This document shows, piece after piece, positions 1-64,000 of a DNA stretch of 64,000 nucleotides. Position numbers and translations under genes: made by a program. Location: the NCBI RefSeq assembly GCF_001429285.1, contig NZ_LMJJ01000034.1:1159-65158 (forward strand), given 5' to 3'. How positions within the stretch are numbered: the first letter of the stretch is position 1; the number at the start of each line of letters is the position of its first letter. This DNA comes from Ensifer sp. Root278 (lineage in GTDB: Bacteria; Pseudomonadota; Alphaproteobacteria; Rhizobiales; Rhizobiaceae). Below the pieces are notes generated by a model, which made no database searches, was not told the DNA's origin, and was given only the letters and a program-made list of their open reading frames with translations.

Positions 1-99
1 CGTGATCGCTGCGGTCAGCGACGTCTTGCCATGGTCAACGTGGCCAATCGTGCCAATGTTAACGTGCGGCTTGTTGCGCTCAAATTTGCTCTTTGCCAT
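1..99 (-). CDS. tuf: Elongation factor Tu, N-terminal fragment
   Basis: The first 33 codons of EF-Tu are present; the gene runs off the left edge. The translation begins [16 protein letters not shown] and includes the start of the GTP-binding P-loop, GHVDHGKTS, which identifies the translation GTPase that delivers aminoacyl-tRNA to the ribosome. The ATG at 99 is preceded on the minus strand by AGGAAAC, a suitable ribosome binding site. tRNA-Tyr and tRNA-Gly lie upstream on the same strand. The E. coli tyrU-glyT-thrT-tufB operon has the same arrangement, so co-transcription from the promoter near 650 is likely. Confidence 0.97.
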
Positions 100-372
100 G
101 GGTACGTTTCCTGTGGTCAAGTATGAATGATCAGCCGGCAGGGCCGGTTTGTGGAGCCGTTTAAGGGTTTCAGGGGATTTGCGCAAGACTTAATTGCGTA
201 CGCCCGGACCGGTCGCCGACGGCCTTTTCCTGCCGATATGTAAGAACGCTGAAGCGCCGACACAAGGGCAGGCATGCGCGAATCACGGATCGCTCCGCAA
301 GCAAGACAAACAATGACTTACCGCGAAGCGTTGGAGCATCGGATTAATTCGGATAAGGAGGCTGTTCGCTGC
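100..372 (-). other. Spacer between tRNA-Gly and tuf
   Basis: This 273-base non-coding stretch separates tRNA-Gly from tuf. It probably forms the tuf leader after tRNA processing. I see no open reading frame with a ribosome binding site and no convincing terminator, which is consistent with read-through from the tRNAs into tuf. Confidence 0.5.
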
Positions 373-446
373 TGGAGCGGGTAGCGGGAATCGAACCCGC
401 GTATTCAGCTTGGAAGGCTGCTGCTCTACCATTGAGCTATACCCGC
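373..446 (-). tRNA. tRNA-Gly (TCC)
   Basis: On the minus strand this folds as a complete tRNA. The 7-bp acceptor stem is GCGGGTA/TACCCGC, the D-arm carries AGCTCAATGGTAGAGC, the anticodon loop reads TCC, the T-arm contains GGTTCGATTCC, and the 3' CCA is encoded. It lies 23 bases downstream of tRNA-Tyr and upstream of tuf in one transcription unit. Confidence 0.97.
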
Positions 447-469
447 GGGCCTTCGATCCAGAAGCAGAA

Positions 470-554
470 TGGTGGAGGGAGTTGGATTTGAACCAACGTA
501 GGCTGAGCCAACGGATTTACAGTCCGTCCCCTTTAACCACTCGGGCATCCCTCC
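470..554 (-). tRNA. tRNA-Tyr (GTA)
   Basis: A class II tRNA of 85 bases including an encoded CCA. The acceptor stem pairs GGAGGGA with TCCCTCC, the anticodon stem-loop carries GTA, a long variable arm follows, and the T-loop is GGTTCAAATCC. It is the first gene of the tRNA-tuf unit and lies just downstream of the promoter near 643-671. Confidence 0.97.
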
Positions 555-642
555 ATTATTCTGTCGGGATCTTTCGACCAAGCATTTGAGATCGTGAGAC
601 AACCAGCGACGCGTCGTTGCCGCCTCTCGATCTGTGGCCGGG

Positions 643-671
643 TATATGACCGCCCTCTTTCCTCCTGTCAA
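643..671 (-). promoter_or_regulatory. Promoter of the tRNA-Tyr/tRNA-Gly/tuf unit
   Basis: On the minus strand a perfect -35 box TTGACA (666-671) is followed after 17 bases by CATATA (643-648), a good alphaproteobacterial -10 box. Transcription would start near 636, about 80 bases before tRNA-Tyr. The strength fits stable RNA and tuf expression. Confidence 0.7.
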
Positions 672-772
672 CACGGGTCAGTGGAAAATTTCCGAATTTC
701 TCCACAGCGACAATTCCGGACCGCTCATCGAAAACCATTTCGCCACGCCTGCAACCCCTCTATAAGACGCCC

Positions 773-1648
773 ATGAGCAAAGATCACACCGGCGACAAGA
801 GCGCCAAGGACACCCATTACGCCAACCTCAGGCGCGCCCACCGCGACGCCAAGCGGGAACGCGGCGAAATCCCAACGCCAAAACAGGAGAAGCGCCGCAA
901 GGCGCCGGCCGACTGGAAGCCACCGCAGCTCGCGCCCGAGCAGGTTCTGCTCTACGGCCTGCATACGGTTCGCGCCGCCCTCGACAATCCGGCGCGCCAG
1001 TTCGTTCGCCTCAGCGTGACGCCGAACGCCGCTGCAAGATTGGAGCTCGACGAGCTTTCGGCCCTGCCCTTCCCGGTCGAAACCGTGACGCCGCAGGATC
1101 TCGACAAGATCCTCGGCCCCGATGCGATCCACCAGGGCGTGATGCTCGAGACGCGCCCCTTGCCGCATCGCAAGCTCGAAGCGCTTCGCGACTGCCCGCT
1201 GATTCTGGTGCTCGACCAAGTGACGGATCCGCACAATGTCGGCGCCATCATGCGTTCCGCCGTCGCCTTCGATGCCGGTGCGTTGATCACCACCATGCGC
1301 CACAGCCCGACCGAATCGGGCGTTCTCGCCAAATCCGCCTCGGGCGCGCTGGAAATGATTCCCTATATCCAGATCACCAATCTTGCGGATGCCATCGAAG
1401 AACTCCATCGGCTGGGCTTCCAGACGATCGGCCTCGATTCGGAAGGACCGCAGCCGCTTGAAGGAACATTCAGCGGTGAGAAGATCGCGCTCGTTCTCGG
1501 CTCCGAGGGCAAGGGACTGCGGCAGAAGACCCGTTCGATCGTGACCGACCTTGCCCGCCTCGACATGCCGGGCGCGATCAAGTCGCTGAACGTGTCGAAC
1601 GCGGCAGCAATCGCCATGTATGCCGCGCGCCAGTTCCTGAACCGCTGA
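773..1648 (+). CDS. rlmB: 23S rRNA 2'-O-methyltransferase, RlmB type
   Basis: A 291-aa SpoU/TrmH-family enzyme expected to methylate the ribose of G2251 in 23S rRNA using S-adenosylmethionine. A basic N-terminal tail (residues 1-50) is followed by a substrate-binding domain and the knotted SPOUT domain. The three family motifs are visible: DQVTDPHNVGAIMRSA near 146, LVLGSEGKGL near 238, and the C-terminal LDMPGAIKSLNVSNAA knot motif near 265. Both the length and the N-terminal extension are usual for rhizobial members. The exact target base is inferred from the family and not shown by the sequence. Confidence 0.9.
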   Translation: MSKDHTGDKSAKDTHYANLRRAHRDAKRERGEIPTPKQEKRRKAPADWKPPQLAPEQVLLYGLHTVRAALDNPARQFVRLSVTPNAAARLELDELSALPFPVETVTPQDLDKILGPDAIHQGVMLETRPLPHRKLEALRDCPLILVLDQVTDPHNVGAIMRSAVAFDAGALITTMRHSPTESGVLAKSASGALEMIPYIQITNLADAIEELHRLGFQTIGLDSEGPQPLEGTFSGEKIALVLGSEGKGLRQKTRSIVTDLARLDMPGAIKSLNVSNAAAIAMYAARQFLNR

Positions 1649-1782
1649 CATCCACGCGCAGCCGGCCGCCCATGGCGACGACCAAGCGGGCGACGGCGTC
1701 ATCCCACACTGCTGCAAGGGCTGGCGCATTGACGCGAAAATGTGACTGTGGAAATCTCCGCGCGTTGGGATCGGAGAGCTCC

Positions 1783-2499
1783 ATGGTTGTCGCAGTTGCG
1801 TCACGCGTTCCTATGTTTCGGCTGCTCGTTCTGGGTGCAGTCTGCCTCGGTTCACACACCGCCTTCGCCGCCGGCGACATCGATCCCGGGATCATCGCGG
1901 CGCAGGCGGGCGACTATCTGGTCGCGCCGCTCGATGGCGCCGAAGGATGCAAGCTCACCCTCACCGCCGATGAGGCGATCGGCGGCTACGCAGTTACCGG
2001 AGCCGAGGGTTGCGCCAAGAGTGTGCCAACCCTTGCCGACGTCGCCGCCTGGAATTTCGACGGGAACGGCGGCCTGCTGCTGATCGACGTCCTGCGAAAA
2101 GTCCATGCCCGCTTTGAAGAGAGCGAGGGATCCCCGCTCCTGACGAACGGCGAGGACGGGCCTCGACTGGCCCTCGTAACCGCGGTGGACGGCATCTCGC
2201 ATCTGCCGGCGCCGGCAAACATGAAAGGCGCGTGGCAGATGAAACGGCCGGGCGGAACCGCCATCTGCCATGTGCGCTTTAAGGAGGCTGCCGACAGTGA
2301 CGGCAATTTTGCACTGTCCGTCGAAGAGCCATGCGATAGCGCCGTCAGAAAATTGAAACTGAAGAGCTGGACGGCGAACGGACTTGGCATAACCCTGCTC
2401 GGCGAAGACGGCAGCTCGCTCGCGTTCACCGCCACACCTTCCGGCTTCGAAAAAGACCGTAATGAGGGCGGCAAGCCGCTGCTCCTCGTCAGAAACTGA
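1783..2499 (+). CDS. Secreted protein with two AprI/Inh-like domains
   Basis: A 238-aa exported protein. I chose the ATG at 1783 because GGAGAG lies just upstream and a signal peptide follows (hydrophobic core near residues 12-28, AxA-type site). The mature part looks like two tandem copies of the AprI/Inh metalloprotease-inhibitor beta-barrel fold. Module 1 (about 30-130) has GDYLV, GCKLTL, GGYAVT, EGC and VAAWNFDG elements. Module 2 (about 140-235) has GAWQMKR, ICHVRF and EPC. Each module has a cysteine pair that could form the family disulfide. The stop codon overlaps the convergent neighbour by 11 bases. Inhibitor function is inferred from the fold only; no protease gene is nearby. Confidence 0.72.
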   Translation: MVVAVASRVPMFRLLVLGAVCLGSHTAFAAGDIDPGIIAAQAGDYLVAPLDGAEGCKLTLTADEAIGGYAVTGAEGCAKSVPTLADVAAWNFDGNGGLLLIDVLRKVHARFEESEGSPLLTNGEDGPRLALVTAVDGISHLPAPANMKGAWQMKRPGGTAICHVRFKEAADSDGNFALSVEEPCDSAVRKLKLKSWTANGLGITLLGEDGSSLAFTATPSGFEKDRNEGGKPLLLVRN

Positions 2500-2770
2500 C
2501 CAATTGCTCCGTAGGGCTCAGCGGCGTGCTCATGCCGGCCGCCGTCGGGCAGCCGTCACGCAGCTTCTTCCAGGTGGAGACGTTGAGGTTCATTTCGCAG
2601 CGCGCCATATAGACGTTGCCGTCGACCCTTAGGCAGGCGATCTGTCCGAGCTCATATTTCGAACCGTCGCGGTTGCGGCACGTGCAATTGTGTGCGCGCG
2701 CCGCGTCGGCGGCGAGCAGTGCAGCCACCGCAGCGGTCATGCCCAACAGAATTGTCCGCCGGTCCACCAT
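2489..2770 (-). CDS. Small exported cysteine-rich protein
   Basis: A 93-aa protein of unknown function. The ATG at 2770 begins a clear signal peptide (MVDRR, then a hydrophobic stretch ending in AARA). The longer reading frame upstream adds residues that would bury this signal. The mature protein begins HNCTCRNRDGSKYELGQIAC and holds five cysteines, suggesting two disulfides in the periplasm. The gene ends inside the tail of the convergent Inh-like gene, with an 11-base overlap. I do not recognise a named domain. Confidence 0.7.
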   Translation of the reverse strand: MVDRRTILLGMTAAVAALLAADAARAHNCTCRNRDGSKYELGQIACLRVDGNVYMARCEMNLNVSTWKKLRDGCPTAAGMSTPLSPTEQLVSF

Positions 2771-2900
2771 CGATGCATTATAAAGCAGATTGTGAAATCC
2801 CAAAACGGACAATGCCGGCTGCGTTTGCAACCGGCACCGTCCGCACGCAGGGCCTGGGCCCCTCCACCGGATCACGTCAGTGACCCGCTGAACCTATATG

Positions 2901-3521
2901 TTAGCTCGCCAGGCGAAGGACGTTGCCTTCCGCGATGGTCTTTTCAGCCTCAGCGATCGCAAACTGCTTGGAATCGGCGCTGAGGTTGAGACCTTCGGCA
3001 CGGACAAATTCCACATCTGTGACGCCCAGGAAGCCGAAGACCGTCTTCAGGTAGGATTCCTGGTGGTCCATGACGGCGGCCGGGCCGGCGGAGTAGTGAC
3101 CGCCGCGGGTCGAGGCGACGATGATCTTCTTGCCCTTGGCGAGGCCTTCCGGACCATTTTCGGTGTAGCGGAACGTCTTGCCGGAGACGGCGATGCGGTC
3201 GATCCAGGCTTTCAGCTGGCTCGGGATGCCAAAGTTGTACATCGGGGCGCCGATGACGACCGTGTCGGCCGCCAGGAATTCTTCGAGCATGTCGCGGCCA
3301 AGCTTGACGTCGGCGGCAAGGTCGGCATCCACGCCTGCGAGATCGGCGGGAGCCATGATCTGGGCGCCGGTCAAATGCGGGAGCGAGCTGGCGGCGAGAT
3401 CACGATAGGTCACGGTGGCATCCGGGCGGTCAGCCTTGATCTGAGCGGCGAGTGCGGCCGTCAGGCGACGGGAAACCGAGTGATCGCCGAGGATACCAGA
3501 GTCGATATGAAGAACGTTCAT
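2901..3521 (-). CDS. azoR: FMN-dependent NADH-azoreductase
   Basis: A 206-aa flavodoxin-fold quinone/azo reductase. The start at 3521 gives MNVLHIDSGIL, the usual family N-terminus, and is preceded by AAGGTG. FMN phosphate-binding SGILGDHSVSRRLT lies near residues 8-21. The isoalloxazine-contacting motif APMYNFGIPSQLKAWIDR is near 93-110, and the STRGG loop near 139. It reduces quinones and azo compounds with NADH in the cytosol. A divergent LysR regulator and a palindromic operator candidate lie directly upstream, a common arrangement for electrophile- or quinone-responsive azoreductases. Confidence 0.92.
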   Translation of the reverse strand: MNVLHIDSGILGDHSVSRRLTAALAAQIKADRPDATVTYRDLAASSLPHLTGAQIMAPADLAGVDADLAADVKLGRDMLEEFLAADTVVIGAPMYNFGIPSQLKAWIDRIAVSGKTFRYTENGPEGLAKGKKIIVASTRGGHYSAGPAAVMDHQESYLKTVFGFLGVTDVEFVRAEGLNLSADSKQFAIAEAEKTIAEGNVLRLAS

Positions 3522-3596
3522 GGGAACACCTTTGTGTTTGCGTTGCGGTGCTCCACATATGAGCGGAAAACAATCGACCGATAAGCCAGCGGATAT

Positions 3597-3625
3597 TTGA
3601 CATACTGTTTCCAGACGGAAACAAT
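3597..3625 (+). promoter_or_regulatory. Divergent promoter with palindromic operator
   Basis: In the azoR/LysR divergent region a perfect -35 TTGACA (3597-3602) is followed after 17 bases by AACAAT (3620-3625), facing the LysR gene. The inverted repeat TGTTTCC-AGAC-GGAAACA (3606-3623) fills the spacer and -10 region. A regulator bound there would control its own promoter and could act on azoR in the other direction. The link to this LysR protein is an inference from position. Confidence 0.6.
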
Positions 3626-3658
3626 CGGGCAAAGCATCCGGACCTCGGAGACAGGACA

Positions 3659-4600
3659 ATGCAGGATCTGAACGATCTCGGGCTCTTTGCCGCCGTCGTG
3701 CGCAACAACGGCTTCAGCGCTGCCGCACGCGATCTCAATATACCCAAATCCAAACTCAGCAAACATGTGGCCCGCCTCGAGGAACAGCTCGGCGTGCGGT
3801 TGCTTGAACGTTCGACCCGCAAGCTGCGTGTCACCGACATCGGCCGGGTTTTCTATGAACATTGCCAGGGGCTGCTCGACGGCGTCGCGGCCGCCGAAGC
3901 CGAAATTGCGGCGGTGCGGGCTGAACCTTCGGGCACCGTCAGGCTCGCCTGCCCACTCGGCTTCACCCCGATGCTCGCGGATATCCTGCCGGCGTTTCAC
4001 CGGCGTTATCCCGGCGTGCGGCTCCTGATCACCGCCACCAACCGGCGCATCGACCTGATCGAAGAACGGATCGATGTGGCGCTCCGCGCCCGCGGCCAGC
4101 TCGATACCGACAATCAGCTGATCATCCGCAAATTCGGCGAGGTTCGCGAGCGGCTCGCCGCTAGCCCGACGTTCCTTGCCCGCTCGGGCGACATCACCAT
4201 CGACAACCTCAGCCAGCAGGCGACGCTGTCGATGAACGAACAACACCCGACCGACGTCTGGCGGCTCGTCTCATCCGACGGAAACACGACGGAAATCTCC
4301 CATCGTCCGATCATCGGCTGCAGCGACTTCCTGATCCTCGAACGCGCCGCGATCGAAGGCATGGGCGTGGCGCTGTTGCCGGACCATATCTGCGAGCGCG
4401 CCTTCCGCGCCGGCGTGCTCGTGCCGGTGCTGCCGGAATGGACCTCGAACGACGTCGTGGTGCACCTCGTCTTCCCGTCTCGCCAGGGCATGCTGCCGGC
4501 GACCCGGGCGCTGATCGACTATCTCGCCGAAAACCTTCTCAACGCCCTGCAGAAATGCCGGGAGGTTCCGATGCGCATGGCCCCCTCGTTCGACATCTGA
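3659..4600 (+). CDS. LysR-family transcriptional regulator
   Basis: A 313-aa LysR-type regulator. The N-terminal winged helix-turn-helix (residues 1-60) contains GFSAAARDLNIPKSKLSKH and a LEEQLGVRLLERSTR segment. The substrate-binding domain (about 88-290) has the typical VRLACPLGF start and the GMGVALLPDH segment. It lies divergently from azoR, so control of azoR and itself through the palindrome at 3606-3623 is likely. The ligand cannot be read from the sequence. Confidence 0.9.
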   Translation: MQDLNDLGLFAAVVRNNGFSAAARDLNIPKSKLSKHVARLEEQLGVRLLERSTRKLRVTDIGRVFYEHCQGLLDGVAAAEAEIAAVRAEPSGTVRLACPLGFTPMLADILPAFHRRYPGVRLLITATNRRIDLIEERIDVALRARGQLDTDNQLIIRKFGEVRERLAASPTFLARSGDITIDNLSQQATLSMNEQHPTDVWRLVSSDGNTTEISHRPIIGCSDFLILERAAIEGMGVALLPDHICERAFRAGVLVPVLPEWTSNDVVVHLVFPSRQGMLPATRALIDYLAENLLNALQKCREVPMRMAPSFDI

Positions 4601-4619
4601 CATCGCGAGGCAGTCCCGC

Positions 4620-4961
4620 TCAGCACCGGCAAATCATCAAGACATTGCCGTCGGGGTCGCGGATCGTGAACCATTGCTCGAATTGCACCGGCGTGACGAT
4701 CTCGACACCGAGGGCGACCGCGTGATGATGTGCCGCAGCCACGTCTTCGGTATCGAAATGAAAGAGCGGCGCATCCTGCGGCCTCCCGAGAGCGAATATT
4801 CTCGCATCGAGAATCAATCGTGCGCCGTTACCCTTTGGAAAGACCGCGAGGTGGCCGTGCACGGTTTCCGGTTCGTCGACCTGGATCGGCACGCCTTTCT
4901 TATGGCGATCCTTGCTGAACGTGATTGACTGCTCAATTCGCAGCTTCGCCCCGCGTCTCAA
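4620..4961 (-). CDS. VOC (glyoxalase/bleomycin resistance) protein
   Basis: A 113-aa single-domain vicinal-oxygen-chelate protein. The second module is clear: an FDTEDV strand, an AAHHHAVALGVEIVTP helix-strand and FTIRDPDGNVLMI near the end. The first module is short and lacks the usual FY.dtLGF segment, so the protein may be an abbreviated or diverged member. The start is uncertain because no strong ribosome binding site marks it. Substrate unknown. Confidence 0.65.
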   Translation of the reverse strand: MRRGAKLRIEQSITFSKDRHKKGVPIQVDEPETVHGHLAVFPKGNGARLILDARIFALGRPQDAPLFHFDTEDVAAAHHHAVALGVEIVTPVQFEQWFTIRDPDGNVLMICRC

Positions 4962-5018
4962 ATCCGAATGCGGTTAAAGCTTCAAAAAATGCGCGATTTC
5001 AGCAGAAAAAGGCAGATG

Positions 5019-5094
5019 TGGTGCCCCCAGAGAGACTCGAACTCCCGACCTACTGATTACAAATCAGCCGCTCTACCAACTGAGCTATAAGGGC
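5019..5094 (-). tRNA. tRNA-Thr (TGT)
   Basis: A 76-base tRNA on the minus strand with an encoded CCA. The acceptor stem is GCCCTTA paired with TGGGGGC (two G-T pairs). The D-arm is AGCTCAGTTGGTAGAGC, the anticodon TGT, and the T-arm carries GAGTTCGAGTCTC. It stands alone between the VOC gene and nadK. Confidence 0.97.
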
Positions 5095-5251
5095 ACTTGC
5101 TGCGGTGGGAGTTACCATAATCTCATCCGGTGTAAAGCAAAATTGCGAATTCTCCCAATTTTTCAGATGCGTTCGGCTTCGGGCCATGCCAGAAACGATG
5201 GACAGAGATCGCCGCTAGCGGCATGCAACGCATCGAACGGACCACTGTTTC

Positions 5252-6025
5252 ATGGCCAGAACGTTCAACTCCTTCGCCTTCCTCGCCTCTTCTGCGGAGG
5301 AGGCGCAAAAGGCTGCGGCTGATCTCAAGGCGATCTATGGTGACAACGATCCGGCGAAGGCCGATGTGATCGTAGCGCTCGGCGGCGACGGCTTCATGCT
5401 GCAGACGCTGCACCAGACCATGAACAGCGGCAAACTGGTCTACGGCATGAACCGCGGCTCCGTCGGCTTCCTGATGAACCGGTACAGCACCGAGAACCTG
5501 ACGGACCGCATCTGCCAGGCAGTCGAGAACGCGTTCCATCCGCTGGAGATGCAGACGACCGACGTCTACGGCGAGAGCTTCACGGCGCTTGCGATCAACG
5601 AAGTCTACCTCTTCCGCCAGTCCTATCAGGCTGCAAAGCTTCGCGTCCTCATCGACGGAAAGACAAGGCTCCAGGAGCTGACCTGCGACGGCCTGCTGGT
5701 GGCGACACCAGCCGGTTCCACCGCCTACAACCTCTCCGCCCATGGGCCGATCCTGCCGCTCGAAGCACCGCTTCTGGCCATGACGCCGGTCAGCGCCTTC
5801 CGTCCACGCCGCTGGCGCGGCGCGCTCTTGCCGAACCATGTCACGGTCGAGATCGAAATCCTGGAAGCCGACAAGCGGCCGGTGAACGCCGTGGCGGACC
5901 ATCAGGAAGTAAAGTCGGTGGTCAAGGTGCGGATCGCCGAATCGGAGAACATGACGGCGCGCATCCTCTCGGATCCCGATCATTCCTGGTCGGACCGCAT
6001 CCTGGCCGAGCAATTTTCGAACTGA
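5252..6025 (+). CDS. nadK: NAD kinase
   Basis: A 257-aa enzyme that phosphorylates NAD+ to NADP+ with ATP. The GGDG motif at residues 44-47 is the catalytic signature, followed by NRGSVGFLMN near 66. INEVYLFR near 115 and TPAGSTAYNLSAHGPI near 152 complete the family core. The length matches short rhizobial NAD kinases. The gene stands alone; a palindromic rhizobial repeat follows it. Confidence 0.93.
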   Translation: MARTFNSFAFLASSAEEAQKAAADLKAIYGDNDPAKADVIVALGGDGFMLQTLHQTMNSGKLVYGMNRGSVGFLMNRYSTENLTDRICQAVENAFHPLEMQTTDVYGESFTALAINEVYLFRQSYQAAKLRVLIDGKTRLQELTCDGLLVATPAGSTAYNLSAHGPILPLEAPLLAMTPVSAFRPRRWRGALLPNHVTVEIEILEADKRPVNAVADHQEVKSVVKVRIAESENMTARILSDPDHSWSDRILAEQFSN

Positions 6026-6083
6026 ACGCACGTTCTCCGCGCGATATGTTATGATCCTCCACGGCTCGTTTTCCGACGGCTAC

Positions 6084-6187
6084 TGCATGTTTTCCTTTAA
6101 TCGTAGCCGATTAAAGGACAAAAACATGCAGCAATTCAAAGTGCTACAGCGACCTTTGCGCGTCTGATAAGACGCGCGGCGCTGTAG
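6084..6187. repeat. Rhizobial palindromic intergenic mosaic repeat (RIME-like)
   Basis: Two adjacent long inverted repeats lie between nadK and the next gene. The first pairs TGCATGTTTT plus CCTTTAATCG (6084-6103) with CGATTAAAGG and AAAACATGCA (6108-6130). The second is a nested cruciform: CTACAGCG (6144-6151) pairs with CGCTGTAG (6180-6187), and inside it GCGCGTCT (6158-6165) pairs with AGACGCGC (6170-6177). The wording resembles the RIME/ABC-type palindromes dispersed in rhizobial genomes. It probably folds in the nadK 3' transcript. Confidence 0.7.
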
Positions 6188-6234
6188 GAGCGAAGCGGCA
6201 GCGGAGCTGCGGTTTGAAAGGACGACAATCCCCA

Positions 6235-6723
6235 ATGCAAAGATCCGCCCTCCTCGCGCTTCTCCTGTTCGTGAGCACCGCCGGCGCCAGGGCCGAGGAC
6301 GCCAACGTCGTGCCGCCGCAGGCTACCTTTGTCACGAGCACCGGCTACTGGGAGGAAAGCGGAGCGCCGCTTTCATCACTCGATCCCAATGCGGCCGCCG
6401 AGAAGCAAACCGACGCCCGCCGCGGCTACTACAAGCTGATCGCGCTTCGCCAGACGGATGGCACGGCACAGGTCCATCTGCAGCAGATCGAAGCGACGCC
6501 AGCCGGACCGGTGGTGGTTTCCTCGGCGGAGCTCGAAGAGTTCTCGGCGCTCAAAGCCTATGTCACCGACATTCGCCCGGAGACCTCAACCGGCGTCACC
6601 GCGCAGCCGGGCATGTTCGCGACCGTCTATCTGAAGACAGATCCGACCGCCCGCGAACCGGAGACCTGGACCGTGCTCATCGATGATCTCGGCGACATCA
6701 AGGTCGAGCGCGCCTCGAACTGA
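6235..6723 (+). CDS. Exported hypothetical protein
   Basis: A 162-aa protein. The ATG at 6235 follows AAAGGACGA and begins a signal peptide with a hydrophobic core and GARA cleavage site near residue 20. The mature part (EDANVVPPQATF onward) has many beta-type segments and no cysteines or transmembrane helix. No domain is recognised. It is probably periplasmic. It ends at a bidirectional terminator shared with prfB. Confidence 0.7.
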   Translation: MQRSALLALLLFVSTAGARAEDANVVPPQATFVTSTGYWEESGAPLSSLDPNAAAEKQTDARRGYYKLIALRQTDGTAQVHLQQIEATPAGPVVVSSAELEEFSALKAYVTDIRPETSTGVTAQPGMFATVYLKTDPTAREPETWTVLIDDLGDIKVERASN

Positions 6724-6732
6724 GCAAAAGAA

Positions 6733-6762
6733 AAGGCCGGATGCGAACACCCGGCCTTCTTC
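6733..6762. terminator. Bidirectional intrinsic terminator
   Basis: AAGGCCGG (6733-6740) pairs with CCGGCCTT (6751-6758) across a 10-base loop. The plus strand then reads CTTCTT; the minus strand reads TTCTTTT. It sits between the convergent 162-aa gene and prfB and can stop both transcripts. Confidence 0.8.
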
Positions 6763-6787
6763 AATTCAAGAACTCTCGCAACGACGC

Positions 6788-7919
6788 TTAGTTCAAATCG
6801 TCGACGACTGCATCCGCGCCACCGCTGACACGGTGCGCAAGCGCCGCCTCCATGAACTCGTTGAGCTCGCCGTCGAGCACATCGCCCGGTGCGGTGCTCT
6901 CGACCCCGGTGCGCATGTCCTTGACCAGCTGGTAAGGCTGCAGAACGTAGGAGCGGATCTGGTGGCCCCAGCCGATATCCGTCTTTGACGCAGCCTCGGC
7001 GTTTGCCGCCTCTTCGCGCTTCTTCAACTCCGACTCGTAGAGACGCGCACGCAGCATGTCCCAGGCCTTGGCCCGGTTCTTGTGCTGTGAGCGCTCCTGC
7101 TGGCACTGCACGACGATACCGGACGGCATATGCGTAATACGCACGGCCGAGTCGGTCGTGTTGACGTGCTGGCCACCGGCACCAGACGAGCGGTAGGTGT
7201 CGATGCGGCAGTCACTCTCGTTGATGTCGATCTGGATCGAATCGTCGACCACCGGGTAGACCCAGATCGACGAGAACGAGGTGTGGCGGCGCGCATTGCT
7301 GTCATAGGGCGAAATGCGAACGAGGCGATGCACGCCCGATTCGGTCTTCAGCCAACCATAGGCATTGTGGCCCTTGACGAGCAGCGTCGCAGACTTGAGG
7401 CCGGCTTCTTCACCGTCCTGGATTTCAAGAAGCTCGACCTTATATCCCTGGCGCTCGGACCAACGGGTGTACATGCGCAGAAGCATGTTGGCCCAGTCCT
7501 GGCTTTCGGTACCGCCGGCGCCGGAATGCACTTCGAGATAGGTGTCGTTCTGATCGGCCTCGCCGGAAAGCATGGCCTCGACCTGCTTCTTGGCCGCTTC
7601 GTTGCGCAGTTCACGCAGCGCCTGTTCGGCATCCGCGATGATCGCCGCGTCGCCCTCTTCCTCGCCGAGCTCGATGAGTTCGATGTTGTCGTTGAGCTGC
7701 TGCTCGAAACGACGCAGGCCATTGATGCCGTCGTCGAGTTGCTGGCGCTCGCGCATCAGCTTCTGTGCTTCCGAAGCATCGTTCCACAAGGTCGGATCTT
7801 CCGCCTTGTTGTTCAACCAGTCCAGTCGTCTTACCGCCTGATCCCAGTCAAAGATGCCTCCTCAGCAGGCTTATGGCCTGCTTGATTTCGTCGACAATGT
7901 TCTCGATTTCGCTGCGCAT
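6788..7919 (-). CDS. prfB: Peptide chain release factor 2, programmed +1 frameshift
   Basis: RF2 recognises UGA and UAA and releases the finished peptide. Translation starts at 7919 ([13 protein letters not shown]), runs 23 codons to CTT at 7851-7853, and meets an in-frame TGA (7848-7850). An AGGAGG element (7857-7862) three bases before CTT forms the classic slippage site AGGAGG-CAT-CTT-TGA-C. After a +1 shift the frame resumes at 7849 with GAC (DWDQAVRRL) and continues to 6788, giving 376 aa. The GGQ motif is at about 248-250. The codon-recognition tripeptide position reads SPY (about 203-205), not the SPF of E. coli. Autoregulation by RF2 level is the known role of this frameshift. Confidence 0.96.
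6788..7919 (-). promoter_or_regulatory. Programmed frameshift site of prfB (7847-7862)
   Basis: The regulatory core is AGGAGG (7857-7862), CAT, CTT (7851-7853), TGA (7848-7850), C. The internal Shine-Dalgarno-like element sits three bases before the CTT slip codon, matching the E. coli spacing. Low RF2 slows reading of TGA and promotes the shift to the main frame. Confidence 0.93.
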
Positions 7920-7963
7920 AATCCTGCTTCTTGTGAACCCGATATGAAATTGAGCGTCAAATA

Positions 7964-8001
7964 GCGATGCCCGCCGCTGATGTAAAGGCGGCGGGCATCG
8001 C
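7964..8001 (-). terminator. Strong hairpin between mrcA and prfB
   Basis: A perfect 14-bp stem (GCGATGCCCGCCGC with its complement) closes a 10-base loop directly after the mrcA stop. There is no uridine run on either strand, so it may attenuate or stabilise the mrcA 3' end and not fully terminate it. Confidence 0.5.
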
Positions 8002-8015
8002 GAGAGGGGAAAGGC

Positions 8016-10469
8016 TTAGAACAGACCGTTGGAGCCCGAGGTCACCGCCTGGTTCGCCTGCGGCGAGTTCTTCAGGATTTCCTCCGGCGGCACGTATTGA
8101 TCGAGCCCGCCGATGACCGAGAAGGTGTCGGCCGGGCCGGTGCCGGGCTTGAAGGCCTCGATGATCGTGTCCGGCTCACCCTCTTGGGCGGCCATGCCGG
8201 TCTTGCGGTTGACGGCGACCATGCTCATGCCCTCGGGCACAACGAACTTGCTCGGGCGGGTGTCCTTGACGGCTTCCTGCATGAAGTCGTTGAAGATCGG
8301 CACCGCGAGGCTGCCGCCGGTGGCACCGCGGCCGAGCGGGGCCGGATTGTCGAAGCCGAGGTAGAGGCCGGCAACCATGTCGGGCGTGTAGCCGACGAAC
8401 CAGGCGTCCTTTTCGTCATTTGTCGTGCCGGTCTTGCCGGCAACCGGACGATCGAGCTTGATCTTGCCGGCGGCCGTGCCGCGCAGCACCACGCCCTCCA
8501 TCATCGACGTGATCTGGTAGGAGGTCATGGGGTCGAGCACCTGCTCGCGATTGTCGGTCAGGACGGGTTCTTCCTGGCTCTGCCAGTCGCCCGCGTTGCA
8601 GTTGTCGCAGGTGCGGTCCTCATGCCGGAAAATCGTCTTGCCATAGCGGTCCTGAATACGGTCGATCAGCGACGGCTTGATCTGCTTGCCGCCGTTGGCG
8701 AGCACCGAATAGGCCGAGACCATACGCAGAACCGTCGTTTCGCCGGAGCCCAGCGACATCGCGAGCAGCGGCGGCATCTTGTCGTAAATGCCGAAGCGTT
8801 CGGCATATTCGGCGACCAGATTCATGCCCATGTCGTTGGCGAGGCGAACCGTCATCAGGTTGCGCGATTTCTCGATGCCGAGGCGCAGCGTCGACGGACC
8901 GGCGGAGCCGCCGCCATAGTTTTCAGGACGCCAGACCTGACCGCCCGCGACGATTTCGATCGGGGCATCGAGAATGACCGATGCCGGCGTGTAGCCGTTG
9001 TCGAGTGCTGCGGCGTAGACGAAGGGCTTGAAGGACGAACCCGGCTGACGCATCGCCTGCGTCGCGCGGTTGAATTCCGACTGGCCATAGGAGAAGCCAC
9101 CGACCATCGCCAGGACGCGGCCGGTCTTCGGATCCATCGCGACGAGACCACCCTGCACCTTCGGCGGCTGGCGCAGGCGATATTCGCCCTTTTCGGCGAG
9201 CGGCTCAACGTAGACAACGTCGCCGGCGCCGAAGACGCCTTCGGGGGATTTCGCCGACTTGCGGTCGCCAGTCGCCGAACGGTAGGCCCACTGCATGTTC
9301 TTGGCGGAGATGTGTCCGGTGACGCGCTCGGCCACGATTTTGCCCGATGCTTCCTTCTCCGGCTGGATGCCGATCTCGGCGCCCTGTGCGTCGACAGAGA
9401 GAACAACGGCGAGCTTCCACTCCGGCACGTCGCTGAAGGCGACGACGGCACCAAGCGGCTCACCCCAATCGCCACCGATCTCGATCGACTTCACCGGACC
9501 ATGGAAGCCGCGGCGCTCGTCGTAGGTCAGCAGACCCGCCTGCAGCGCCTTACGGGCCGCGATCTGCAGACGCGGATCGAGCGAGGTGCGAACCGACAGG
9601 CCGCCCTCATAGAGCGCGTTGTCGCCGTATTTCTGAATGATCTGCCGGCGGACTTCCTCGGCGAAGAAATCGGAGGCGAAGAGATGCGCGCCGCCGCGGC
9701 GCGGGTTGACACCGAGCGGCTGCTTCTTGGCTTCTTCGCCGTCGGCCTTGGTGACGTAGCCGTTCTCGACCATGCGGTCGATCACCCAGTTGCGGCGTTC
9801 GATGGCGGCTTCGGTCTTGCGGAACGGATGGTAGTTGGCCGGTCCCTTCGGGAGCGCTGCGAGATAGGCGGTCTCGGCAATGGTAAGCTCGGTTACCGAC
9901 TTGTCGAAATAGGTCAGCGCCGCACCGGCAATACCGTAGGAATTCAGGCCGAAGAAGATCTCGTTGAGATAGAGTTCAAGGATCCGGTCCTTGCTGTAGG
10001 CCTGCTCGATGCGGAACGAAAGGATCGCTTCCTTGACCTTGCGGTCGATCGTCTGGTCCGAGCTCAGCAGGAAGTTCTTTGCCACCTGCTGCGTGATCGT
10101 CGATGCGCCAACCGGGCGACGGCCGGAACCGAAGTTCTGCAGGTTCACCGCGATAGCGCGGGCGAGACCTGTGATATCGACACCCGGATGCTGGTAGAAG
10201 TTTTTGTCTTCGGCGGAGATGAAGGCTGCCTTGACGCGATCAGGAATCGCCTGGATCGGCAGATAGAGACGCCGCTCACGGGCATATTCCGCCATCAGCG
10301 CGCCATTGCCGGCATGAAAGCGCGTCGTTACAGGCGGCGAGTATTTCGCCAGCACCTCGTAGTCCGGTAGATCCTTGGTGACGACGCCCAGATAAAGCGC
10401 CACGGCTCCAGCCACGCCAAGCAGCAGAAACGCACCAATCCCGAAGAAATATCCAATCAGCCTGATCAT
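8016..10469 (-). CDS. mrcA: Penicillin-binding protein 1A
   Basis: A 817-aa bifunctional class A PBP that polymerises and cross-links peptidoglycan at the inner membrane. An N-terminal membrane anchor (about 5-28) is followed by the GT51 glycosyltransferase domain with catalytic Glu87 in SAEDKNFYQHPGVD and the GASTITQQVAKN motif near 121. The transpeptidase domain shows SxxK (Ser478, SSFKP), SRN at 535-537 and KTG at 679-681. An inter-motif loop near 621-624 holds CDNC, a possible disulfide or metal pair. The gene lies downstream of the amidase gene on the same strand, separated by 336 bases. Confidence 0.95.
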   Translation of the reverse strand: MIRLIGYFFGIGAFLLLGVAGAVALYLGVVTKDLPDYEVLAKYSPPVTTRFHAGNGALMAEYARERRLYLPIQAIPDRVKAAFISAEDKNFYQHPGVDITGLARAIAVNLQNFGSGRRPVGASTITQQVAKNFLLSSDQTIDRKVKEAILSFRIEQAYSKDRILELYLNEIFFGLNSYGIAGAALTYFDKSVTELTIAETAYLAALPKGPANYHPFRKTEAAIERRNWVIDRMVENGYVTKADGEEAKKQPLGVNPRRGGAHLFASDFFAEEVRRQIIQKYGDNALYEGGLSVRTSLDPRLQIAARKALQAGLLTYDERRGFHGPVKSIEIGGDWGEPLGAVVAFSDVPEWKLAVVLSVDAQGAEIGIQPEKEASGKIVAERVTGHISAKNMQWAYRSATGDRKSAKSPEGVFGAGDVVYVEPLAEKGEYRLRQPPKVQGGLVAMDPKTGRVLAMVGGFSYGQSEFNRATQAMRQPGSSFKPFVYAAALDNGYTPASVILDAPIEIVAGGQVWRPENYGGGSAGPSTLRLGIEKSRNLMTVRLANDMGMNLVAEYAERFGIYDKMPPLLAMSLGSGETTVLRMVSAYSVLANGGKQIKPSLIDRIQDRYGKTIFRHEDRTCDNCNAGDWQSQEEPVLTDNREQVLDPMTSYQITSMMEGVVLRGTAAGKIKLDRPVAGKTGTTNDEKDAWFVGYTPDMVAGLYLGFDNPAPLGRGATGGSLAVPIFNDFMQEAVKDTRPSKFVVPEGMSMVAVNRKTGMAAQEGEPDTIIEAFKPGTGPADTFSVIGGLDQYVPPEEILKNSPQANQAVTSGSNGLF

Positions 10470-10805
10470 CAGTCAGATACCGGTACCTTAATTATCGTTC
10501 AATTGCCGGACCGCCGAGCGACAGTCCATGCTCTGTCCCGCCGGCTTAATTGCGTCAGTCCGACCAAACTCTTCCGTCAGAAATCGTCTGGCTTCGCAGC
10601 AACCCGCTAAGCCCGGCTCCTCATATGGCGAGGAACCCCGGGCTTCAACTCGTTTCTCAACAAATCCGGGCGCAATTCCGGTTAGGTCCCGGAATGTGCG
10701 TAAAATAGGGCTGTTTCCGATTATCGCGTGCGCATCCAGTTGAAAAGCATAACGCTGTTACCAAGGCGACACAAATCACTTCGTTCCTGGGCATGCCTTC
10801 AAACG
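10470..10805. other. Intergenic region between mrcA and the amidase gene
   Basis: 336 bases without a credible gene. A stem pairs AAGCCCGG (10609-10616) with CCGGGCTT (10638-10645), and a CCTC/GAGG stem sits inside it. This is a plausible transcription barrier after the amidase gene, although no uridine run follows. The mrcA promoter should lie in 10470-10600, but I cannot assign it. Confidence 0.4.
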
Positions 10806-12071
10806 TCAGCCGCCGCTGGCAACCGCCTGCTCGCGATAACGCCGAACCGCGACGGCAAGACGCTCCGAAACCTTCTTGCGCCATTCCGGATCCAGCAGCA
10901 ATTTCTCATCCTCCTTGTTCGACAGGAAGCCCAGTTCCAGCAGGATCGACGGCACGTCGGGTGCCTGCAACACGCGGAACCCGGCGAAGCGGTGCGGGTT
11001 GTTGATGAGATTGATCTGGCCCTCGAAGGAAGAAACCACCGCGCGCGCCATGTTGACGGAAAAGGCCTGCGTCTCGCGGCGGGTCAAATCGATCAGGATA
11101 TCGGCGACCTCCGCGGGCTCGCTCTGAAGCGGTACGCCGGCGATTTCGTCCGAAAGGTTTTCGCGAGCGGCAAGGCTTGCGGCCAGATGGTCCGACGCCT
11201 TGTCAGAGATAGTATAGACCGTAGCGCCGCGGATGTCCTTCTGGCGGAGCGCATCGGCATGGAGCGAGATGAAAAGATTGGCGCCCTTGTTCCGGGCAAT
11301 CTGCACGCGCTGCGGCAGCGAGAGAAAAACATCCTTGTCGCGGGTGAGAAAAGCCTCGATCCCGGCACCCTTGTTCAGGGCCTCGACGAGATCCTTGGCA
11401 AAGGCCAGCGTGACGTGTTTCTCTTCCGTCTTCGTCTCGGCGGCAAGCGCACCGGTGTCGATGCCGCCGTGGCCGGCATCGATCGCGATGATGAAGGGAC
11501 CGCCGTCCTTGGTGGGCGCAACGGCCACAGGTCTGTCGGTTTTCGTCGCAGCGACGGAACCGGTCCATTGCTGTTCGCCGAGAAGCGCATCGAAGCGCGT
11601 CTGGTCGACCCGTTCGGCGTCGATAACCAGGCGGTAGCCCTTGCCCCCCTCCTCCGCGATCACCTCCGCATGGGTTACCGCAACAGGCCCCTTCGCGGAA
11701 AGAACGATACGGGAATTGCCCGCGCCCATGCCGCCGTAGCGGATCGCGTCGAACAGGCCGCGCGGTTGGAGGCTGTCCGCCTTCAGGCCGAAGGCTGTTT
11801 CCGGCAGGTCGACGACAACGCGAACGGGGTCGGCCACGTAATGAACGGAAAAATCCGGCTTGCGGTCGAACTCGACGACGACCCGGGTGCGCGCGTCGTC
11901 GCCGGCGATCCGCGCGCCAAAGGCGAGCAACGGGCCCGGCTCGGCAGCACGAGCGGCCGGCACGCTCAGGAGGAGACCGCCGACGAGCACCGAAGCACCG
12001 AACAAACGCCAACCCATCCGCGACATCAACGACAACAGCGAACCGCGCATACAAACCGCCAAAGGCTTCAC
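10806..12071 (-). CDS. amiC: N-acetylmuramoyl-L-alanine amidase (AmiC type)
   Basis: A 421-aa periplasmic amidase that cleaves the amide between N-acetylmuramic acid and the stem peptide during cell separation. A GTG start at 12071 is supported by GGGGAG upstream. A signal peptide ends near ARAA (about 44). An AMIN domain (about 50-150, VVVDLPETAFGL) should target the enzyme to the septum. The Amidase_3 domain (about 195-415) shows the zinc ligand motifs DAGHGG, a following Glu in TEEKHVTLA, and SLHAD, with catalytic Glu in LELGFLSN. A CtrA-like TTAACCAT site lies upstream at 12152-12159. Confidence 0.9.
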   Translation of the reverse strand: MKPLAVCMRGSLLSLMSRMGWRLFGASVLVGGLLLSVPAARAAEPGPLLAFGARIAGDDARTRVVVEFDRKPDFSVHYVADPVRVVVDLPETAFGLKADSLQPRGLFDAIRYGGMGAGNSRIVLSAKGPVAVTHAEVIAEEGGKGYRLVIDAERVDQTRFDALLGEQQWTGSVAATKTDRPVAVAPTKDGGPFIIAIDAGHGGIDTGALAAETKTEEKHVTLAFAKDLVEALNKGAGIEAFLTRDKDVFLSLPQRVQIARNKGANLFISLHADALRQKDIRGATVYTISDKASDHLAASLAARENLSDEIAGVPLQSEPAEVADILIDLTRRETQAFSVNMARAVVSSFEGQINLINNPHRFAGFRVLQAPDVPSILLELGFLSNKEDEKLLLDPEWRKKVSERLAVAVRRYREQAVASGG

Positions 12072-12151
12072 CTTGGGCTCCCCGCCACTTTCTCAAAACC
12101 AGACGGCGGCCGATGCGGCCACCAAACGCATACCTTGATCAATGAACCCTT

Positions 12152-12159
12152 ATGGTTAA
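12152..12159 (-). promoter_or_regulatory. CtrA-like half site upstream of amiC
   Basis: The minus strand reads TTAACCAT about 80 bases before the amidase start. This 8-mer matches the half-site motif described for CtrA in alphaproteobacteria. Cell-cycle control of a septal amidase is plausible but inferred. Confidence 0.4.
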
Positions 12160-12171
12160 TCAAAGCTTGAC

Positions 12172-12795
12172 AAAGGCCATCTTCCACCTCGCACCGGCGC
12201 CATCGATTCATCATTTGCCGGCCTACTCCACGTGGACAAGCGAATCGATCATTATTGTGGCGGCACGGGCTTTTCCCTTGCCAATGTGACATAGAAAACA
12301 TAAAAGCGTCACAAGGAGAAAGTGTTGACGGGATAGAACAGTCGACCGGGCAGCCGGAGCTTCTCCAAAGCTTGGCGCCAGGGAGTGGTCGAACCGGATC
12401 AACCGGTTAAACGCATCGCACTTCCGCGGTCGCAAGGTGTTCATCCGCCGTCGCTGCATTTCCTCCTCGTACACTGGATCGCAAATTTCCGGCGGTGGCC
12501 GGAGTTCTTGATGGTGATTTTTCACCAACGCCCGCAAGCGGGCGAATTCATTGGGTCTTCATGAGACCTTGGACATTGGCATTCTTGTTTGGTCATTGAT
12601 GTTGACTCAGCAGTATCGGTCAGAAGTAGAGCGGCCCCGGGACACAGGTGTTCCGGCTGTCGTCTGGCTGCTGCACCATCGCCTGCACCAAACAGGAACT
12701 TTCATATCCGGCGCACCTTCCGACGTGTTTGGCAGTCTTCCCAAGGAAGCAGGTCTGTCTCCCGTTCCGCTGGTGCGCCGAGGAGCACAGCTTAG
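12172..12795 (+). other. Divergent amiC/rne region and long rne leader
   Basis: More than 600 bases without a supported gene. A plausible promoter is TTGCCA, 17 bases, TAAAAG near 12270-12310, which would give an rne leader of nearly 500 bases. Long autoregulatory 5' leaders are known for RNase E genes. Immediately before the rne start the sequence GAGGAG lies about 10 bases upstream of the ATG. I found no small ORF with a convincing ribosome binding site. Confidence 0.4.
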
Positions 12796-15597
12796 ATGGC
12801 AGAGAAAATGCTTATCGATGCGTCTCACTCCGAGGAGACGCGCGTCGTTGTCGTACGCGGAAACCGCATAGAAGAGTTCGACTTCGAGTCGGAACATAAG
12901 AAGCAAATCCGCGGCAATATCTATCTGGCGAAGGTCACCAGAGTGGAGCCTTCGCTGCAGGCCGCCTTCGTCGACTACGGCGGTAACCGCCACGGATTTC
13001 TGGCCTTTGCCGAAATTCACCCCGACTACTACCAGATTCCGCTTGCCGACCGTCAGGCACTGCTGAAGGCCGAAGCCGAAGAAGCGCGACGCGACGACGA
13101 CATCGAACATGTCGAAACCGCCCCGGCGCCGGCGAGCGAACTTTCCGTTCCCGTCGACCTCGAGGTCGTAGCGGAGACCGAAGTCGAGGCGCAGCCGGCA
13201 GAAGCCGTCACCGCCGAACCGGTGGTCGAAGAGGAAGTGCCGGTCGAAAAGCCCAAGGCAAAGCCGAAGCGCACCCGCAAAACCAAGGCCAAGGCTGCGG
13301 AAGAAGCGGCTGCCGCTTCCGTCGATGGCGACGAAAGCAACGGCGGCGAAATGGCCGCGATGGTCGATACCGACGCGATCTCCGAAGACGTCGACAGCCG
13401 TCGTCGCCATGACGACGACGATGATGATGACGACAGCCACGATGGCGAAAAGGAAATCATCGAATCCGTCGGCGCCGAAGATGCCATGGAAGAGGTTCCG
13501 GATCGCCAGGTCCGCAAGCCGCGCAAGCAGTACCGCATCCAGGAAGTCATCAAGCGGCGCCAGATCCTGCTCGTCCAGGTTGCCAAGGAAGAGCGCGGCA
13601 ATAAGGGCGCGGCGCTGACGACCTACCTGTCGCTGGCCGGCCGCTACTCTGTCCTGATGCCGAACACGGCACGCGGCGGCGGCATCTCCCGCAAGATCAC
13701 CAACCTGCAGGACCGCAAGCGCCTGAAGGAAATCGCGCGCGGCCTCGAAGTGCCGCAGGGCATGGGCGTCATCCTGCGCACCGCGGGTGCGAACCGAACC
13801 AAGGTCGAGATCAAGCGCGACTTCGAATACCTGATGCGCCTGTGGGAAAACGTCCGCACGCTGACGCTGAACTCCACGGCCCCCTGCCTCGTCTATGAGG
13901 AAGGCAGCCTGATCAAGCGCTCGATCCGCGATCTCTACAACAAGGATATCGGCGAGATCATCGTTTCCGGCGAGGAAGGTTACAAGGAAGCCAAGGGCTT
14001 CATGAAGATGCTGATGCCGAGCCACGCCAAGGTGGTTCAGCCCTATCGCGACGTACATCCGATCTTCTCGCGCTCCGGTATCGAAGCGCAGCTCGACCGC
14101 ATGCTGCAGCCGCAGGTGACATTGAAGTCCGGTGGCTACATCATCATCAATCAGACCGAAGCGCTGGTTTCGATCGACGTCAACTCCGGTCGTTCGACGC
14201 GCGAGCACTCGATCGAAGACACGGCGCTGCAGACGAACCTGGAGGCTGCCGAAGAAGTGGCGCGCCAGCTGCGCCTGCGCGACCTTGCCGGCCTCGTCGT
14301 CATCGACTTCATCGACATGGAAGAAAAGCGCAACAACCGCGCCGTCGAGAAGAAGCTGAAGGACTGCCTGAAGAACGATCGCGCCCGCATCCAGGTCGGC
14401 CGCATCTCGCATTTCGGCCTGCTCGAAATGTCGCGTCAGCGCATTCGCGCCTCGGTGCTCGAATCGACGATGCAGACCTGCCCGCACTGCAACGGCACGG
14501 GCCACGTTCGCTCGCAGTCCTCCGTCGCCCTGCACGTGCTGCGCGGCGTCGAAGAACATCTGCTCAAGAACACCACGCACGACATCACCGTGCGCACCAT
14601 CCCGGATATCGCGCTCTATCTGCTGAACCAGAAGCGCGGCACGATCATGGATTACGAGGCCCGCTTCGGCGTTTCGATCATCATCGAGGCGGACGCTCAT
14701 GTCGGCGCACAGCACTTCGCAATCGATCGCGGCGAACCGGTCGAAAACCCGGTCAAGATCGAGCAGCTCCTGCACTTCCAGCCGGAGCCGGAAGAAGATG
14801 ACGTCGTGATCGAAGAGGATCTCGACGAAGAAGAAGCCGAAGAAGTCGTCAGCGAGCCGCGCCAGGAGCAGCCGAAGGCTGCCCAGTCCTCCGACGACCA
14901 GAGTGGACGCAAGCGCAAGCGCCGTCGCCGCCGTCGCGGCAAGGGTGGCCAGCAGGCCGAAGGTGCCGTCGGCCAGGCGTCCGAAGCGGCAGGCGATGTC
15001 GATGACGACGCCGACGAAGGTGATGCGGACGACGAGGGCGTCGATGCCGAGGCCACAACCGCTGACGGCGAGCAGAAGCGCAAGCGCCGCCGCCGCGGCA
15101 AGCGCGGTGGCCGCCGCAATCGTCCGGAGGGCGAAGGTGAAGGCGAAGGCCAGATCGAGGCCGATGCCGAAGGTGATGACGCCGACGAGCCGGAAGCCGT
15201 TGACACGCCGGCCGTCGCCGCAGAGATCGAAGTAGCCGTCGCCGTCGAGGAAACCGCGGCAGTCGTCGCGGAAGCCGAGGCCGTCGAGGCCAAGCCGGCC
15301 AAGCCGAAGCGGACCCGCAAGAAGGCTGTAAAAGCCGAAGAACCGGTCGCAACCGTCGATGAAGTCGCTCAGGCGGTTATCGAAGACCAGCCGGCAGGCG
15401 TCGATGTCGCCGCCGAGGCGGTGGAAGAGGCTGCGGCCGACCTCGCGGAAACCAAGCCGGCGCGCGCGAACCGCGACCTTTCGAAGATCGCCTCGGAGCC
15501 TGTCGTGACCTCGAGCTCTCCGAAGGCCGAAGGCGAAGAAGAAGACCCGACCAAGCCCAAGAAGGGCGGCTGGTGGCAGCGCCGCGGCTTCTTCTAA
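12796..15597 (+). CDS. rne: Ribonuclease E
   Basis: A 933-aa RNase E/G-family endoribonuclease, the core of the degradosome. The N-terminal S1 domain begins EKMLIDASH and KQIRGNIYLAKV. An acidic insertion of about 150 residues (roughly 80-245), including an Asp run near 205-211, interrupts S1 before the VIKRRQILLVQV segment; this is usual in alphaproteobacteria. Catalytic aspartates lie in VSIDVNSGRS (about 457) and DLAGLVVIDFIDMEEKRN (about 500). The zinc-link CPHCNGTG lies near 560. The C-terminal 270 residues alternate acidic and Lys/Arg-rich blocks expected to bind RNA and partners and end GGWWQRRGFF. The gene is monocistronic with its own terminator. Confidence 0.96.
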   Translation: MAEKMLIDASHSEETRVVVVRGNRIEEFDFESEHKKQIRGNIYLAKVTRVEPSLQAAFVDYGGNRHGFLAFAEIHPDYYQIPLADRQALLKAEAEEARRDDDIEHVETAPAPASELSVPVDLEVVAETEVEAQPAEAVTAEPVVEEEVPVEKPKAKPKRTRKTKAKAAEEAAAASVDGDESNGGEMAAMVDTDAISEDVDSRRRHDDDDDDDDSHDGEKEIIESVGAEDAMEEVPDRQVRKPRKQYRIQEVIKRRQILLVQVAKEERGNKGAALTTYLSLAGRYSVLMPNTARGGGISRKITNLQDRKRLKEIARGLEVPQGMGVILRTAGANRTKVEIKRDFEYLMRLWENVRTLTLNSTAPCLVYEEGSLIKRSIRDLYNKDIGEIIVSGEEGYKEAKGFMKMLMPSHAKVVQPYRDVHPIFSRSGIEAQLDRMLQPQVTLKSGGYIIINQTEALVSIDVNSGRSTREHSIEDTALQTNLEAAEEVARQLRLRDLAGLVVIDFIDMEEKRNNRAVEKKLKDCLKNDRARIQVGRISHFGLLEMSRQRIRASVLESTMQTCPHCNGTGHVRSQSSVALHVLRGVEEHLLKNTTHDITVRTIPDIALYLLNQKRGTIMDYEARFGVSIIIEADAHVGAQHFAIDRGEPVENPVKIEQLLHFQPEPEEDDVVIEEDLDEEEAEEVVSEPRQEQPKAAQSSDDQSGRKRKRRRRRRGKGGQQAEGAVGQASEAAGDVDDDADEGDADDEGVDAEATTADGEQKRKRRRRGKRGGRRNRPEGEGEGEGQIEADAEGDDADEPEAVDTPAVAAEIEVAVAVEETAAVVAEAEAVEAKPAKPKRTRKKAVKAEEPVATVDEVAQAVIEDQPAGVDVAAEAVEEAAADLAETKPARANRDLSKIASEPVVTSSSPKAEGEEEDPTKPKKGGWWQRRGFF

Positions 15598-15674
15598 GAA
15601 GTCGCCTCTGGTCCCGGCTCGAAGCCGAACCGGGATCCTGACGCCGAAGCGTTGGACGCGAAAGAGCACAAATA

Positions 15675-15706
15675 AAAAGGCCCGGATCGCTCCGGGCCTT
15701 TTCTTT
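15675..15706. terminator. Intrinsic terminator after rne
   Basis: AAAAGGCCCGGA (15675-15686) pairs with TCCGGGCCTTTT (15691-15702), followed by TCTTTT. It also works in reverse for the convergent aminotransferase transcript because an A-run precedes it. Confidence 0.88.
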
Positions 15707-15766
15707 TACGGGTGATGGCCACAGCAGACGGGGCGTCTTCGCTCCCCTGCCCGTCCAGTCGGGCAA

Positions 15767-16924
15767 TCAGGCAAGCCAGCGCGCGATCCGGTCCATTGCC
15801 TCGACCATGTCAGCCTCCGCGCCGGCATAGGAAAAGCGCATCGTGCGATGCCCTTCCAACGGATCGAAGTCGAAACCCGGCGTTGCCGCGACATTGATCT
15901 CGGCGAGCATCCGCCGGGCAAAGGCCATGCTGTCATTGGTAAAGCGGCTGACATCCGCATAGGCATAGAAGGCACCGTCCATCGGCGAGGCGATCGAGAA
16001 GCCGATCTCCGGCAGGCGCTTCAGCAGCATGTCCCGATTGACGGCATAGGCGGCCTTGTAGCGGTCGAGTTCCTCATGCGCGTCAAGCGCCGCTTCAGCG
16101 GCGATCTGCGACAGTTCCGGCGGCGAAATGTAAAGGCTCTGGGCGATGCGCTCGAAGCCCCGCACCTTATCGGCGGGCAACACCATCCAACCGATGCGCC
16201 AGCCGGTCATGCAGTAATATTTCGAGAAGGAGTTGATGACGATCACTTCGTCGGTAACCTCCAGCGCGCTCGCCTCTTCGCCGGCAAAAGTCAGCCCGTG
16301 ATAGATCTCGTCGGAGATGAACGCGATCTTTTCCGCGCGGCAATAGTCGGCCAGCGCCTTGAGGCCGGCCCTCCCCGTCACGGTGCCGGTCGGGTTCGCC
16401 GGGCTTGCCAGCAACACACCCTTCAGCGGTCGGCCGACCTTTGCAGCGGCCCGCTTCAGGCTTTCCGGCGTCAGTGTGAAGCCGGTCTCGGCATTCGCCT
16501 CGACCTCGACCACCGTCAGCCCGAGAGCGGCGAGGATGTTGCGGTAGGCCGGATAGCCGGGCCGCGCGATGGCGACGCAGTCGCCAGGATCAAACAGCGC
16601 AAGGAAGGCGAGATTGAAGCCGGCGGACGATCCCGTGGTGACGGCCACCCGCTGCGGATCGAGCGCGATACCGTGGCGCTTCTCGTAGTGGCGGGCGATC
16701 GCGGTTCGCAGCGATAGCGTGCCGAGTGCGTCGGTATAGCCAAGGCGCCCATGTTGGAGTGCGTTGCGCGCAGCTTCGAGAGCGGCCTGCGGCGCCGGGT
16801 GGGCAGGCTGCCCGACTGCCATCGAGATCACCGGGTGGCCGGCATCACGGCGGCGGGTCGCCTCCGCCAGCACATCCATCGCGTGAAAAGGTTCGACGGC
16901 GCTGCGTTTTGACAAGTCTACCAA
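15767..16924 (-). CDS. Class I/II pyridoxal-phosphate aminotransferase
   Basis: A 385-aa fold-type I aminotransferase. A TTG start at 16924 is supported by GAGGA upstream. YTDALG near 63 and ASPANPTGT near 174 are substrate/cofactor motifs. ISDEIYHG near 203 binds the pyridine ring, and Lys235 in NSFSKYYCMTGWRIGW forms the Schiff base. The C-terminal substrate arginine is probably in MRFSYA. The exact amino acid substrate is not determined; aspartate/tyrosine-type or valine-pyruvate-like activity are options. Confidence 0.85.
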   Translation of the reverse strand: MVDLSKRSAVEPFHAMDVLAEATRRRDAGHPVISMAVGQPAHPAPQAALEAARNALQHGRLGYTDALGTLSLRTAIARHYEKRHGIALDPQRVAVTTGSSAGFNLAFLALFDPGDCVAIARPGYPAYRNILAALGLTVVEVEANAETGFTLTPESLKRAAAKVGRPLKGVLLASPANPTGTVTGRAGLKALADYCRAEKIAFISDEIYHGLTFAGEEASALEVTDEVIVINSFSKYYCMTGWRIGWMVLPADKVRGFERIAQSLYISPPELSQIAAEAALDAHEELDRYKAAYAVNRDMLLKRLPEIGFSIASPMDGAFYAYADVSRFTNDSMAFARRMLAEINVAATPGFDFDPLEGHRTMRFSYAGAEADMVEAMDRIARWLA

Positions 16925-17158
16925 CGGAAAATCCTCGATAAGCGGCTGTTATCCAGCCCCTTTGCCCGATGAAATTGACCTTCACAAGTCCGCGAGTGCC
17001 GTATTTCTGCCGATTTTGCCGTTTCGTTTCCGCGGCACCCACCCTATGCTGCCAGCATATTGCGGATACGAGGATTCCTGTTGTCTTTCAGAACTGCCGG
17101 TTGACGTGACGACGGGGGATGAACGACACACAGGACACGCAAGGACAACGAGGTAGAA

Positions 17159-17926
17159 ATGAATTTCAGCACCAAGATGATTGCCGCCGGGACGCTCGCA
17201 GCGCTCGTGGCCGGGGTCAGCCTGCCGCAAAGCGCGTTTGCGCTCGACGCGAAGCAGAAGGAAGAGATCGGCGCGTTCATCAAGGAGTACCTGATCGCCA
17301 ATCCGGAGATCATGCTTGAAGTCCAGGAGGCGCTGACGACGAAACAGCGCGCCAAACAGCAGGAAGCGGCTGAGAGCGCGATCACCGAGAACAAGAAGGC
17401 GATCTTCAACTCCGACTATGACATGGTCCTTGGCAATCCCAAGGGCGACGTCACCATCGTCGAGTTCTATGACTACAATTGCGGCTATTGCAAACGCGCC
17501 CTCTCCGACATGGATGACATCCTCGCCAAGGATAAGAACGTCCGTTTCGTGCTGAAGGAACTGCCGATCCTCGGTCCGGATTCGCTTGCCGCCCATAAGG
17601 TGAGCGCCGCGTTCCGCCTGGTCGCTCCGGAAAAGTACGGCGACTTCCATCGTGCGCTGCTCGGCGGCGAAGATCGTGCCACGGAAGAGACCGCAATTGC
17701 GGTTGCCGCAAAGCTTGGCGTCTCGGAGAAGGACCTGCGCGCCAAGATGGAAAAGGAGCCGCATGATGCGGCCGTGCGCGAGGCCTATGGGCTTGCCAAC
17801 GACCTCGGCATCACCGGCACACCGTCCTATGTCATCGGTAACGAAGCGGTCTTTGGTGCCGTCGGCGCCGAAGAGATCGAGGGCAAGGTCTCCAATATGC
17901 GCGAATGCGGCAAGACGGCCTGCTGA
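17159..17926 (+). CDS. DsbA-family periplasmic thiol oxidoreductase
   Basis: A 255-aa exported thioredoxin-fold protein. A signal peptide (1-28, ending SAFA) is followed by a charged helical segment (30-80) and the thioredoxin domain. The active site is CGYC at 108-111 in FYDYNCGYCKRAL, and the cis-proline loop is GTPSYVIG near 221. The layout resembles ScsC/Com1-like DsbA proteins with an N-terminal oligomerisation helix. Two extra cysteines lie near the C-terminus (RECGKTAC). It probably makes or isomerises disulfides in exported proteins. It precedes aroQ on the same strand. Confidence 0.88.
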   Translation: MNFSTKMIAAGTLAALVAGVSLPQSAFALDAKQKEEIGAFIKEYLIANPEIMLEVQEALTTKQRAKQQEAAESAITENKKAIFNSDYDMVLGNPKGDVTIVEFYDYNCGYCKRALSDMDDILAKDKNVRFVLKELPILGPDSLAAHKVSAAFRLVAPEKYGDFHRALLGGEDRATEETAIAVAAKLGVSEKDLRAKMEKEPHDAAVREAYGLANDLGITGTPSYVIGNEAVFGAVGAEEIEGKVSNMRECGKTAC

Positions 17927-18032
17927 CAAACCTTCCCATGACTGTGGACAAATCCCGCGGGGGCCCAAAGGGCTTTTCCTCGCGGGACCATCAGTCTATA
18001 GGTAACCCTCCATCACCGGACCGGAATCCCTT

Positions 18033-18479
18033 ATGCCATCGACCATTTTCGTGCTGAACGGCCCCAACCTGAATGCGCTGGGCAAGCGCGAACCGGGTAT
18101 TTATGGCGGCCAGACGCTCGCCGATATCGAGGCCATGTGCAAGGCGGAGGGCAAGACGCTCGGTTTCGAGGTCGATTTCCGCCAATCGAACCATGAGGGC
18201 ACGCTGGTCGACTGGCTGCATGAAGCCGGCAACGTCGCCGCCGGCGTGGCGATCAATCCGGCGGCATACGGCCATACGTCGATCGCACTTCACGACGCCA
18301 TCCGCGCCATCGGCATTCCAGTCGTCGAACTCCACCTCTCGAACATCCATGCGCGCGAGGAATTCCGTCACAAGTCGATGATCGCGCCGGCTGTCAAAGG
18401 CGTCATCTGCGGCTTCGGTGCCCAGAGTTACATTCTTGCGCTGCATGCGCTAAAGAACCTGACACATCCGTCGAAATAA
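18033..18479 (+). CDS. aroQ: 3-dehydroquinate dehydratase, type II
   Basis: A 148-aa dodecameric type II dehydroquinase that converts 3-dehydroquinate to 3-dehydroshikimate in the shikimate pathway. Family motifs are FVLNGPNLNALGKREPGIYG (6-25, with the catalytic Tyr near 24), QSNHEG near 52, NPAAYGHTS near 76 and HLSNIHAREEFRH near 101. It lies just upstream of accB, an order kept in many alphaproteobacteria. Confidence 0.96.
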   Translation: MPSTIFVLNGPNLNALGKREPGIYGGQTLADIEAMCKAEGKTLGFEVDFRQSNHEGTLVDWLHEAGNVAAGVAINPAAYGHTSIALHDAIRAIGIPVVELHLSNIHAREEFRHKSMIAPAVKGVICGFGAQSYILALHALKNLTHPSK

Positions 18480-18504
18480 AAAGAACACAAGAGGCTCATA
18501 TTCC

Positions 18505-18990
18505 ATGGCTGACAAGAAACCAGGTATCGACCAGGCGCTGATCCGCGATCTCGCCAACATTCTCAAGGACACCGATCTGACCGAGATCGAAGTCGAGCAG
18601 GACGACTTGCGCATTCGCGTCTCGCGCAACGGCACGCCGGTTGCAATGCCGATGGCCATGCCGCAGATGCCGGCCTACCAGTTCCCTGCCGCAGCCGCAG
18701 CGGTTGCCCCTGCAAACGCTGTCGCCGCTCCCGCCGCCGAGAGCGCCCGCGCATCGAAGAACGCCGTGACCGCACCGATGGTCGGCACCGCCTATCTGTC
18801 TCCGGCACCGGGCGCCCGCCCCTTCGTTGAAGTCGGCGCCACCGTCAAGGAAGGCCAGACGATCCTGATCATCGAAGCCATGAAGACGATGAACCAGATC
18901 CCGGCTCCGCGCTCGGGCAAGGTCACCGAGATCTTCGTCCAGGACGCAGCCCCCGTCGAATATGGCGAACCGCTGATCGTAATCGAATAA
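18505..18990 (+). CDS. accB: Biotin carboxyl carrier protein of acetyl-CoA carboxylase
   Basis: A 161-aa carrier subunit of acetyl-CoA carboxylase, which makes malonyl-CoA for fatty acid synthesis. An N-terminal interaction region is followed by an Ala/Pro-rich linker (about 47-80) and the biotinyl domain (about 85-160). The biotin attachment lysine is Lys127 in EAMKTMNQI. AGAGG-type ribosome binding sequence precedes the ATG. accC follows after 12 bases, so the two are co-transcribed. Confidence 0.97.
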   Translation: MADKKPGIDQALIRDLANILKDTDLTEIEVEQDDLRIRVSRNGTPVAMPMAMPQMPAYQFPAAAAAVAPANAVAAPAAESARASKNAVTAPMVGTAYLSPAPGARPFVEVGATVKEGQTILIIEAMKTMNQIPAPRSGKVTEIFVQDAAPVEYGEPLIVIE

Positions 18991-19002
18991 GGCGGCGTGG
19001 CG

Positions 19003-20346
<1,344 letters not shown>

Positions 20347-20356
20347 GGACCGTACA

Positions 20357-20971
20357 TTGAAAGGGACGCGCAGCAAGCAGCCCGACATTACACCGGACAT
20401 GCTGCTGCGCGCCTATTCGATCGGCCTGTTCCCTATGGCCGATTCGGCCGATGACCCCGAGCTTTTCTGGGTCGAGCCCGAAATTCGCGGCGTTATCCCG
20501 CTCACGGACTTTCACGTCTCCCGCAGCCTCGCCAAGACGATCCGCCGAAAACCCTTCGACATCCGCTTCAACACCGCCTTCGAAGCAGTGATGGAAGGCT
20601 GCGCCGCCCCGGCCCCTGACCGCCCGACGACCTGGATCAACAACAAGATCCGCACCCTCTACGCAACGCTGCACACGATGGGTTACGCCCACAGCGTCGA
20701 GGCCTGGGAGGACGACCTGTTGGTCGGCGGCCTCTACGGTGTCTCGCTCGGCTCGGCATTTTTCGGCGAAAGCATGTTTTCAAGGCGCACCGACGCCTCA
20801 AAGATCTGCCTTGTGCATCTGGTGCAGCGCCTGCGTGCCCGAGGCTTTGAGCTGCTGGACACCCAATTCACGACCGAGCATCTGAAATCTTTCGGTGCGG
20901 TCGATGTGCCGAAGGCCGAGTACGAGATCATGCTCGGCAACGCGATGAACTCGCCAGACCTTTCCTTCTAG
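20357..20971 (+). CDS. aat: Leucyl/phenylalanyl-tRNA-protein transferase
   Basis: A 204-aa enzyme that adds Leu or Phe from charged tRNA to N-terminal Lys/Arg, marking proteins for ClpS/ClpAP degradation. I chose a TTG start at 20357 because AAGGA lies 7 bases upstream, directly after the accC stop, and it gives the usual length. The motifs [48 protein letters not shown] and [15 protein letters not shown] identify the family. A longer ATG frame from 20285 would overlap accC and is unlikely. Confidence 0.93.
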
Positions 20972-21018
20972 AGCGTCTTCCCGCTTCCAGTGATTCCACT
21001 TGAGAGCGGGATACTCTT
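20970..21018. repeat. Palindromic intergenic element after aat
   Basis: AGAG plus CCCGCT (20970-20986) can pair with AGCGGGA (21005-21011) and ACTCTT (21013-21018), leaving a loop that contains CCAGTGATTCCACTTG. The aat stop codon lies inside the left arm. It looks like the AGAGCG-type palindromes dispersed in rhizobial genomes and may end or protect the acc-aat transcript. Confidence 0.5.
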
Positions 21019-21094
21019 CGTTGGATATCTCCACCTGGAGATGTACTTCGCTCACATGTTCATCCACAGTTCAACCGTTTTCGAGGGCACATGG

Positions 21095-22024
21095 ATGAAC
21101 AAGTTTATATTGGCATTGTCGGTTTTCATGGCTTCCAGCGCGATTGCGGAAGCAAAGACATATCGCGAGATGTTCGGCAGCGAACCGAACCTGTCGCCTG
21201 AGTACTCGGCCATCGTCGGGTCGCTTGATTTCAAGCAGGGCAAGGTCTCGCTGCCCGCAGCCCAGGCGCAGCTCGATATTCCAGCGGAGTTCTATTTCCT
21301 GGATCCTGCCGACACAAAGAAGGTCCTTGTCGACCTGTGGGGCAATCCTCCGGGCTCTGCCGAGGGTCATCTCGGCATGGTGTTTCCCGCCAAGTATGCG
21401 CCTGACGCCGACAAAGCCTGGGGATCGGTCATCGATTACCTGAAGGACGGTTACGTCTCGGATGCGGATGCGCTGACCACCGATTTTACCGAACTGCTGG
21501 CACAGCTGAAGGAAGCGTCTGCCGAAAACAACATCGAGCGCGAGAAGCAGGGCTACGATCCGATCACGCTGGTCGGCTGGGCCTCCCCTCCCCATTACGA
21601 TCTGGCAACGCACACGATGCATTGGGCACGCGACCTGATCTTCGGCAAGGATCCAAACGCGCCCCATACCCTGAACTATTCTGTTCGCATCCTCAGCCGC
21701 GAAGGCGTGCTGCAGATGAACTTCGTTTCGGGGCTGGAGCAGCTCGACGAAATCAAGTCGGGACTGCCGGGTGTTACGGGCATGGTGCAGTTCGACGCCG
21801 GGCAGGCCTACGCGGACTTCAAGGAGGGCGATGCTGTCGCGGCCTATGGAATGGCGGGCCTTATTGCAGCCGGCGCCGGCGCCAAGGTCGCCGCCAAGGC
21901 CGGCTTGCTTGCCGTCGCGCTGGCCTTTCTGAAAAAGGGCGGCGTGCTGGTCGTGATTGCAGGTGCTGCGGCTATGCGTTTCTTCAAGGGCCTGTTGGGC
22001 CGCAAGGAACCGCCAAGCGCATAG
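21095..22024 (+). CDS. DUF2167 membrane-anchored protein
   Basis: A 309-aa exported protein. The ATG at 21095 follows CGAGGGC and starts a signal peptide (NKFILALSVFMASSAIAEA). The large domain contains the DUF2167 hallmarks DLWGNPP, GMVFPAKYA, VGWASPPHYDLATHTMHWA, LNYSVRILSREGVLQMNFV and AAYGMAGLIAAG. C-terminal hydrophobic helices (about 255-300) anchor it, followed by a basic tail. The function of the family is unknown. It stands alone between aat and the DUF2155 gene, flanked by a palindromic repeat and a terminator, which suggests an independent unit. Confidence 0.85.
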   Translation: MNKFILALSVFMASSAIAEAKTYREMFGSEPNLSPEYSAIVGSLDFKQGKVSLPAAQAQLDIPAEFYFLDPADTKKVLVDLWGNPPGSAEGHLGMVFPAKYAPDADKAWGSVIDYLKDGYVSDADALTTDFTELLAQLKEASAENNIEREKQGYDPITLVGWASPPHYDLATHTMHWARDLIFGKDPNAPHTLNYSVRILSREGVLQMNFVSGLEQLDEIKSGLPGVTGMVQFDAGQAYADFKEGDAVAAYGMAGLIAAGAGAKVAAKAGLLAVALAFLKKGGVLVVIAGAAAMRFFKGLLGRKEPPSA

Positions 22025-22057
22025 CGCCAAGGTGATGAGGTAGATCGATTACGGGTT

Positions 22058-22085
22058 AGGCTGCCGCTCTTATGTCCGGCAGCCT
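22058..22085. terminator. Hairpin between convergent genes
   Basis: AGGCTGCCG (22058-22066) pairs with CGGCAGCCT (22077-22085) around a 10-base loop in the short convergent gap after the DUF2167 gene. There is no uridine run, so confidence is moderate. Confidence 0.5.
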
Positions 22086-22092
22086 CAGCGAA

Positions 22093-22545
22093 TTACTGCT
22101 TCGCCGCGGTATCCGGTGGCGGCAGATCGGACGTCGCCTTGCAGGACTGCAGCCAGACGTCATAGACCGGATGCTCCACAGCGTTCAGGCCCGGGCTATC
22201 GGCAAACATCCAGCCTGTAAAGATGCGGCGGATCTTGCGGTCGAGCGTGATCTCCTCGACCTCGACAAAGGTCGTGATCTTTTGCGCTTCGGTATCATCG
22301 CGGCTGTAGCAGACGCGCGGCGTCACCTGGAGGGCGCCGAACTGGACCGTCTCGCCAATATAGACGTCGAAGGTGGTGATGCGGCCGGTGATCTTGTCGA
22401 TGCCGGAGAAGACAGCGACGGCATTGGAGAGGCGCGCCGCGTCAACGGCTCCCGCCGAGGCGATCAGCGGCAAACCGGCAAGCAGGGACAAGCCCAACCG
22501 CCGTGCTCCTTGGCCGATTGCTTTGCGCAGATCAGAACCTGCCAT
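22093..22545 (-). CDS. DUF2155 exported protein
   Basis: A 150-aa exported protein using the ATG at 22545; another ATG at 22575 would add ten residues. A hydrophobic signal segment (LGLSLLAGLPLIASAGAVDA) precedes a domain with the DUF2155 pattern: AVFSGIDKITGRITTFDV, VTPRVCYSRDDTEAQ, FVEVEE and RRIFTGWMFADSPGLNAVEHPVYDVWLQSC. Two conserved cysteines could pair. Function unknown; it commonly accompanies the NDUFA12-like gene, as here. Confidence 0.85.
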   Translation of the reverse strand: MAGSDLRKAIGQGARRLGLSLLAGLPLIASAGAVDAARLSNAVAVFSGIDKITGRITTFDVYIGETVQFGALQVTPRVCYSRDDTEAQKITTFVEVEEITLDRKIRRIFTGWMFADSPGLNAVEHPVYDVWLQSCKATSDLPPPDTAAKQ

Positions 22546-22670
22546 TGTCGCCTGTCTCCCGCGTGCCCTGTTCATCGTCGATGGATTTCAGGCGCTAACC
22601 ATCAATTGTGGCCGCGCCGTGATCGAGGAACCTATTCCGCGGCCCGTCGTCGTCTCTGAGAACAGATTAT

Positions 22671-23066
22671 TCAGGAGCCAGGCGTCCAGGCGTCGTAGTC
22701 GCCGGTCACGCGCGGACGCTTGCCGGTGGCTGCAATCGAGCCCTGCGGGCGGTAGGCGCTGGCCGTACCGGTCGGGTTCGCGCGATGCGGCTTCTGCCAT
22801 TCGCGCGGCGTGTATTTCTCATCGGCCGGCGAGACGTCGGTTCGGTGATGCATCCAGCCGTGCCAGCCGGCCGGAATGGCGGAGGCTTCGGCATAGCCAT
22901 TGTAGATCACCCAGCGGCGGGTGCGGCCTTCTGAGTCCTTGCCGCCCTGATAGTAGACATTGCCGAGTTCGTCTTGACCGACCCGTTGACCATGGCGCCA
23001 GGTGTGAAAGCGCGTTCCGATCGTCTGTTCGTTCCACCAGGTGAAAATCTGCAGCAGGAGCTTCAT
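22671..23066 (-). CDS. NDUFA12-family NADH:ubiquinone oxidoreductase accessory protein
   Basis: A 131-aa homologue of the mitochondrial complex I accessory subunit NDUFA12 (B17.2). The start at 23066 gives MKLLLQIFTWWNEQTIGTR. Family motifs are VGQDELGNVYYQ, RRWVIYNG, ASAIPAGWHGWMHHRTD and PHRANPTGTASAYRPQGS. It probably binds the peripheral arm of complex I at the inner face of the membrane. Presence in Alphaproteobacteria is consistent with the mitochondrial origin of this subunit. Confidence 0.92.
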   Translation of the reverse strand: MKLLLQIFTWWNEQTIGTRFHTWRHGQRVGQDELGNVYYQGGKDSEGRTRRWVIYNGYAEASAIPAGWHGWMHHRTDVSPADEKYTPREWQKPHRANPTGTASAYRPQGSIAATGKRPRVTGDYDAWTPGS

Positions 23067-23174
23067 GGATGCCGTCCTTAACCGGCCGTTGGGAAGGCGG
23101 CCAGATACCAAAACTATGTTCCCGCTTATGCCCCGCCGCTCATGGCTTGTCCAGTGATTCCGAGGCAAAGGCCG

Positions 23175-23645
23175 TCATTTCAACGGCATGAGGAAGCCGA
23201 AGTGACTGCGCGTGAAGCCGAGCCGCTCGTAGAAACGGTGCGCGTCGGTGCGCACAGCATTGGACGTCAGCCGGACCTTCTTCGCTCCTCGGTCGCGAGC
23301 CTCGGCGATCGCGTGGCGCATCATGCGTTCGCCGATCCCACGGCCACGCATATCCTCGCGCGTCTGAACCGCTTCGACGATCAGGCTCGAGCTGCCGCGA
23401 CCGGAAAGCGACGTATGCAGCGCCGTCTGAAAGGTACCGACGATCTCCCGGGCAAGAACCGCGACAAAGAGTGTCTGCAGCGACGAGGCTTCGATTTGTT
23501 CGAAGGCGGCGACGTAGTCTCCGAAGGCTTCCGGAGCGGTCGTATCGCCATGACCACCGAGCTGATCATCGGCAAAGAGTGCCACGATGGCGGACAGATC
23601 TTCGCGCTCGGCCTTGCGGATCAAGAGTTCGGCTATCGCGTCCAT
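23175..23645 (-). CDS. GNAT acetyltransferase
   Basis: A 156-aa GCN5-related N-acetyltransferase. The acetyl-CoA pyrophosphate-binding motif A is visible as VQTREDMRGRGIGERMM (about 93-110), and the later NAVRTDAHRFYERLGF segment (about 128-143) is typical of motif B. Substrate unknown. It is monocistronic on the minus strand. Confidence 0.88.
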   Translation of the reverse strand: MDAIAELLIRKAEREDLSAIVALFADDQLGGHGDTTAPEAFGDYVAAFEQIEASSLQTLFVAVLAREIVGTFQTALHTSLSGRGSSSLIVEAVQTREDMRGRGIGERMMRHAIAEARDRGAKKVRLTSNAVRTDAHRFYERLGFTRSHFGFLMPLK

Positions 23646-23759
23646 GGTTCCCTCGGCTCGCTTCGTTCATCGACGGCGGACCAAGCACTGCAGTGCAAAG
23701 GTTTCATGACAGAGCCGCCCCCGATGAAGTTATCCACAGGGAGCTGCCAGGACTTGCAC

Positions 23760-24260
23760 TTAGCCGAGAAGCCGCTTTTCCAGGATGATCGCCGGCAGAC
23801 CGGATTGCTCGTCACCATGGTTGGCCGTCTCACCGACCTCGGCGAAGCCATGCGTTCGATAGAAGGCAAGCGCGTGCAGGTTCTGCGGCTCGACTTCGAC
23901 GCGCATGCGCTCGGCATCCGGGAAGCAGGTTTCGAGCTCGGCGAAGATGTCGCGGCCGATGCCCTGCCGCTGGAACTTCGGCAGCACATAGAGCTGATGC
24001 AGCACGGCAGTCTTGGCTTGCGTGTCGGACATGGCCGCAAAACCCATGCCGCCGATCTGGCGACCGTCATCTGCGACCAGGAACTCGGCGTTCTTGCGCG
24101 CGACCCGCGCTTTCAGCGCCGGCAGCGAATGCCAGCGCTCCGTCAGTTCGTTGACCTTCTCGACGCCGTAGAAGGTGTCGTAGGTCGCATGCCACGTCTC
24201 GACCAGCAGGGCGCGAACCTTTTCGAGATCACGCTCGCTGGCCGTCCGCACGAAGAACAT
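23760..24260 (-). CDS. GNAT acetyltransferase downstream of gatB
   Basis: A 166-aa GCN5-related N-acetyltransferase. Motif A is LYVLPKFQRQGIGRDIFAEL (about 91-110), followed by VEPQNLHALAFYRTHGF (about 122-138). Its start lies 3 bases after the gatB stop, so the two are co-transcribed. Substrate unknown. Confidence 0.9.
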   Translation of the reverse strand: MFFVRTASERDLEKVRALLVETWHATYDTFYGVEKVNELTERWHSLPALKARVARKNAEFLVADDGRQIGGMGFAAMSDTQAKTAVLHQLYVLPKFQRQGIGRDIFAELETCFPDAERMRVEVEPQNLHALAFYRTHGFAEVGETANHGDEQSGLPAIILEKRLLG

Positions 24261-24263
24261 CGC

Positions 24264-25766
24264 TTATTCCTCGATGCCGAGCTTGGCCTTCACGAGGGCC
24301 TGCACGGCCTGCGGGTTGGCCTTGCCGCCCGTCGCCTTCATCACCTGACCGACGAACCAGCCGGCAAGCGAGGGCTTGGCCTGGACCTTGGCGACCTGGT
24401 CCGGGTTGGCGGCGATGATCTCGTCCACTGCCTTTTCGATGGCGCCGGTGTCCGTCACCTGCTTCATGCCGCGGGCTTCGACGATCTCGGCCGGGTCGCC
24501 ACCTTCGTTCCAGATGATCTCGAAGAGGTCCTTCGCGATCTTGCCCGAGATGGTCTCGGCCTTGATGAGATCGATGATGCCGCCGAGCTGAGCCGGGGAA
24601 ACGGGAGTCTCTTCAATGGCTTTGCCGGCTTTGTTCAAGGCGCCGAGCAGGTCGTTGATGACCCAGTTCGCGGCGATCTTGCCATCGCGTCCTTCGGCTA
24701 CAGCCTCGAAGTAGTCCGCGATCGACTTTTCGGAAACGAGCACCGAGGCATCGTAGACCGAAAGGCCGAGGTCTCGAACGAACCGGTCCTTCTTGTCGTC
24801 GGGCAATTCCGGCAGATCGGCCTTCAACGCTTCAACGAAAGCATCGTCGAACTCCAGCGGCAACAGGTCCGGGTCCGGGAAGTAACGGTAGTCGTGCGCG
24901 TCTTCCTTGGAGCGCATCGAACGGGTCTCGCCCTTGTTCGGATCGAACAGGCGGGTTTCCTGATCGATAGAGCCACCATCTTCGAGGATGCCGATCTGGC
25001 GGCGCGCCTCGTACTCGATTGCCTGGCCGATGAAGCGGATTGAGTTGACGTTCTTGATCTCGCAACGGGTGCCGAAGCCCTCGCCCGGACGGCGCACGGA
25101 AACGTTGACGTCGGCGCGCATGGAACCTTCGTCCATGTTGCCGTCGCAGGTGCCGAGGTAGCGCACGATCGAGCGCAGCTTCGTCATATAGGCTTTGGCC
25201 TCATCCGACGAACGCATGTCCGGCTTGGAGACGATCTCCATCAGCGCCACGCCCGAACGGTTGAGGTCGACATAGGACATGGACGGATGCTGGTCGTGCA
25301 TCGACTTGCCGGCATCCTGCTCGAGATGCAGCCGCTCGATGCCGACCTCGACGTCCTCGAACTGGCCCTGGCGATCAGGGCCGATCGAAATCATGATCTT
25401 GCCCTCGCCGACGATCGGATCCTTGAACTGGGAGATCTGATAGCCCTGCGGCAGGTCCGGATAGAAATAGTTCTTGCGGTCGAAGATCGAGCGCTTGTTG
25501 ATTGCGGCCTTGAGGCCGAGACCGGTGCGCACCGCCTGCTTCACGCATTCCTCGTTGATGACGGGCAGCATGCCGGGCATGGCGGCGTCGACCAGCGAAA
25601 CGTTGGCATTCGGCGCATTGCCGAACTCCGTCGAGGCACCCGAGAACAGCTTCGAATTGGAAAGCACCTGGGCATGGACTTCCATGCCGATGATGACTTC
25701 CCAGTCGCCGGTGGCGCCGGGGATGAAGCGTTTCGGATCGGGGGTGCGGACGTCGACAATGCTCAT
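24264..25766 (-). CDS. gatB: Aspartyl/glutamyl-tRNA amidotransferase subunit B
   Basis: A 500-aa subunit of GatCAB, which converts misacylated Glu-tRNA-Gln or Asp-tRNA-Asn to the correct amide form. The start at 25766 gives [11 protein letters not shown]; the longer frame upstream adds an unlikely tail. Motifs are [55 protein letters not shown] and the tRNA-binding YqeY-like tail (about 350-500). gatA and gatC lie separately about 1.6 kb further on. Confidence 0.96.
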
Positions 25767-25886
25767 ATCATGCTCTTCTTTGAAGCCTGAATTCTTGGTT
25801 TCTCGGTAGAACAATTGGTCCGCCGGTGCAAGTTGTTCGGCAGCATGCGGCCGCATCTCCGGACAGCCGTGCGTTGGGAGCGCCGC

Positions 25887-25901
25887 TTAACCATCGTTTA
25901 G
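25887..25901 (+). promoter_or_regulatory. CtrA-like site between gatB and the DUF1294 gene
   Basis: TTAACCATCGTTTAG matches TTAA-N7-TTAA except for the last base, the full CtrA recognition pattern of alphaproteobacteria. It lies 24 bases before the DUF1294 start and about 120 bases upstream of gatB. Function is inferred. Confidence 0.4.
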
Positions 25902-25924
25902 CACCCTTGCGCCAAGATTTGCCG

Positions 25925-26233
25925 ATGTCCACCGCCACCGCACTCGCCTTGTACGCAGCCTACATCAACATCTTAAGCTTCGGGCTGTTCTGGTTTGACA
26001 AACGGGCGGCGCGCGCGGGCCGTTGGCGCATCAGCGAACAGACGCTGTTGACGATTGCTTTTCTCGGCGGAAGTCCGGGGGCGATGGCTGCCCGGCACAT
26101 ATTTCGCCACAAGACACGCAAGGAACCATTCAGAACCCGGCTGGCGCTCATCATCGTCTTTCAGGTGGCAGTCGTGGCGTTCGGCACCCTGGCGTTGCAG
26201 GGGCATCTTGACGCGCTCGCGAACGTCTTTTAG
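25925..26233 (+). CDS. DUF1294 small membrane protein
   Basis: A 102-aa inner-membrane protein with about three transmembrane segments. The DUF1294 hallmarks FWFDKRAARAGRWRISEQTLL, LGGSPGAMAARHIFRHKTRK and a C-terminal hydrophobic helix are present. I chose the ATG at 25925; the longer frame has no membrane or signal features. Function unknown. Confidence 0.88.
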   Translation: MSTATALALYAAYINILSFGLFWFDKRAARAGRWRISEQTLLTIAFLGGSPGAMAARHIFRHKTRKEPFRTRLALIIVFQVAVVAFGTLALQGHLDALANVF

Positions 26234-26290
26234 GAAAGCACCGTCTTTCTGGAGTTTTGATGTTCTCGTATTCGCCTGAGTCCCGGTAAG

Positions 26291-26331
26291 GGCCCGTCCC
26301 CGCAATCTTCCTTTGATTGCGCGCACGGGCC
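26291..26331. repeat. Nested hairpin upstream of yjhX
   Basis: GGCCCGT (26291-26297) pairs with ACGGGCC (26325-26331), and inside it GCAATC (26302-26307) pairs with GATTGC (26315-26320). It follows the DUF1294 gene and precedes yjhX, so it may be a terminator without a uridine run or a structured leader. Confidence 0.45.
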
Positions 26332-26412
26332 GGAAACGTCACCCCGCTTTCCCAGTGATTTGCGGAACGTTTTCCTGCGTTCTTCCGAACGCTTTTCCGG
26401 AACATTCAGACA

Positions 26413-26667
26413 ATGGACATCTCGCGCGCAGAACAGCGCATTCTTCATCATTTGGCCCAGGGCGGCCGCATCGAAATCATCCGCGAAAGCAAGGCGATCA
26501 CCGAGATCCGCTGCTTCACCCGTGACGGCTGGGTCTACCCCGGCTTCGACCTGGAGCTCTTCCGCAAACTGAAGCGCAAGAAGGCGATATCGTCTTCCGG
26601 CGGAAATCCCTATCGCATCACGGAACGCGGTTTGCAGCTCGTGCGCTCCGAATTCAACAACCGCTGA
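26413..26667 (+). CDS. yjhX: YjhX-family protein (UPF0386, putative toxin)
   Basis: An 84-aa protein matching the YjhX family: MDISRAEQRILHHLAQGG, FTRDGWVYPGFDLELFRKL and PYRITERGLQLVR. The family is annotated as toxin-like because E. coli YjhX is paired with YjhQ, an acetyltransferase-type antitoxin. No YjhQ-like gene is joined to it here, although a frameshifted acetyltransferase lies 155 bases downstream on the other strand. Palindromic hairpins flank the gene on both sides. Toxin activity is not established by the sequence. Confidence 0.85.
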   Translation: MDISRAEQRILHHLAQGGRIEIIRESKAITEIRCFTRDGWVYPGFDLELFRKLKRKKAISSSGGNPYRITERGLQLVRSEFNNR

Positions 26668-26702
26668 GCGGCTGAAACGGCGATAACGGACATCGAACGA
26701 TG

Positions 26703-26768
26703 TCCGGTATCGCCGGCGCTTCACGCAAGGTGAAGCGACGAGAAGCCTCACCTTGCATCAATACCGGA
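26703..26768. repeat. Long nested palindrome after yjhX
   Basis: TCCGGTAT (26703-26710) pairs with ATACCGGA (26761-26768), and GCAAGGTGA (26725-26733) pairs with TCACCTTGC (26748-26756) within it. It lies between convergent yjhX and the acetyltransferase pseudogene and could act on both transcripts. Confidence 0.5.
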
Positions 26769-26822
26769 AGCTGCGCATTTCCGGGTGGCAGCCGTGCACG
26801 GATATGCGCAGGGTCGGCGGTT

Positions 26823-27307
26823 CTAGTCTTGCTCGGTGAGGACTTTGCTCAGACCGATAAACTCGACATCACTGTCGAGTTGCGGGGCGTAGGCGGTGGA
26901 AAGCCAACTCACGCCGTAGCCGCGGTTGCGGAAAAGGTCACGGCTCGGTCGTTGCGCGCATGGGTCTTGGTGGTGGCGACATCGAACCCGTCCGCAACGA
27001 TGCAACGCTCGATCTCGCCGAGGAGCAAAGCACCGAGCCCCCTGCCCTGGACTGCCGGCTCGATCCACAGGTCGGATATCGCGTTGTCGAAGTCCTCTCG
27101 CGCCACCCAACCGCGAATGCCGCCTTCGGCTTCGATCAGCAAAACAGACAACCAGTGATCGGAAAGAAAACGGAAAAACGAGGCTTCTGCCACACGCCGC
27201 ATTATCTCACCATCGGCAAGACCGGCAATGGCGGATTGCCAAGCGGCGAGACCGATCGCCGTCAGCCGGTCGACATCGCCGGCGCGGGCATGACGGATGG
27301 CGGGCAT
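26823..27307 (-). pseudogene. GNAT acetyltransferase with a 3' frameshift
   Basis: The frame from 27307 (AAGGAG precedes the ATG) encodes a GNAT protein with motif A WIEPAVQGRGLGALLL and reads TKTHARNDRAVTF near the end. It then stops after ten unrelated residues at 26909. The expected continuation, FRNRGYGVSWLSTAYAP to QD, is in another frame that ends at 26823. Inserting one base at the TTTT run (26932-26935, minus strand) would restore TFYRNRGYG, the usual motif B ending. So one base is lost, either by true mutation or by a homopolymer sequencing error. The truncated product lacks the last strand. Confidence 0.8.
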
Positions 27308-27389
27308 GACGCGGGCTCCTTCCGCGACAAGAGTGACTGATCGCCTTCAGAAACAGTGGCGGCGCCTGTCCGGCACCGCCATCAAAGCC

Positions 27390-28871
27390 TTACCACCACT
27401 TGGTGGGCGTGAAGCGACCGGCGGCCTGTTCGATGATATGCGCCGTCTTGAACAGCGTCTCTTCCTCAAACGGCTTGCCGATCAGTTGGAGGCCAAGCGG
27501 CAGACCCTTGTGGTCGAGGCCGCCGGGAACGGCAATGCCGGGAAGACCAGCCATGTTGACCGTTACCGTGAAGATGTCGTTCAGGTACATCTTGACCGGA
27601 TCGGACGCCAGGTCCTCGTCGGCGATACCGAAGGCGGAGGACGGTGTAGCGGGCGTCAGGATGGCATCGACGCCGGCGTGGAAGGCCAGTTCGAAGTCGC
27701 GCTTGATCAGCGTACGGACCTTCTGCGCCTGCAGATAATAGGCGTCGTAATAACCGGCCGAAAGCACGTAGGTGCCGATCATGATGCGGCGCTTGACCTC
27801 CTGGCCGAAACCGGCGGCGCGGGTCTTCTCGTACATGTCGACGATGTCCTTGCCGTCGACGCGCAGGCCGTAGCGCACGCCGTCATAGCGGGCGAGGTTC
27901 GAGGAAGCCTCGGCCGGAGCGACGATGTAATAGGCCGGCAGCGCATACTTCGTGTGCGGCAGGGTGATGTCGACGATCTCGGCGCCGGCGTCCTTCAGCC
28001 AGGCGATGCCCTGCTGCCAGAGCGCCTCGATCTCTTCCGGCATGCCGTCGACGCGGTATTCCCGGGGAATGCCGATCTTCATGCCCTTGACCGACTTGCC
28101 GATCGAAGCTTCGTAATCCGGCACCGGCAGATCGACCGAGGTCGTATCCTTGGTGTCGACGCTTGCCATCGACTTCAAGAGGATCGCAGCATCGCGCACG
28201 TCACGGGCGATCGGGCCGGCCTGATCGAGCGACGAGGCGAAGGCGACGACGCCCCAGCGCGAGCAGCGGCCATAGGTCGGCTTGATGCCGACGGTGCCGG
28301 TAAAGGCGGCCGGCTGGCGGATGGAACCGCCGGTATCGGTCGCCGTGGCACCGGCGCAGAGATGCGCAGCGACGGCTGCAGCCGAACCGCCGGACGAGCC
28401 GCCCGGAACGAGGTCGAGATTGGAGCCCTTGGCGCGCCACGGGTTCTTCACGGCACCGTAGTAGGAGGTCTCGTTCGACGAGCCCATGGCGAATTCGTCC
28501 ATGTTCAGCTTGCCGAGCATGACGGCGCCGTCGTTCCAGAGGTTCTGGGTCACGGTCGATTCGTAGCGCGGCGCGAAACCGTCGAGGATATGGCTGCAGG
28601 CCTGTGTGTGCACGCCTTCGGTGCCGAAGAGATCCTTGATGCCGAGCGGGATGCCTTCAAGCGCACCGGCCTTGCCGGCGGCGATACGCGCGTCCGAGGC
28701 TTTCGCCATCTCGCGCGCCTTGTCCGGCGTTACGGCGATGTAGGCATTGATCGCCTCATTGGCGGCATCGATCGCGCCGATGTAGGCATCCGTCAGTTCG
28801 ACGGCGGTGATTTCCTTGGCGGCGAGTTTCGCGCGGGCTTCGGCAATCGTGAGGCTGATAAGGTCGGTCAT
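27390..28871 (-). CDS. gatA: Aspartyl/glutamyl-tRNA amidotransferase subunit A
   Basis: A 493-aa amidase-signature enzyme that releases ammonia from glutamine for GatB. The start at 28871 gives [16 protein letters not shown]. The catalytic Lys is Lys79 in [10 protein letters not shown], the cis-Ser lies in GGSSGGS (157-163) and the nucleophile is Ser183 in [10 protein letters not shown]. gatC lies 51 bases upstream on the same strand, so gatC-gatA form an operon. Confidence 0.96.
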
Positions 28872-28922
28872 GATGAAATCGGGCTTTCGCAATCGGGAAC
28901 GTCGGGGCGGCAGGGGGTCTGG

Positions 28923-29210
28923 TTATTCGACCACCTTCGGAACGAGGAAGAAATTGCGATCGGAATTCGGTGCATTGGCAACGATATCGTCGGCCTTGTT
29001 GCCGTCCGACACGATGTCCGTCCGCTTCTTCATCTCCATCGGCGTGACCGAGGTCATCGGCTCGACGCCATCGACATTAACTTCGGAGAGCTGTTCGACA
29101 AAACCGAGGATGCCATTGAGCTCGCCCATCATCCGCTCGGCTTCCTCTTCGCTGACGGCGATACGGGCAAGGCGCGCAACGCGCTTCACGGTGGCAAGGT
29201 CTACGGACAT
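28923..29210 (-). CDS. gatC: Aspartyl/glutamyl-tRNA amidotransferase subunit C
   Basis: A 95-aa scaffold subunit that wraps GatA and GatB. Motifs [32 protein letters not shown] and the C-terminal [13 protein letters not shown] with FFLVPKVVE are typical. CCGGAGACG precedes the ATG. It is the first gene of the gatC-gatA pair. Confidence 0.95.
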
Positions 29211-29319
29211 GATCGTCTCCGGTAACTGGAACTTCCCCCGCTATAATGGCGCACGGCGAGCCACGCAACGGGGGAATTGCCGGAGTACCGGACCTCTCGT
29301 CAAAAGGCCCGGCGCAACA

Positions 29320-30024
29320 TCAGACCTCGACGACGACGCCGACGTAAGGTGTCTCCACCTTGGTGGATGCACTTTCCATGCCGGCAACGAAGGTCGCGGG
29401 GGTCTGGTCGATGATCGGGAACGAGCCGTAATGGCAGGGGATCGCCGTCGAGAACTTGAAAAAGCGCTGGCAGGCGAGTGCCGCCACCGCGCCGCCCATG
29501 GTGAATCGGTCGCCGATCGGCACGATGCCGATTTCCGGCTGGTGCAATTCGTTGATCAGCGCCATGTCGGAAAAGATGTCCGTGTCACCCATGTGGTAGA
29601 GCGTCGGCTCGTCCTCGAAATGCAGCACCAGGCCATTGGCATTGCCGAGCGAATGGGAAACGCCGTCCTCGGTGAGCTGCGCCGAGGAATGGAGCGCGTT
29701 GACGAAGGTCGTTGAAAACGCGCCGAGGTTGATGGTGCCGCCGGTATTTCCCATTTCGAGCGCCTTGACGCCATGCCGCCCGAGCCAGGCGGCGAGATCG
29801 GCATTGGCGACCACGGTCGCACCGGTCTCCTTGGCGATCGCAATCGTATCGCCGACATGGTCGCCATGACCATGGGTCAGGAGGATGTGGGTGAGCCCGG
29901 CGGTCGCGTCCCTGCGATCCTCGTCCCGGAAGGCGGGATTGCCGGTGAAGAAGGGGTCGATGAGGATTTTGGACTTTGCCGTTTCGATGTGAAAGGCGGC
30001 ATGACCGAGCCATTTGATCTTCAT
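29320..30024 (-). CDS. UPF0173 metal-dependent hydrolase
   Basis: A 234-aa metallo-beta-lactamase-fold protein. The start at 30024 (GGGAG upstream) gives [14 protein letters not shown]. The metal motif [10 protein letters not shown] lies near 54-63, [10 protein letters not shown] near 150, IGDRFTMGG near 172 and a C-terminal PCHYGSFP near 199. The substrate is unknown. It is divergent from ruvX. Confidence 0.92.
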
Positions 30025-30105
30025 GACGATCTCCCTGATGATTTGCGTGTCGGAACAGCATATGGAACAGACAGCCCTCCGCGCAAAGATCGAATCGACA
30101 CCGAC

Positions 30106-30591
30106 ATGGCAATTCTCACCATCGAAGAGCTGGCATCCCAGCTTCAACAGAACCAGGCGATCGCCGGGCTCGACCTCGGCACCAAGACGATCGGCCTTTC
30201 GGTCTCCGATCTCGGCCGCAGGTTCGCAACACCCCGAGAGGTGATCCGCCGGATCAAGTTCGGGGTGGACGCGGAAGCGCTGCTGTCAGTGGCAGGAAAA
30301 GAAAAGATCGCAGCCTTCGTCATCGGCCTGCCCGTCAACATGGACGGCAGCGAGGGACCGCGTTGTCAGGCGACCCGCGCCTTCGTGCGCAACATGGAGC
30401 AAAAGACGCCGCTGCCTTTCATCTTCTGGGATGAAAGGCTTTCGACCGTTGCGGCCGAGCGTGTGCTGATCGAAATGGATGTGTCGCGACGGAAGCGGGC
30501 CGAACGCATCGATTCGGCCGCCGCCTCCTTCATTCTTCAGGGCGCGCTCGACAGGCTGGCTTCGCTCGCGAGGGACGGCCTTTCGGACTGA
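30106..30591 (+). CDS. ruvX: Putative Holliday junction resolvase (YqgF/RuvX)
   Basis: A 161-aa RNase H-fold protein. The N-terminal [15 protein letters not shown] supplies the first catalytic Asp, [15 protein letters not shown] lies in the middle, and [15 protein letters not shown] with [11 protein letters not shown] near the end supply the others. The family processes 16S rRNA ends and has been proposed to resolve Holliday junctions. Its last 55 bases overlap the convergent membrane-protein gene on the minus strand. Confidence 0.92.
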
Positions 30592-30878
30592 GCTACGCCG
30601 GCACCGAAACGACGGCGATACCAGGCTGCGATCTCACGGCGCTTGCGAAAGCCGATAATGGCAAAAACCACAAAACTATCGAAGACGATCGCACGCGCGA
30701 CGAGGGGCGGGATCGTCTCTGGCGGAATGCCGAGGACATGGCCGTAGACCTGGAACACGAGATCATGGGTCTGCCGCGTCAGCATGAAGAAGCCGAAGCT
30801 CATGTCGTAGTAGGAGAGACCATACCACGACGTGAGGAACATGACCGGGCAGGCCCAAAGGATCAGAAACCACTTCAT
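30537..30878 (-). CDS. Small membrane protein (DUF6105-like)
   Basis: A 113-aa inner-membrane protein. The ATG at 30878 ([20 protein letters not shown]) is preceded by AAGGGGAG and overlaps the stop of an upstream 51-codon gene by ATGA, indicating translational coupling. Two hydrophobic segments (about 3-22 and 62-82) and a basic tail are visible. [21 protein letters not shown] is a conserved-looking central block resembling DUF6105; I hold that name loosely. The C-terminus is antisense to the end of ruvX. Confidence 0.75.
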
Positions 30879-31030
30879 GCGGCTCCCCTTTCCGAGATGC
30901 GGCGGTAGACTAGCGGATATATGGCGCGGTCTGCCAGCAACAAGGCAAGCAGGACCATCGTTGGGACCGCAATATCCAGCGCCAGTCCGGCGAAAAACAT
31001 CATCATGATGATCAAAAGACCAGTTCTCAC
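30875..31030 (-). CDS. 51-aa membrane protein, coupled to downstream gene
   Basis: A small gene not otherwise listed. A GTG start at 31030 follows GGAG with a 7-base spacer, and the stop at 30875-30877 overlaps the ATG of the next gene (ATGA). The product begins VRTGLLIIMMMFFAG and is dominated by hydrophobic segments (about 4-19 and 21-34), then a basic tail [10 protein letters not shown], so it should sit in the inner membrane with the tail in the cytoplasm. Start signal, frame and overlap all support a real gene. Function unknown; probably works with the 113-aa neighbour. Confidence 0.72.
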   Translation of the reverse strand: MRTGLLIIMMMFFAGLALDIAVPTMVLLALLLADRAIYPLVYRRISERGAA

Positions 31031-31251
31031 CGAACCGCTCCACTCCGGATCTGTTGAAATTCCTGGTCAATTTCGCGCCTACAGGCAAGGCGTGCAACGT
31101 AAACCATTTGTTAAGGTTAATTTTCACAAGCTAGGTTTTCTTGCGCTCACGCTTGCGGTTGCGCCCGATCATTCACCACAAAGCTGCAAGCCCATTCCGG
31201 TCTCTGCAAAATTCGGGTAGCGGTATCCCTCCCCCTCGCAGGTCCTCCTCC

Positions 31252-32187
31252 ATGACCGTCGTCTTTGAAAGCATCCTTCCGATCTTCCTGCTGGTTCTGC
31301 TCGGCGTCTGGCTCAAACGCTCGACATTCGTCGACCAGAGCCTTTGGCTCGGGCTCGAGCAGTTCGGCTACTTCATCCTGTTCCCTGCCCTGCTGTTCTC
31401 GACGCTTGCCCAGGCAGACTTTGCCGGGTTGAAAGCCGACGCGACGGCCATCGCGACGATCGGCAGCGTCAGCCTGATGTCGGCCTTCGTGCTGCTCCTC
31501 TGGCCAGTGCTGCGAGACCGGCACGTGTCCGGCGCCTCGTTCACCTCAGTCTTCCAGACCGCAACACGCTGGAACGGCTTCATGGCGCTGGCGATCGCGC
31601 AAAAACTCTATGGACCGATCGGCCTGACGCTGACCGCGCTGGTGATGACGCTCGTGATCATCCCCATCAATCTCTACAATGTCGGCGTGCTGGTCTGGTT
31701 CGGCGGGGGCAATCGTGACTTCAGGCGCTTCTTCGCAAAGATCGCCACCAATCCGCTGATCGTCGCCTCGGTGCTCGGCATTCTCGTCAACCTGGTCGGA
31801 CTTAAGATCTACGGCCCCGTGATGACCACGATCGAGATGCTGGCAAGCGCCTCGCTCAGCCTCGGGCTGGTGATGGTCGGGGCAGGTTTGCGCGCTTCCG
31901 ATGCGCTGAAGCCGAGCGCGACGGCGCTGCTCGCGGTCTTCCTCAAGTTGATCGTCATGCCGGTCTTCATGGTGAGCGCGAGCTATCTGCTCGGCATTCG
32001 GGGGGACGCCCTGCTGGTCATCGCGCTTGGCGCGGCCGTGCCGACGGCGATGAACGGCTATCTGCTGGCCAAGCAGATGGATGGCGACGCCGAACTCTAT
32101 GCGGCGGTCGCAACCGTGCAAACGGTCGTCTCGTTCTTCACGATACCACTCGTCCTTTACCTGACGACCTACGTCGCAGGGATCTGA
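31252..32187 (+). CDS. AEC-family transporter
   Basis: A 311-aa auxin-efflux-carrier-type permease with about ten transmembrane helices. MTVVFESILPIFLLVLLGVWLKR starts the first half; RWNGFMALAIAQKLYG and the glycine-rich helices LGLVMVGAGLR are typical. Bacterial AEC proteins move malonate or other organic acids; the substrate here is unknown. The start at 31252 matches the first hydrophobic helix. The 3' end forms the first unit of a tandem repeat. Confidence 0.88.
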   Translation: MTVVFESILPIFLLVLLGVWLKRSTFVDQSLWLGLEQFGYFILFPALLFSTLAQADFAGLKADATAIATIGSVSLMSAFVLLLWPVLRDRHVSGASFTSVFQTATRWNGFMALAIAQKLYGPIGLTLTALVMTLVIIPINLYNVGVLVWFGGGNRDFRRFFAKIATNPLIVASVLGILVNLVGLKIYGPVMTTIEMLASASLSLGLVMVGAGLRASDALKPSATALLAVFLKLIVMPVFMVSASYLLGIRGDALLVIALGAAVPTAMNGYLLAKQMDGDAELYAAVATVQTVVSFFTIPLVLYLTTYVAGI

Positions 32188-32297
32188 CGACGTACATGGC
32201 AGCGGACTGACGACGTACGTCGCAGCGGCTGACGGCATACGCCGCCGGGACCTGACGACGTACGTCGCAGGGGGCCGACGGCCTACGCCGCAGGGGG
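32161..32297. repeat. Six tandem 22-23 bp repeats with palindromic core
   Basis: Six imperfect units starting at 32161, 32184, 32207, 32229, 32252 and 32275 fill the convergent junction of the transporter and acyl-CoA dehydrogenase genes. The consensus is CTGACGACGTACGTCGCAGGG, whose core CGACGTACGTCG is a perfect 12-bp palindrome. Unit 1 encodes the last codons of the transporter (LTTYVAG) and unit 6 the last codons of the dehydrogenase. Units 2-5 are wholly non-coding. The repeat seems to have grown from the transporter 3' end by slippage. Confidence 0.85.
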
Positions 32298-33935
32298 ATA
32301 GAGAAGATCGAGGATGTAGGCGGAATCGAAGCGCGAATCGAGCATGCCGTAGGTCGAGCGCCATCCGGCAGCCAGTCGCGATTCGAGGAAAGCGTCGGCG
32401 ATGCGGCCGGCACCGAGACGATAGAGTTCGGCGGCGGCGGCGGCGAGCGCCAATTGCTCGACCAGCATGCGCGCAGCACCCTCGTCCCGTTCGCAGAGCG
32501 ACATGGCGGCGCGCAACACGTCGATCGTCTTGCGGCCGGCTGGTCCGAGATCGCGCGCCAAAACGACGAAGAGCTGCTCGAAGAGGTCCTTGCCCTTGGC
32601 GAGTACGCGCAGCACGTCCAGCGCCATGACGTTGCCGGACCCTTCCCAGATAGCGTTGACAGGTGCTTCGCGGTAATGGCGCGCCAGCGCGCGCTCTTCC
32701 ACATAGCCGTTGCCGCCAAGGCACTCCATCGCCTCGTAAATCAGTGCCGGGGCGATCTTGCAGGCCCAGTACTTGGCAACAGGCGTCATGATCCGCGCAT
32801 AGGCCGCGTCTTCAGGGCTGTTGCGGGCCTTGTCGAACGCTTCAGCCAGACGGAACGAAAGGGCGCTTGCCGCCGCCACATCGAGCGCCATGTCGGCAAG
32901 CACGCGCGTCATCATCGGCTGGCTCACGAGCGGCTTGCCGAAGACCTTGCGGCCGCGGGTGTGGTGCACGGCTTCGGCAAGCGAGGCACGCATCATGCCT
33001 GCGGATGCCAACGCGCAGTCGAGGCGCGTCAGCGTGACCATGTCGAGGATCGTCCGGATGCCGGCGTCCGGAGCGCCGAGGATGAAACCGAACGTGTCGG
33101 AGAACTCGACCTCCGACGAAGCGTTGGAGCGGTTGCCGAGCTTGTCCTTCAACCGCTGGAAGCGCAGGCCGTTGGCGCTGCCGTCTTCCAGAAGACGCGG
33201 CACGAGGAAACAGGCAAGGCCCTCGCGGGTCTGCGCCAGCATGACGAAGGCGTCGCTCATCGGTGCCGACATGAACCACTTGTGGCCATTCAACCGATAG
33301 ATGCCCTCGCCTACACGCTCGGCCGTCGAGGTATTGGCGCGGACATCGGTACCGCCCTGCTTCTCGGTCATGCCCATACCGACGGTGACGGCCGACTTCT
33401 GCATCCAGGGACGGTTCGTCGAGTCGTATTTGCGTGACAGGATCTTCGGCGCCCATTCCTTCTGCACCGCCGGAGACGCGGTGATCGCGGCAAGCGACGC
33501 GCTCGTCATCGTCAGCGGGCAGAGATGGCCGCATTCCAGCTGCGCCGTCAGATAGAAGCGGATGGCGCGTGTCTTGTGCGACTGGTTGCGCTCGTCGGCC
33601 AGGTTTTCCCAGGCCGACGCATGCAGGCCCGACGACATTGAGCGGCGCATCAGCGCATGCCAGGCCGGGTGGAACTCGACGACATCGAGACGCTCGCCGC
33701 GCGGGCCATGCGTCTTCAGCTTCGGCGGACCTTCATTCGCCATACGCGCCAGTTCCTGCGCTTCGGGCGAGGTGACGTAACGGCCGAGCACATCGAATTC
33801 GTCGCGCAGCGTCTTGCTCATCGACGAGGTGATGTCCACCACGAGCGGATCGGAGCGATAGGCGTTGACACCGGACCAGGGCTTGGGCTGGTTCAGCTCG
33901 GCGAGTTTCTGTTCAGTCCGGTTCATCTGATTCAT
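32283..33935 (-). CDS. AidB-like acyl-CoA dehydrogenase
   Basis: A 550-aa flavoprotein of the AidB/isovaleryl-CoA dehydrogenase branch. The N-terminal domain (1-180) is followed by VGMGMTEKQGGTDVRANTS near 190 and GHKWFMSAPMSDAF near 222 (FAD/substrate). ECLGGNGYVEE near 420 and REAPVNAIWEGSGNVMALDVLR near 437 contain the family's catalytic-region motifs. AidB of E. coli is an alkylation-response protein that binds DNA; whether this one does is unknown. It ends within the tandem repeat. Confidence 0.9.
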   Translation of the reverse strand: MNQMNRTEQKLAELNQPKPWSGVNAYRSDPLVVDITSSMSKTLRDEFDVLGRYVTSPEAQELARMANEGPPKLKTHGPRGERLDVVEFHPAWHALMRRSMSSGLHASAWENLADERNQSHKTRAIRFYLTAQLECGHLCPLTMTSASLAAITASPAVQKEWAPKILSRKYDSTNRPWMQKSAVTVGMGMTEKQGGTDVRANTSTAERVGEGIYRLNGHKWFMSAPMSDAFVMLAQTREGLACFLVPRLLEDGSANGLRFQRLKDKLGNRSNASSEVEFSDTFGFILGAPDAGIRTILDMVTLTRLDCALASAGMMRASLAEAVHHTRGRKVFGKPLVSQPMMTRVLADMALDVAAASALSFRLAEAFDKARNSPEDAAYARIMTPVAKYWACKIAPALIYEAMECLGGNGYVEERALARHYREAPVNAIWEGSGNVMALDVLRVLAKGKDLFEQLFVVLARDLGPAGRKTIDVLRAAMSLCERDEGAARMLVEQLALAAAAAELYRLGAGRIADAFLESRLAAGWRSTYGMLDSRFDSAYILDLLYPPAA

Positions 33936-34031
33936 GGGCCGGTTCTAGCGCAAGTTTCTCGACCACGGAACGGGGCGCGAAAAAGATAGGATGGCCGTTG
34001 CAAGTTTTCTGCGGACGATGACGCCCAAGCC

Positions 34032-34060
34032 TTGCCGTACCGGGGGCCAAGTCTTATAGA
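34032..34060 (+). promoter_or_regulatory. Probable pyrB promoter
   Basis: TTGCCG (34032-34037), a 17-base spacer and TATAGA (34055-34060) lie 32 bases before the pyrB start. Spacing is ideal and the leader would be short, leaving no room for a classical attenuator. Confidence 0.6.
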
Positions 34061-34092
34061 GCGACCACATTTCCAGAGCGCAAGGGCGGCCC

Positions 34093-35034
34093 ATGATCAC
34101 TTTCCCGCATCGCCACCTGCTCGGCATCAAGGGGCTCACGGAGCAGGATATAACCTATCTGCTCGATCGCGCCGATGAAGCCGTCCAAATCTCCCGTCAA
34201 AGAGAGAAAAAGACCTCCACGCTGCGGGGGCTGACGCAGATCAACCTCTTCTTCGAGGCTTCGACCCGCACGCAATCGTCCTTCGAGCTCGCCGGAAAGC
34301 GGCTTGGCGCCGACGTCATGAACATGTCGGTCGGCAACTCCTCGGTGAAAAAGGGCGAAACGCTGATCGATACGGCGATGACGCTGAACGCCATGCACCC
34401 GGACGTGCTGGTGGTGCGCCATTCCTCGGCGGGTGCTGCCGCACTCCTGGCGCAGAAGGTCTCCTGCTCCGTCGTCAATGCCGGCGACGGTCAGCACGAG
34501 CACCCAACCCAGGCCCTGCTCGACGCGCTGACGATCCGCCGCGCCAAGGGTAAGCTCTCGCGCATCATCGTGGCGATCTGCGGCGACGTGCTGCACTCGC
34601 GCGTGGCGCGCTCCAACATCCTGCTCCTGAACCAGATGGGCGCCCGCGTGCGCGTCGTCGCTCCGGCGACGTTGCTTCCCTCGGGGATCGCCGAAATGGG
34701 CGTCGAGGTCTATCACTCGATGGCCGAGGGCCTGAAGGATGCGGATGTCGTCATGATGCTGCGCCTCCAGCGCGAGCGCATGGCCGGCTCTTTCGTGCCT
34801 TCGGTGCGCGAATACTTCCACTACTACGGACTCGATGCGCAGAAGCTGAAGGCGGCCAAGGACGATGCGCTCGTCATGCACCCCGGGCCGATGAACCGCG
34901 GCGTCGAGATCGCCTCGGAAATCGCCGACGGCCCGCAGAGCGTGATCGAACAGCAGGTCGAGATGGGCGTTGCCGTACGCATGGCGGTGATGGAAACGCT
35001 GCTTCTCTCGCAGAACCAGGGGCCGCGCCTATGA
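34093..35034 (+). CDS. pyrB: Aspartate carbamoyltransferase
   Basis: A 313-aa catalytic subunit that condenses carbamoyl phosphate with aspartate in pyrimidine synthesis. The carbamoyl-phosphate loop [18 protein letters not shown] lies near 55, [12 protein letters not shown] near 138, and the aspartate-binding [11 protein letters not shown] near 220. The stop overlaps the start of the next gene by four bases (ATGA). No pyrI regulatory subunit is present, so it probably forms a complex with the linked pseudo-dihydroorotase. Confidence 0.96.
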
Positions 35035-36323
35035 CCAGACCACTCGTTCTGAAGAACCTCCGCATCGTCGATCCCTCGCGCAGCCTTGACGAGGTCGGCA
35101 CTGTCATCGTCGGAAACGACGGCCGCATCCTGGCCGCCGGCGCGGATGCACAGAACCAGGGCGCGCCCGATGGCGCCTTCGTCAAGGACTGCGATGGCCT
35201 GACCGCCGTTCCCGGCCTCGTCGATGCCCGCGTGTTCGTCGGCGAACCGGGCAGCGAACATCGCGAAACCTTCGAATCCGCGTCGCGCGCAGCAGCGGTC
35301 GGTGGCGTCACCACCTTCATTGCGATGCCCGACACGGATCCTGTGATCGACGATATCGCGCTGGTCGAGTACGTAAAGAAGACGGCGCGCGACAAGGCCC
35401 TCGTCAATGTCCATCCTGCCGCGGCCCTGACCAAGGGACTGGCCGGGGAAGAGATGACCGAATTCGGCCTGCTGCGCGAAGCCGGCGCCGTCTGCTTCAC
35501 CAATGGCCGACGGTCGATCCACGACACGCTGGTTCTGCGCCGCGCCATGACCTATGCGCGCGAATTCGGCGCCGTCATCTCTCTTGAGACCCGCGACAAG
35601 TATCTCGGCGCCAACGGCGTCATGCACGAAGGCCTGCTCGCAAGCTGGCTCGGCCTTGCCGGGATCCCGCGCGAATCGGAGATCATCCCGCTCGAGCGCG
35701 ACCTGCGCATCGCCGGCCTGACGAAGGCCGCCTACCACGCCGCCCAAATCTCGGTTCCCGAATCGGCTGAGGCCATTCGTGCAGCACGCCAGCGCGGCGC
35801 CAACGTCACCTGCGGCATCTCGATCAACAATCTGGCGCTCAACGAAAACGACATCGGCGAGTACCGCACCTTCTTCAAGCTTTCGCCGCCCCTTCGCAGC
35901 GAAGACGACCGGGTGGCCATGGCCGAGGCGCTGGCCGACGGCACGATCGACATCATCGTCTCCTCGCATGACCCGCAGGACGTCGACACCAAACGCCTGC
36001 CGTTTGCCGACGCTGCCGACGGTGCGATCGGCCTTGAAACGCTGGCAGCGGCCGCTCTTCGGCTGTACCACAGCGGCCAGGTTCCATTGATGCGCCTGAT
36101 CGATGCCATGTCGACCCGCCCGGCGGCGATCTTCGGTCTTAACGCCGGCACGCTGAGGCCGGGCGCCAAGGCCGATATCGCGGTCCTCGACCTCGACGAG
36201 CCGTGGGTGCTCTACAAGGAAGCCATCGTCTCGCGCTCCAAGAACACGCCGTTTGAAAATGCACGCTTTACCGGCCGGGTTGTGCAAACCTATGTTGCCG
36301 GCAAGCTTGTGCATTCCGCATAA
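35031..36323 (+). CDS. pyrC: Dihydroorotase homologue lacking metal ligands (PyrC'/PyrX type)
   Basis: A 430-aa amidohydrolase-fold protein aligned throughout with dihydroorotase. Typical features are [10 protein letters not shown] near 60, MNPPLR-like [11 protein letters not shown] near 284 and [12 protein letters not shown] near 304. The metal-site residues are changed: HxH reads RVF (67-69), the AHCE histidine becomes SLET, the second HVS reads AQIS (238-241) and TDHAP reads SSHDP (311-315). It is therefore probably not catalytic. Pseudo-dihydroorotases of this type hold aspartate carbamoyltransferase together in Pseudomonas. The ATGA overlap with pyrB supports that role. A true pyrC should lie elsewhere. 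Confidence 0.9.
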
Positions 36324-36353
36324 GCCCAAAGCGGTCGCGCGGGAGGGGAACCG

Positions 36354-36965
36354 GTGGATCTATTTTCCTGGCAGCTTGGGCTGCCCTTGACGTTGTTGAG
36401 CCTGGGCTTCGGTTATCTGCTCGGCTCGATCCCATTCGGACTGATCCTGACCCGCATGGCCGGGCTGGGCGACGTCAGAAAGATCGGCTCGGGCAACATC
36501 GGCGCGACCAATGTGCTGAGAACCGGCAACAGGAAACTTGCGGCAGCAACATTGCTTCTGGATGCCCTGAAGGGCACCGCCGCGGCCTTCATCGCCTCCT
36601 ACTGGGGCGTGGAAGCGGGGATCGCCGCCGGCTTCGCCGCCTTCATCGGCCACCTCTATCCGGTCTGGCTCGGCTTCAAGGGCGGCAAGGGTGTTGCCAC
36701 CTATATCGGCGTCCTGCTCGGCCTCGTTCCCGCCATGGTGCTTGCCTTTGCGGTGATCTGGCTCGCCATGGCGAAAATCAGCCGTTACTCCTCATTGTCC
36801 GCCCTGGTTGCAACGGCTATCATTCCGGTACTACTTTACGCGGTAGGGAACGAAAAGGTCGCCCTGCTCTTCGCGGCAATGACCATCATTAGCTGGGTGA
36901 AGCATCGCGCCAATATTCAACGGCTGATCGCCGGCACGGAAAGCAAGATCGGGGACAAGGGATAA
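36354..36965 (+). CDS. plsY: Glycerol-3-phosphate acyltransferase PlsY
   Basis: A 203-aa inner-membrane enzyme that transfers an acyl group from acyl-phosphate to glycerol 3-phosphate, the first step of phospholipid synthesis. A GTG start at 36354 follows GGGAGGGGAA. Motifs [32 protein letters not shown] and [18 protein letters not shown] are intact. The stop overlaps the dprA start by one base (TAATG). Confidence 0.95.
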
Positions 36966-38113
36966 TGTCTGAGGACAGCGCAGGACGAACCGGAGTGGCG
37001 CTGACTGAACGACAGAAAATATCCTGGCTGCGGCTGATCCGCAGCGACAATGTCGGCCCCATCGCCTTCAGGGACCTGATCAACCACTTCGGCACCGCGG
37101 AAAACGCGCTCGACGCGCTTCCAGAACTATCCCGGCGCGGAGGGACCAAACAGGCCTATCGCGTGGCAACGGTAAGCGAGGCCGAACGGGAACTGGAAGC
37201 GGCGCGACGCTGCGGCGCGGTCTTTGTCGGCATCGGCGAGCCAGGTTATCCTTCAGCGCTTCGGCAGATCGACGGCGCTCCCCCTCTCCTCGCGATGAAG
37301 GGCGATCTCAAAGCAGCAACCCGCCCGTCGCTCGGCATTGTCGGCTCGCGCAACGCGTCGGCCAGCGGCGCCAAGTTCGCGGCGATGATTGCCCGCGATG
37401 CCGGTCGCGCCGGCTATGTCGTCACCTCGGGTCTCGCGCGCGGCATCGATACCGCCGCCCATCGCGCAAGCCTCGAAACCGGCACGATCGCCGCGCTTGC
37501 CGGCGGCTTGGATCGGCCCTACCCGCCCGAAAACATCGGCTTGCTGGATGAGATCACCGCTGGCCGGGGTCTGGCGATCAGCGAAATGCCCTTTGGCTGG
37601 GAGCCACGTGCACGCGATTTCCCGCGGCGCAACCGGCTGATTGCCGGCGTCAGCCTCGGCGTGACCGTCGTCGAGGCGGCCAATCGCTCCGGCTCGTTGA
37701 TCACCGCGCGTTATGCCGCCGATTTCGGCCGGCTGGTCTTTGCCGTTCCGGGATCCCCACTCGATCCCCGGTGCCATGGCACGAACGACCTTTTGAAGCA
37801 GGGCGCGATCGTCACGACGTCATCGGACGATGTCCTTGAAGCATTGGCGCCGCTCAGCCAGTTCGAGCTACGCTTGCCAAGTGTCAGGGAACCGGAGGGG
37901 CATGCGCAACCGAGCACCCCTGCCGCGACCAATGACAGCGACCGTGCGGCCATCATCAATGCGCTTGGTCCGACGCCGGTCGAAACCGACGACATCGTCA
38001 GGCACACCGGGCTTTCGCCGGCACAGGTCTACCTTCTTCTCCTAGAGCTCGATCTCGCTGGGCGGCTCGATCGCCACGCCGGAGGACTCGTGTCTCTCAC
38101 GGCAAGCGAATGA
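36965..38113 (+). CDS. dprA: DNA-processing protein DprA
   Basis: A 382-aa DprA/Smf protein that loads RecA onto incoming single-stranded DNA. An N-terminal helical domain (about 10-75) is followed by the Rossmann-like core with [17 protein letters not shown] near 121, [12 protein letters not shown] near 157, [10 protein letters not shown] near 219 and GSLITARYA near 240. A C-terminal winged-helix domain (about 318-378) ends the protein. One-base overlap with plsY shows coupling. Confidence 0.94.
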
Positions 38114-38179
38114 GCACCGGCGATGGCGACCCCGCGGCCGTGAGGAAGCGAGCAGGCACCCATTCCAGATTGCAGATGC

Positions 38180-38204
38180 GATGCAATCTTGCATGAGTTG
38201 CATC
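38180..38204. promoter_or_regulatory. Triple TTGCAT half-site upstream of topA
   Basis: ATGCAA-TC-TTGCAT (38181-38194) is a perfect inverted repeat. A further TTGCATC (38198-38204) follows after three bases and pairs with GATGCAA at 38180-38186. Such clustered half-sites look like an operator in the dprA-topA gap, 140 bases before topA. The regulator is unknown. Confidence 0.4.
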
Positions 38205-38338
38205 ACCTCCTCTCATCGTTATTTTGGGTGAACCCTCTTGACCCCGCACGAATCCCTGTCCATTTCGGGGCATCGATACCAGGCGACACACGGCGCTGAC
38301 AGCGCTGACGCCCGAACCAGAACCGGTTGTCTCAGAAA

Positions 38339-41011
38339 ATGACGATGAATGTTGTAGTGGTGGAGTCGCCTTCCAAGGCAAAGACGATCAACAAGTACCT
38401 CGGGCCTAACTACAAGGTGCTGGCTTCGTTTGGCCATGTGCGCGATCTGCCGGCGAAGGACGGTTCGGTCCGTCCGGATGAAGACTTCGAAATGTCCTGG
38501 GAGGTCGATGGCGCCTCGGCCAAGCGCATGAAGGACATTGCCGACGCGGTAAAGTCCGCTGACGGCCTCATTCTCGCAACCGACCCGGATCGCGAAGGCG
38601 AAGCCATTTCCTGGCACGTGCTCGACCTCTTGAAGAAAAAGAAGGTGCTCGGCGACAAGCCGGTGAAGCGCGTCGCCTTCAACGCCATCACCAAGAAGGC
38701 CGTGCTCGAGGCGATCGCCCATCCGCGCGACATCGACATCTCGCTGGTCGACGCCTATCTGGCGCGCCGCGCGCTCGACTATCTCGTCGGCTTCAACCTG
38801 TCGCCGGTCCTCTGGCGCAAGCTTCCGGGCGCCCGCTCGGCCGGCCGTGTGCAGTCCGTCACGCTGCGCCTTGTCTGCGATCGCGAGTCCGAGATCGAGC
38901 GCTTCATCTCCGAGGAATACTGGAACATCTCCGCGCTGCTGAAGACCCCGCGCGGCGACGAGTTCGAGGCCCGCCTCGTCTCGGCCGATGGCAAGCGCCT
39001 CGCGCCAAGGGCTGTCGGCAACGGCGAAGAGGCCAACCGGCTGAAGACCCTGCTCGATGGCGCCGCCTATGTCGTCGACAGCATCGAGGCAAAGCCGGTC
39101 AAGCGTAACCCGTCGCCGCCTTTCACCACCTCAACACTGCAGCAGGCCGCCTCCTCCAAACTCGGCTTCTCCGCATCGCGCACCATGCAGGTCGCGCAGA
39201 AGCTCTATGAAGGCGTCGACATCGGCGGCGAGACGGTCGGTCTGATCACCTATATGCGTACCGACGGCGTGCAGATGGCGCCGGAAGCGGTCGAGGCCTC
39301 GCGCAAGGCGATTGCCAGCCAGTTCGGCGACCGCTACCTGCCGGAAAAGCCGCGTTTCTATTCGACCAAGGCGAAGAACGCCCAGGAAGCGCACGAAGCC
39401 ATCCGCCCGACCGACTTCAATCGGACGCCGGACCAGGTCCGCCGCTTCCTCGACGGTGACATGCTGCGCCTCTACGATCTGGTCTGGAAGCGTGGCATCG
39501 CGAGCCAGATGGCATCGGCCGAGATCGAGCGCACCACGGCAGAAATCACTGCCGACAACGGCGGCCAGAAGGCGGGCCTGCGCGCCACCGGCTCGGTCAT
39601 CCGCTTCGACGGCTTCATCGCCGCCTATACGGATGCCAAGGAAGACAGCGAGCAGACGGATGATGGCGAGGAGGATGGCCGCCTGCCGGAAATCAACGCG
39701 CGCGAAAACCTCGCCAAGCAGAAGATCAACGCCTCGCAGCACTTCACCGAGCCGCCCCCGCGCTACTCGGAAGCGAGCCTGATCAAGAAGATGGAAGAGC
39801 TCGGCATCGGCCGGCCGTCGACCTATGCCGCGACGGTCACGACCCTGCTCGACCGCGACTACATCACCAACGACAAGCGCAAGCTCATACCCCAGGCCAA
39901 GGGGCGGTTGGTGACGGCGTTTCTGGAAAGCTTCTTCACGCGCTATGTCGGCTACGACTTCACGGCGTCGCTCGAAGAAAAGCTCGACCAGGTCTCGGCC
40001 GGTGAGGTCAACTGGAAGGATGTACTTCGCGACTTCTGGAAGGATTTCTTCGCACAGATCGAGGAAACAAAGGAGCTGCGCGTCACCAACGTGCTCGATG
40101 CGCTGAACGAGGAACTGGCGCCGCTGGTCTTCCCGAAGCGCGAAGACGGCGGTGATCCACGCATCTGCCAGGTCTGCGGCACCGGCAAGCTGTCGCTGAA
40201 GCTTGGCAAATATGGCGCCTTCGTCGGCTGCTCGAACTATCCGGAGTGCAACTTCACCCGCCAGCTTTCCTCCGAAAGCAACGGCGACCAGGAAGCGGCG
40301 GTCTCCAATGAACCGCAGGCGCTCGGCAAGGATCCGCATACCGGCGAGGAAATCACCCTGCGCAGCGGCCGTTTCGGCCCCTATGTCCAGCGCGGCGACG
40401 GCAAGGAAGCGAAGCGCTCGAGCCTGCCGAAGGGCTGGACGCCATCGACGATCGACCATGAGAAGGCGGTCGCGCTGCTGTCGCTGCCGCGCGATATCGG
40501 CGCGCACCCCGAAAGCGGCAAGATGATCTCGACCGGCCTTGGCCGCTACGGACCGTTCGTGCTGCACGACGGCACCTATGCCAATCTCGAATCGATCGAA
40601 GACGTCTTCTCGATCGGCCTCAATCGCGCCGTGTCGGTTCTCGCCGACAAGCAGTCGAAGGCCGGTGCCGGGCGTGGCCGCACCGCCGCCGCCTCGCTCA
40701 AGGAACTTGGCGACCACCCGGACGGCGGCTCCATCACCGTTCGTGACGGTCGCTATGGCCCCTATGTAAACTGGGGCAAGGTCAACGCGACGCTGCCGAA
40801 GGGCAAGGATCCGCAGTCGGTGACGGTCGAGGAGGCACTCGTGCTGATTTCGGAGCGTGCCGCCAAGGGTGGAACTACCAAGGGCAAGCCCGTGAAGGCC
40901 AAGACGACCAAGGCGGCGGCAAAGTCCGAGGACGGCGCAACCAAGTCGACCAAGGCCAAGGCACCTGCCAAGAGCAAAACGAAGACGGCCGCCAAGGCCA
41001 AGAAGGGCTGA
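38339..41011 (+). CDS. topA: DNA topoisomerase I
   Basis: A type IA topoisomerase of about 890 aa that relaxes negative supercoils. The start is uncertain among TTG 38327, ATG 38339 and ATG 38345; all precede NVVVVESPSKAKTINKYLG, the start of the Toprim domain. TDPDREGEAISWH near 83 holds the metal-binding acidic residues. The active-site tyrosine is in GLITYMRTDGV near 304. A four-cysteine zinc element (CQVCG and CSNYPEC, about 608-635) is followed by several glycine-rich C-terminal repeats and a Lys/Ala-rich tail. It runs directly into rnr. Confidence 0.95.
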   Translation: MTMNVVVVESPSKAKTINKYLGPNYKVLASFGHVRDLPAKDGSVRPDEDFEMSWEVDGASAKRMKDIADAVKSADGLILATDPDREGEAISWHVLDLLKKKKVLGDKPVKRVAFNAITKKAVLEAIAHPRDIDISLVDAYLARRALDYLVGFNLSPVLWRKLPGARSAGRVQSVTLRLVCDRESEIERFISEEYWNISALLKTPRGDEFEARLVSADGKRLAPRAVGNGEEANRLKTLLDGAAYVVDSIEAKPVKRNPSPPFTTSTLQQAASSKLGFSASRTMQVAQKLYEGVDIGGETVGLITYMRTDGVQMAPEAVEASRKAIASQFGDRYLPEKPRFYSTKAKNAQEAHEAIRPTDFNRTPDQVRRFLDGDMLRLYDLVWKRGIASQMASAEIERTTAEITADNGGQKAGLRATGSVIRFDGFIAAYTDAKEDSEQTDDGEEDGRLPEINARENLAKQKINASQHFTEPPPRYSEASLIKKMEELGIGRPSTYAATVTTLLDRDYITNDKRKLIPQAKGRLVTAFLESFFTRYVGYDFTASLEEKLDQVSAGEVNWKDVLRDFWKDFFAQIEETKELRVTNVLDALNEELAPLVFPKREDGGDPRICQVCGTGKLSLKLGKYGAFVGCSNYPECNFTRQLSSESNGDQEAAVSNEPQALGKDPHTGEEITLRSGRFGPYVQRGDGKEAKRSSLPKGWTPSTIDHEKAVALLSLPRDIGAHPESGKMISTGLGRYGPFVLHDGTYANLESIEDVFSIGLNRAVSVLADKQSKAGAGRGRTAAASLKELGDHPDGGSITVRDGRYGPYVNWGKVNATLPKGKDPQSVTVEEALVLISERAAKGGTTKGKPVKAKTTKAAAKSEDGATKSTKAKAPAKSKTKTAAKAKKG

Positions 41012-41013
41012 TC

Positions 41014-43386
41014 TTGACCAGAATACCGCGCGATCCGACCGAACAGTCCGGCAGAAGAGCCATGGGCAAGAAGCCTGCTCGCGCGGCCAAGGGAGGACCG
41101 GCTCCGGCAAGCGAGCCCATCATCCACGGCGCGGTTCCGCCGCGTGACGTGCTGATGCGTTTCATTGCCGAAAACCCGGACCGCGCCTCCAAGCGCGAGA
41201 TCGCCAAGGCCTTCGGGCTCAAGGGCGATACCCGTGTCGAGCTCAAGGCGCTGCTGAAGTCGCTGGAAGTGGACGGCCTCGTCGAAAAGAAGCGCAAGTC
41301 GCTGGTGCGTCCCGGAGCCCTGCCCCCGGTGACCGTGCTCGACATCACCATCCGCGACGTCGACGGCGAACTGATCGGCCGTCCCGCCGAGTGGCTGGAC
41401 GATGACGGCGTCGCGCCGGCGGTGCTGATCAAGCAGTCGGTTGTCGGCAAGGCCAAGGGCAAGGTACCGGTCGGCGGTCTCGGCGACCGGGTGCTCGCCA
41501 AGATCTTCCCCGCCAAGGAGCGTGGCGGTCCTGCCTATACGGCGCGCATCATCAAGGTTCTCGACAAGCGCAAGGACGCCGTGCTCGGCGTCTTCCGCGC
41601 CACTCCAGGCGGCGGCGGCCGGCTGATGCCGATCGAGAAGCGCGGCGAAGAAGTGCTCGTCGATCCGGAGTTCACCGGCAACGCGCAGGATGGCGATCTG
41701 GTCGAAGTGCAGCTCTCGCGCCTCGGTCGCTACGGTCTGCCACGGGCCCAGGTCCAAAACGTCATCGGCTCCGTGGCCTCGGAGAAGGCAATCTCGATGA
41801 TTGCCATCCACGCGCATGGCATCCCCCACATCTTCCCCGAGCGTGTGATCGAAGAGGCGAACGCCGCCGGTCCCGCCACCATGGCCCATCGCGAGGATTG
41901 GCGCACGCTGCCGCTGATCACCATCGACCCGGCCGATGCCAAAGATCACGACGATGCGGTTTATGCCGAACCCGACCCGTCCGAGGACAATCCCGGCGGC
42001 GTCATCGTCACGGTCGCAATCGCCGACGTCTCCTATTACGTCCGTCCGAAATCGGCGCTGGACCTGGAAGCGCTGAAGCGCGGCAACTCGGTCTATTTCC
42101 CCGACCGGGTGGTACCGATGCTGCCCGAACGGATTTCGAACGACCTCTGCTCGCTGAAGGAAGGCGTCGATCGTCCGGCGCTTGCCGTGCGCATGCGCTT
42201 CTCCAAGGAAGGCCGCAAGGCCGGCCACACCTTCCACCGCATCATGATGAAGAGTGCTGCCAAGCTCTCCTATCAGCAGGCACAGGCGGCGATCGACGGC
42301 AACCCGGACGACAAGACCGGGCCGATCCTCGACGCGATCCTGAAGCCGCTCTGGGAAGCCTATCGGATCCTCACGCGCGGGCGCGACCGGCGCCAGCCGC
42401 TCGAACTCAACATGCCCGAGCGCAAGATCATCCTGAAGCCCGACGGCACGGTCGATCGCGTTTTCGTCCCGGAACGCCTCGACGCCCACAAGCTGATCGA
42501 AGAGATGATGATCCAGGCAAACGTCGCGGCCGCCGAGACGCTGGAGCAGAAGCGCCAGGTGCTGATCTATCGCGTGCACGACCAGCCGTCGCTCGCCAAG
42601 CAGGAAAGCCTGCGCGAGTTCCTGGCGACGCTCGACATCTCGCTCGTCAAGGGCGGCAACATGCGCTCGAACCATTTCAACGGCATTCTCGCCAAGGCCG
42701 AGGGAAAACCCTTCGAGACGATGGTCAACGAGATGGTGCTGCGGTCGCAGAGCCAGGCGATCTACAGCCCCGAGAACATCGGGCACTTCGGCCTGAACCT
42801 TTTGAAGTACGCACATTTCACCTCGCCTATCCGGCGCTATGCCGACCTGATCGTGCACCGGGCGCTGGTTGCCTCGCTCGGCCTTGGCGAAGGCGGGCTG
42901 ACGCCGCAGGAAGAGGGCGTGCTCGACGACATCGCCGCCGAGATCTCGACCTTCGAGCGTCGCGCCATGGCGGCGGAGCGCGACACCGTCGACCGGCTGA
43001 TCGCACACCATCTGAATGGCCGTGTCGGCGAGGAATTCGAAGGCCGCGTCTCCGGCGTCACCAAGGCGGGACTCTTTGTCACCCTGCCCGCCTATGGCGC
43101 CGATGGCTTCGTTCCGATATCTACGCTCGGGCGCGACTACTTCATCTATGATGAGGCGCATCAGGCGCTTTCCGGCGAAAAGACCGGGCTCGGCTATCGC
43201 CTCGGCGATCCGGTGCGCGTTAAGCTCGTTGAAGCTGTGCCGCTTGCGGGTGCGCTCAGGTTCGAGATGCAAAGCGAGGGGCGCAAGATGCCGACGGCAA
43301 CGCGCTCCTTCCACAAGTCCGGCCGGCGCGATCGCACCGGAGCACGTAAGACGCCGGGAACGCGGCCGCCGCGAGGCAGGCGTTAG
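41014..43386 (+). CDS. rnr: Ribonuclease R
   Basis: A 790-aa 3'-5' exoribonuclease that degrades structured RNA. A TTG start at 41014 lies two bases after the topA stop; an ATG at 41062 is the alternative. An N-terminal helix-turn-helix domain (about 40-100) and cold-shock domains precede the RNB catalytic domain, which contains TIDPADAKDHDDAVYAE near 306-322 with the metal-binding aspartates. HFTSPIRRYADLIVHR lies near 602. A C-terminal S1 domain (about 668-755) and a basic tail complete the protein. Confidence 0.94.
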   Translation: MTRIPRDPTEQSGRRAMGKKPARAAKGGPAPASEPIIHGAVPPRDVLMRFIAENPDRASKREIAKAFGLKGDTRVELKALLKSLEVDGLVEKKRKSLVRPGALPPVTVLDITIRDVDGELIGRPAEWLDDDGVAPAVLIKQSVVGKAKGKVPVGGLGDRVLAKIFPAKERGGPAYTARIIKVLDKRKDAVLGVFRATPGGGGRLMPIEKRGEEVLVDPEFTGNAQDGDLVEVQLSRLGRYGLPRAQVQNVIGSVASEKAISMIAIHAHGIPHIFPERVIEEANAAGPATMAHREDWRTLPLITIDPADAKDHDDAVYAEPDPSEDNPGGVIVTVAIADVSYYVRPKSALDLEALKRGNSVYFPDRVVPMLPERISNDLCSLKEGVDRPALAVRMRFSKEGRKAGHTFHRIMMKSAAKLSYQQAQAAIDGNPDDKTGPILDAILKPLWEAYRILTRGRDRRQPLELNMPERKIILKPDGTVDRVFVPERLDAHKLIEEMMIQANVAAAETLEQKRQVLIYRVHDQPSLAKQESLREFLATLDISLVKGGNMRSNHFNGILAKAEGKPFETMVNEMVLRSQSQAIYSPENIGHFGLNLLKYAHFTSPIRRYADLIVHRALVASLGLGEGGLTPQEEGVLDDIAAEISTFERRAMAAERDTVDRLIAHHLNGRVGEEFEGRVSGVTKAGLFVTLPAYGADGFVPISTLGRDYFIYDEAHQALSGEKTGLGYRLGDPVRVKLVEAVPLAGALRFEMQSEGRKMPTATRSFHKSGRRDRTGARKTPGTRPPRGRR

Positions 43387-43412
43387 AACTCCCGTAAGGC
43401 AGAGGATTAGGC

Positions 43413-43868
43413 ATGAAAGCAGCGGCAGGCGAAACACTTCAACTGGGCGGTAGCGAAAGCGACAAGCGCTCCGTTGGCCTTTCGATGAAGCGCGGCTTTC
43501 TCGGCCGTTGCCCGGCCTGTGGCAGCGGCAAGCTGTTTCGCAGCTACGTCAAGTCCGTCGATGCCTGCGCCGCCTGCGGCGAACGCATGGACCATCACCG
43601 CGCCGATGACTTCCCGCCCTATATCGTCGTGACGATCGTCGGCCACGTCGTGCTTGCGGGCTACATGATGACCGATCTCATCCTGCCGCTGACAACGTGG
43701 CAGCATCTGGCAATCTGGGCACCGATCACCGTGATCAGTTCGTTGGCGCTGCTGCAGCCGATCAAGGGTGCCGTCATCGGCTTGCAATGGGCGCTCAGGA
43801 TGCACGGTTTCGGCGGCCACGAAGACGCACCGGAAGATGTCCTGCCGCCGCGAGACGACAGGGCATGA
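43413..43868 (+). CDS. DUF983 membrane protein
   Basis: A 151-aa protein with an N-terminal zinc-ribbon-like part: CPACGSGKLF then CAACGERMDHHRADDFPPY. Two transmembrane helices follow (about 72-95 and 103-122). The family is widespread in Alphaproteobacteria with no assigned role. AGGATTAGGC precedes the ATG. The stop overlaps the next start as ATGA. Confidence 0.88.
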   Translation: MKAAAGETLQLGGSESDKRSVGLSMKRGFLGRCPACGSGKLFRSYVKSVDACAACGERMDHHRADDFPPYIVVTIVGHVVLAGYMMTDLILPLTTWQHLAIWAPITVISSLALLQPIKGAVIGLQWALRMHGFGGHEDAPEDVLPPRDDRA

Positions 43869-44569
43869 CGTCTGCGCGGGGCCTGGGCGGCGAGGTCGAA
43901 CGCCAACGTTCCGCAGCCGTCAGGCCACGCGATGCGGCCTCCGTCATGCTGCTTGACCGCCAAGGGGGACGCGTGCGCGTCCTGATGGGCAAACGGCACA
44001 GCGCCCATGTCTTCATGCCGGATCTCTATGTCTTCCCCGGTGGGCGGCGCGATGCCGGCGATCACCGCATCGGCTTCGGCTCCGACCTGCACCCTTCCGT
44101 CCTGCATGCGCTGAAGGCGGCCGGCACGCGCGAGCTGACGGATGCACGCGCACGCGCGCTTGCCCTTGCCGCACTGCGCGAACTTTACGAAGAGGCCGGC
44201 ATCGCCGTCGGGCAACCGGCTCCCTCTGCCACAGCGCCGGTTCCATTTCTTCCCGATCTTGCAAAGTTGCGCTATATGGCTCGGGCCATTACCCCTCCGG
44301 GCCACGCGCGGCGGTTCGATACGCGCTTCTTCGCATTGTTTGCGGACGAGGCCAAAATCGATCCGACACGCTTCCTGGACAGCCGGGAGCTTCAGGATTT
44401 GCAGTGGATCGATGTGAACGATTCTCCGTCTCTACGGATACCCGACATCACCGCCATCATACTTGCTGACCTCAGAAGCAGTCTCGACACCGATCCGTCG
44501 CTCCCCTGCGAACGAGAGGTGCCACTTTATGCCGCGCGCCGTGGGCGCCTCGTCCGCACGTTGCTCTAA
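43865..44569 (+). CDS. NUDIX hydrolase
   Basis: A 234-aa NUDIX hydrolase coupled to the DUF983 gene by an ATGA overlap. LYVFPGGRRDAGDHRI near 57 is the strand before the box, and the helix LAALRELYEEAGIAVG near 104-119 carries the REx2EEx(G) part with the metal-binding glutamates. The spacing between the box halves is longer than usual because of a 30-residue insert, a pattern seen in NUDT7/NUDT19-like members. The likely substrate is a nucleoside diphosphate derivative or CoA-type molecule. Confidence 0.82.
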   Translation: MTSARGLGGEVERQRSAAVRPRDAASVMLLDRQGGRVRVLMGKRHSAHVFMPDLYVFPGGRRDAGDHRIGFGSDLHPSVLHALKAAGTRELTDARARALALAALRELYEEAGIAVGQPAPSATAPVPFLPDLAKLRYMARAITPPGHARRFDTRFFALFADEAKIDPTRFLDSRELQDLQWIDVNDSPSLRIPDITAIILADLRSSLDTDPSLPCEREVPLYAARRGRLVRTLL

Positions 44570-44582
44570 GGACCCTCGTCGC

Positions 44583-45767
44583 ATGTCACAGCCGTCGCCC
44601 GGTACAGTTGCACCGGTTGAGGAAATTCACTGGCGGTCGCTGATCGCCGCCGTTGCAGCGATCAGTGCGGTCGGCATTGCAATTGGTCTCGGTCTGCCGC
44701 TCCTGTCGATCATCATGGAGAAGCGCGGAATCTCCTCGACGCTGATCGGCTTGAACTCCGCCATGGCTGGCGTGGCATCGATGGTTGCCGCCCCGTTCAC
44801 GACCAAGTTCGCTCATAGACACGGCGTCGCGCCGACAATGCTGTGGGCCGTCCTGATCGCAGCAACGAGTTCGTTCGGCTTTTACTACATTACCAACTTC
44901 TGGCTCTGGTTCCCGCTGCGGATCGTTTTCCATGGGGCGATCACCGTCCTCTTCATTCTCTCCGAGTTCTGGATCAACGCCACGGCGCCGCCGGCAAAGC
45001 GCGGCTTCGTGCTCGGCATCTATGGCACGTTCCTGTCGCTGGGCTTCCTGACCGGGCCGCTGTTGTTTTCAATCCTCGGCAGTGAAGGCATCCTGCCTTT
45101 CATGGTTGGCGCCGGCGTCATCCTGCTTGCCTCGGTGCCGATCTTCCTCGCACGCGACGAAAGCCCCGTCATAGACGAGAAGCCGGAGCGGCATTTCCTG
45201 CGCTACGTCTTCCTCGTGCCCACCGCAACCGCCGCCGTGTTCATCTTCGGCGCGGTCGAATCAGGCGGTCTTTCGCTGTTCCTCATCTTCGGCACGAGAG
45301 CCGGTTTCAGCGAATCGCAGGCGGCCCTCCTGCTGACTGTCATGGGGGTCGGAAATTTCATCTTCCAGATCCCGGTCGGCATGTTGTCCGACCGCGTCAA
45401 AGACCGGCGCACCCTGCTCTCGGCCATGACTGTTATCGGCCTTGTTGGCGCGCTGTTCCTGCCGCTTCTGGTCGAAAGCTGGTTCCTGATGGCGATCGTG
45501 TTGCTGTTCTGGGGCGGCTGCGTCTCCGGGCTCTACACGGTCGGCCTCAGCCACCTTGGCTCGCGGCTGCAGGGCGCCGATCTTGCCGCCGCCAACGCCG
45601 CTTTCGTGTTCTCCTATGCCGTCGGCACCGTTGCGGGGCCGCAGGCCATCGGTGCTTCAATGGATGCCACCGGCAACAATGGCTTTGCCTGGGCGATCGC
45701 CGGATTTTTCGGCCTCTATGTCGCGCTTTCGGTGGTCAGGATCGTTTTGAATCCAAAACGGCCTTGA
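44583..45767 (+). CDS. Major facilitator superfamily transporter
   Basis: A 394-aa MFS permease with twelve predicted transmembrane helices. The ATG at 44583 follows AAGGA. The signature loop after helix 2 reads TTKFAHRHGVAPTML, and the duplicated loop in the second half is GMLSDRVKDRRTLL near 265. It resembles YcaD-like MFS proteins. Substrate unknown. It follows the NUDIX gene by 13 bases and probably belongs to the same operon. Confidence 0.88.
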   Translation: MSQPSPGTVAPVEEIHWRSLIAAVAAISAVGIAIGLGLPLLSIIMEKRGISSTLIGLNSAMAGVASMVAAPFTTKFAHRHGVAPTMLWAVLIAATSSFGFYYITNFWLWFPLRIVFHGAITVLFILSEFWINATAPPAKRGFVLGIYGTFLSLGFLTGPLLFSILGSEGILPFMVGAGVILLASVPIFLARDESPVIDEKPERHFLRYVFLVPTATAAVFIFGAVESGGLSLFLIFGTRAGFSESQAALLLTVMGVGNFIFQIPVGMLSDRVKDRRTLLSAMTVIGLVGALFLPLLVESWFLMAIVLLFWGGCVSGLYTVGLSHLGSRLQGADLAAANAAFVFSYAVGTVAGPQAIGASMDATGNNGFAWAIAGFFGLYVALSVVRIVLNPKRP

Positions 45768-45791
45768 CTTTTCGGCCGCGATTTGTAGTTT
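45764..45791 (+). promoter_or_regulatory. Candidate rpmG promoter
   Basis: TTGACT (45764-45769), overlapping the transporter stop codon, is followed after 16 bases by TAGTTT (45786-45791), 69 bases before rpmG. A dedicated promoter suits a ribosomal protein gene. Confidence 0.45.
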
Positions 45792-45860
45792 CGCGCCAAC
45801 CTTGCCCGTGGCCCGCAACCGGTTGTCCACGGCTTTCATTGTTACAAAGGCAGGACGACC

Positions 45861-46028
45861 ATGGCAAAAGCCACCACCATCAAGATCAAGCTGCTTTCGA
45901 CAGCCGACACGGGTTTCTTCTACGTCACGACCAAGAACAGCCGTACGATGACGGAAAAGATGACCAAGACCAAGTACGACCCGGTCGTCAAGAAGCACGT
46001 CGAGTTCAAGGAAACCAAGATCAAGTAA
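45861..46028 (+). CDS. rpmG: 50S ribosomal protein L33
   Basis: A 55-aa ribosomal protein beginning [20 protein letters not shown]. The block [19 protein letters not shown] and the end [12 protein letters not shown] are typical. It lacks the zinc-binding CxxC pairs, so it is the cysteine-free form. CAGGACGACC precedes the ATG. It has its own terminator. Confidence 0.97.
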
Positions 46029-46051
46029 GATCGACCGTTTCTCGGGGATTT

Positions 46052-46087
46052 AGGGCGCCGACCGCAAGGTCAGGCGCCCTTTCCTTT
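46052..46087 (+). terminator. Intrinsic terminator after rpmG
   Basis: AGGGCGCC (46052-46059) pairs with GGCGCCCT (46073-46080) around a 13-base loop and is followed by TTCCTTTT. Confidence 0.88.
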
Positions 46088-46195
46088 TGGACGTCCGGGA
46101 AATGGCACGCAAGGCACCGCTGGCCTCGCTGACAGGTCAAAGGATGCTTGAAAGACATGCCGACTCGGCGCCCCCTCGCCCGGAACCGAGAAAGC

Positions 46196-46302
46196 AAAAA
46201 ACGCCGCCCCAAGATGGGACGGCGCTTCGGAAAAGGGGGTCGGCTGGCGTCTGACTGCGGCACGAGGATTCCGCAGAAGTCAAAAGCCAACCGACCGACC
46301 CC
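46196..46302 (-). ncRNA. Candidate structured small RNA
   Basis: Read on the minus strand, this stretch begins with GGGGTCGGTCGGTTGGC (46286-46302). That arm pairs, with a bulge, with GCCAGCCGACCCC (46236-46247). A smaller TGCGG/CCGCA stem lies between them. Downstream comes a textbook terminator: CGCCGTCCC/GGGGCGGCG (46202-46224), then TTTTTT (46196-46201). No credible ORF or neighbouring minus-strand gene explains that terminator. A stable RNA of about 107 bases is therefore likely. The 5' end and promoter are not certain. Confidence 0.5.
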
Positions 46303-46612
46303 ACGACCCAGGAGATGCGGCGGACCTGAGCATCATGGGGTAAGCAAAATGTTGGTAGGCGATGCCTACTTGTTCATCAGCATCACCTGAAAATGGAAAA
46401 AAATCAACGAATTCTTAATGCGCGAAGCGGTGCCGCTAAGCGCATGGTTAATTCTGTATCAGAGTAAGACAGGCACGCGCATGGGCGCCGCGGCTACCCA
46501 AACTCCCCGGTAGCATCGGCTGTGGCGAGAATACAACTTTAAATGCGACCCGCAAGAGGTGCCCCAAGAAAATCACTGGGTCGCGGAGCGCCCGGATTGG
46601 ACGGACAAACGC
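46303..46612. other. Regulatory region between the candidate sRNA and pleD
   Basis: 310 AT-richer bases without a gene. A 15-base palindrome GTAGGC-GAT-GCCTAC lies at 46355-46369, and a minus-strand CtrA-like TTAACCAT at 46444-46451, both upstream of the candidate minus-strand RNA. The right part is the pleD 3' flank; no clear terminator is seen for pleD. Confidence 0.4.
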
Positions 46613-47980
46613 TCAGGCGGCCGCCGCCACCACGCGGTTGCGGCCCTCGTGCTTGGCCTGGTAGAGCGCCGTATCCGCGCGCTTCAGCAGAGCCTCGGCC
46701 GTGTCAGCACCCGGCCTGAGCGTCGCTATTCCCATCGACGCCGTTACCTTCAAAACGCCATCCGCCTGCGGAACCGGGAACGGCAGGCTTTCGATAATCA
46801 TGCGCAAGCGCTCGGCGACGCCCGCCGCCATTTCAGCCGACGTATCCGGCATCACGACGACGAATTCCTCTCCGCCGAAGCGGCAGGCAAGATCGGCCCC
46901 GCGCACGGTGGTGCGAATGCGGTTGGCGAACTCCCGCAGCACTTCGTCGCCGGCATCATGGCCGTAGGTATCGTTGACCTGTTTGAAACGGTCGATGTCG
47001 GTCATGCAGATGGAGAGCGGCCGGCCGCGCGCCGCAGCCCGGTCCATCAACAGTTTCAGGTGGGTGTCGAAATAGCGGCGGTTGTGCAAGCCTGTCAGGC
47101 CATCGGTGACGGCAAGTTCGATGGTCTGCTGCACGCTCGAGCGCAGCCTGTCATTGCAATGCTTGCGCCGGATCTGGGTCATGGAGCGGGCAATCAGTTC
47201 ATTGGGATCAACCGGCCGCATCAGATAATCGGTCACGCCGAGATCGAGCGCACGCACCACCATCTCGTCGCTGCCCTGCTCCGCGATCAAGAGGATCGGG
47301 ATGAAGCGCGTCCGCTCCAGCGAGCGCAACTGCGAACACAGCCGCAGGGGATCGTAGTCGTCGAAATTCGCATTGACGATGACCAGGTCGAAGTTGTTCT
47401 CGGCCGCTTCGAAGAGCGCCGCCTGCGGATCGGAAATCACCGAAACATCGGCGATCGGCTTGAGGGCGCGTTGCAGCCGCTCCTGTGACGAGCCACGGCC
47501 ATCGACGAGCAGAACATTGCCCGGCTCGTCCGGACGATCCGCACCGCCGACGTCTTCGAGGCCGATGGTCTGCGCCGTCTGGGCGCGCAGGCGCAATTCA
47601 TCGCTGACATTCTTCAACCGCACCAGGCTCTTCACGCGCGACATTAGCTGGAGATCGTTGACGGGCTTGGTCAGGAAGTCGTCGGCGCCGGCCTTCAGGC
47701 CGCGCACGCGATCCGACGGCTGGTCGAGCGCCGTCACCATGACGACGGGAATATGCGCCGTGCGCGGATTGGCCTTCAGACGTTCGCAGACCTCGAAGCC
47801 ATCGAGGCCGGGCATCATAACGTCGAGAAGCACGAGATCGATGGGCGTCTTCTCGCAAAGCGCCAGCGCCGAATAGCCGTCATTGGCCGTCAGTACATCG
47901 AAATACTCGGCGAGCAGCCGGGCTTCGAGCAACTTCACATTGGCCGGAACATCATCAACGACAAGAATACGCGCAGTCAT
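46613..47980 (-). CDS. pleD: Response regulator/diguanylate cyclase PleD
   Basis: A 455-aa protein with two receiver domains and a GGDEF domain. The first receiver has Asp53 in LLDVMMPGLDGFE as phosphorylation site; the second (about 155-270) is an adaptor. The cyclase domain has GGEEF at 369-373 and the inhibitory site RGAD at 360-363, so product feedback by cyclic di-GMP is expected. It controls the swarmer-to-sessile transition and polarity in alphaproteobacteria. It follows divK by 17 bases on the same strand, forming the conserved divK-pleD operon. Confidence 0.97.
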   Translation of the reverse strand: MTARILVVDDVPANVKLLEARLLAEYFDVLTANDGYSALALCEKTPIDLVLLDVMMPGLDGFEVCERLKANPRTAHIPVVMVTALDQPSDRVRGLKAGADDFLTKPVNDLQLMSRVKSLVRLKNVSDELRLRAQTAQTIGLEDVGGADRPDEPGNVLLVDGRGSSQERLQRALKPIADVSVISDPQAALFEAAENNFDLVIVNANFDDYDPLRLCSQLRSLERTRFIPILLIAEQGSDEMVVRALDLGVTDYLMRPVDPNELIARSMTQIRRKHCNDRLRSSVQQTIELAVTDGLTGLHNRRYFDTHLKLLMDRAAARGRPLSICMTDIDRFKQVNDTYGHDAGDEVLREFANRIRTTVRGADLACRFGGEEFVVVMPDTSAEMAAGVAERLRMIIESLPFPVPQADGVLKVTASMGIATLRPGADTAEALLKRADTALYQAKHEGRNRVVAAAA

Positions 47981-47997
47981 ATCAATTTTCCCGCCGC

Positions 47998-48369
47998 TCA
48001 GGCATCGCCCAGGTAGGTTTTGATCGTTTCTATGAACTTCGGTACGGAAATCGGCTTGGAAACATAGGCTTCGCATCCACCCTGGCGGATCCGTTCCTCG
48101 TCGCCCTTCATCGCAAATGCGGTGACCGCAATGACCGGAATGACGTGAAGCTCGTCATCTTCCTTCAGCCATTTCGTCACTTCCAGACCGGATACTTCCG
48201 GCAACTGGATGTCCATGAGAATGAGATCGGGCCGGTGCTTGCGCGCGAGCTCGAGCGCCTCCATGCCGTTGCGCGTCTGGATCGTCGCGTAGCCGGAAGC
48301 CTCAATCAGGTCGCGGAACAGTTTCATGTTCAGCTCGTTGTCTTCAACAATCATTACCTGTTTGGGCAT
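47998..48369 (-). CDS. divK: Cell-cycle response regulator DivK
   Basis: A 123-aa single-domain response regulator. The start at 48369 gives [20 protein letters not shown], with AAGGGA upstream. Asp53 in [13 protein letters not shown] is the phosphoacceptor, and [11 protein letters not shown] and the Lys in YVSKPIS complete the active site. It relays signals from PleC/DivJ to the CckA-CtrA pathway. First gene of the divK-pleD operon. Confidence 0.97.
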
Positions 48370-48468
48370 GTCGATCCCTTGCTGTCCATCATCGTCTTGC
48401 AAGTCTCCTCAGGACATTTAACTTGCAGAGCCGACGACTCGACCCATTTCCTCAACTTCAGAGATAGG

Positions 48469-48489
48469 CCTATTTGGTTGAAAAATAGG
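48469..48489. promoter_or_regulatory. AT-rich inverted repeat in divK/DUF3572 divergent region
   Basis: CCTATTT (48469-48475) and AAATAGG (48483-48489) form a perfect 7-bp inverted repeat around a 7-base spacer, 36 bases before the DUF3572 start and 100 bases before divK. It could be an operator or a leader hairpin. Confidence 0.35.
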
Positions 48490-48525
48490 TAACTCCGCAC
48501 GTAAAAACCATACGGGGACGAAGCA

Positions 48526-48795
48526 TTGAAGAGCGCTGACGAAATCGCCACCGACATCCTTGCCTGGCTCGCGGGCGAGCCTGAGCTTCTGTCCCGTTTC
48601 CTGGCATTGACGGGCACCGATCCAACGGCGTTGCGCAATGCCATTGCCGAACCCGGCTTCATGGGCGGTCTCATCGCCTTTCTCATGGACCACGAGCCGA
48701 CGCTGATGGCATTCTGCCAGGCAACCGGCACGGCACCGCAAGATGTCGTGCGCGCCCATGCGGCGCTTTCTGACCATTCGGGTTTTGAGGATTGA
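48526..48795 (+). CDS. DUF3572 protein
   Basis: An 89-aa soluble helical protein starting at a TTG after GGGGACG. Motifs ADEIATDILAWLAGEPELLSRF, LRNAIAEPGFMGGLIAFLMDHE and VRAHAALS fit DUF3572, found next to divK in many rhizobia. Function unknown. The stop overlaps the next start (TTGA). Confidence 0.82.
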   Translation: MKSADEIATDILAWLAGEPELLSRFLALTGTDPTALRNAIAEPGFMGGLIAFLMDHEPTLMAFCQATGTAPQDVVRAHAALSDHSGFED

Positions 48796-49439
48796 GCGTG
48801 CCAGGCACGTCCACAAGCGACCGCATTCAGCTTCGAGAGCGCCCGCTGATCGTCAGTGACGTCGATGAAGTCGTGCTCGAATTCATCAATCCCTTCAAAG
48901 CCTTTCTCGATAGCTGCGGCCACGTGCTGCTGCCCCGATCGTTCCGCCTGACCGGCAACATCATCGATCGCGCGAACGAACAACCGCTGGCGGAGGCGGA
49001 GGTCAAAGCCCTGCTTGATTCCTTCTACGGGACGCAGGATCGCTGGCAGACGCCGGCTGCACAGGTCGTCGAGACTTTGGCTGCTCTGTCGAAGGAAGCG
49101 GACATCGTTTTCCTGACGGCGATGCCGCCGCATCACGCGGCGGTCCGCCGTGCCTTGCTCGACCGGCTTGGCCTTCCCTATCCGCTGCTTGCCTCCGAGG
49201 AACCGAAGGGACCGATCGTCCAAAATTTGCACGGCGGACGCCCGGTTCCGCTGGTCTTCGTGGATGATATTCTTCGCAACCTGCAGTCGGTCCAGCATCA
49301 CACGCCGTCCTGCCTGCTGATCAACCTGATGGTTAACGCGGAGTTTCGCGCCCTTGCCCCAAAGCCGGACGCCGGCATCCGCGCTGTGGCCGACTGGCCG
49401 GAAGCGGCGGCCACCATCCGCGCGCATTTCGAGGGTTAG
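48792..49439 (+). CDS. HAD-like hydrolase
   Basis: A 215-aa protein with haloacid-dehalogenase features. Motif I is VSDVDEVVL (about 21-29), motif II the Thr in FLTAMPP near 109, motif III a Lys in EEPKGPIV near 138, and motif IV FVDDILRNL near 155. A cap segment (about 30-75) follows motif I. TTG at 48792 overlaps the DUF3572 stop; GTG at 48798 is an alternative. Substrate unknown. Confidence 0.78.
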   Translation: MSVPGTSTSDRIQLRERPLIVSDVDEVVLEFINPFKAFLDSCGHVLLPRSFRLTGNIIDRANEQPLAEAEVKALLDSFYGTQDRWQTPAAQVVETLAALSKEADIVFLTAMPPHHAAVRRALLDRLGLPYPLLASEEPKGPIVQNLHGGRPVPLVFVDDILRNLQSVQHHTPSCLLINLMVNAEFRALAPKPDAGIRAVADWPEAAATIRAHFEG

Positions 49440-49456
49440 TTCAGCGCCGGTTCCCA

Positions 49457-50041
49457 TCAGTGCAAATCCAAGCGCATCAGCGGTCTACCATCCTTGCGGC
49501 GCGCCACGACATCGAATCCCGCAGCCTCGAAGACCGTCGTCGCGCCGACCCAAAGGGCGACTGACTTGGACTGTTTGGCACGATCGATCGGACAAGCATC
49601 GAGATGGCGCGCGCCGCCCGCCCTGGCGTGGTCGATCGCGGCGCGCACGAGTTGATGGCTCAAGCCCCTGCCCCGCAGCTTCGACTGCATGAACAGACAG
49701 CTCAGCGCCCAGATCGTCGGATCGGTCGCCTCACGGTCCTCCAACGGTCGCGCGACCGTGCACGGCGAATTGAACTGCGGAACATCCTGGCGCGGACCAA
49801 CCTGAACCCAGGCCACCGGCGTTCCCTCGAAATAGCCGAGGATACCGGGCGACGGCGCGGTATCGATACGAGCCTTGATAAAGGCCCTGCGCTCCCTTGC
49901 CGGCATCGCCGTTCGAACGGAATGCGGCAGGCGCAACGCGGTGCACCAGCAACCGCCATAGGCACCGTTCGGCCCAAAAAGCTGCTCGAAATCCGCCCAA
50001 CTATCTGCCGTGACAGGTGAGAACTGGAGTGTGATTTCCAA
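49457..50041 (-). CDS. GNAT acetyltransferase
   Basis: A 194-aa protein of the GCN5-related type. A TTG start at 50041 follows GGGAGGC. YGGCWCTALRLP near 28 is typical of a cysteine-containing GNAT subfamily; motif A is LFMQSKLRGRGLSHQLV (about 116-132). A possible role is antibiotic or small-molecule acetylation, but the substrate is unknown. It is divergent from dinB across a LexA box. Confidence 0.85.
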   Translation of the reverse strand: MEITLQFSPVTADSWADFEQLFGPNGAYGGCWCTALRLPHSVRTAMPARERRAFIKARIDTAPSPGILGYFEGTPVAWVQVGPRQDVPQFNSPCTVARPLEDREATDPTIWALSCLFMQSKLRGRGLSHQLVRAAIDHARAGGARHLDACPIDRAKQSKSVALWVGATTVFEAAGFDVVARRKDGRPLMRLDLH

Positions 50042-50052
50042 CAGAGCCTCCC

Positions 50053-50102
50053 TTGAGACTCACTAGCGTAGAGCGTAAGGTCGCGATGTTCAATATTTGT
50101 TC
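50053..50102 (+). promoter_or_regulatory. dinB promoter with LexA box
   Basis: TTGAGA (50053-50058), a 17-base spacer and TAAGGT (50076-50081) form a plausible promoter. The LexA box GTTC-AATATTT-GTTC (50088-50102) follows at about the transcription start, five bases before the dinB ATG. It matches the alphaproteobacterial GTTC-N7-GTTC consensus exactly. Confidence 0.75.
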
Positions 50103-50107
50103 CTGAT

Positions 50108-51400
50108 ATGCCCGACAGCGCTGCTCAATCTCCAGGCTTCTGCCGCGACTGCCTCAAGGAACAGGCCGCTAGCGCGCGGCGCTGCACGGCCTGCGGCAGT
50201 CCGCGCCTGCTGCGCCATAGCGAGCTCTACGATCTGACCTTGGCGCATATCGATTGTGACGCCTTCTACGCGTCGATCGAGAAACGCGACGATCCGGAGC
50301 TTGCCGACAAGCCGGTGATCATCGGCGGCGGCAAGCGCGGCGTGGTGTCCACGGCTTGCTACATCGCCCGCATTCACGGCGTGCGCTCGGCAATGCCGAT
50401 GTTCAAGGCGCTGGAGGCCTGCCCGCAGGCCGTGGTCATCAAACCCAACATGGAGAAATATGCGCGCGTCGGCCGCGAGGTGCGGACGCTGATGCAGGAG
50501 TTGACGCCGCTGGTGCAGCCACTGTCGATCGACGAAGCTTTTCTTGAGCTCAAAGGCACCGAGCGACTGCACCACGATCCGCCGGCGCGCACACTCGCGC
50601 GCTTCGCCCGCCGTGTCGAGCAGGAGATCGGTATCACCGTTTCGGTCGGCCTCTCCTATTGCAAGTTCCTCGCCAAGGTAGCTTCCGATCTGCAAAAGCC
50701 GCGCGGCTTTTCCGTCATCGGTCAGACCGAGGCGCTGGAGTTCCTGAGGGAAAAACCGGTCACTCTGATCTGGGGGGTCGGCAAGGCCTTCGCCGCCACC
50801 CTGGAACGCGACGGCGTGCGCACGATCGGGCAATTGCAGACCATGGAGGAAGCCGACCTCATGCGCCGTTATGGCACCATGGGGCAGCGGCTCTATCGGC
50901 TGTCGCGCGGGCTCGACGAGAGGGCGGTCGAAATCGACGGCGAGGCGAAGAGCGTTTCCGCGGAGACGACGTTCAATGACGACATCGCACGCTACGACGA
51001 CCTGGTCACGCACCTTAGGCGCCTGAGCGAGCAGGTGGCCCACCGGCTGCGAAAGTCCGAACTCGCTGGCCAGACCGTCGTTCTGAAGCTCAAAACCACC
51101 GACTTCAAGCTTCGCACCCGCAACCGGCGGCTCGACAGCCCCACCCGGCTCGCCGACCGCATTTTCCGCACCGGGCTTCAGCTTCTGGAGAAAGAGGCGG
51201 ATGGCACGAAATACCGGCTGATCGGGATTGGCGTCAGCGATCTATCCGCCCCGGATCTGGCCGACCCTCCGGACCTTGTCGATCCGGCGGCAACCCGCCG
51301 GGCAGCGGCCGAAGACGCCATGAACAAGCTGCGCGACAAGTTCGGCAAGGAGAGCGTCGAGACCGGCTATACCTTCGGTACCCGGAAACGCGATCACTGA
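50108..51400 (+). CDS. dinB: DNA polymerase IV with N-terminal zinc-ribbon extension
   Basis: A 430-aa Y-family translesion polymerase. The catalytic [12 protein letters not shown] lies at 48-59 and SIDEAFLEL near 139 carries the other acidic residues. A helix-hairpin-helix region (about 215-245) and a little-finger domain (about 270-380) follow. The first 40 residues add two cysteine pairs, C12/C15 and C26/C29, which look like a small zinc ribbon. The C-terminus lacks an obvious beta-clamp pentapeptide. A LexA box directly upstream indicates SOS induction. Confidence 0.94.
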
Positions 51401-51513
51401 ACGTAAACGTGCGGCGATCACGCAACCTTGATGTGGCCGACACACGGACTGGATGAATTCCTTAAAGATTGCCGGCTAGGCTCGTTCGCCAAGTCACGTG
51501 TTGGGTTGAGTGT

Positions 51514-52743
51514 ATGGTATCGCGTTTCGCTCTCACCGCCAGCTTCGTCGCTCTGCTTTTGTCGCCGGCCACCGGCTTTGCAGGCAGTCGCGGGCCGCTG
51601 CAAATCATTGTCTCAAAAGACCAGCAATCGCTCGTCGTCTATGACGGCGACGCCGTGATTGCGACGTCACCGGTGTCGACCGGCAAGGCCGGCCATGCGA
51701 CGCCGACCGGAATCTTCTCTATCCTCGAAAAGCGACGCCATCATAAGTCGAACATCTATTCGAACGCGCCGATGCCGTTCATGCAGCGGCTCACCTGGTC
51801 TGGTATTGCGCTGCACGGCTCCAAACATGTGCCCGACTACCCCGCGTCGCATGGCTGCGTGCGCCTGCCGAGCGCTTTCGCCGCGTCGCTCTACAAGATG
51901 ACCGAGCGCGGCGTGCATGTGCTGATCTCGGACCGGCAGATATCGCCCGCAGAGGTTAAAAGCGCCCTCCTCTTCCGTCCGGTTCCGGTAGATATCCAGC
52001 CGCCGCTATCCGATGTTCCGCTCAGACCGGCGATCAGCCAGGCCGGAGATACGCCGGTGGAAGTGGCGATGAGAGAGCCGACCGGCGGTGCCGGCACCTC
52101 CAGATCCATGGAAGAACCGATCCGCATCCTGATCACGCGCAGCGACGCGCGCGACACCATGCGCGAGGTTCAAACCTCGTTGGAATTCCTCGGATACGCG
52201 CCCGGCTCGATCGACGGCCATGCGGGCACGGCAACCATTGCGGCGCTCCGCGCCTTCCAGACGGGCGAAGGTCTCGAGAGCGATGGCAAGCTGACGCCGG
52301 AACTGACCGACAAGCTCCTGCGTAAGGCCGGCCGAACGCCGCCGCAGAACGGCAAGATCCTCGTGCGGCAAGGTTTCAAGCCGCTTTTCGAAGCCGGCCT
52401 CACCATCGACAAACCGGAAGAGGCCCTTGGGACGCATTTCCTCCAGTTCCGGCACAATGAAGAAGAAGGCGCCGAAGGCAAATGGTTCGGCGTTTCGCTT
52501 GAAAACCACCTGCCCGCCTCGATGAAGAAGCGGCTCGGCATTTCCATTGAGGCCGACCCCTTCGCTTATAACGGCATACAGCGCACGCTGGCGCGAATGA
52601 CGATATCCGACGACGTTCGCAAGCGGGTTGAAGGACTGCTGGCTGAGGGCTCGTCGCTCTCGATCGCCGACACGGAAAGCGGGCTGGAGACTGGCCAGGG
52701 CACCGATTTCATCACCGTCACCCGATCGCGTCCCGGTGACTGA
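51514..52743 (+). CDS. L,D-transpeptidase with peptidoglycan-binding domain
   Basis: A 409-aa exported protein. A signal peptide (1-24) is followed by a YkuD domain (about 29-155) with the active site in ALHGSKHVPDYPASHGCVRL, whose cysteine is the nucleophile. A linker and a PG_binding_1 domain (about 212-275, SLEFLGYAPGSIDGHAGTAT) follow. The C-terminal 130 residues are unassigned. It probably makes 3-3 cross-links in the cell wall or attaches proteins to it. Confidence 0.9.
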   Translation: MVSRFALTASFVALLLSPATGFAGSRGPLQIIVSKDQQSLVVYDGDAVIATSPVSTGKAGHATPTGIFSILEKRRHHKSNIYSNAPMPFMQRLTWSGIALHGSKHVPDYPASHGCVRLPSAFAASLYKMTERGVHVLISDRQISPAEVKSALLFRPVPVDIQPPLSDVPLRPAISQAGDTPVEVAMREPTGGAGTSRSMEEPIRILITRSDARDTMREVQTSLEFLGYAPGSIDGHAGTATIAALRAFQTGEGLESDGKLTPELTDKLLRKAGRTPPQNGKILVRQGFKPLFEAGLTIDKPEEALGTHFLQFRHNEEEGAEGKWFGVSLENHLPASMKKRLGISIEADPFAYNGIQRTLARMTISDDVRKRVEGLLAEGSSLSIADTESGLETGQGTDFITVTRSRPGD

Positions 52744-52759
52744 TCCCGAGCAACCGCAG

Positions 52760-52780
52760 GAAAGCACAATGTGCGCTTTC
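52760..52780. terminator. Hairpin between convergent L,D-transpeptidase and dnaE
   Basis: GAAAGC (52760-52765) pairs with GCTTTC (52775-52780), extended by imperfect pairs, in the 109-base convergent gap. A weak terminator candidate. Confidence 0.35.
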
Positions 52781-52852
52781 TGTCCCAGCTGCCCACCCTC
52801 AAGGTGATCGGTGTGATTTCTTCGCTTCGAACGAAACGGAGAAGTCCGCCGA

Positions 52853-56350
<3,498 letters not shown>

Positions 56351-56492
56351 TATTCGCACCCTGATTCCTGTCTGGTCGGCAGGATATCCCGTTTATCACC
56401 CGACATGTCCAGTTTCACCTGACACGTCGTCCCCCTTATTCAATCCAGGGGGCGCATTTCGGGAGGTGCTTGAGAGGAAATATCGACGCTCC

Positions 56493-56579
56493 TCAGAGGC
56501 CGAGCGCGATGAAAGAGATGCTTGCGATGAACAGGCTCATCGAAGCGAAGGCGGCGAGGTCACGAACAAAATCAGTCAT
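56493..56579 (-). CDS. SOS-controlled 28-aa membrane peptide
   Basis: A tiny gene not otherwise listed. The ATG at 56579 is preceded by AAGGAG (56587-56592) with a perfect 7-base spacer. The 28 codons encode a charged N-terminus MTDFVRDLAAF and a hydrophobic helix from about residue 9 to 28 ending ALGL, so a single-pass inner-membrane peptide is expected. A LexA box lies inside its promoter spacer at 56613-56627. SidA of Caulobacter, a 29-aa SOS-induced membrane peptide that blocks division, has the same size, topology and control. Homology is not shown; the role is inferred. Confidence 0.68.
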   Translation of the reverse strand: MTDFVRDLAAFASMSLFIASISFIALGL

Positions 56580-56607
56580 AACATGGCTCCTTTTCCGTTA
56601 TGTTTTT

Positions 56608-56636
56608 ACTTTGTTCTATTTTTGTTCACGCGTCAA
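56608..56636 (-). promoter_or_regulatory. LexA box within promoter of the 28-aa peptide gene
   Basis: On the minus strand TTGACG (56631-56636) and CAAAGT (56608-56613) are 17 bases apart. The box GAAC-AAAAATA-GAAC (56613-56627) fills the spacer. LexA bound here would block RNA polymerase. The leader would be about 20 bases, placing the Shine-Dalgarno at 56587-56592 correctly. A CtrA-like TTAACCAT lies further upstream (56662-56669). Confidence 0.72.
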
Positions 56637-56764
56637 GCCGAGCACAGACGTTCTGTTGACGATGGTTAACACGGCAGTCGAATGCAGGTTAACTGCCAGG
56701 AAGCCGCTTGAGGAAAGCGCCGCGCCCGCATATCAAGAGGAACAACCAAGCGGAGCGTTCCGAC

Positions 56765-57337
56765 ATGCATGCACGCCTGATTCTGCCATTGCTGTTTCTG
56801 GTTCCGGCCGTCGCCTCCGCGGCCGAAACGATCGACCCTGCCCGCATCGTCTCCGCGGCGACCGGCGACTGGAACAAGGACGGTGACGCGGACCTCGCCC
56901 TGATCGTGCGCCCCGCAGATGGAAGCGACGATGACAACGGTGTCTATCTCTATCTGACCGGTGAGAATGGCGCTCTTGAGCTGAAGGCGGCGATCCCGAA
57001 CAAGATTTGGGGCGACTTTGACTTTGCCGGACAGGCGCCGTGGGTCGAGGCGCTGCCGAGCGGTTCTTTGCTCATCTCCAGCCACAACGATTCCATCGGA
57101 CGTGACCGCTGGGAACAGAAACTGACGGTCGCCTACCGCAATTTCGAGTTCGTGGTCGCCGGCTATACCTACTCATCCTACGATACACTCGATCTAGACA
57201 ACACGTTGAAGTGCGACCTCAACGTTCTGACAGGCAAGGGCAAATCCAACGACAAGGCCATAGCCACCAAGGGCGAACTCGTCCTGCTCAAGGACTGGAA
57301 CGACGATCGCGGCCAGAAGGCTTGCGGCGTTCAGTAA
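56765..57337 (+). CDS. Exported protein with FG-GAP/EF-hand-like motif
   Basis: A 190-aa protein. The ATG at 56765 starts a signal peptide (about 1-19, ending ASA). The mature part begins with GDWNKDGDADLALIV, an FG-GAP/VCBS-like calcium-binding loop, and has further beta segments such as NGVYLYLTG. Two cysteines (near 160 and the C-terminus) may pair. The role is unknown; calcium binding is inferred from the loop. It is divergent from the 28-aa gene. Confidence 0.72.
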   Translation: MHARLILPLLFLVPAVASAAETIDPARIVSAATGDWNKDGDADLALIVRPADGSDDDNGVYLYLTGENGALELKAAIPNKIWGDFDFAGQAPWVEALPSGSLLISSHNDSIGRDRWEQKLTVAYRNFEFVVAGYTYSSYDTLDLDNTLKCDLNVLTGKGKSNDKAIATKGELVLLKDWNDDRGQKACGVQ

Positions 57338-57347
57338 TCAGGTGATT

Positions 57348-57362
57348 GTTCTCTATTTGTTC
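57348..57362 (+). promoter_or_regulatory. LexA box upstream of the DUF5680 gene
   Basis: GTTC-TCTATTT-GTTC fits the alphaproteobacterial LexA consensus exactly and lies 54 bases before the DUF5680 start. Its AT-rich spacer resembles those of the two other boxes in the window (TxTTT pattern before the second GTTC). Confidence 0.68.
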
Positions 57363-57416
57363 TTTACAGCCAACACGGACCACGGCATCCTCGGCCAGAA
57401 CATATGAGGAACCCAC

Positions 57417-57884
57417 ATGGCCGCGCTCGAACAACTGAAGGACTTTATCGTCGAAGCCAAATCGAAAACCTATGTCGGCGGCGGCGAGCCGCGGCCTTCC
57501 TCTCGCCAAGGCTCCCATGACATCGGCTACGAAACGGGCAGTTGGCGCTATCTCGACAGCTATTTCGGCGGAACCGATTTTGCAGGACAGGAAACAGTCT
57601 GGCAGGATGGCGAACCGCGCTGGGCGATGAACTACTTCGGCCGGATTATGCGCCCCGAGCTCATAACTGGAGAGAAGGCAGGCCTGGTAATCAAGGCTGC
57701 CCTACAGGCGATGTATCGTGAGAAGCGGCACTTCCTCGGCGGCATGGAGTTTCGGCATGCGCATGGCTACTACATCGATAGCAGCCGCGGCGACACCGAA
57801 CATTTTTCCGGTCATGAGGTCATCTTCGTCGATGGCGAGGAAGCTTACGAACTCGACTACCGCGGCGGCCTGATCCGGCGTTAG
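57417..57884 (+). CDS. DUF5680 protein, probably damage-inducible
   Basis: A 155-aa soluble protein matching DUF5680: LKDFIVEAKSKTYVGGG, SHDIGYETGSWRYLDSYFGGTDFAGQE, VWQDGEPRWAMNYFGR and a C-terminal YELDYRGGLI. The domain is also found fused to helix-turn-helix regulators in Firmicutes; here it stands alone. AGGAACCCAC precedes the ATG. The LexA box at 57348-57362 suggests SOS induction. Function unknown. Confidence 0.82.
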   Translation: MAALEQLKDFIVEAKSKTYVGGGEPRPSSRQGSHDIGYETGSWRYLDSYFGGTDFAGQETVWQDGEPRWAMNYFGRIMRPELITGEKAGLVIKAALQAMYREKRHFLGGMEFRHAHGYYIDSSRGDTEHFSGHEVIFVDGEEAYELDYRGGLIRR

Positions 57885-58019
57885 GAGCGACGCCAGAAGA
57901 CGCGCACGCCGCGCCCAGGGCGGTCTGGGACTGAACTGTGAGACGTTTCTTCCGCGCTGGCCAAAGACAGTTGGAGGCAACGGCGCTGGGCGATCAACGC
58001 GCCCGCGCGGCCGGCGCCA

Positions 58020-58706
58020 TCAGTTCATCTCGACGACCTTGCCGTCCTCGATCGTCACGCGCCGATCCATCAGCCCGGCGAGTTCATGATTGTGCGTGGC
58101 GATCAGGGCTGCGAGGCCCGACTGGCGCGCGAGCGCCTCCAGCGCTTCAAAGACATAGCCGGCGGTTTCCGGATCGAGATTGCCTGTCGGCTCGTCCGCA
58201 AGAAGCACGAGCGGCGCGTTGGCGACGGCGCGCGCGATTGCGACGCGCTGCTGCTCGCCGCCGGAGAGCTCCGTCGGGCGATGATCGGCACGGTGACCGA
58301 TGCGCATGTAGTCGAGCAGCGCCCTTGCCCGATCGGCGGCCTCAGCCTTGGGCAAGCCGGCGATCAGTTGTGGCATCATGATGTTCTCAAGTGCCGAGAA
58401 CTCGGGAAGCAGATGGTGAAACTGGTAGACGAAGCCGATCTCGTTGCGGCGGATCGCCGTGCGCCGATCGTCGTTGAGGCCACCACAGGAGACGCCGTTG
58501 ACCAGCACTTCGCCGCCATCCGGGCGCTCCAGCAGTCCGGCGACATGCAGGAGCGTCGACTTGCCGGTGCCCGACGGCGCGACCAGCGCAACCGTCTCGC
58601 CACTTCTCAGGGTAAAATCCGCACCCTTGAGGATGGACAGGAACGTTTCGCCTTCCCCGTAGTGTCGCTCGACGCCGGAAAGCTGCAGTGCCACGCGCGC
58701 ATTCAT
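58020..58706 (-). CDS. lolD: Lipoprotein-releasing system ATPase LolD
   Basis: A 228-aa ABC ATPase that powers release of outer-membrane lipoproteins with LolC/E. Walker A is APSGTGKST near 43, the LolD-type [18 protein letters not shown] lies near 92, the signature is [14 protein letters not shown] near 143 and Walker B is [13 protein letters not shown] near 163. It is 16 bases after lolC in the proS-lolC-lolD operon. Confidence 0.95.
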
Positions 58707-58722
58707 TCAGTTGATGTCCTTG

Positions 58723-60033
58723 TCATTCGTAACGCAGGGCCTGCACCGGATCGAGGCGCGAAGCACGCCAGGCCGGGAAGATTGTGGCGAGGAAGGAAAG
58801 GGTGAGTGCCATGACGATGACGAGCGCGGTCTCATCGGCATTCATGTCGGCCGGAAGCTGGCTCAGGAAATAGAGCTCTGGGCTGAAAAGTGTGGTTCCA
58901 GAGATCCAGGAGAAGAACTGCCGAATGGATTCGATGTTGAGGCAGACGACGACGCCGAGCGCCACGCCGGCGACCGTTCCCGCCGCGCCGATCGCGGCGC
59001 CCGTCATGAAGAAGATGCGCATCACCGAGCCGGAGGTCGCGCCCATCGTTCTGAGGATCGCGATGTCGCTGCCCTTGTCCTTCACCAGCATGATCAGGCC
59101 GGAAATGATGTTCAGCGCGGCGACCAGCACGATCAGCGTCAGGATCATGAACATGACGTTGCGCTCGACTTCGAGCGCCGAGAAGAAGGTCTTGTTGCGG
59201 TCGCGCCAGTCGGTAATGAAGATCTGTCGTCCCGCGGCATCCTCGATCGGTTGGCGCAGTTCGTCGACGACATCAGGATGCTCGACGAAGATCTCGATCG
59301 ACTGCGCAAGCCCCTCCGCGTTGAAGAAAAGCTGCGCCTCTTCGAGCGGCATGAAGATGATCGTCGAGTCGTATTCCGACATGCCGATCTCGTAGATCGC
59401 CGAGACGGTGTAAGCCTTGACGCGCGGATTCATGCCAAGCGGCGTCACGTCGCCATTGGGCGAGGTCAGCGTGATCGTTCCGCCGACGCGGATGCCGAGT
59501 TGCTCGGCCATGCGCGAACCGATCGCGACACCGGAGCCGGAGGCAAAACCGACCATGTCGCCGGACTGGATATGGTCGGAAACCGACTTCATCTTGCCGA
59601 GATCGTCGGCGCGGATGCCGCGCACCAGCGCACCAGTGGAACTATCGCCGATGCCCTGAGCCAGAACCTGGCCCTCGACCAACGGGATCGCCATGGTGAC
59701 GCCCTTGACGCCCGAGAACTTGGTCGCCAGTTCCGCATAGTTGTTGAGCGGCCCGTCAATCGGCTGGACGATCATGTGACCGTTGATGCCGAGAATGCGC
59801 GAGATCAGCTCGGTGCGGAACCCGTTCATCACGGCCATGACGATGATCAGCGTCGCGACGCCGAGCATGATGCCGATGAAGGAGAAGCCGGCGATAACCG
59901 AAATGAAGGCTTCCTTGCGCCTGGAACGCAGGTAGCGCCACGCCACCATGCGCTCAAAGGCGGAAAAGGGACGGCTGGAGGACTTTTCAGGCTGCGTTGC
60001 GGCCTGCACCTGATCTTCAGTCACGGCGGTCAT
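58723..60033 (-). CDS. lolC: Lipoprotein-releasing system permease LolC/LolE
   Basis: A 436-aa permease. FERMVAWRYLRSRRKEAFISVIAGFSFIGIMLGVATLI is the first membrane region, followed by a large periplasmic domain (about 70-290). Three helices lie in the C-terminal part (about 290-420), and it ends WRASRLDPVQALRYE. Alphaproteobacteria often have one such permease in place of a LolC/LolE pair. It is 19 bases after proS. Confidence 0.94.
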   Translation of the reverse strand: MTAVTEDQVQAATQPEKSSSRPFSAFERMVAWRYLRSRRKEAFISVIAGFSFIGIMLGVATLIIVMAVMNGFRTELISRILGINGHMIVQPIDGPLNNYAELATKFSGVKGVTMAIPLVEGQVLAQGIGDSSTGALVRGIRADDLGKMKSVSDHIQSGDMVGFASGSGVAIGSRMAEQLGIRVGGTITLTSPNGDVTPLGMNPRVKAYTVSAIYEIGMSEYDSTIIFMPLEEAQLFFNAEGLAQSIEIFVEHPDVVDELRQPIEDAAGRQIFITDWRDRNKTFFSALEVERNVMFMILTLIVLVAALNIISGLIMLVKDKGSDIAILRTMGATSGSVMRIFFMTGAAIGAAGTVAGVALGVVVCLNIESIRQFFSWISGTTLFSPELYFLSQLPADMNADETALVIVMALTLSFLATIFPAWRASRLDPVQALRYE

Positions 60034-60052
60034 CCTGCCTTCCCTCGCCTCT

Positions 60053-61381
60053 TCACTTCGTTGCGATCAGCTTGTTGATCGCAGCTTCGACGGTCATGGT
60101 CTCGCGCTCGCCGGTCTTGCGATCCTTGACCTCGACTTCACCGTTGGCGATCGAACGCGGGCCGACGATGATTTGGACCGGAACCCCGATCAGGTCCGCA
60201 GTCGCGAACTTTGCACCGGCGCGGTCGTCCGTGTCGTCGAGCAGTGCGTCGAATCCCGCCTTGCCGAGTTCGGAGTAGAGCGTCTCGCAGGCGCCGTCGC
60301 AAGCGGCATCGCCCGCTTTCATGTTGATGATGACGCCATCGAACGGCGAGATCGACTTCGGCCAGATGATGCCGTTGTCGTCATGCGACGCTTCGATGAT
60401 CGCCGGCACGAGGCGGGTCGGGCCGATGCCGTAGGAGCCCATGTGCACGGCATGTTCCTTGCCGTCGGGGCCGAGAACCTTGGCGCCCATGGCTTCGGAA
60501 TACTTGGTGCCAAAGTAGAAGATGTGGCCGACCTCAATGCCGCGGGCCGACAGGCGGTCGCCTTCGGCAACCGCATTGAAGGCGGCCTCGTCGTGCATTT
60601 CCGATGTCGCGGCGTAACGCGAGGTCCACTTGTCGAAGATCGCCTTCAGGCCGGCGACGTCCTCGAAGTTGGTTTCTTCGCCCGGAATATCGAAGCCGAG
60701 GAAGTCCTTGTGGCAGTAGACCTCGGATTCGCCGGTGTCGGCGAGGATGATGAATTCGTGGCTGAGGTTGCCGCCGATCGGGCCGGTGTCGGCACGCATC
60801 GGAATGGCGCGAAGACCCATGCGCGCAAACGTGCGCAGGTAAGCCGCGAACATGCGGTTATATGCGTGTTCTGCCCCTTCGCGATCGAGATCGAAGGAAT
60901 AGGCGTCCTTCATCAGGAACTCGCGCGAACGCATGGTGCCGAAACGCGGACGGATCTCGTCGCGGAACTTCAGCTGGATATGGTAGAGATTGAGCGGCAG
61001 GTCACGATAGGACTTCACGTAGGACCGGAAGACGTCGGTGATCATTTCCTCGTTCGTCGGGCCGTAAAGCATCGGCCGGTCCTGGCGATCCTTGACGCGC
61101 AGCATCTCCTTGCCATAGGCGTCGTAGCGGCCACTTTCCTGCCAGAGCTCTGCGGACTGCAGCGTCGGCATCAAGAGTTCGATTGCGCCTGAGCGGTTCT
61201 GCTCTTCGCGGATGATCGCATTGACCTTGTCGAGAACCCGCTTGCCCAGTGGCAGCCAGGTATAGATGCCCGAGGACTGCTGCCGGATCATGCCGGTACG
61301 GAGCATGAGGCGGTGGGAAACGATTTCCGCTTCCTTAGGATTTTCCTTCAGGATGGGCATGAAAAAGCGGGACAGGCGCAT
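60053..61381 (-). CDS. proS: Prolyl-tRNA synthetase (short alphaproteobacterial type)
   Basis: A 442-aa class II synthetase. Motif 1 lies near [21 protein letters not shown], motif 2 near [24 protein letters not shown] (about 136-160) and motif 3 near [13 protein letters not shown] (about 316). It lacks the large editing insertion of E. coli ProS, matching the 442-aa form of this class. An anticodon-binding domain ends the protein. First gene of proS-lolC-lolD. Confidence 0.96.
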
Positions 61382-62113
61382 GACGGGTTCCAGAACTTGA
61401 TGAACGTCGCACTATCGGCGGATTCGGGCGAAATGACGTTGAGCTCGGGTGCCTTCTTCGCCGGTAGACTGGCAAGGGCGACCGTTGCTTCTCGGGGTCG
61501 AGCTCTCCATTATCCATCGCCGGCAAAGCCAACGTGAACCTTTATGAGCCCTGCGTTCATAGCTGCTTCGCAGGCGGAAGAAAACCCTACTCTCAGGCCA
61601 TCGCCGGAAAGATCGGAGCCACTGATTTTGAGGGGAAAGACCGGAAAAGCCTGCGTCAAAAGAGCACGCTAGTAACAAGACTGCGACAGGAGTTGTCAAC
61701 GGGAATATTTTACCCAACTGTCGCAAAAATGCAAAAAAACAGGATGACACAGCTTAATGTTTGGGCTAATTTCGGCTCACAAAACAGGCATGAAGACTAA
61801 ATTCTTGCCGACTTTCGCGGTCAAGTCTTGGGAGGATAAGATCTTAGGCGCGCTTCGTCGCTGCCGCCGGAAACGGATTAGGATCACGCGAAACTTGAAA
61901 AACAAGGCTTTTAGCCTTGTTTTTTTTTGCTTTTCTCGCCCCGTCGCGAGCACGAAGCAGATGTAAAAATTGAACTATGTCAATTCGGCGGCGGTCAACC
62001 CTGCAATTGCGCTGGTTCCACCCACAGCATCGCGCGCGGCGTCATCATGACGCAGAAATCAAGCACCCGGCAGCCTTGCGGTTCGGCTCAGCCCATCCGC
62101 CTTGCCGATATTC
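61382..62113. other. Long AT-richer region upstream of proS
   Basis: 732 bases without a supported gene. A minus-strand TTGACA (61694-61699) may be the -35 of the proS operon but its -10 is weak. TGCGAC and AGTTG (61682-61695) pair with CAACT and GTCGCA (61715-61725). The strong terminator at 61901-61928 separates this region from the DUF1467 operon. A 69-codon frame at 61757 has no ribosome binding site. Confidence 0.45.
61901..61928. terminator. Bidirectional intrinsic terminator
   Basis: AACAAGGC (61901-61908) pairs with GCCTTGTT (61914-61921) around TTTTA. T-runs follow on both strands: seven T on the plus strand, TTTC on the minus. On the minus strand it ends the rnj-mce-DUF1467 transcript. 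Confidence 0.85.
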
Positions 62114-62383
62114 TCAATAGAATTTCGGGTAAAACCGCGGAATGGAATCGATCCCGTAGCCAAGTTTGACGGAGACGATGTACCAGGCGAGCTGGATGAC
62201 AGCCGCGATCGCCGTGGTCAAAAGCACGACCCGTTTCGCATTGAACTTGGCCGGCGCGCTTTCGACGCTTCCCGGGACGACGCTGTTTTCCTCCGCTTGC
62301 GTGCGCACTCCCAAGGGAAGCACGGCAAATAGCGTGATCCACCAGATGATGAAGTAAATAGCAAAAGTTGAAAACAGTGGCAT
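62114..62383 (-). CDS. DUF1467 small membrane protein
   Basis: An 89-aa inner-membrane protein with helices at about 3-22 and 52-72. The start at 62383 follows GGGAG and gives MPLFSTFAIYFIIWW. Typical DUF1467 features are FAVLPLGVRTQAEE and the C-terminal block. The gene follows mce on the same strand, as in other Rhizobiales. Confidence 0.9.
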   Translation of the reverse strand: MPLFSTFAIYFIIWWITLFAVLPLGVRTQAEENSVVPGSVESAPAKFNAKRVVLLTTAIAAVIQLAWYIVSVKLGYGIDSIPRFYPKFY

Positions 62384-62510
62384 TTCCGGCTCCCGGTGAA
62401 GGCGATCGACGCAACGACCGCAGGCCGTTTCGCCGCGACATCCGCGACATTCTGTCCGCCTTATAGCGCCGCCGGCCCGATCAGACAAACGCGCATCGCG
62501 CGGTCAACTG

Positions 62511-62915
62511 TCACACCTCTTCGAGTTCGATCAGCGTACCCTGGAAATCCTTGGGGTGCAGGAAAAGCACCGGCTTGCCATGCGCACCGATTTTCGGCTC
62601 GCCGTCCCCCAGAACGCGAGCTCCGGCCGCACGCAGCGCGTCGCGTGCGGCGAGGATATTGTCCACCTCGTAGCAGATGTGATGCATTCCGCCCGAAGGG
62701 TTCTTCGCCAGGAAAGCGGCGATCGGCGAGGTCTCGCCGATCGGCTCCAATAGCTCGACCTTGGTGTTCGCCAGCGTGACGAACACCACGGTTACGCCGT
62801 GTTCCGGCAACGTCTGCGGCTCGGTGACGGATGCACCAAGCGTCGAGCGGTAGCTTTCGGCGGCGGCGGCAAGATCCGGCACGGCGATGGCGATATGGTT
62901 CACTTTTCCGAGCAT
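62511..62915 (-). CDS. mce: Methylmalonyl-CoA epimerase
   Basis: A 134-aa VOC enzyme that interconverts (R)- and (S)-methylmalonyl-CoA in propionyl-CoA breakdown. Metal ligands are His7 in NHIAIAVPDL, a His in GGMHHICYEVDN near 76 and Glu in GTLIELEE near 130. It lies between rnj and the DUF1467 gene on the same strand. Confidence 0.94.
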   Translation of the reverse strand: MLGKVNHIAIAVPDLAAAAESYRSTLGASVTEPQTLPEHGVTVVFVTLANTKVELLEPIGETSPIAAFLAKNPSGGMHHICYEVDNILAARDALRAAGARVLGDGEPKIGAHGKPVLFLHPKDFQGTLIELEEV

Positions 62916-62973
62916 TGCGATCCTCCCGCGTCCTGTACCGGCCCCGCTTACACTGCCGCGGGACGACCGCCAA

Positions 62974-64000
62974 TCAGACTTTGGTGACGAACACCGTTAC
63001 AATCGGCTTCTTGCCCCACGTCTGGTTGGCCGTGCTGCGAACGGCGCGGCGAACCGCCTCCTGCAGCATGGCCAGATCCTTGCGCTTTGCCCGCGGAATG
63101 CTCTCGACCGCACCGAGGATCGCGTCATAGAGTGTATCCTCCATGTCTTCGCCCTCGTCATCGAATTCCGGCAGACCGATCGCAACGATGTCCGGGTCGC
63201 CAAGGAAATCGTAGCGGCCGTCGAGTACGACGTTGACGGCGACGTGCCCTGCGAAGGAGAGCTTGCGGCGTTCGCCGATGCCCATCTCTTCGAAATCGCC
63301 GATGAGGTTGCCGTCCTTGTAGATGCGGCCATGCGGCGCTTCGTCGATGACCTCGGCCGGACCTGGTGCAAGACGCAGCATTTCACCGTTCCGAAGGCGC
63401 GGAACGCTGGCGATGCCCGACTGCTGACCAAGTTCGGCATGGGCCGTCAGATGCGCGGCTTCGCCATGAACCGGAACGAGAATCTGCGGGCGCAGCCATT
63501 GATACATCTGCTGCAGCTCGGTGCGGCGCGGGTGACCGGACACATGCACCAGCGCTTCACTGTCGGTGATGATGTGTATGCCTTGCTCGACCAGGCCATT
63601 CTTGATGTCGTTGATCGCCTTCTCGTTGCCGGGGATGGTGCGCGAGGAGAACACGACTGTATCGCCGGCGGAAAAAGCCACGTTGCGCATCTCGTCGCGG
63701 GCAATCTTGGCGAGTGCTGCCCGAGGCTCACCCTGGCTACCGGTCAGGATGACCACGACCTTGTCGCGCGGCACGTAGCCGAACTCGTCTTCGGCAAGGA
63801 AAGGCTTGATCCCTTCCATCAGGCCGAGATCCGCGGCCACGGCGACGACCCGCTTCATCGAACTGCCGAGCAGCAGCACATCCCTGCCCGCCTCTTCCGC
63901 CGCCTCGGCGATCGAGCGGATGCGCCCGACATTCGAGGAGAAAGTCGTAATTGCGACCCGGCCCTCGGCGTTGGCGATGATCTTCGTCAGGCTCTCGGAG
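62974..64000 (-). CDS. rnj: Ribonuclease J, C-terminal part
   Basis: The last 341 codons of a beta-CASP metallo-beta-lactamase ribonuclease; the N-terminal catalytic domain lies beyond the right edge. ITTFSSNVGRIRSI, LTGSQGEPRAALAKIA near the middle and HVSGHPRRTELQQMYQWLRP with PVHGEAAHL are the beta-CASP motifs. The C-terminal domain ends TVFVTKV. RNase J has 5'-3' exo- and endonuclease activity. First visible gene of the rnj-mce-DUF1467 run. Confidence 0.95.
   Translation of the reverse strand, partial: SESLTKIIANAEGRVAITTFSSNVGRIRSIAEAAEEAGRDVLLLGSSMKRVVAVAADLGLMEGIKPFLAEDEFGYVPRDKVVVILTGSQGEPRAALAKIARDEMRNVAFSAGDTVVFSSRTIPGNEKAINDIKNGLVEQGIHIITDSEALVHVSGHPRRTELQQMYQWLRPQILVPVHGEAAHLTAHAELGQQSGIASVPRLRNGEMLRLAPGPAEVIDEAPHGRIYKDGNLIGDFEEMGIGERRKLSFAGHVAVNVVLDGRYDFLGDPDIVAIGLPEFDDEGEDMEDTLYDAILGAVESIPRAKRKDLAMLQEAVRRAVRSTANQTWGKKPIVTVFVTKV

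What the first reader, a model, noticed from the sequence alone, without database searches (positions are those of the whole stretch)
56493..56636. Unannotated 28-aa SOS-controlled membrane peptide, a possible SidA-like division inhibitor
A 28-codon frame on the minus strand (56493-56579) has AAGGAG exactly 7 bases before its ATG and encodes a charged start plus one membrane helix. Its promoter spacer contains a perfect alphaproteobacterial LexA box (56613-56627). Caulobacter SidA is a 29-aa LexA-repressed membrane peptide that blocks the divisome. Same size, topology and control are seen; homology is not shown. It would be a new SOS checkpoint effector in rhizobia.
Basis: partly seen in the sequence, partly recalled or inferred. 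Interest (0 to 1): 0.85.

Follow-up and report, generated by a model that had tools for sequence, protein, structure and literature searches.

The report
Rhizobial SidA: SOS division-block peptide
A tiny gene in front of the replicative DNA polymerase gene encodes a 28-residue membrane peptide with a DNA-damage (LexA) switch and is, on strong comparative evidence, the rhizobial counterpart of Caulobacter SidA, a peptide that stops cell division after DNA damage.

Summary
The 28-codon ORF, Shine-Dalgarno and perfect LexA box are present. The peptide occurs in 16 of 16 genus genomes and 83 of 101 family genomes. Found by sequence, 69 of 84 loci carrying it have a perfect LexA box within 90 nt upstream and 11 more a one-mismatch box; control windows have a perfect box in 11 of 1451. 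dnaE1 follows in 51 of 57 loci. In Caulobacter and Phenylobacterium the same slot holds a 29-aa peptide, the published size of SidA, which a profile of 26 non-Caulobacterales peptides recognises (14.8-19.5 bits; 0 of 5000 block shuffles). In four genomes of one genus the peptide has parted from dnaE1: the box stays with the peptide, and dnaE1 has none. So the peptide, not dnaE1, is the conserved SOS target. S. meliloti Ribo-seq reports a translated sORF25 in the dnaE1 5'-UTR, probably this ORF. Most likely it is SidA: LexA-repressed, membrane-inserted, blocking FtsW-driven septation. Division inhibition is inferred. Three Rhizobium phage records carry a homologue.

The parts
56493..56579 (-). 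28-aa ORF, sidA orthologue (MTDFVRDLAAFASMSLFIASISFIALGL): short charged N-terminus and one hydrophobic stretch
   Evidence: homologues; codons in 16 genus genomes: 10 vary synonymously only, 5 with a conservative change, 13 invariant
56587..56592 (-). Shine-Dalgarno AAGGAG, 7 nt before ATG
   Evidence: purine-rich stretches precede the ORF in relatives by eye
56613..56627 (-). LexA box GAACAAAAATAGAAC, 33 nt before the ATG, in the presumed promoter spacer
   Evidence: perfect box within 90 nt upstream in 69 of 84 loci with the ORF, one mismatch in 11, neither in 4; median distance 33 nt
56631..56636 (-). -35-like TTGACG
   Evidence: sequence; TTGAC recurs before the box in many relatives by eye; not reported by the consensus scan
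56608..56613 (-). weak -10-like CAAAGT; start site inferred near 56601
   Evidence: sequence only; inferred
52853..56350 (-). dnaE1, replicative DNA polymerase III alpha (1165 aa), 142 nt downstream of the peptide's stop; no terminator-like site found between, so co-transcription is possible

Best explanation
This is the Sinorhizobium/Ensifer orthologue of Caulobacter SidA. SHOWN here by sequence: a conserved peptide-coding frame under a conserved LexA box, in the sidA position before dnaE1, with profile similarity to the Caulobacter 29-aa peptide. INFERRED: DNA damage makes RecA trigger LexA cleavage; the promoter, whose spacer is the LexA box, is freed; the 28-aa peptide is made from a leader of roughly 22 nt with a strong SD; it inserts in the inner membrane as a single helix and docks through one conserved helix face (D7, A10, F11, S13/M14, F17, S20, I/W24) on the divisome, most likely FtsW, holding FtsW/FtsI/FtsN inactive so that cells elongate without dividing until repair is done. 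Read-through into dnaE1 may raise the replicative polymerase at the same time.
For: Conservation: 16 of 16 genus genomes and 83 of 101 family genomes at E<=0.01 (7 of the 18 without are genomes of 2.0 Mb or less). LexA: 69 perfect and 11 one-mismatch boxes in 84 loci against 11 and 30 in 1451 control windows. Upstream of dnaE1 in 57 alphaproteobacterial genomes: box and small hydrophobic ORF 24, box only 1, ORF only 5 (4 of them, L263/L265/L266/L269, with one-mismatch boxes), neither 27; Fisher p 4e-10. SidA identity: L263 and L265 (Caulobacter) and L264 (Phenylobacterium) carry a 29-aa ORF there; SidA is 29 aa and binds FtsW, and sidA is SOS-induced (PMC4211646 passages); sidA is CCNA_02004 (PMC11034885 passage), dnaE is CC1926, and recN, CC1983 = CCNA_02062, gives an offset of 79, which puts dnaE within about one gene of sidA. 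Profile from 26 non-Caulobacterales peptides: 19.5, 14.8 and 18.6 bits for the three, 0 of 2000 shuffles and 0 of 5000 block shuffles each; 72 unrelated hydrophobic ORFs reach 2.4 at most. Helical periodicity of conservation p=0.014. Translation: sORF25 in the dnaE1 5'-UTR of S. meliloti 2011; in S. meliloti Ak57 the lolD-dnaE gap holds MADFVRDLAAFASMSLFIVSISVIALGL with two LexA boxes.
Against: No functional data for the rhizobial peptide. The Caulobacter ORF is called SidA by size, place, boxes and locus number; the published SidA letters were in no call. In an alignment, identity of the window peptide to it is only 21-25%. A whole-genome search with profile A2 missed it: no convincing match in 9 Caulobacteraceae genomes, which include the three where the ORF was later read. 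Asticcacaulis, Oceanicaulis and Aquisalinus candidates are weak (15, 138 and 438 of 2000 shuffles). That sORF25 is this ORF is not confirmed, as supplements could not be read. Conservation is also compatible with another membrane partner.
Confidence: 0.77

Rival explanations
1. A leader peptide (uORF) whose translation regulates dnaE1; the LexA box is there to induce dnaE1.
For: dnaE1 follows the ORF in 51 of 57 loci examined; Hadjeras et al. suggested uORF roles for some 5'-UTR sORFs and singled out sORF25 before dnaE1; dnaE of C. crescentus was listed as reported SOS-regulated (PMC3323433 passage).
Against: In 4 of 4 genomes examined of one genus (g48) the peptide and a LexA box persist with no dnaE1 in about 11 kb downstream (control), while their dnaE1, on another contig, has neither box nor peptide upstream. 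G022 and G030 also keep box and peptide away from a dnaE1 that lacks both. The amino-acid sequence is selected, leader folding is ordinary (z 0.63), and Caulobacter SidA acts as a protein.
Confidence: 0.07
2. An SOS-induced membrane-depolarising toxin peptide of the TisB/DinQ type that slows growth rather than division.
For: E. coli TisB and DinQ are SOS-controlled small membrane peptides (abstracts in the listing; TisB's similar size is recalled).
Against: No sign of a type I toxin-antitoxin layout: leader of about 22 nt by inference, no unusual RNA structure, no Rfam match at the locus at gathering threshold; antisense RNA was not specifically searched for. Orthology points to SidA, and conservation tends to one helix face with D7 and F17 nearly fixed, which suits docking on a partner.
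Confidence: 0.07
3. A SidA-family peptide whose target in rhizobia is a different envelope protein (for example FtsI, FtsN or a polar-growth factor), since Rhizobiales grow from the pole.
For: C-termini and position 24 vary between lineages (W or I); Caulobacter's second inhibitor DidA uses FtsN.
Against: None direct; the core motif is shared across lineages, which suggests one target.
Confidence: 0.15
4. A chance ORF beside a LexA box serving something else.
For: The motif is expected about twice per 64 kb by chance.
Against: Conservation of frame, spacing and box in family and order.
Confidence: 0.01

Closest known systems
Caulobacter crescentus SidA (CCNA_02004)
   Same: 29 versus 28 aa, one hydrophobic stretch, LexA boxes upstream, place before dnaE1, shared residues R6, D/E7, A10, F/L11, S13, F17; compared through close relatives, C. 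sp. BK020 and C. hibisci
   Different: Low identity (21-25%); two one-mismatch boxes in the two Caulobacter loci read against one perfect box here; division block and FtsW binding proven only in Caulobacter
S. meliloti 2011 sORF25 (Hadjeras et al. 2023, PMC10117765)
   Same: Translated small ORF in the dnaE1 5'-UTR; the S. meliloti Ak57 lolD-dnaE gap holds an 89% identical peptide
   Different: LexA and SOS have 0 occurrences in that paper's main text; read there as a possible uORF; identity with this ORF not confirmed
Caulobacter DidA
   Same: Small single-helix division inhibitor induced by DNA damage
   Different: 71 aa, induced by DriD not LexA, binds FtsN
YneA, SosA, ChiZ of Gram-positives
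   Same: SOS- or damage-induced membrane division inhibitors acting late; low-confidence AlphaFold models place them, and SidA, on FtsW TM7 (PMC13396833 passages)
   Different: ChiZ has a LysM domain and SosA an extended helix; SidA is modelled on the opposite side of TM7; no sequence relation was tested here
E. coli TisB and DinQ
   Same: SOS-controlled small membrane peptides (abstracts)
   Different: Toxins with antisense RNA partners (istR-1; agrA/agrB, abstracts); no such layout seen here

Membership tests
SidA | Very small (29 aa) inner-membrane protein with one helix | tested here: met
   28 aa with one hydrophobic stretch; membrane location predicted from hydropathy only
SidA | Transcription repressed by LexA | tested here: met
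   Met as far as sequence goes: perfect conserved box upstream; repression and induction not testable here
SidA | Orthologous position (before dnaE1, as for the Caulobacter 29-aa ORF) | tested here: met
   locus numbers
SidA | Sequence relation to SidA | tested here: met
   Profile scores 14.8-19.5 bits, 0 of 5000 block shuffles; against: whole-genome search missed it. Rests on the Caulobacter ORF being SidA, which is inferred
SidA | Binds FtsW and blocks septation; ftsW mutations suppress | not testable with these tools
   Needs experiment
dnaE1 leader peptide / uORF | Function tied to the downstream gene | tested here: not met
   Peptide and box persist without dnaE1 in four g48 genomes, and dnaE1 there lacks both; also G022 and G030
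Type I toxin (TisB/DinQ) | Antisense RNA and long structured leader | tested here: inconclusive
   Leader about 22 nt by inference, fold ordinary, no Rfam hit at the locus; no RNA data

The most novel reading that the evidence does not exclude
SidA is not a Caulobacter speciality but an old SOS checkpoint gene of Alphaproteobacteria, placed before dnaE1 and easily missed by annotation; LexA control of 'dnaE' reported in this class is really control of sidA; and Rhizobium phages have taken up the peptide, plausibly to stop host division.
Probability: 0.6. Interest if true: 0.82.

Novelty: new member of a known kind. Interest (0 to 1): 0.72.

Why it matters
How Rhizobiales halt division after DNA damage looks open: among the papers listed by searches I saw no such inhibitor named for them (titles and abstract starts only, plus passages of some). 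This supplies a candidate gene in most family genomes tested, with a promoter, a partner hypothesis (FtsW) and a simple test, in polar-growing bacteria. It also shifts a reported SOS target from the replicative polymerase to a checkpoint peptide, and gives natural variants, including phage ones, for mapping how a single helix could shut off FtsW.

Tried and rejected
Chance ORF: rejected by conservation. dnaE1 leader: rejected mainly by the g48 genomes. Type I toxin: disfavoured. Pfam and NCBIfam give no hit for the peptide even at E=10. The A2 profile in 9 Caulobacteraceae genomes gave no convincing match, and in 385 class genomes only 31 at E<=0.1, mostly pieces of long frames. LexA-box scans of one Caulobacter genome showed no SidA-like ORF beside perfect boxes (one 51-aa hydrophobic ORF at L183 beside a G+C-rich motif was not followed up; 13 of the 43 places had no locus, of which I fetched 4 and listed ORFs for 3). 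The reason came later: the two boxes before its dnaE1 have one mismatch each. Window species: nearest plasmids are Ensifer adhaerens at 88.9% for one stretch, so Sinorhizobium/Ensifer, species not fixed. A first 2x2 count of 59 loci was wrong for L282 and L304, whose contigs end just upstream of dnaE1; the corrected count drops both (57). The homology search came back empty, so I repeated it with two positive controls, which were found while L271-L275 stayed empty. Modell et al. 2011 and Erill et al. 2004 are not held, so whether SidA's distribution was already described there is unknown. No structure was predicted: 28 aa is below the tool's single-protein limit, and I made no complex with FtsW.

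Full report
What is there. On the minus strand between lolD and dnaE1 lies a 28-codon ORF, 56493-56579, with AAGGAG 7 nt before the ATG and a perfect alphaproteobacterial LexA box, GAACAAAAATAGAAC, at 56627-56613. TTGACG precedes the box with 17 nt to a weak CAAAGT; the consensus promoter scan does not report it and finds no terminator in 56200-56900. A LexA motif alone is weak evidence (7 in the window, 2.1 expected). The window also holds a box just before a dinB-like ORF, and the genome's own lexA has GAACACATATGGAAC 49 nt before its ATG, so this is the motif in use.

Conservation. The peptide matches in 16 of 16 genomes of the genus and, at E<=10, in 32 of 61 genomes overall (the weakest of these are chance). 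With profile A4, 83 of 101 family genomes, nearly all of different genera, match at E<=0.01; A4 itself contains rows from this family. Of the 18 without, 7 are genomes of 2.0 Mb or less. Of the 10 family genomes missed, five (G016, G019, G025, G035, G036) have a diverged copy behind a perfect box before dnaE1 (in G019 about 80-90 nt behind it), two (G022, G030) keep box and copy elsewhere, and three (G020, G021, G033) showed none. In the genus, 10 codons vary only synonymously and 5 with conservative changes; the ORF differs from the window's at up to 13 of 84 positions, the 100 nt upstream at up to 42, ungapped.

LexA control. Peptides were collected by sequence and their upstream regions examined afterwards. 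Of 84 loci with a family ORF (out of 133 scanned; 68 distinct peptides), 69 have a perfect box within 90 nt, 11 a one-mismatch box, 4 neither; where the box is perfect the median distance to the start is 33 nt. Of 1451 control windows from the same loci 11 have a perfect and 30 a one-mismatch box. The 84 include most of the peptides used to build the profile and many close relatives. Of the 26 locus ids added, some of places fetched before, 23 have a perfect box, 2 none, and 1 showed no ORF in the script's size range.

Position. In 51 of 57 loci dnaE1 follows (two places are counted twice; L028 and L030 were left out beforehand). To avoid choosing by peptide, I took the upstream regions of dnaE1 in 30 named genomes (30 of the 80 loci) and 29 of 38 other class genomes. 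Two class loci end just upstream and were dropped. Of 57: box and small hydrophobic ORF 24 (20 named, 4 class); box only 1 (L244); ORF only 5; neither 27 (5 named, 22 class); p = 4e-10. Four of the five ORF-only cases have one-mismatch boxes; the fifth, L301, is unrelated by eye. In L244 and L028 the family peptide is the C-terminal end of a longer frame (119 and 204 aa) with the box near that frame's start (L244) or inside it (L028).

SidA. In Caulobacter sp. BK020, C. hibisci and Phenylobacterium sp. Root1290 the slot holds [29 protein letters not shown]-type peptides of 29 aa, behind a pair of LexA boxes (one mismatch each in the two Caulobacter loci; one perfect and one single-mismatch in Phenylobacterium). 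SidA is a 29-aa SOS-induced inner-membrane protein that interacts with FtsW (PMC4211646, passages), and that paper counts 7-of-8 matches to GTTCN7GTTC as LexA sites. sidA is CCNA_02004 (PMC11034885, one passage); dnaE is CC1926 (PMC1839093, table passage); recN is CC1983 and CCNA_02062, an offset of 79, which puts dnaE at about CCNA_02005, next to sidA. I therefore take the ORF as SidA, by inference: its published letters appeared in no call. A profile from 26 non-Caulobacterales peptides gives it 19.5, 14.8 and 18.6 bits in the three genomes; none of 2000 full or 5000 block shuffles reaches these; of 74 natural hydrophobic ORFs two are true members and the other 72 score at most 2.4. Against this: the whole-genome search with A2 missed the ORF in those same genomes, Asticcacaulis, Oceanicaulis and Aquisalinus candidates are weak (15, 138 and 438 of 2000 shuffles), and identity to the window peptide is 21-25%.

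Not a dnaE1 leader. In one genus (g48) the peptide keeps a LexA box but is followed by other genes, with no dnaE1 in about 11 kb (4 of 4 examined, repeated with positive controls). Their dnaE1 lies on another contig and has no perfect box and no family ORF in the 1.45 kb upstream. G022 and G030 are alike. The box follows the peptide. This offers an explanation for earlier reports of dnaE of C. crescentus as SOS-regulated (PMC3323433, passage).

Translation. In S. meliloti Ak57 the lolD-dnaE gap contains MADFVRDLAAFASMSLFIVSISVIALGL with two LexA boxes and no listed gene. Of the sense ORFs of at least 20 aa in that gap it is the only ATG-started one with an SD by my pattern. Hadjeras et al. 2023 (PMC10117765; section 24 and passages read) report a Ribo-seq ORF, sORF25, in the dnaE1 5'-UTR; the supplement that would settle identity could not be read.

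Mechanism. Shown: a coding frame under selection, a LexA box, one hydrophobic stretch, family relation. Inferred: insertion in the inner membrane and docking on FtsW. The most conserved positions, D7, A9/A10, F11, S13, F17 and W/I24, tend to one helix face (p = 0.014). A recent study models SidA on FtsW TM7, at low confidence (PMC13396833, passages).

Phages and second copies. Three Rhizobium phages of about 120 kb (V1VFA-S, B1VFA, RHph_X66) and two IMG/VR contigs encode a 42-aa protein of the type MNNDRVTLKDIARDGAAFLSMSLFIIAISIACVAMKPVVLPV, scoring 23.4 bits on the profile, with no perfect LexA box in 300 nt upstream in any of the five. The direct search that found it had E=5, so the relation rests on the motif and profile score. 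At least five rhizobial genomes carry a second family copy without a LexA box, one next to XRE and DUF5131-like genes named by eye.

Verdict. The finding is real and is best read as the rhizobial sidA. It is a new member of a known kind, with wide reach. I saw no report of SidA in Rhizobiales in the listings of searches, but the original 2011 paper was not available. Checking changed the confidence from 0.78 to 0.77, because the miss covers the very genomes that carry the Caulobacter ORF.

Noticed in passing
window 57348-57412 and 57417-57884 (+): A DUF5680 gene (PF18931, 87.9 bits) has two LexA boxes just upstream (57348-57362 and 57398-57412); at least one perfect box is found at that place in 15 of 16 genus loci and in 3 of 3 from another genus. 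It looks like a second, uncharacterised SOS gene next door.
   Followed up: partly
Rhizobium phages MT778838.1 22898-23026, MT770738.1 41552-41680, MW960030.1 5770-5898; L314, L315: 42-aa phage protein with the SidA-family motif, no perfect LexA box in 300 nt upstream; may be a phage-borne division inhibitor.
   Followed up: partly
G023:C37 (L275, L333), G031:C27 (L361), G781:C1 (L363), G798:C17 (L369), G772:C16 (L370): Second family copies, four of five starting MRDL or MRDF, without a LexA box; the G023 one lies beside XRE-regulator and DUF5131-like genes, so possibly on a mobile element.
   Followed up: partly
L244 (Pleomorphomonas, before dnaE1) and L028: The family peptide is the C-terminal end of a longer open frame (119 and 204 aa between stops) with a perfect LexA box roughly 250-300 nt upstream of the peptide: perhaps an extended SidA with a cytoplasmic part.
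   Followed up: partly
window 56547-56573 (-), codons 3-11: In the genus, codons 3-11 do not vary even synonymously while many later codons do; may be chance or a constraint at the start of translation.
   Followed up: no
window 61779-61928 (+): ar9 sRNA (RF02343, 135.5 bits) lies nearby.
   Followed up: no
CP090106.1: Record titled S. meliloti Ak57 plasmid pSymB is 3.72 Mb and carries dnaE and a proline--tRNA ligase gene: it looks like the chromosome, mislabelled.
   Followed up: no
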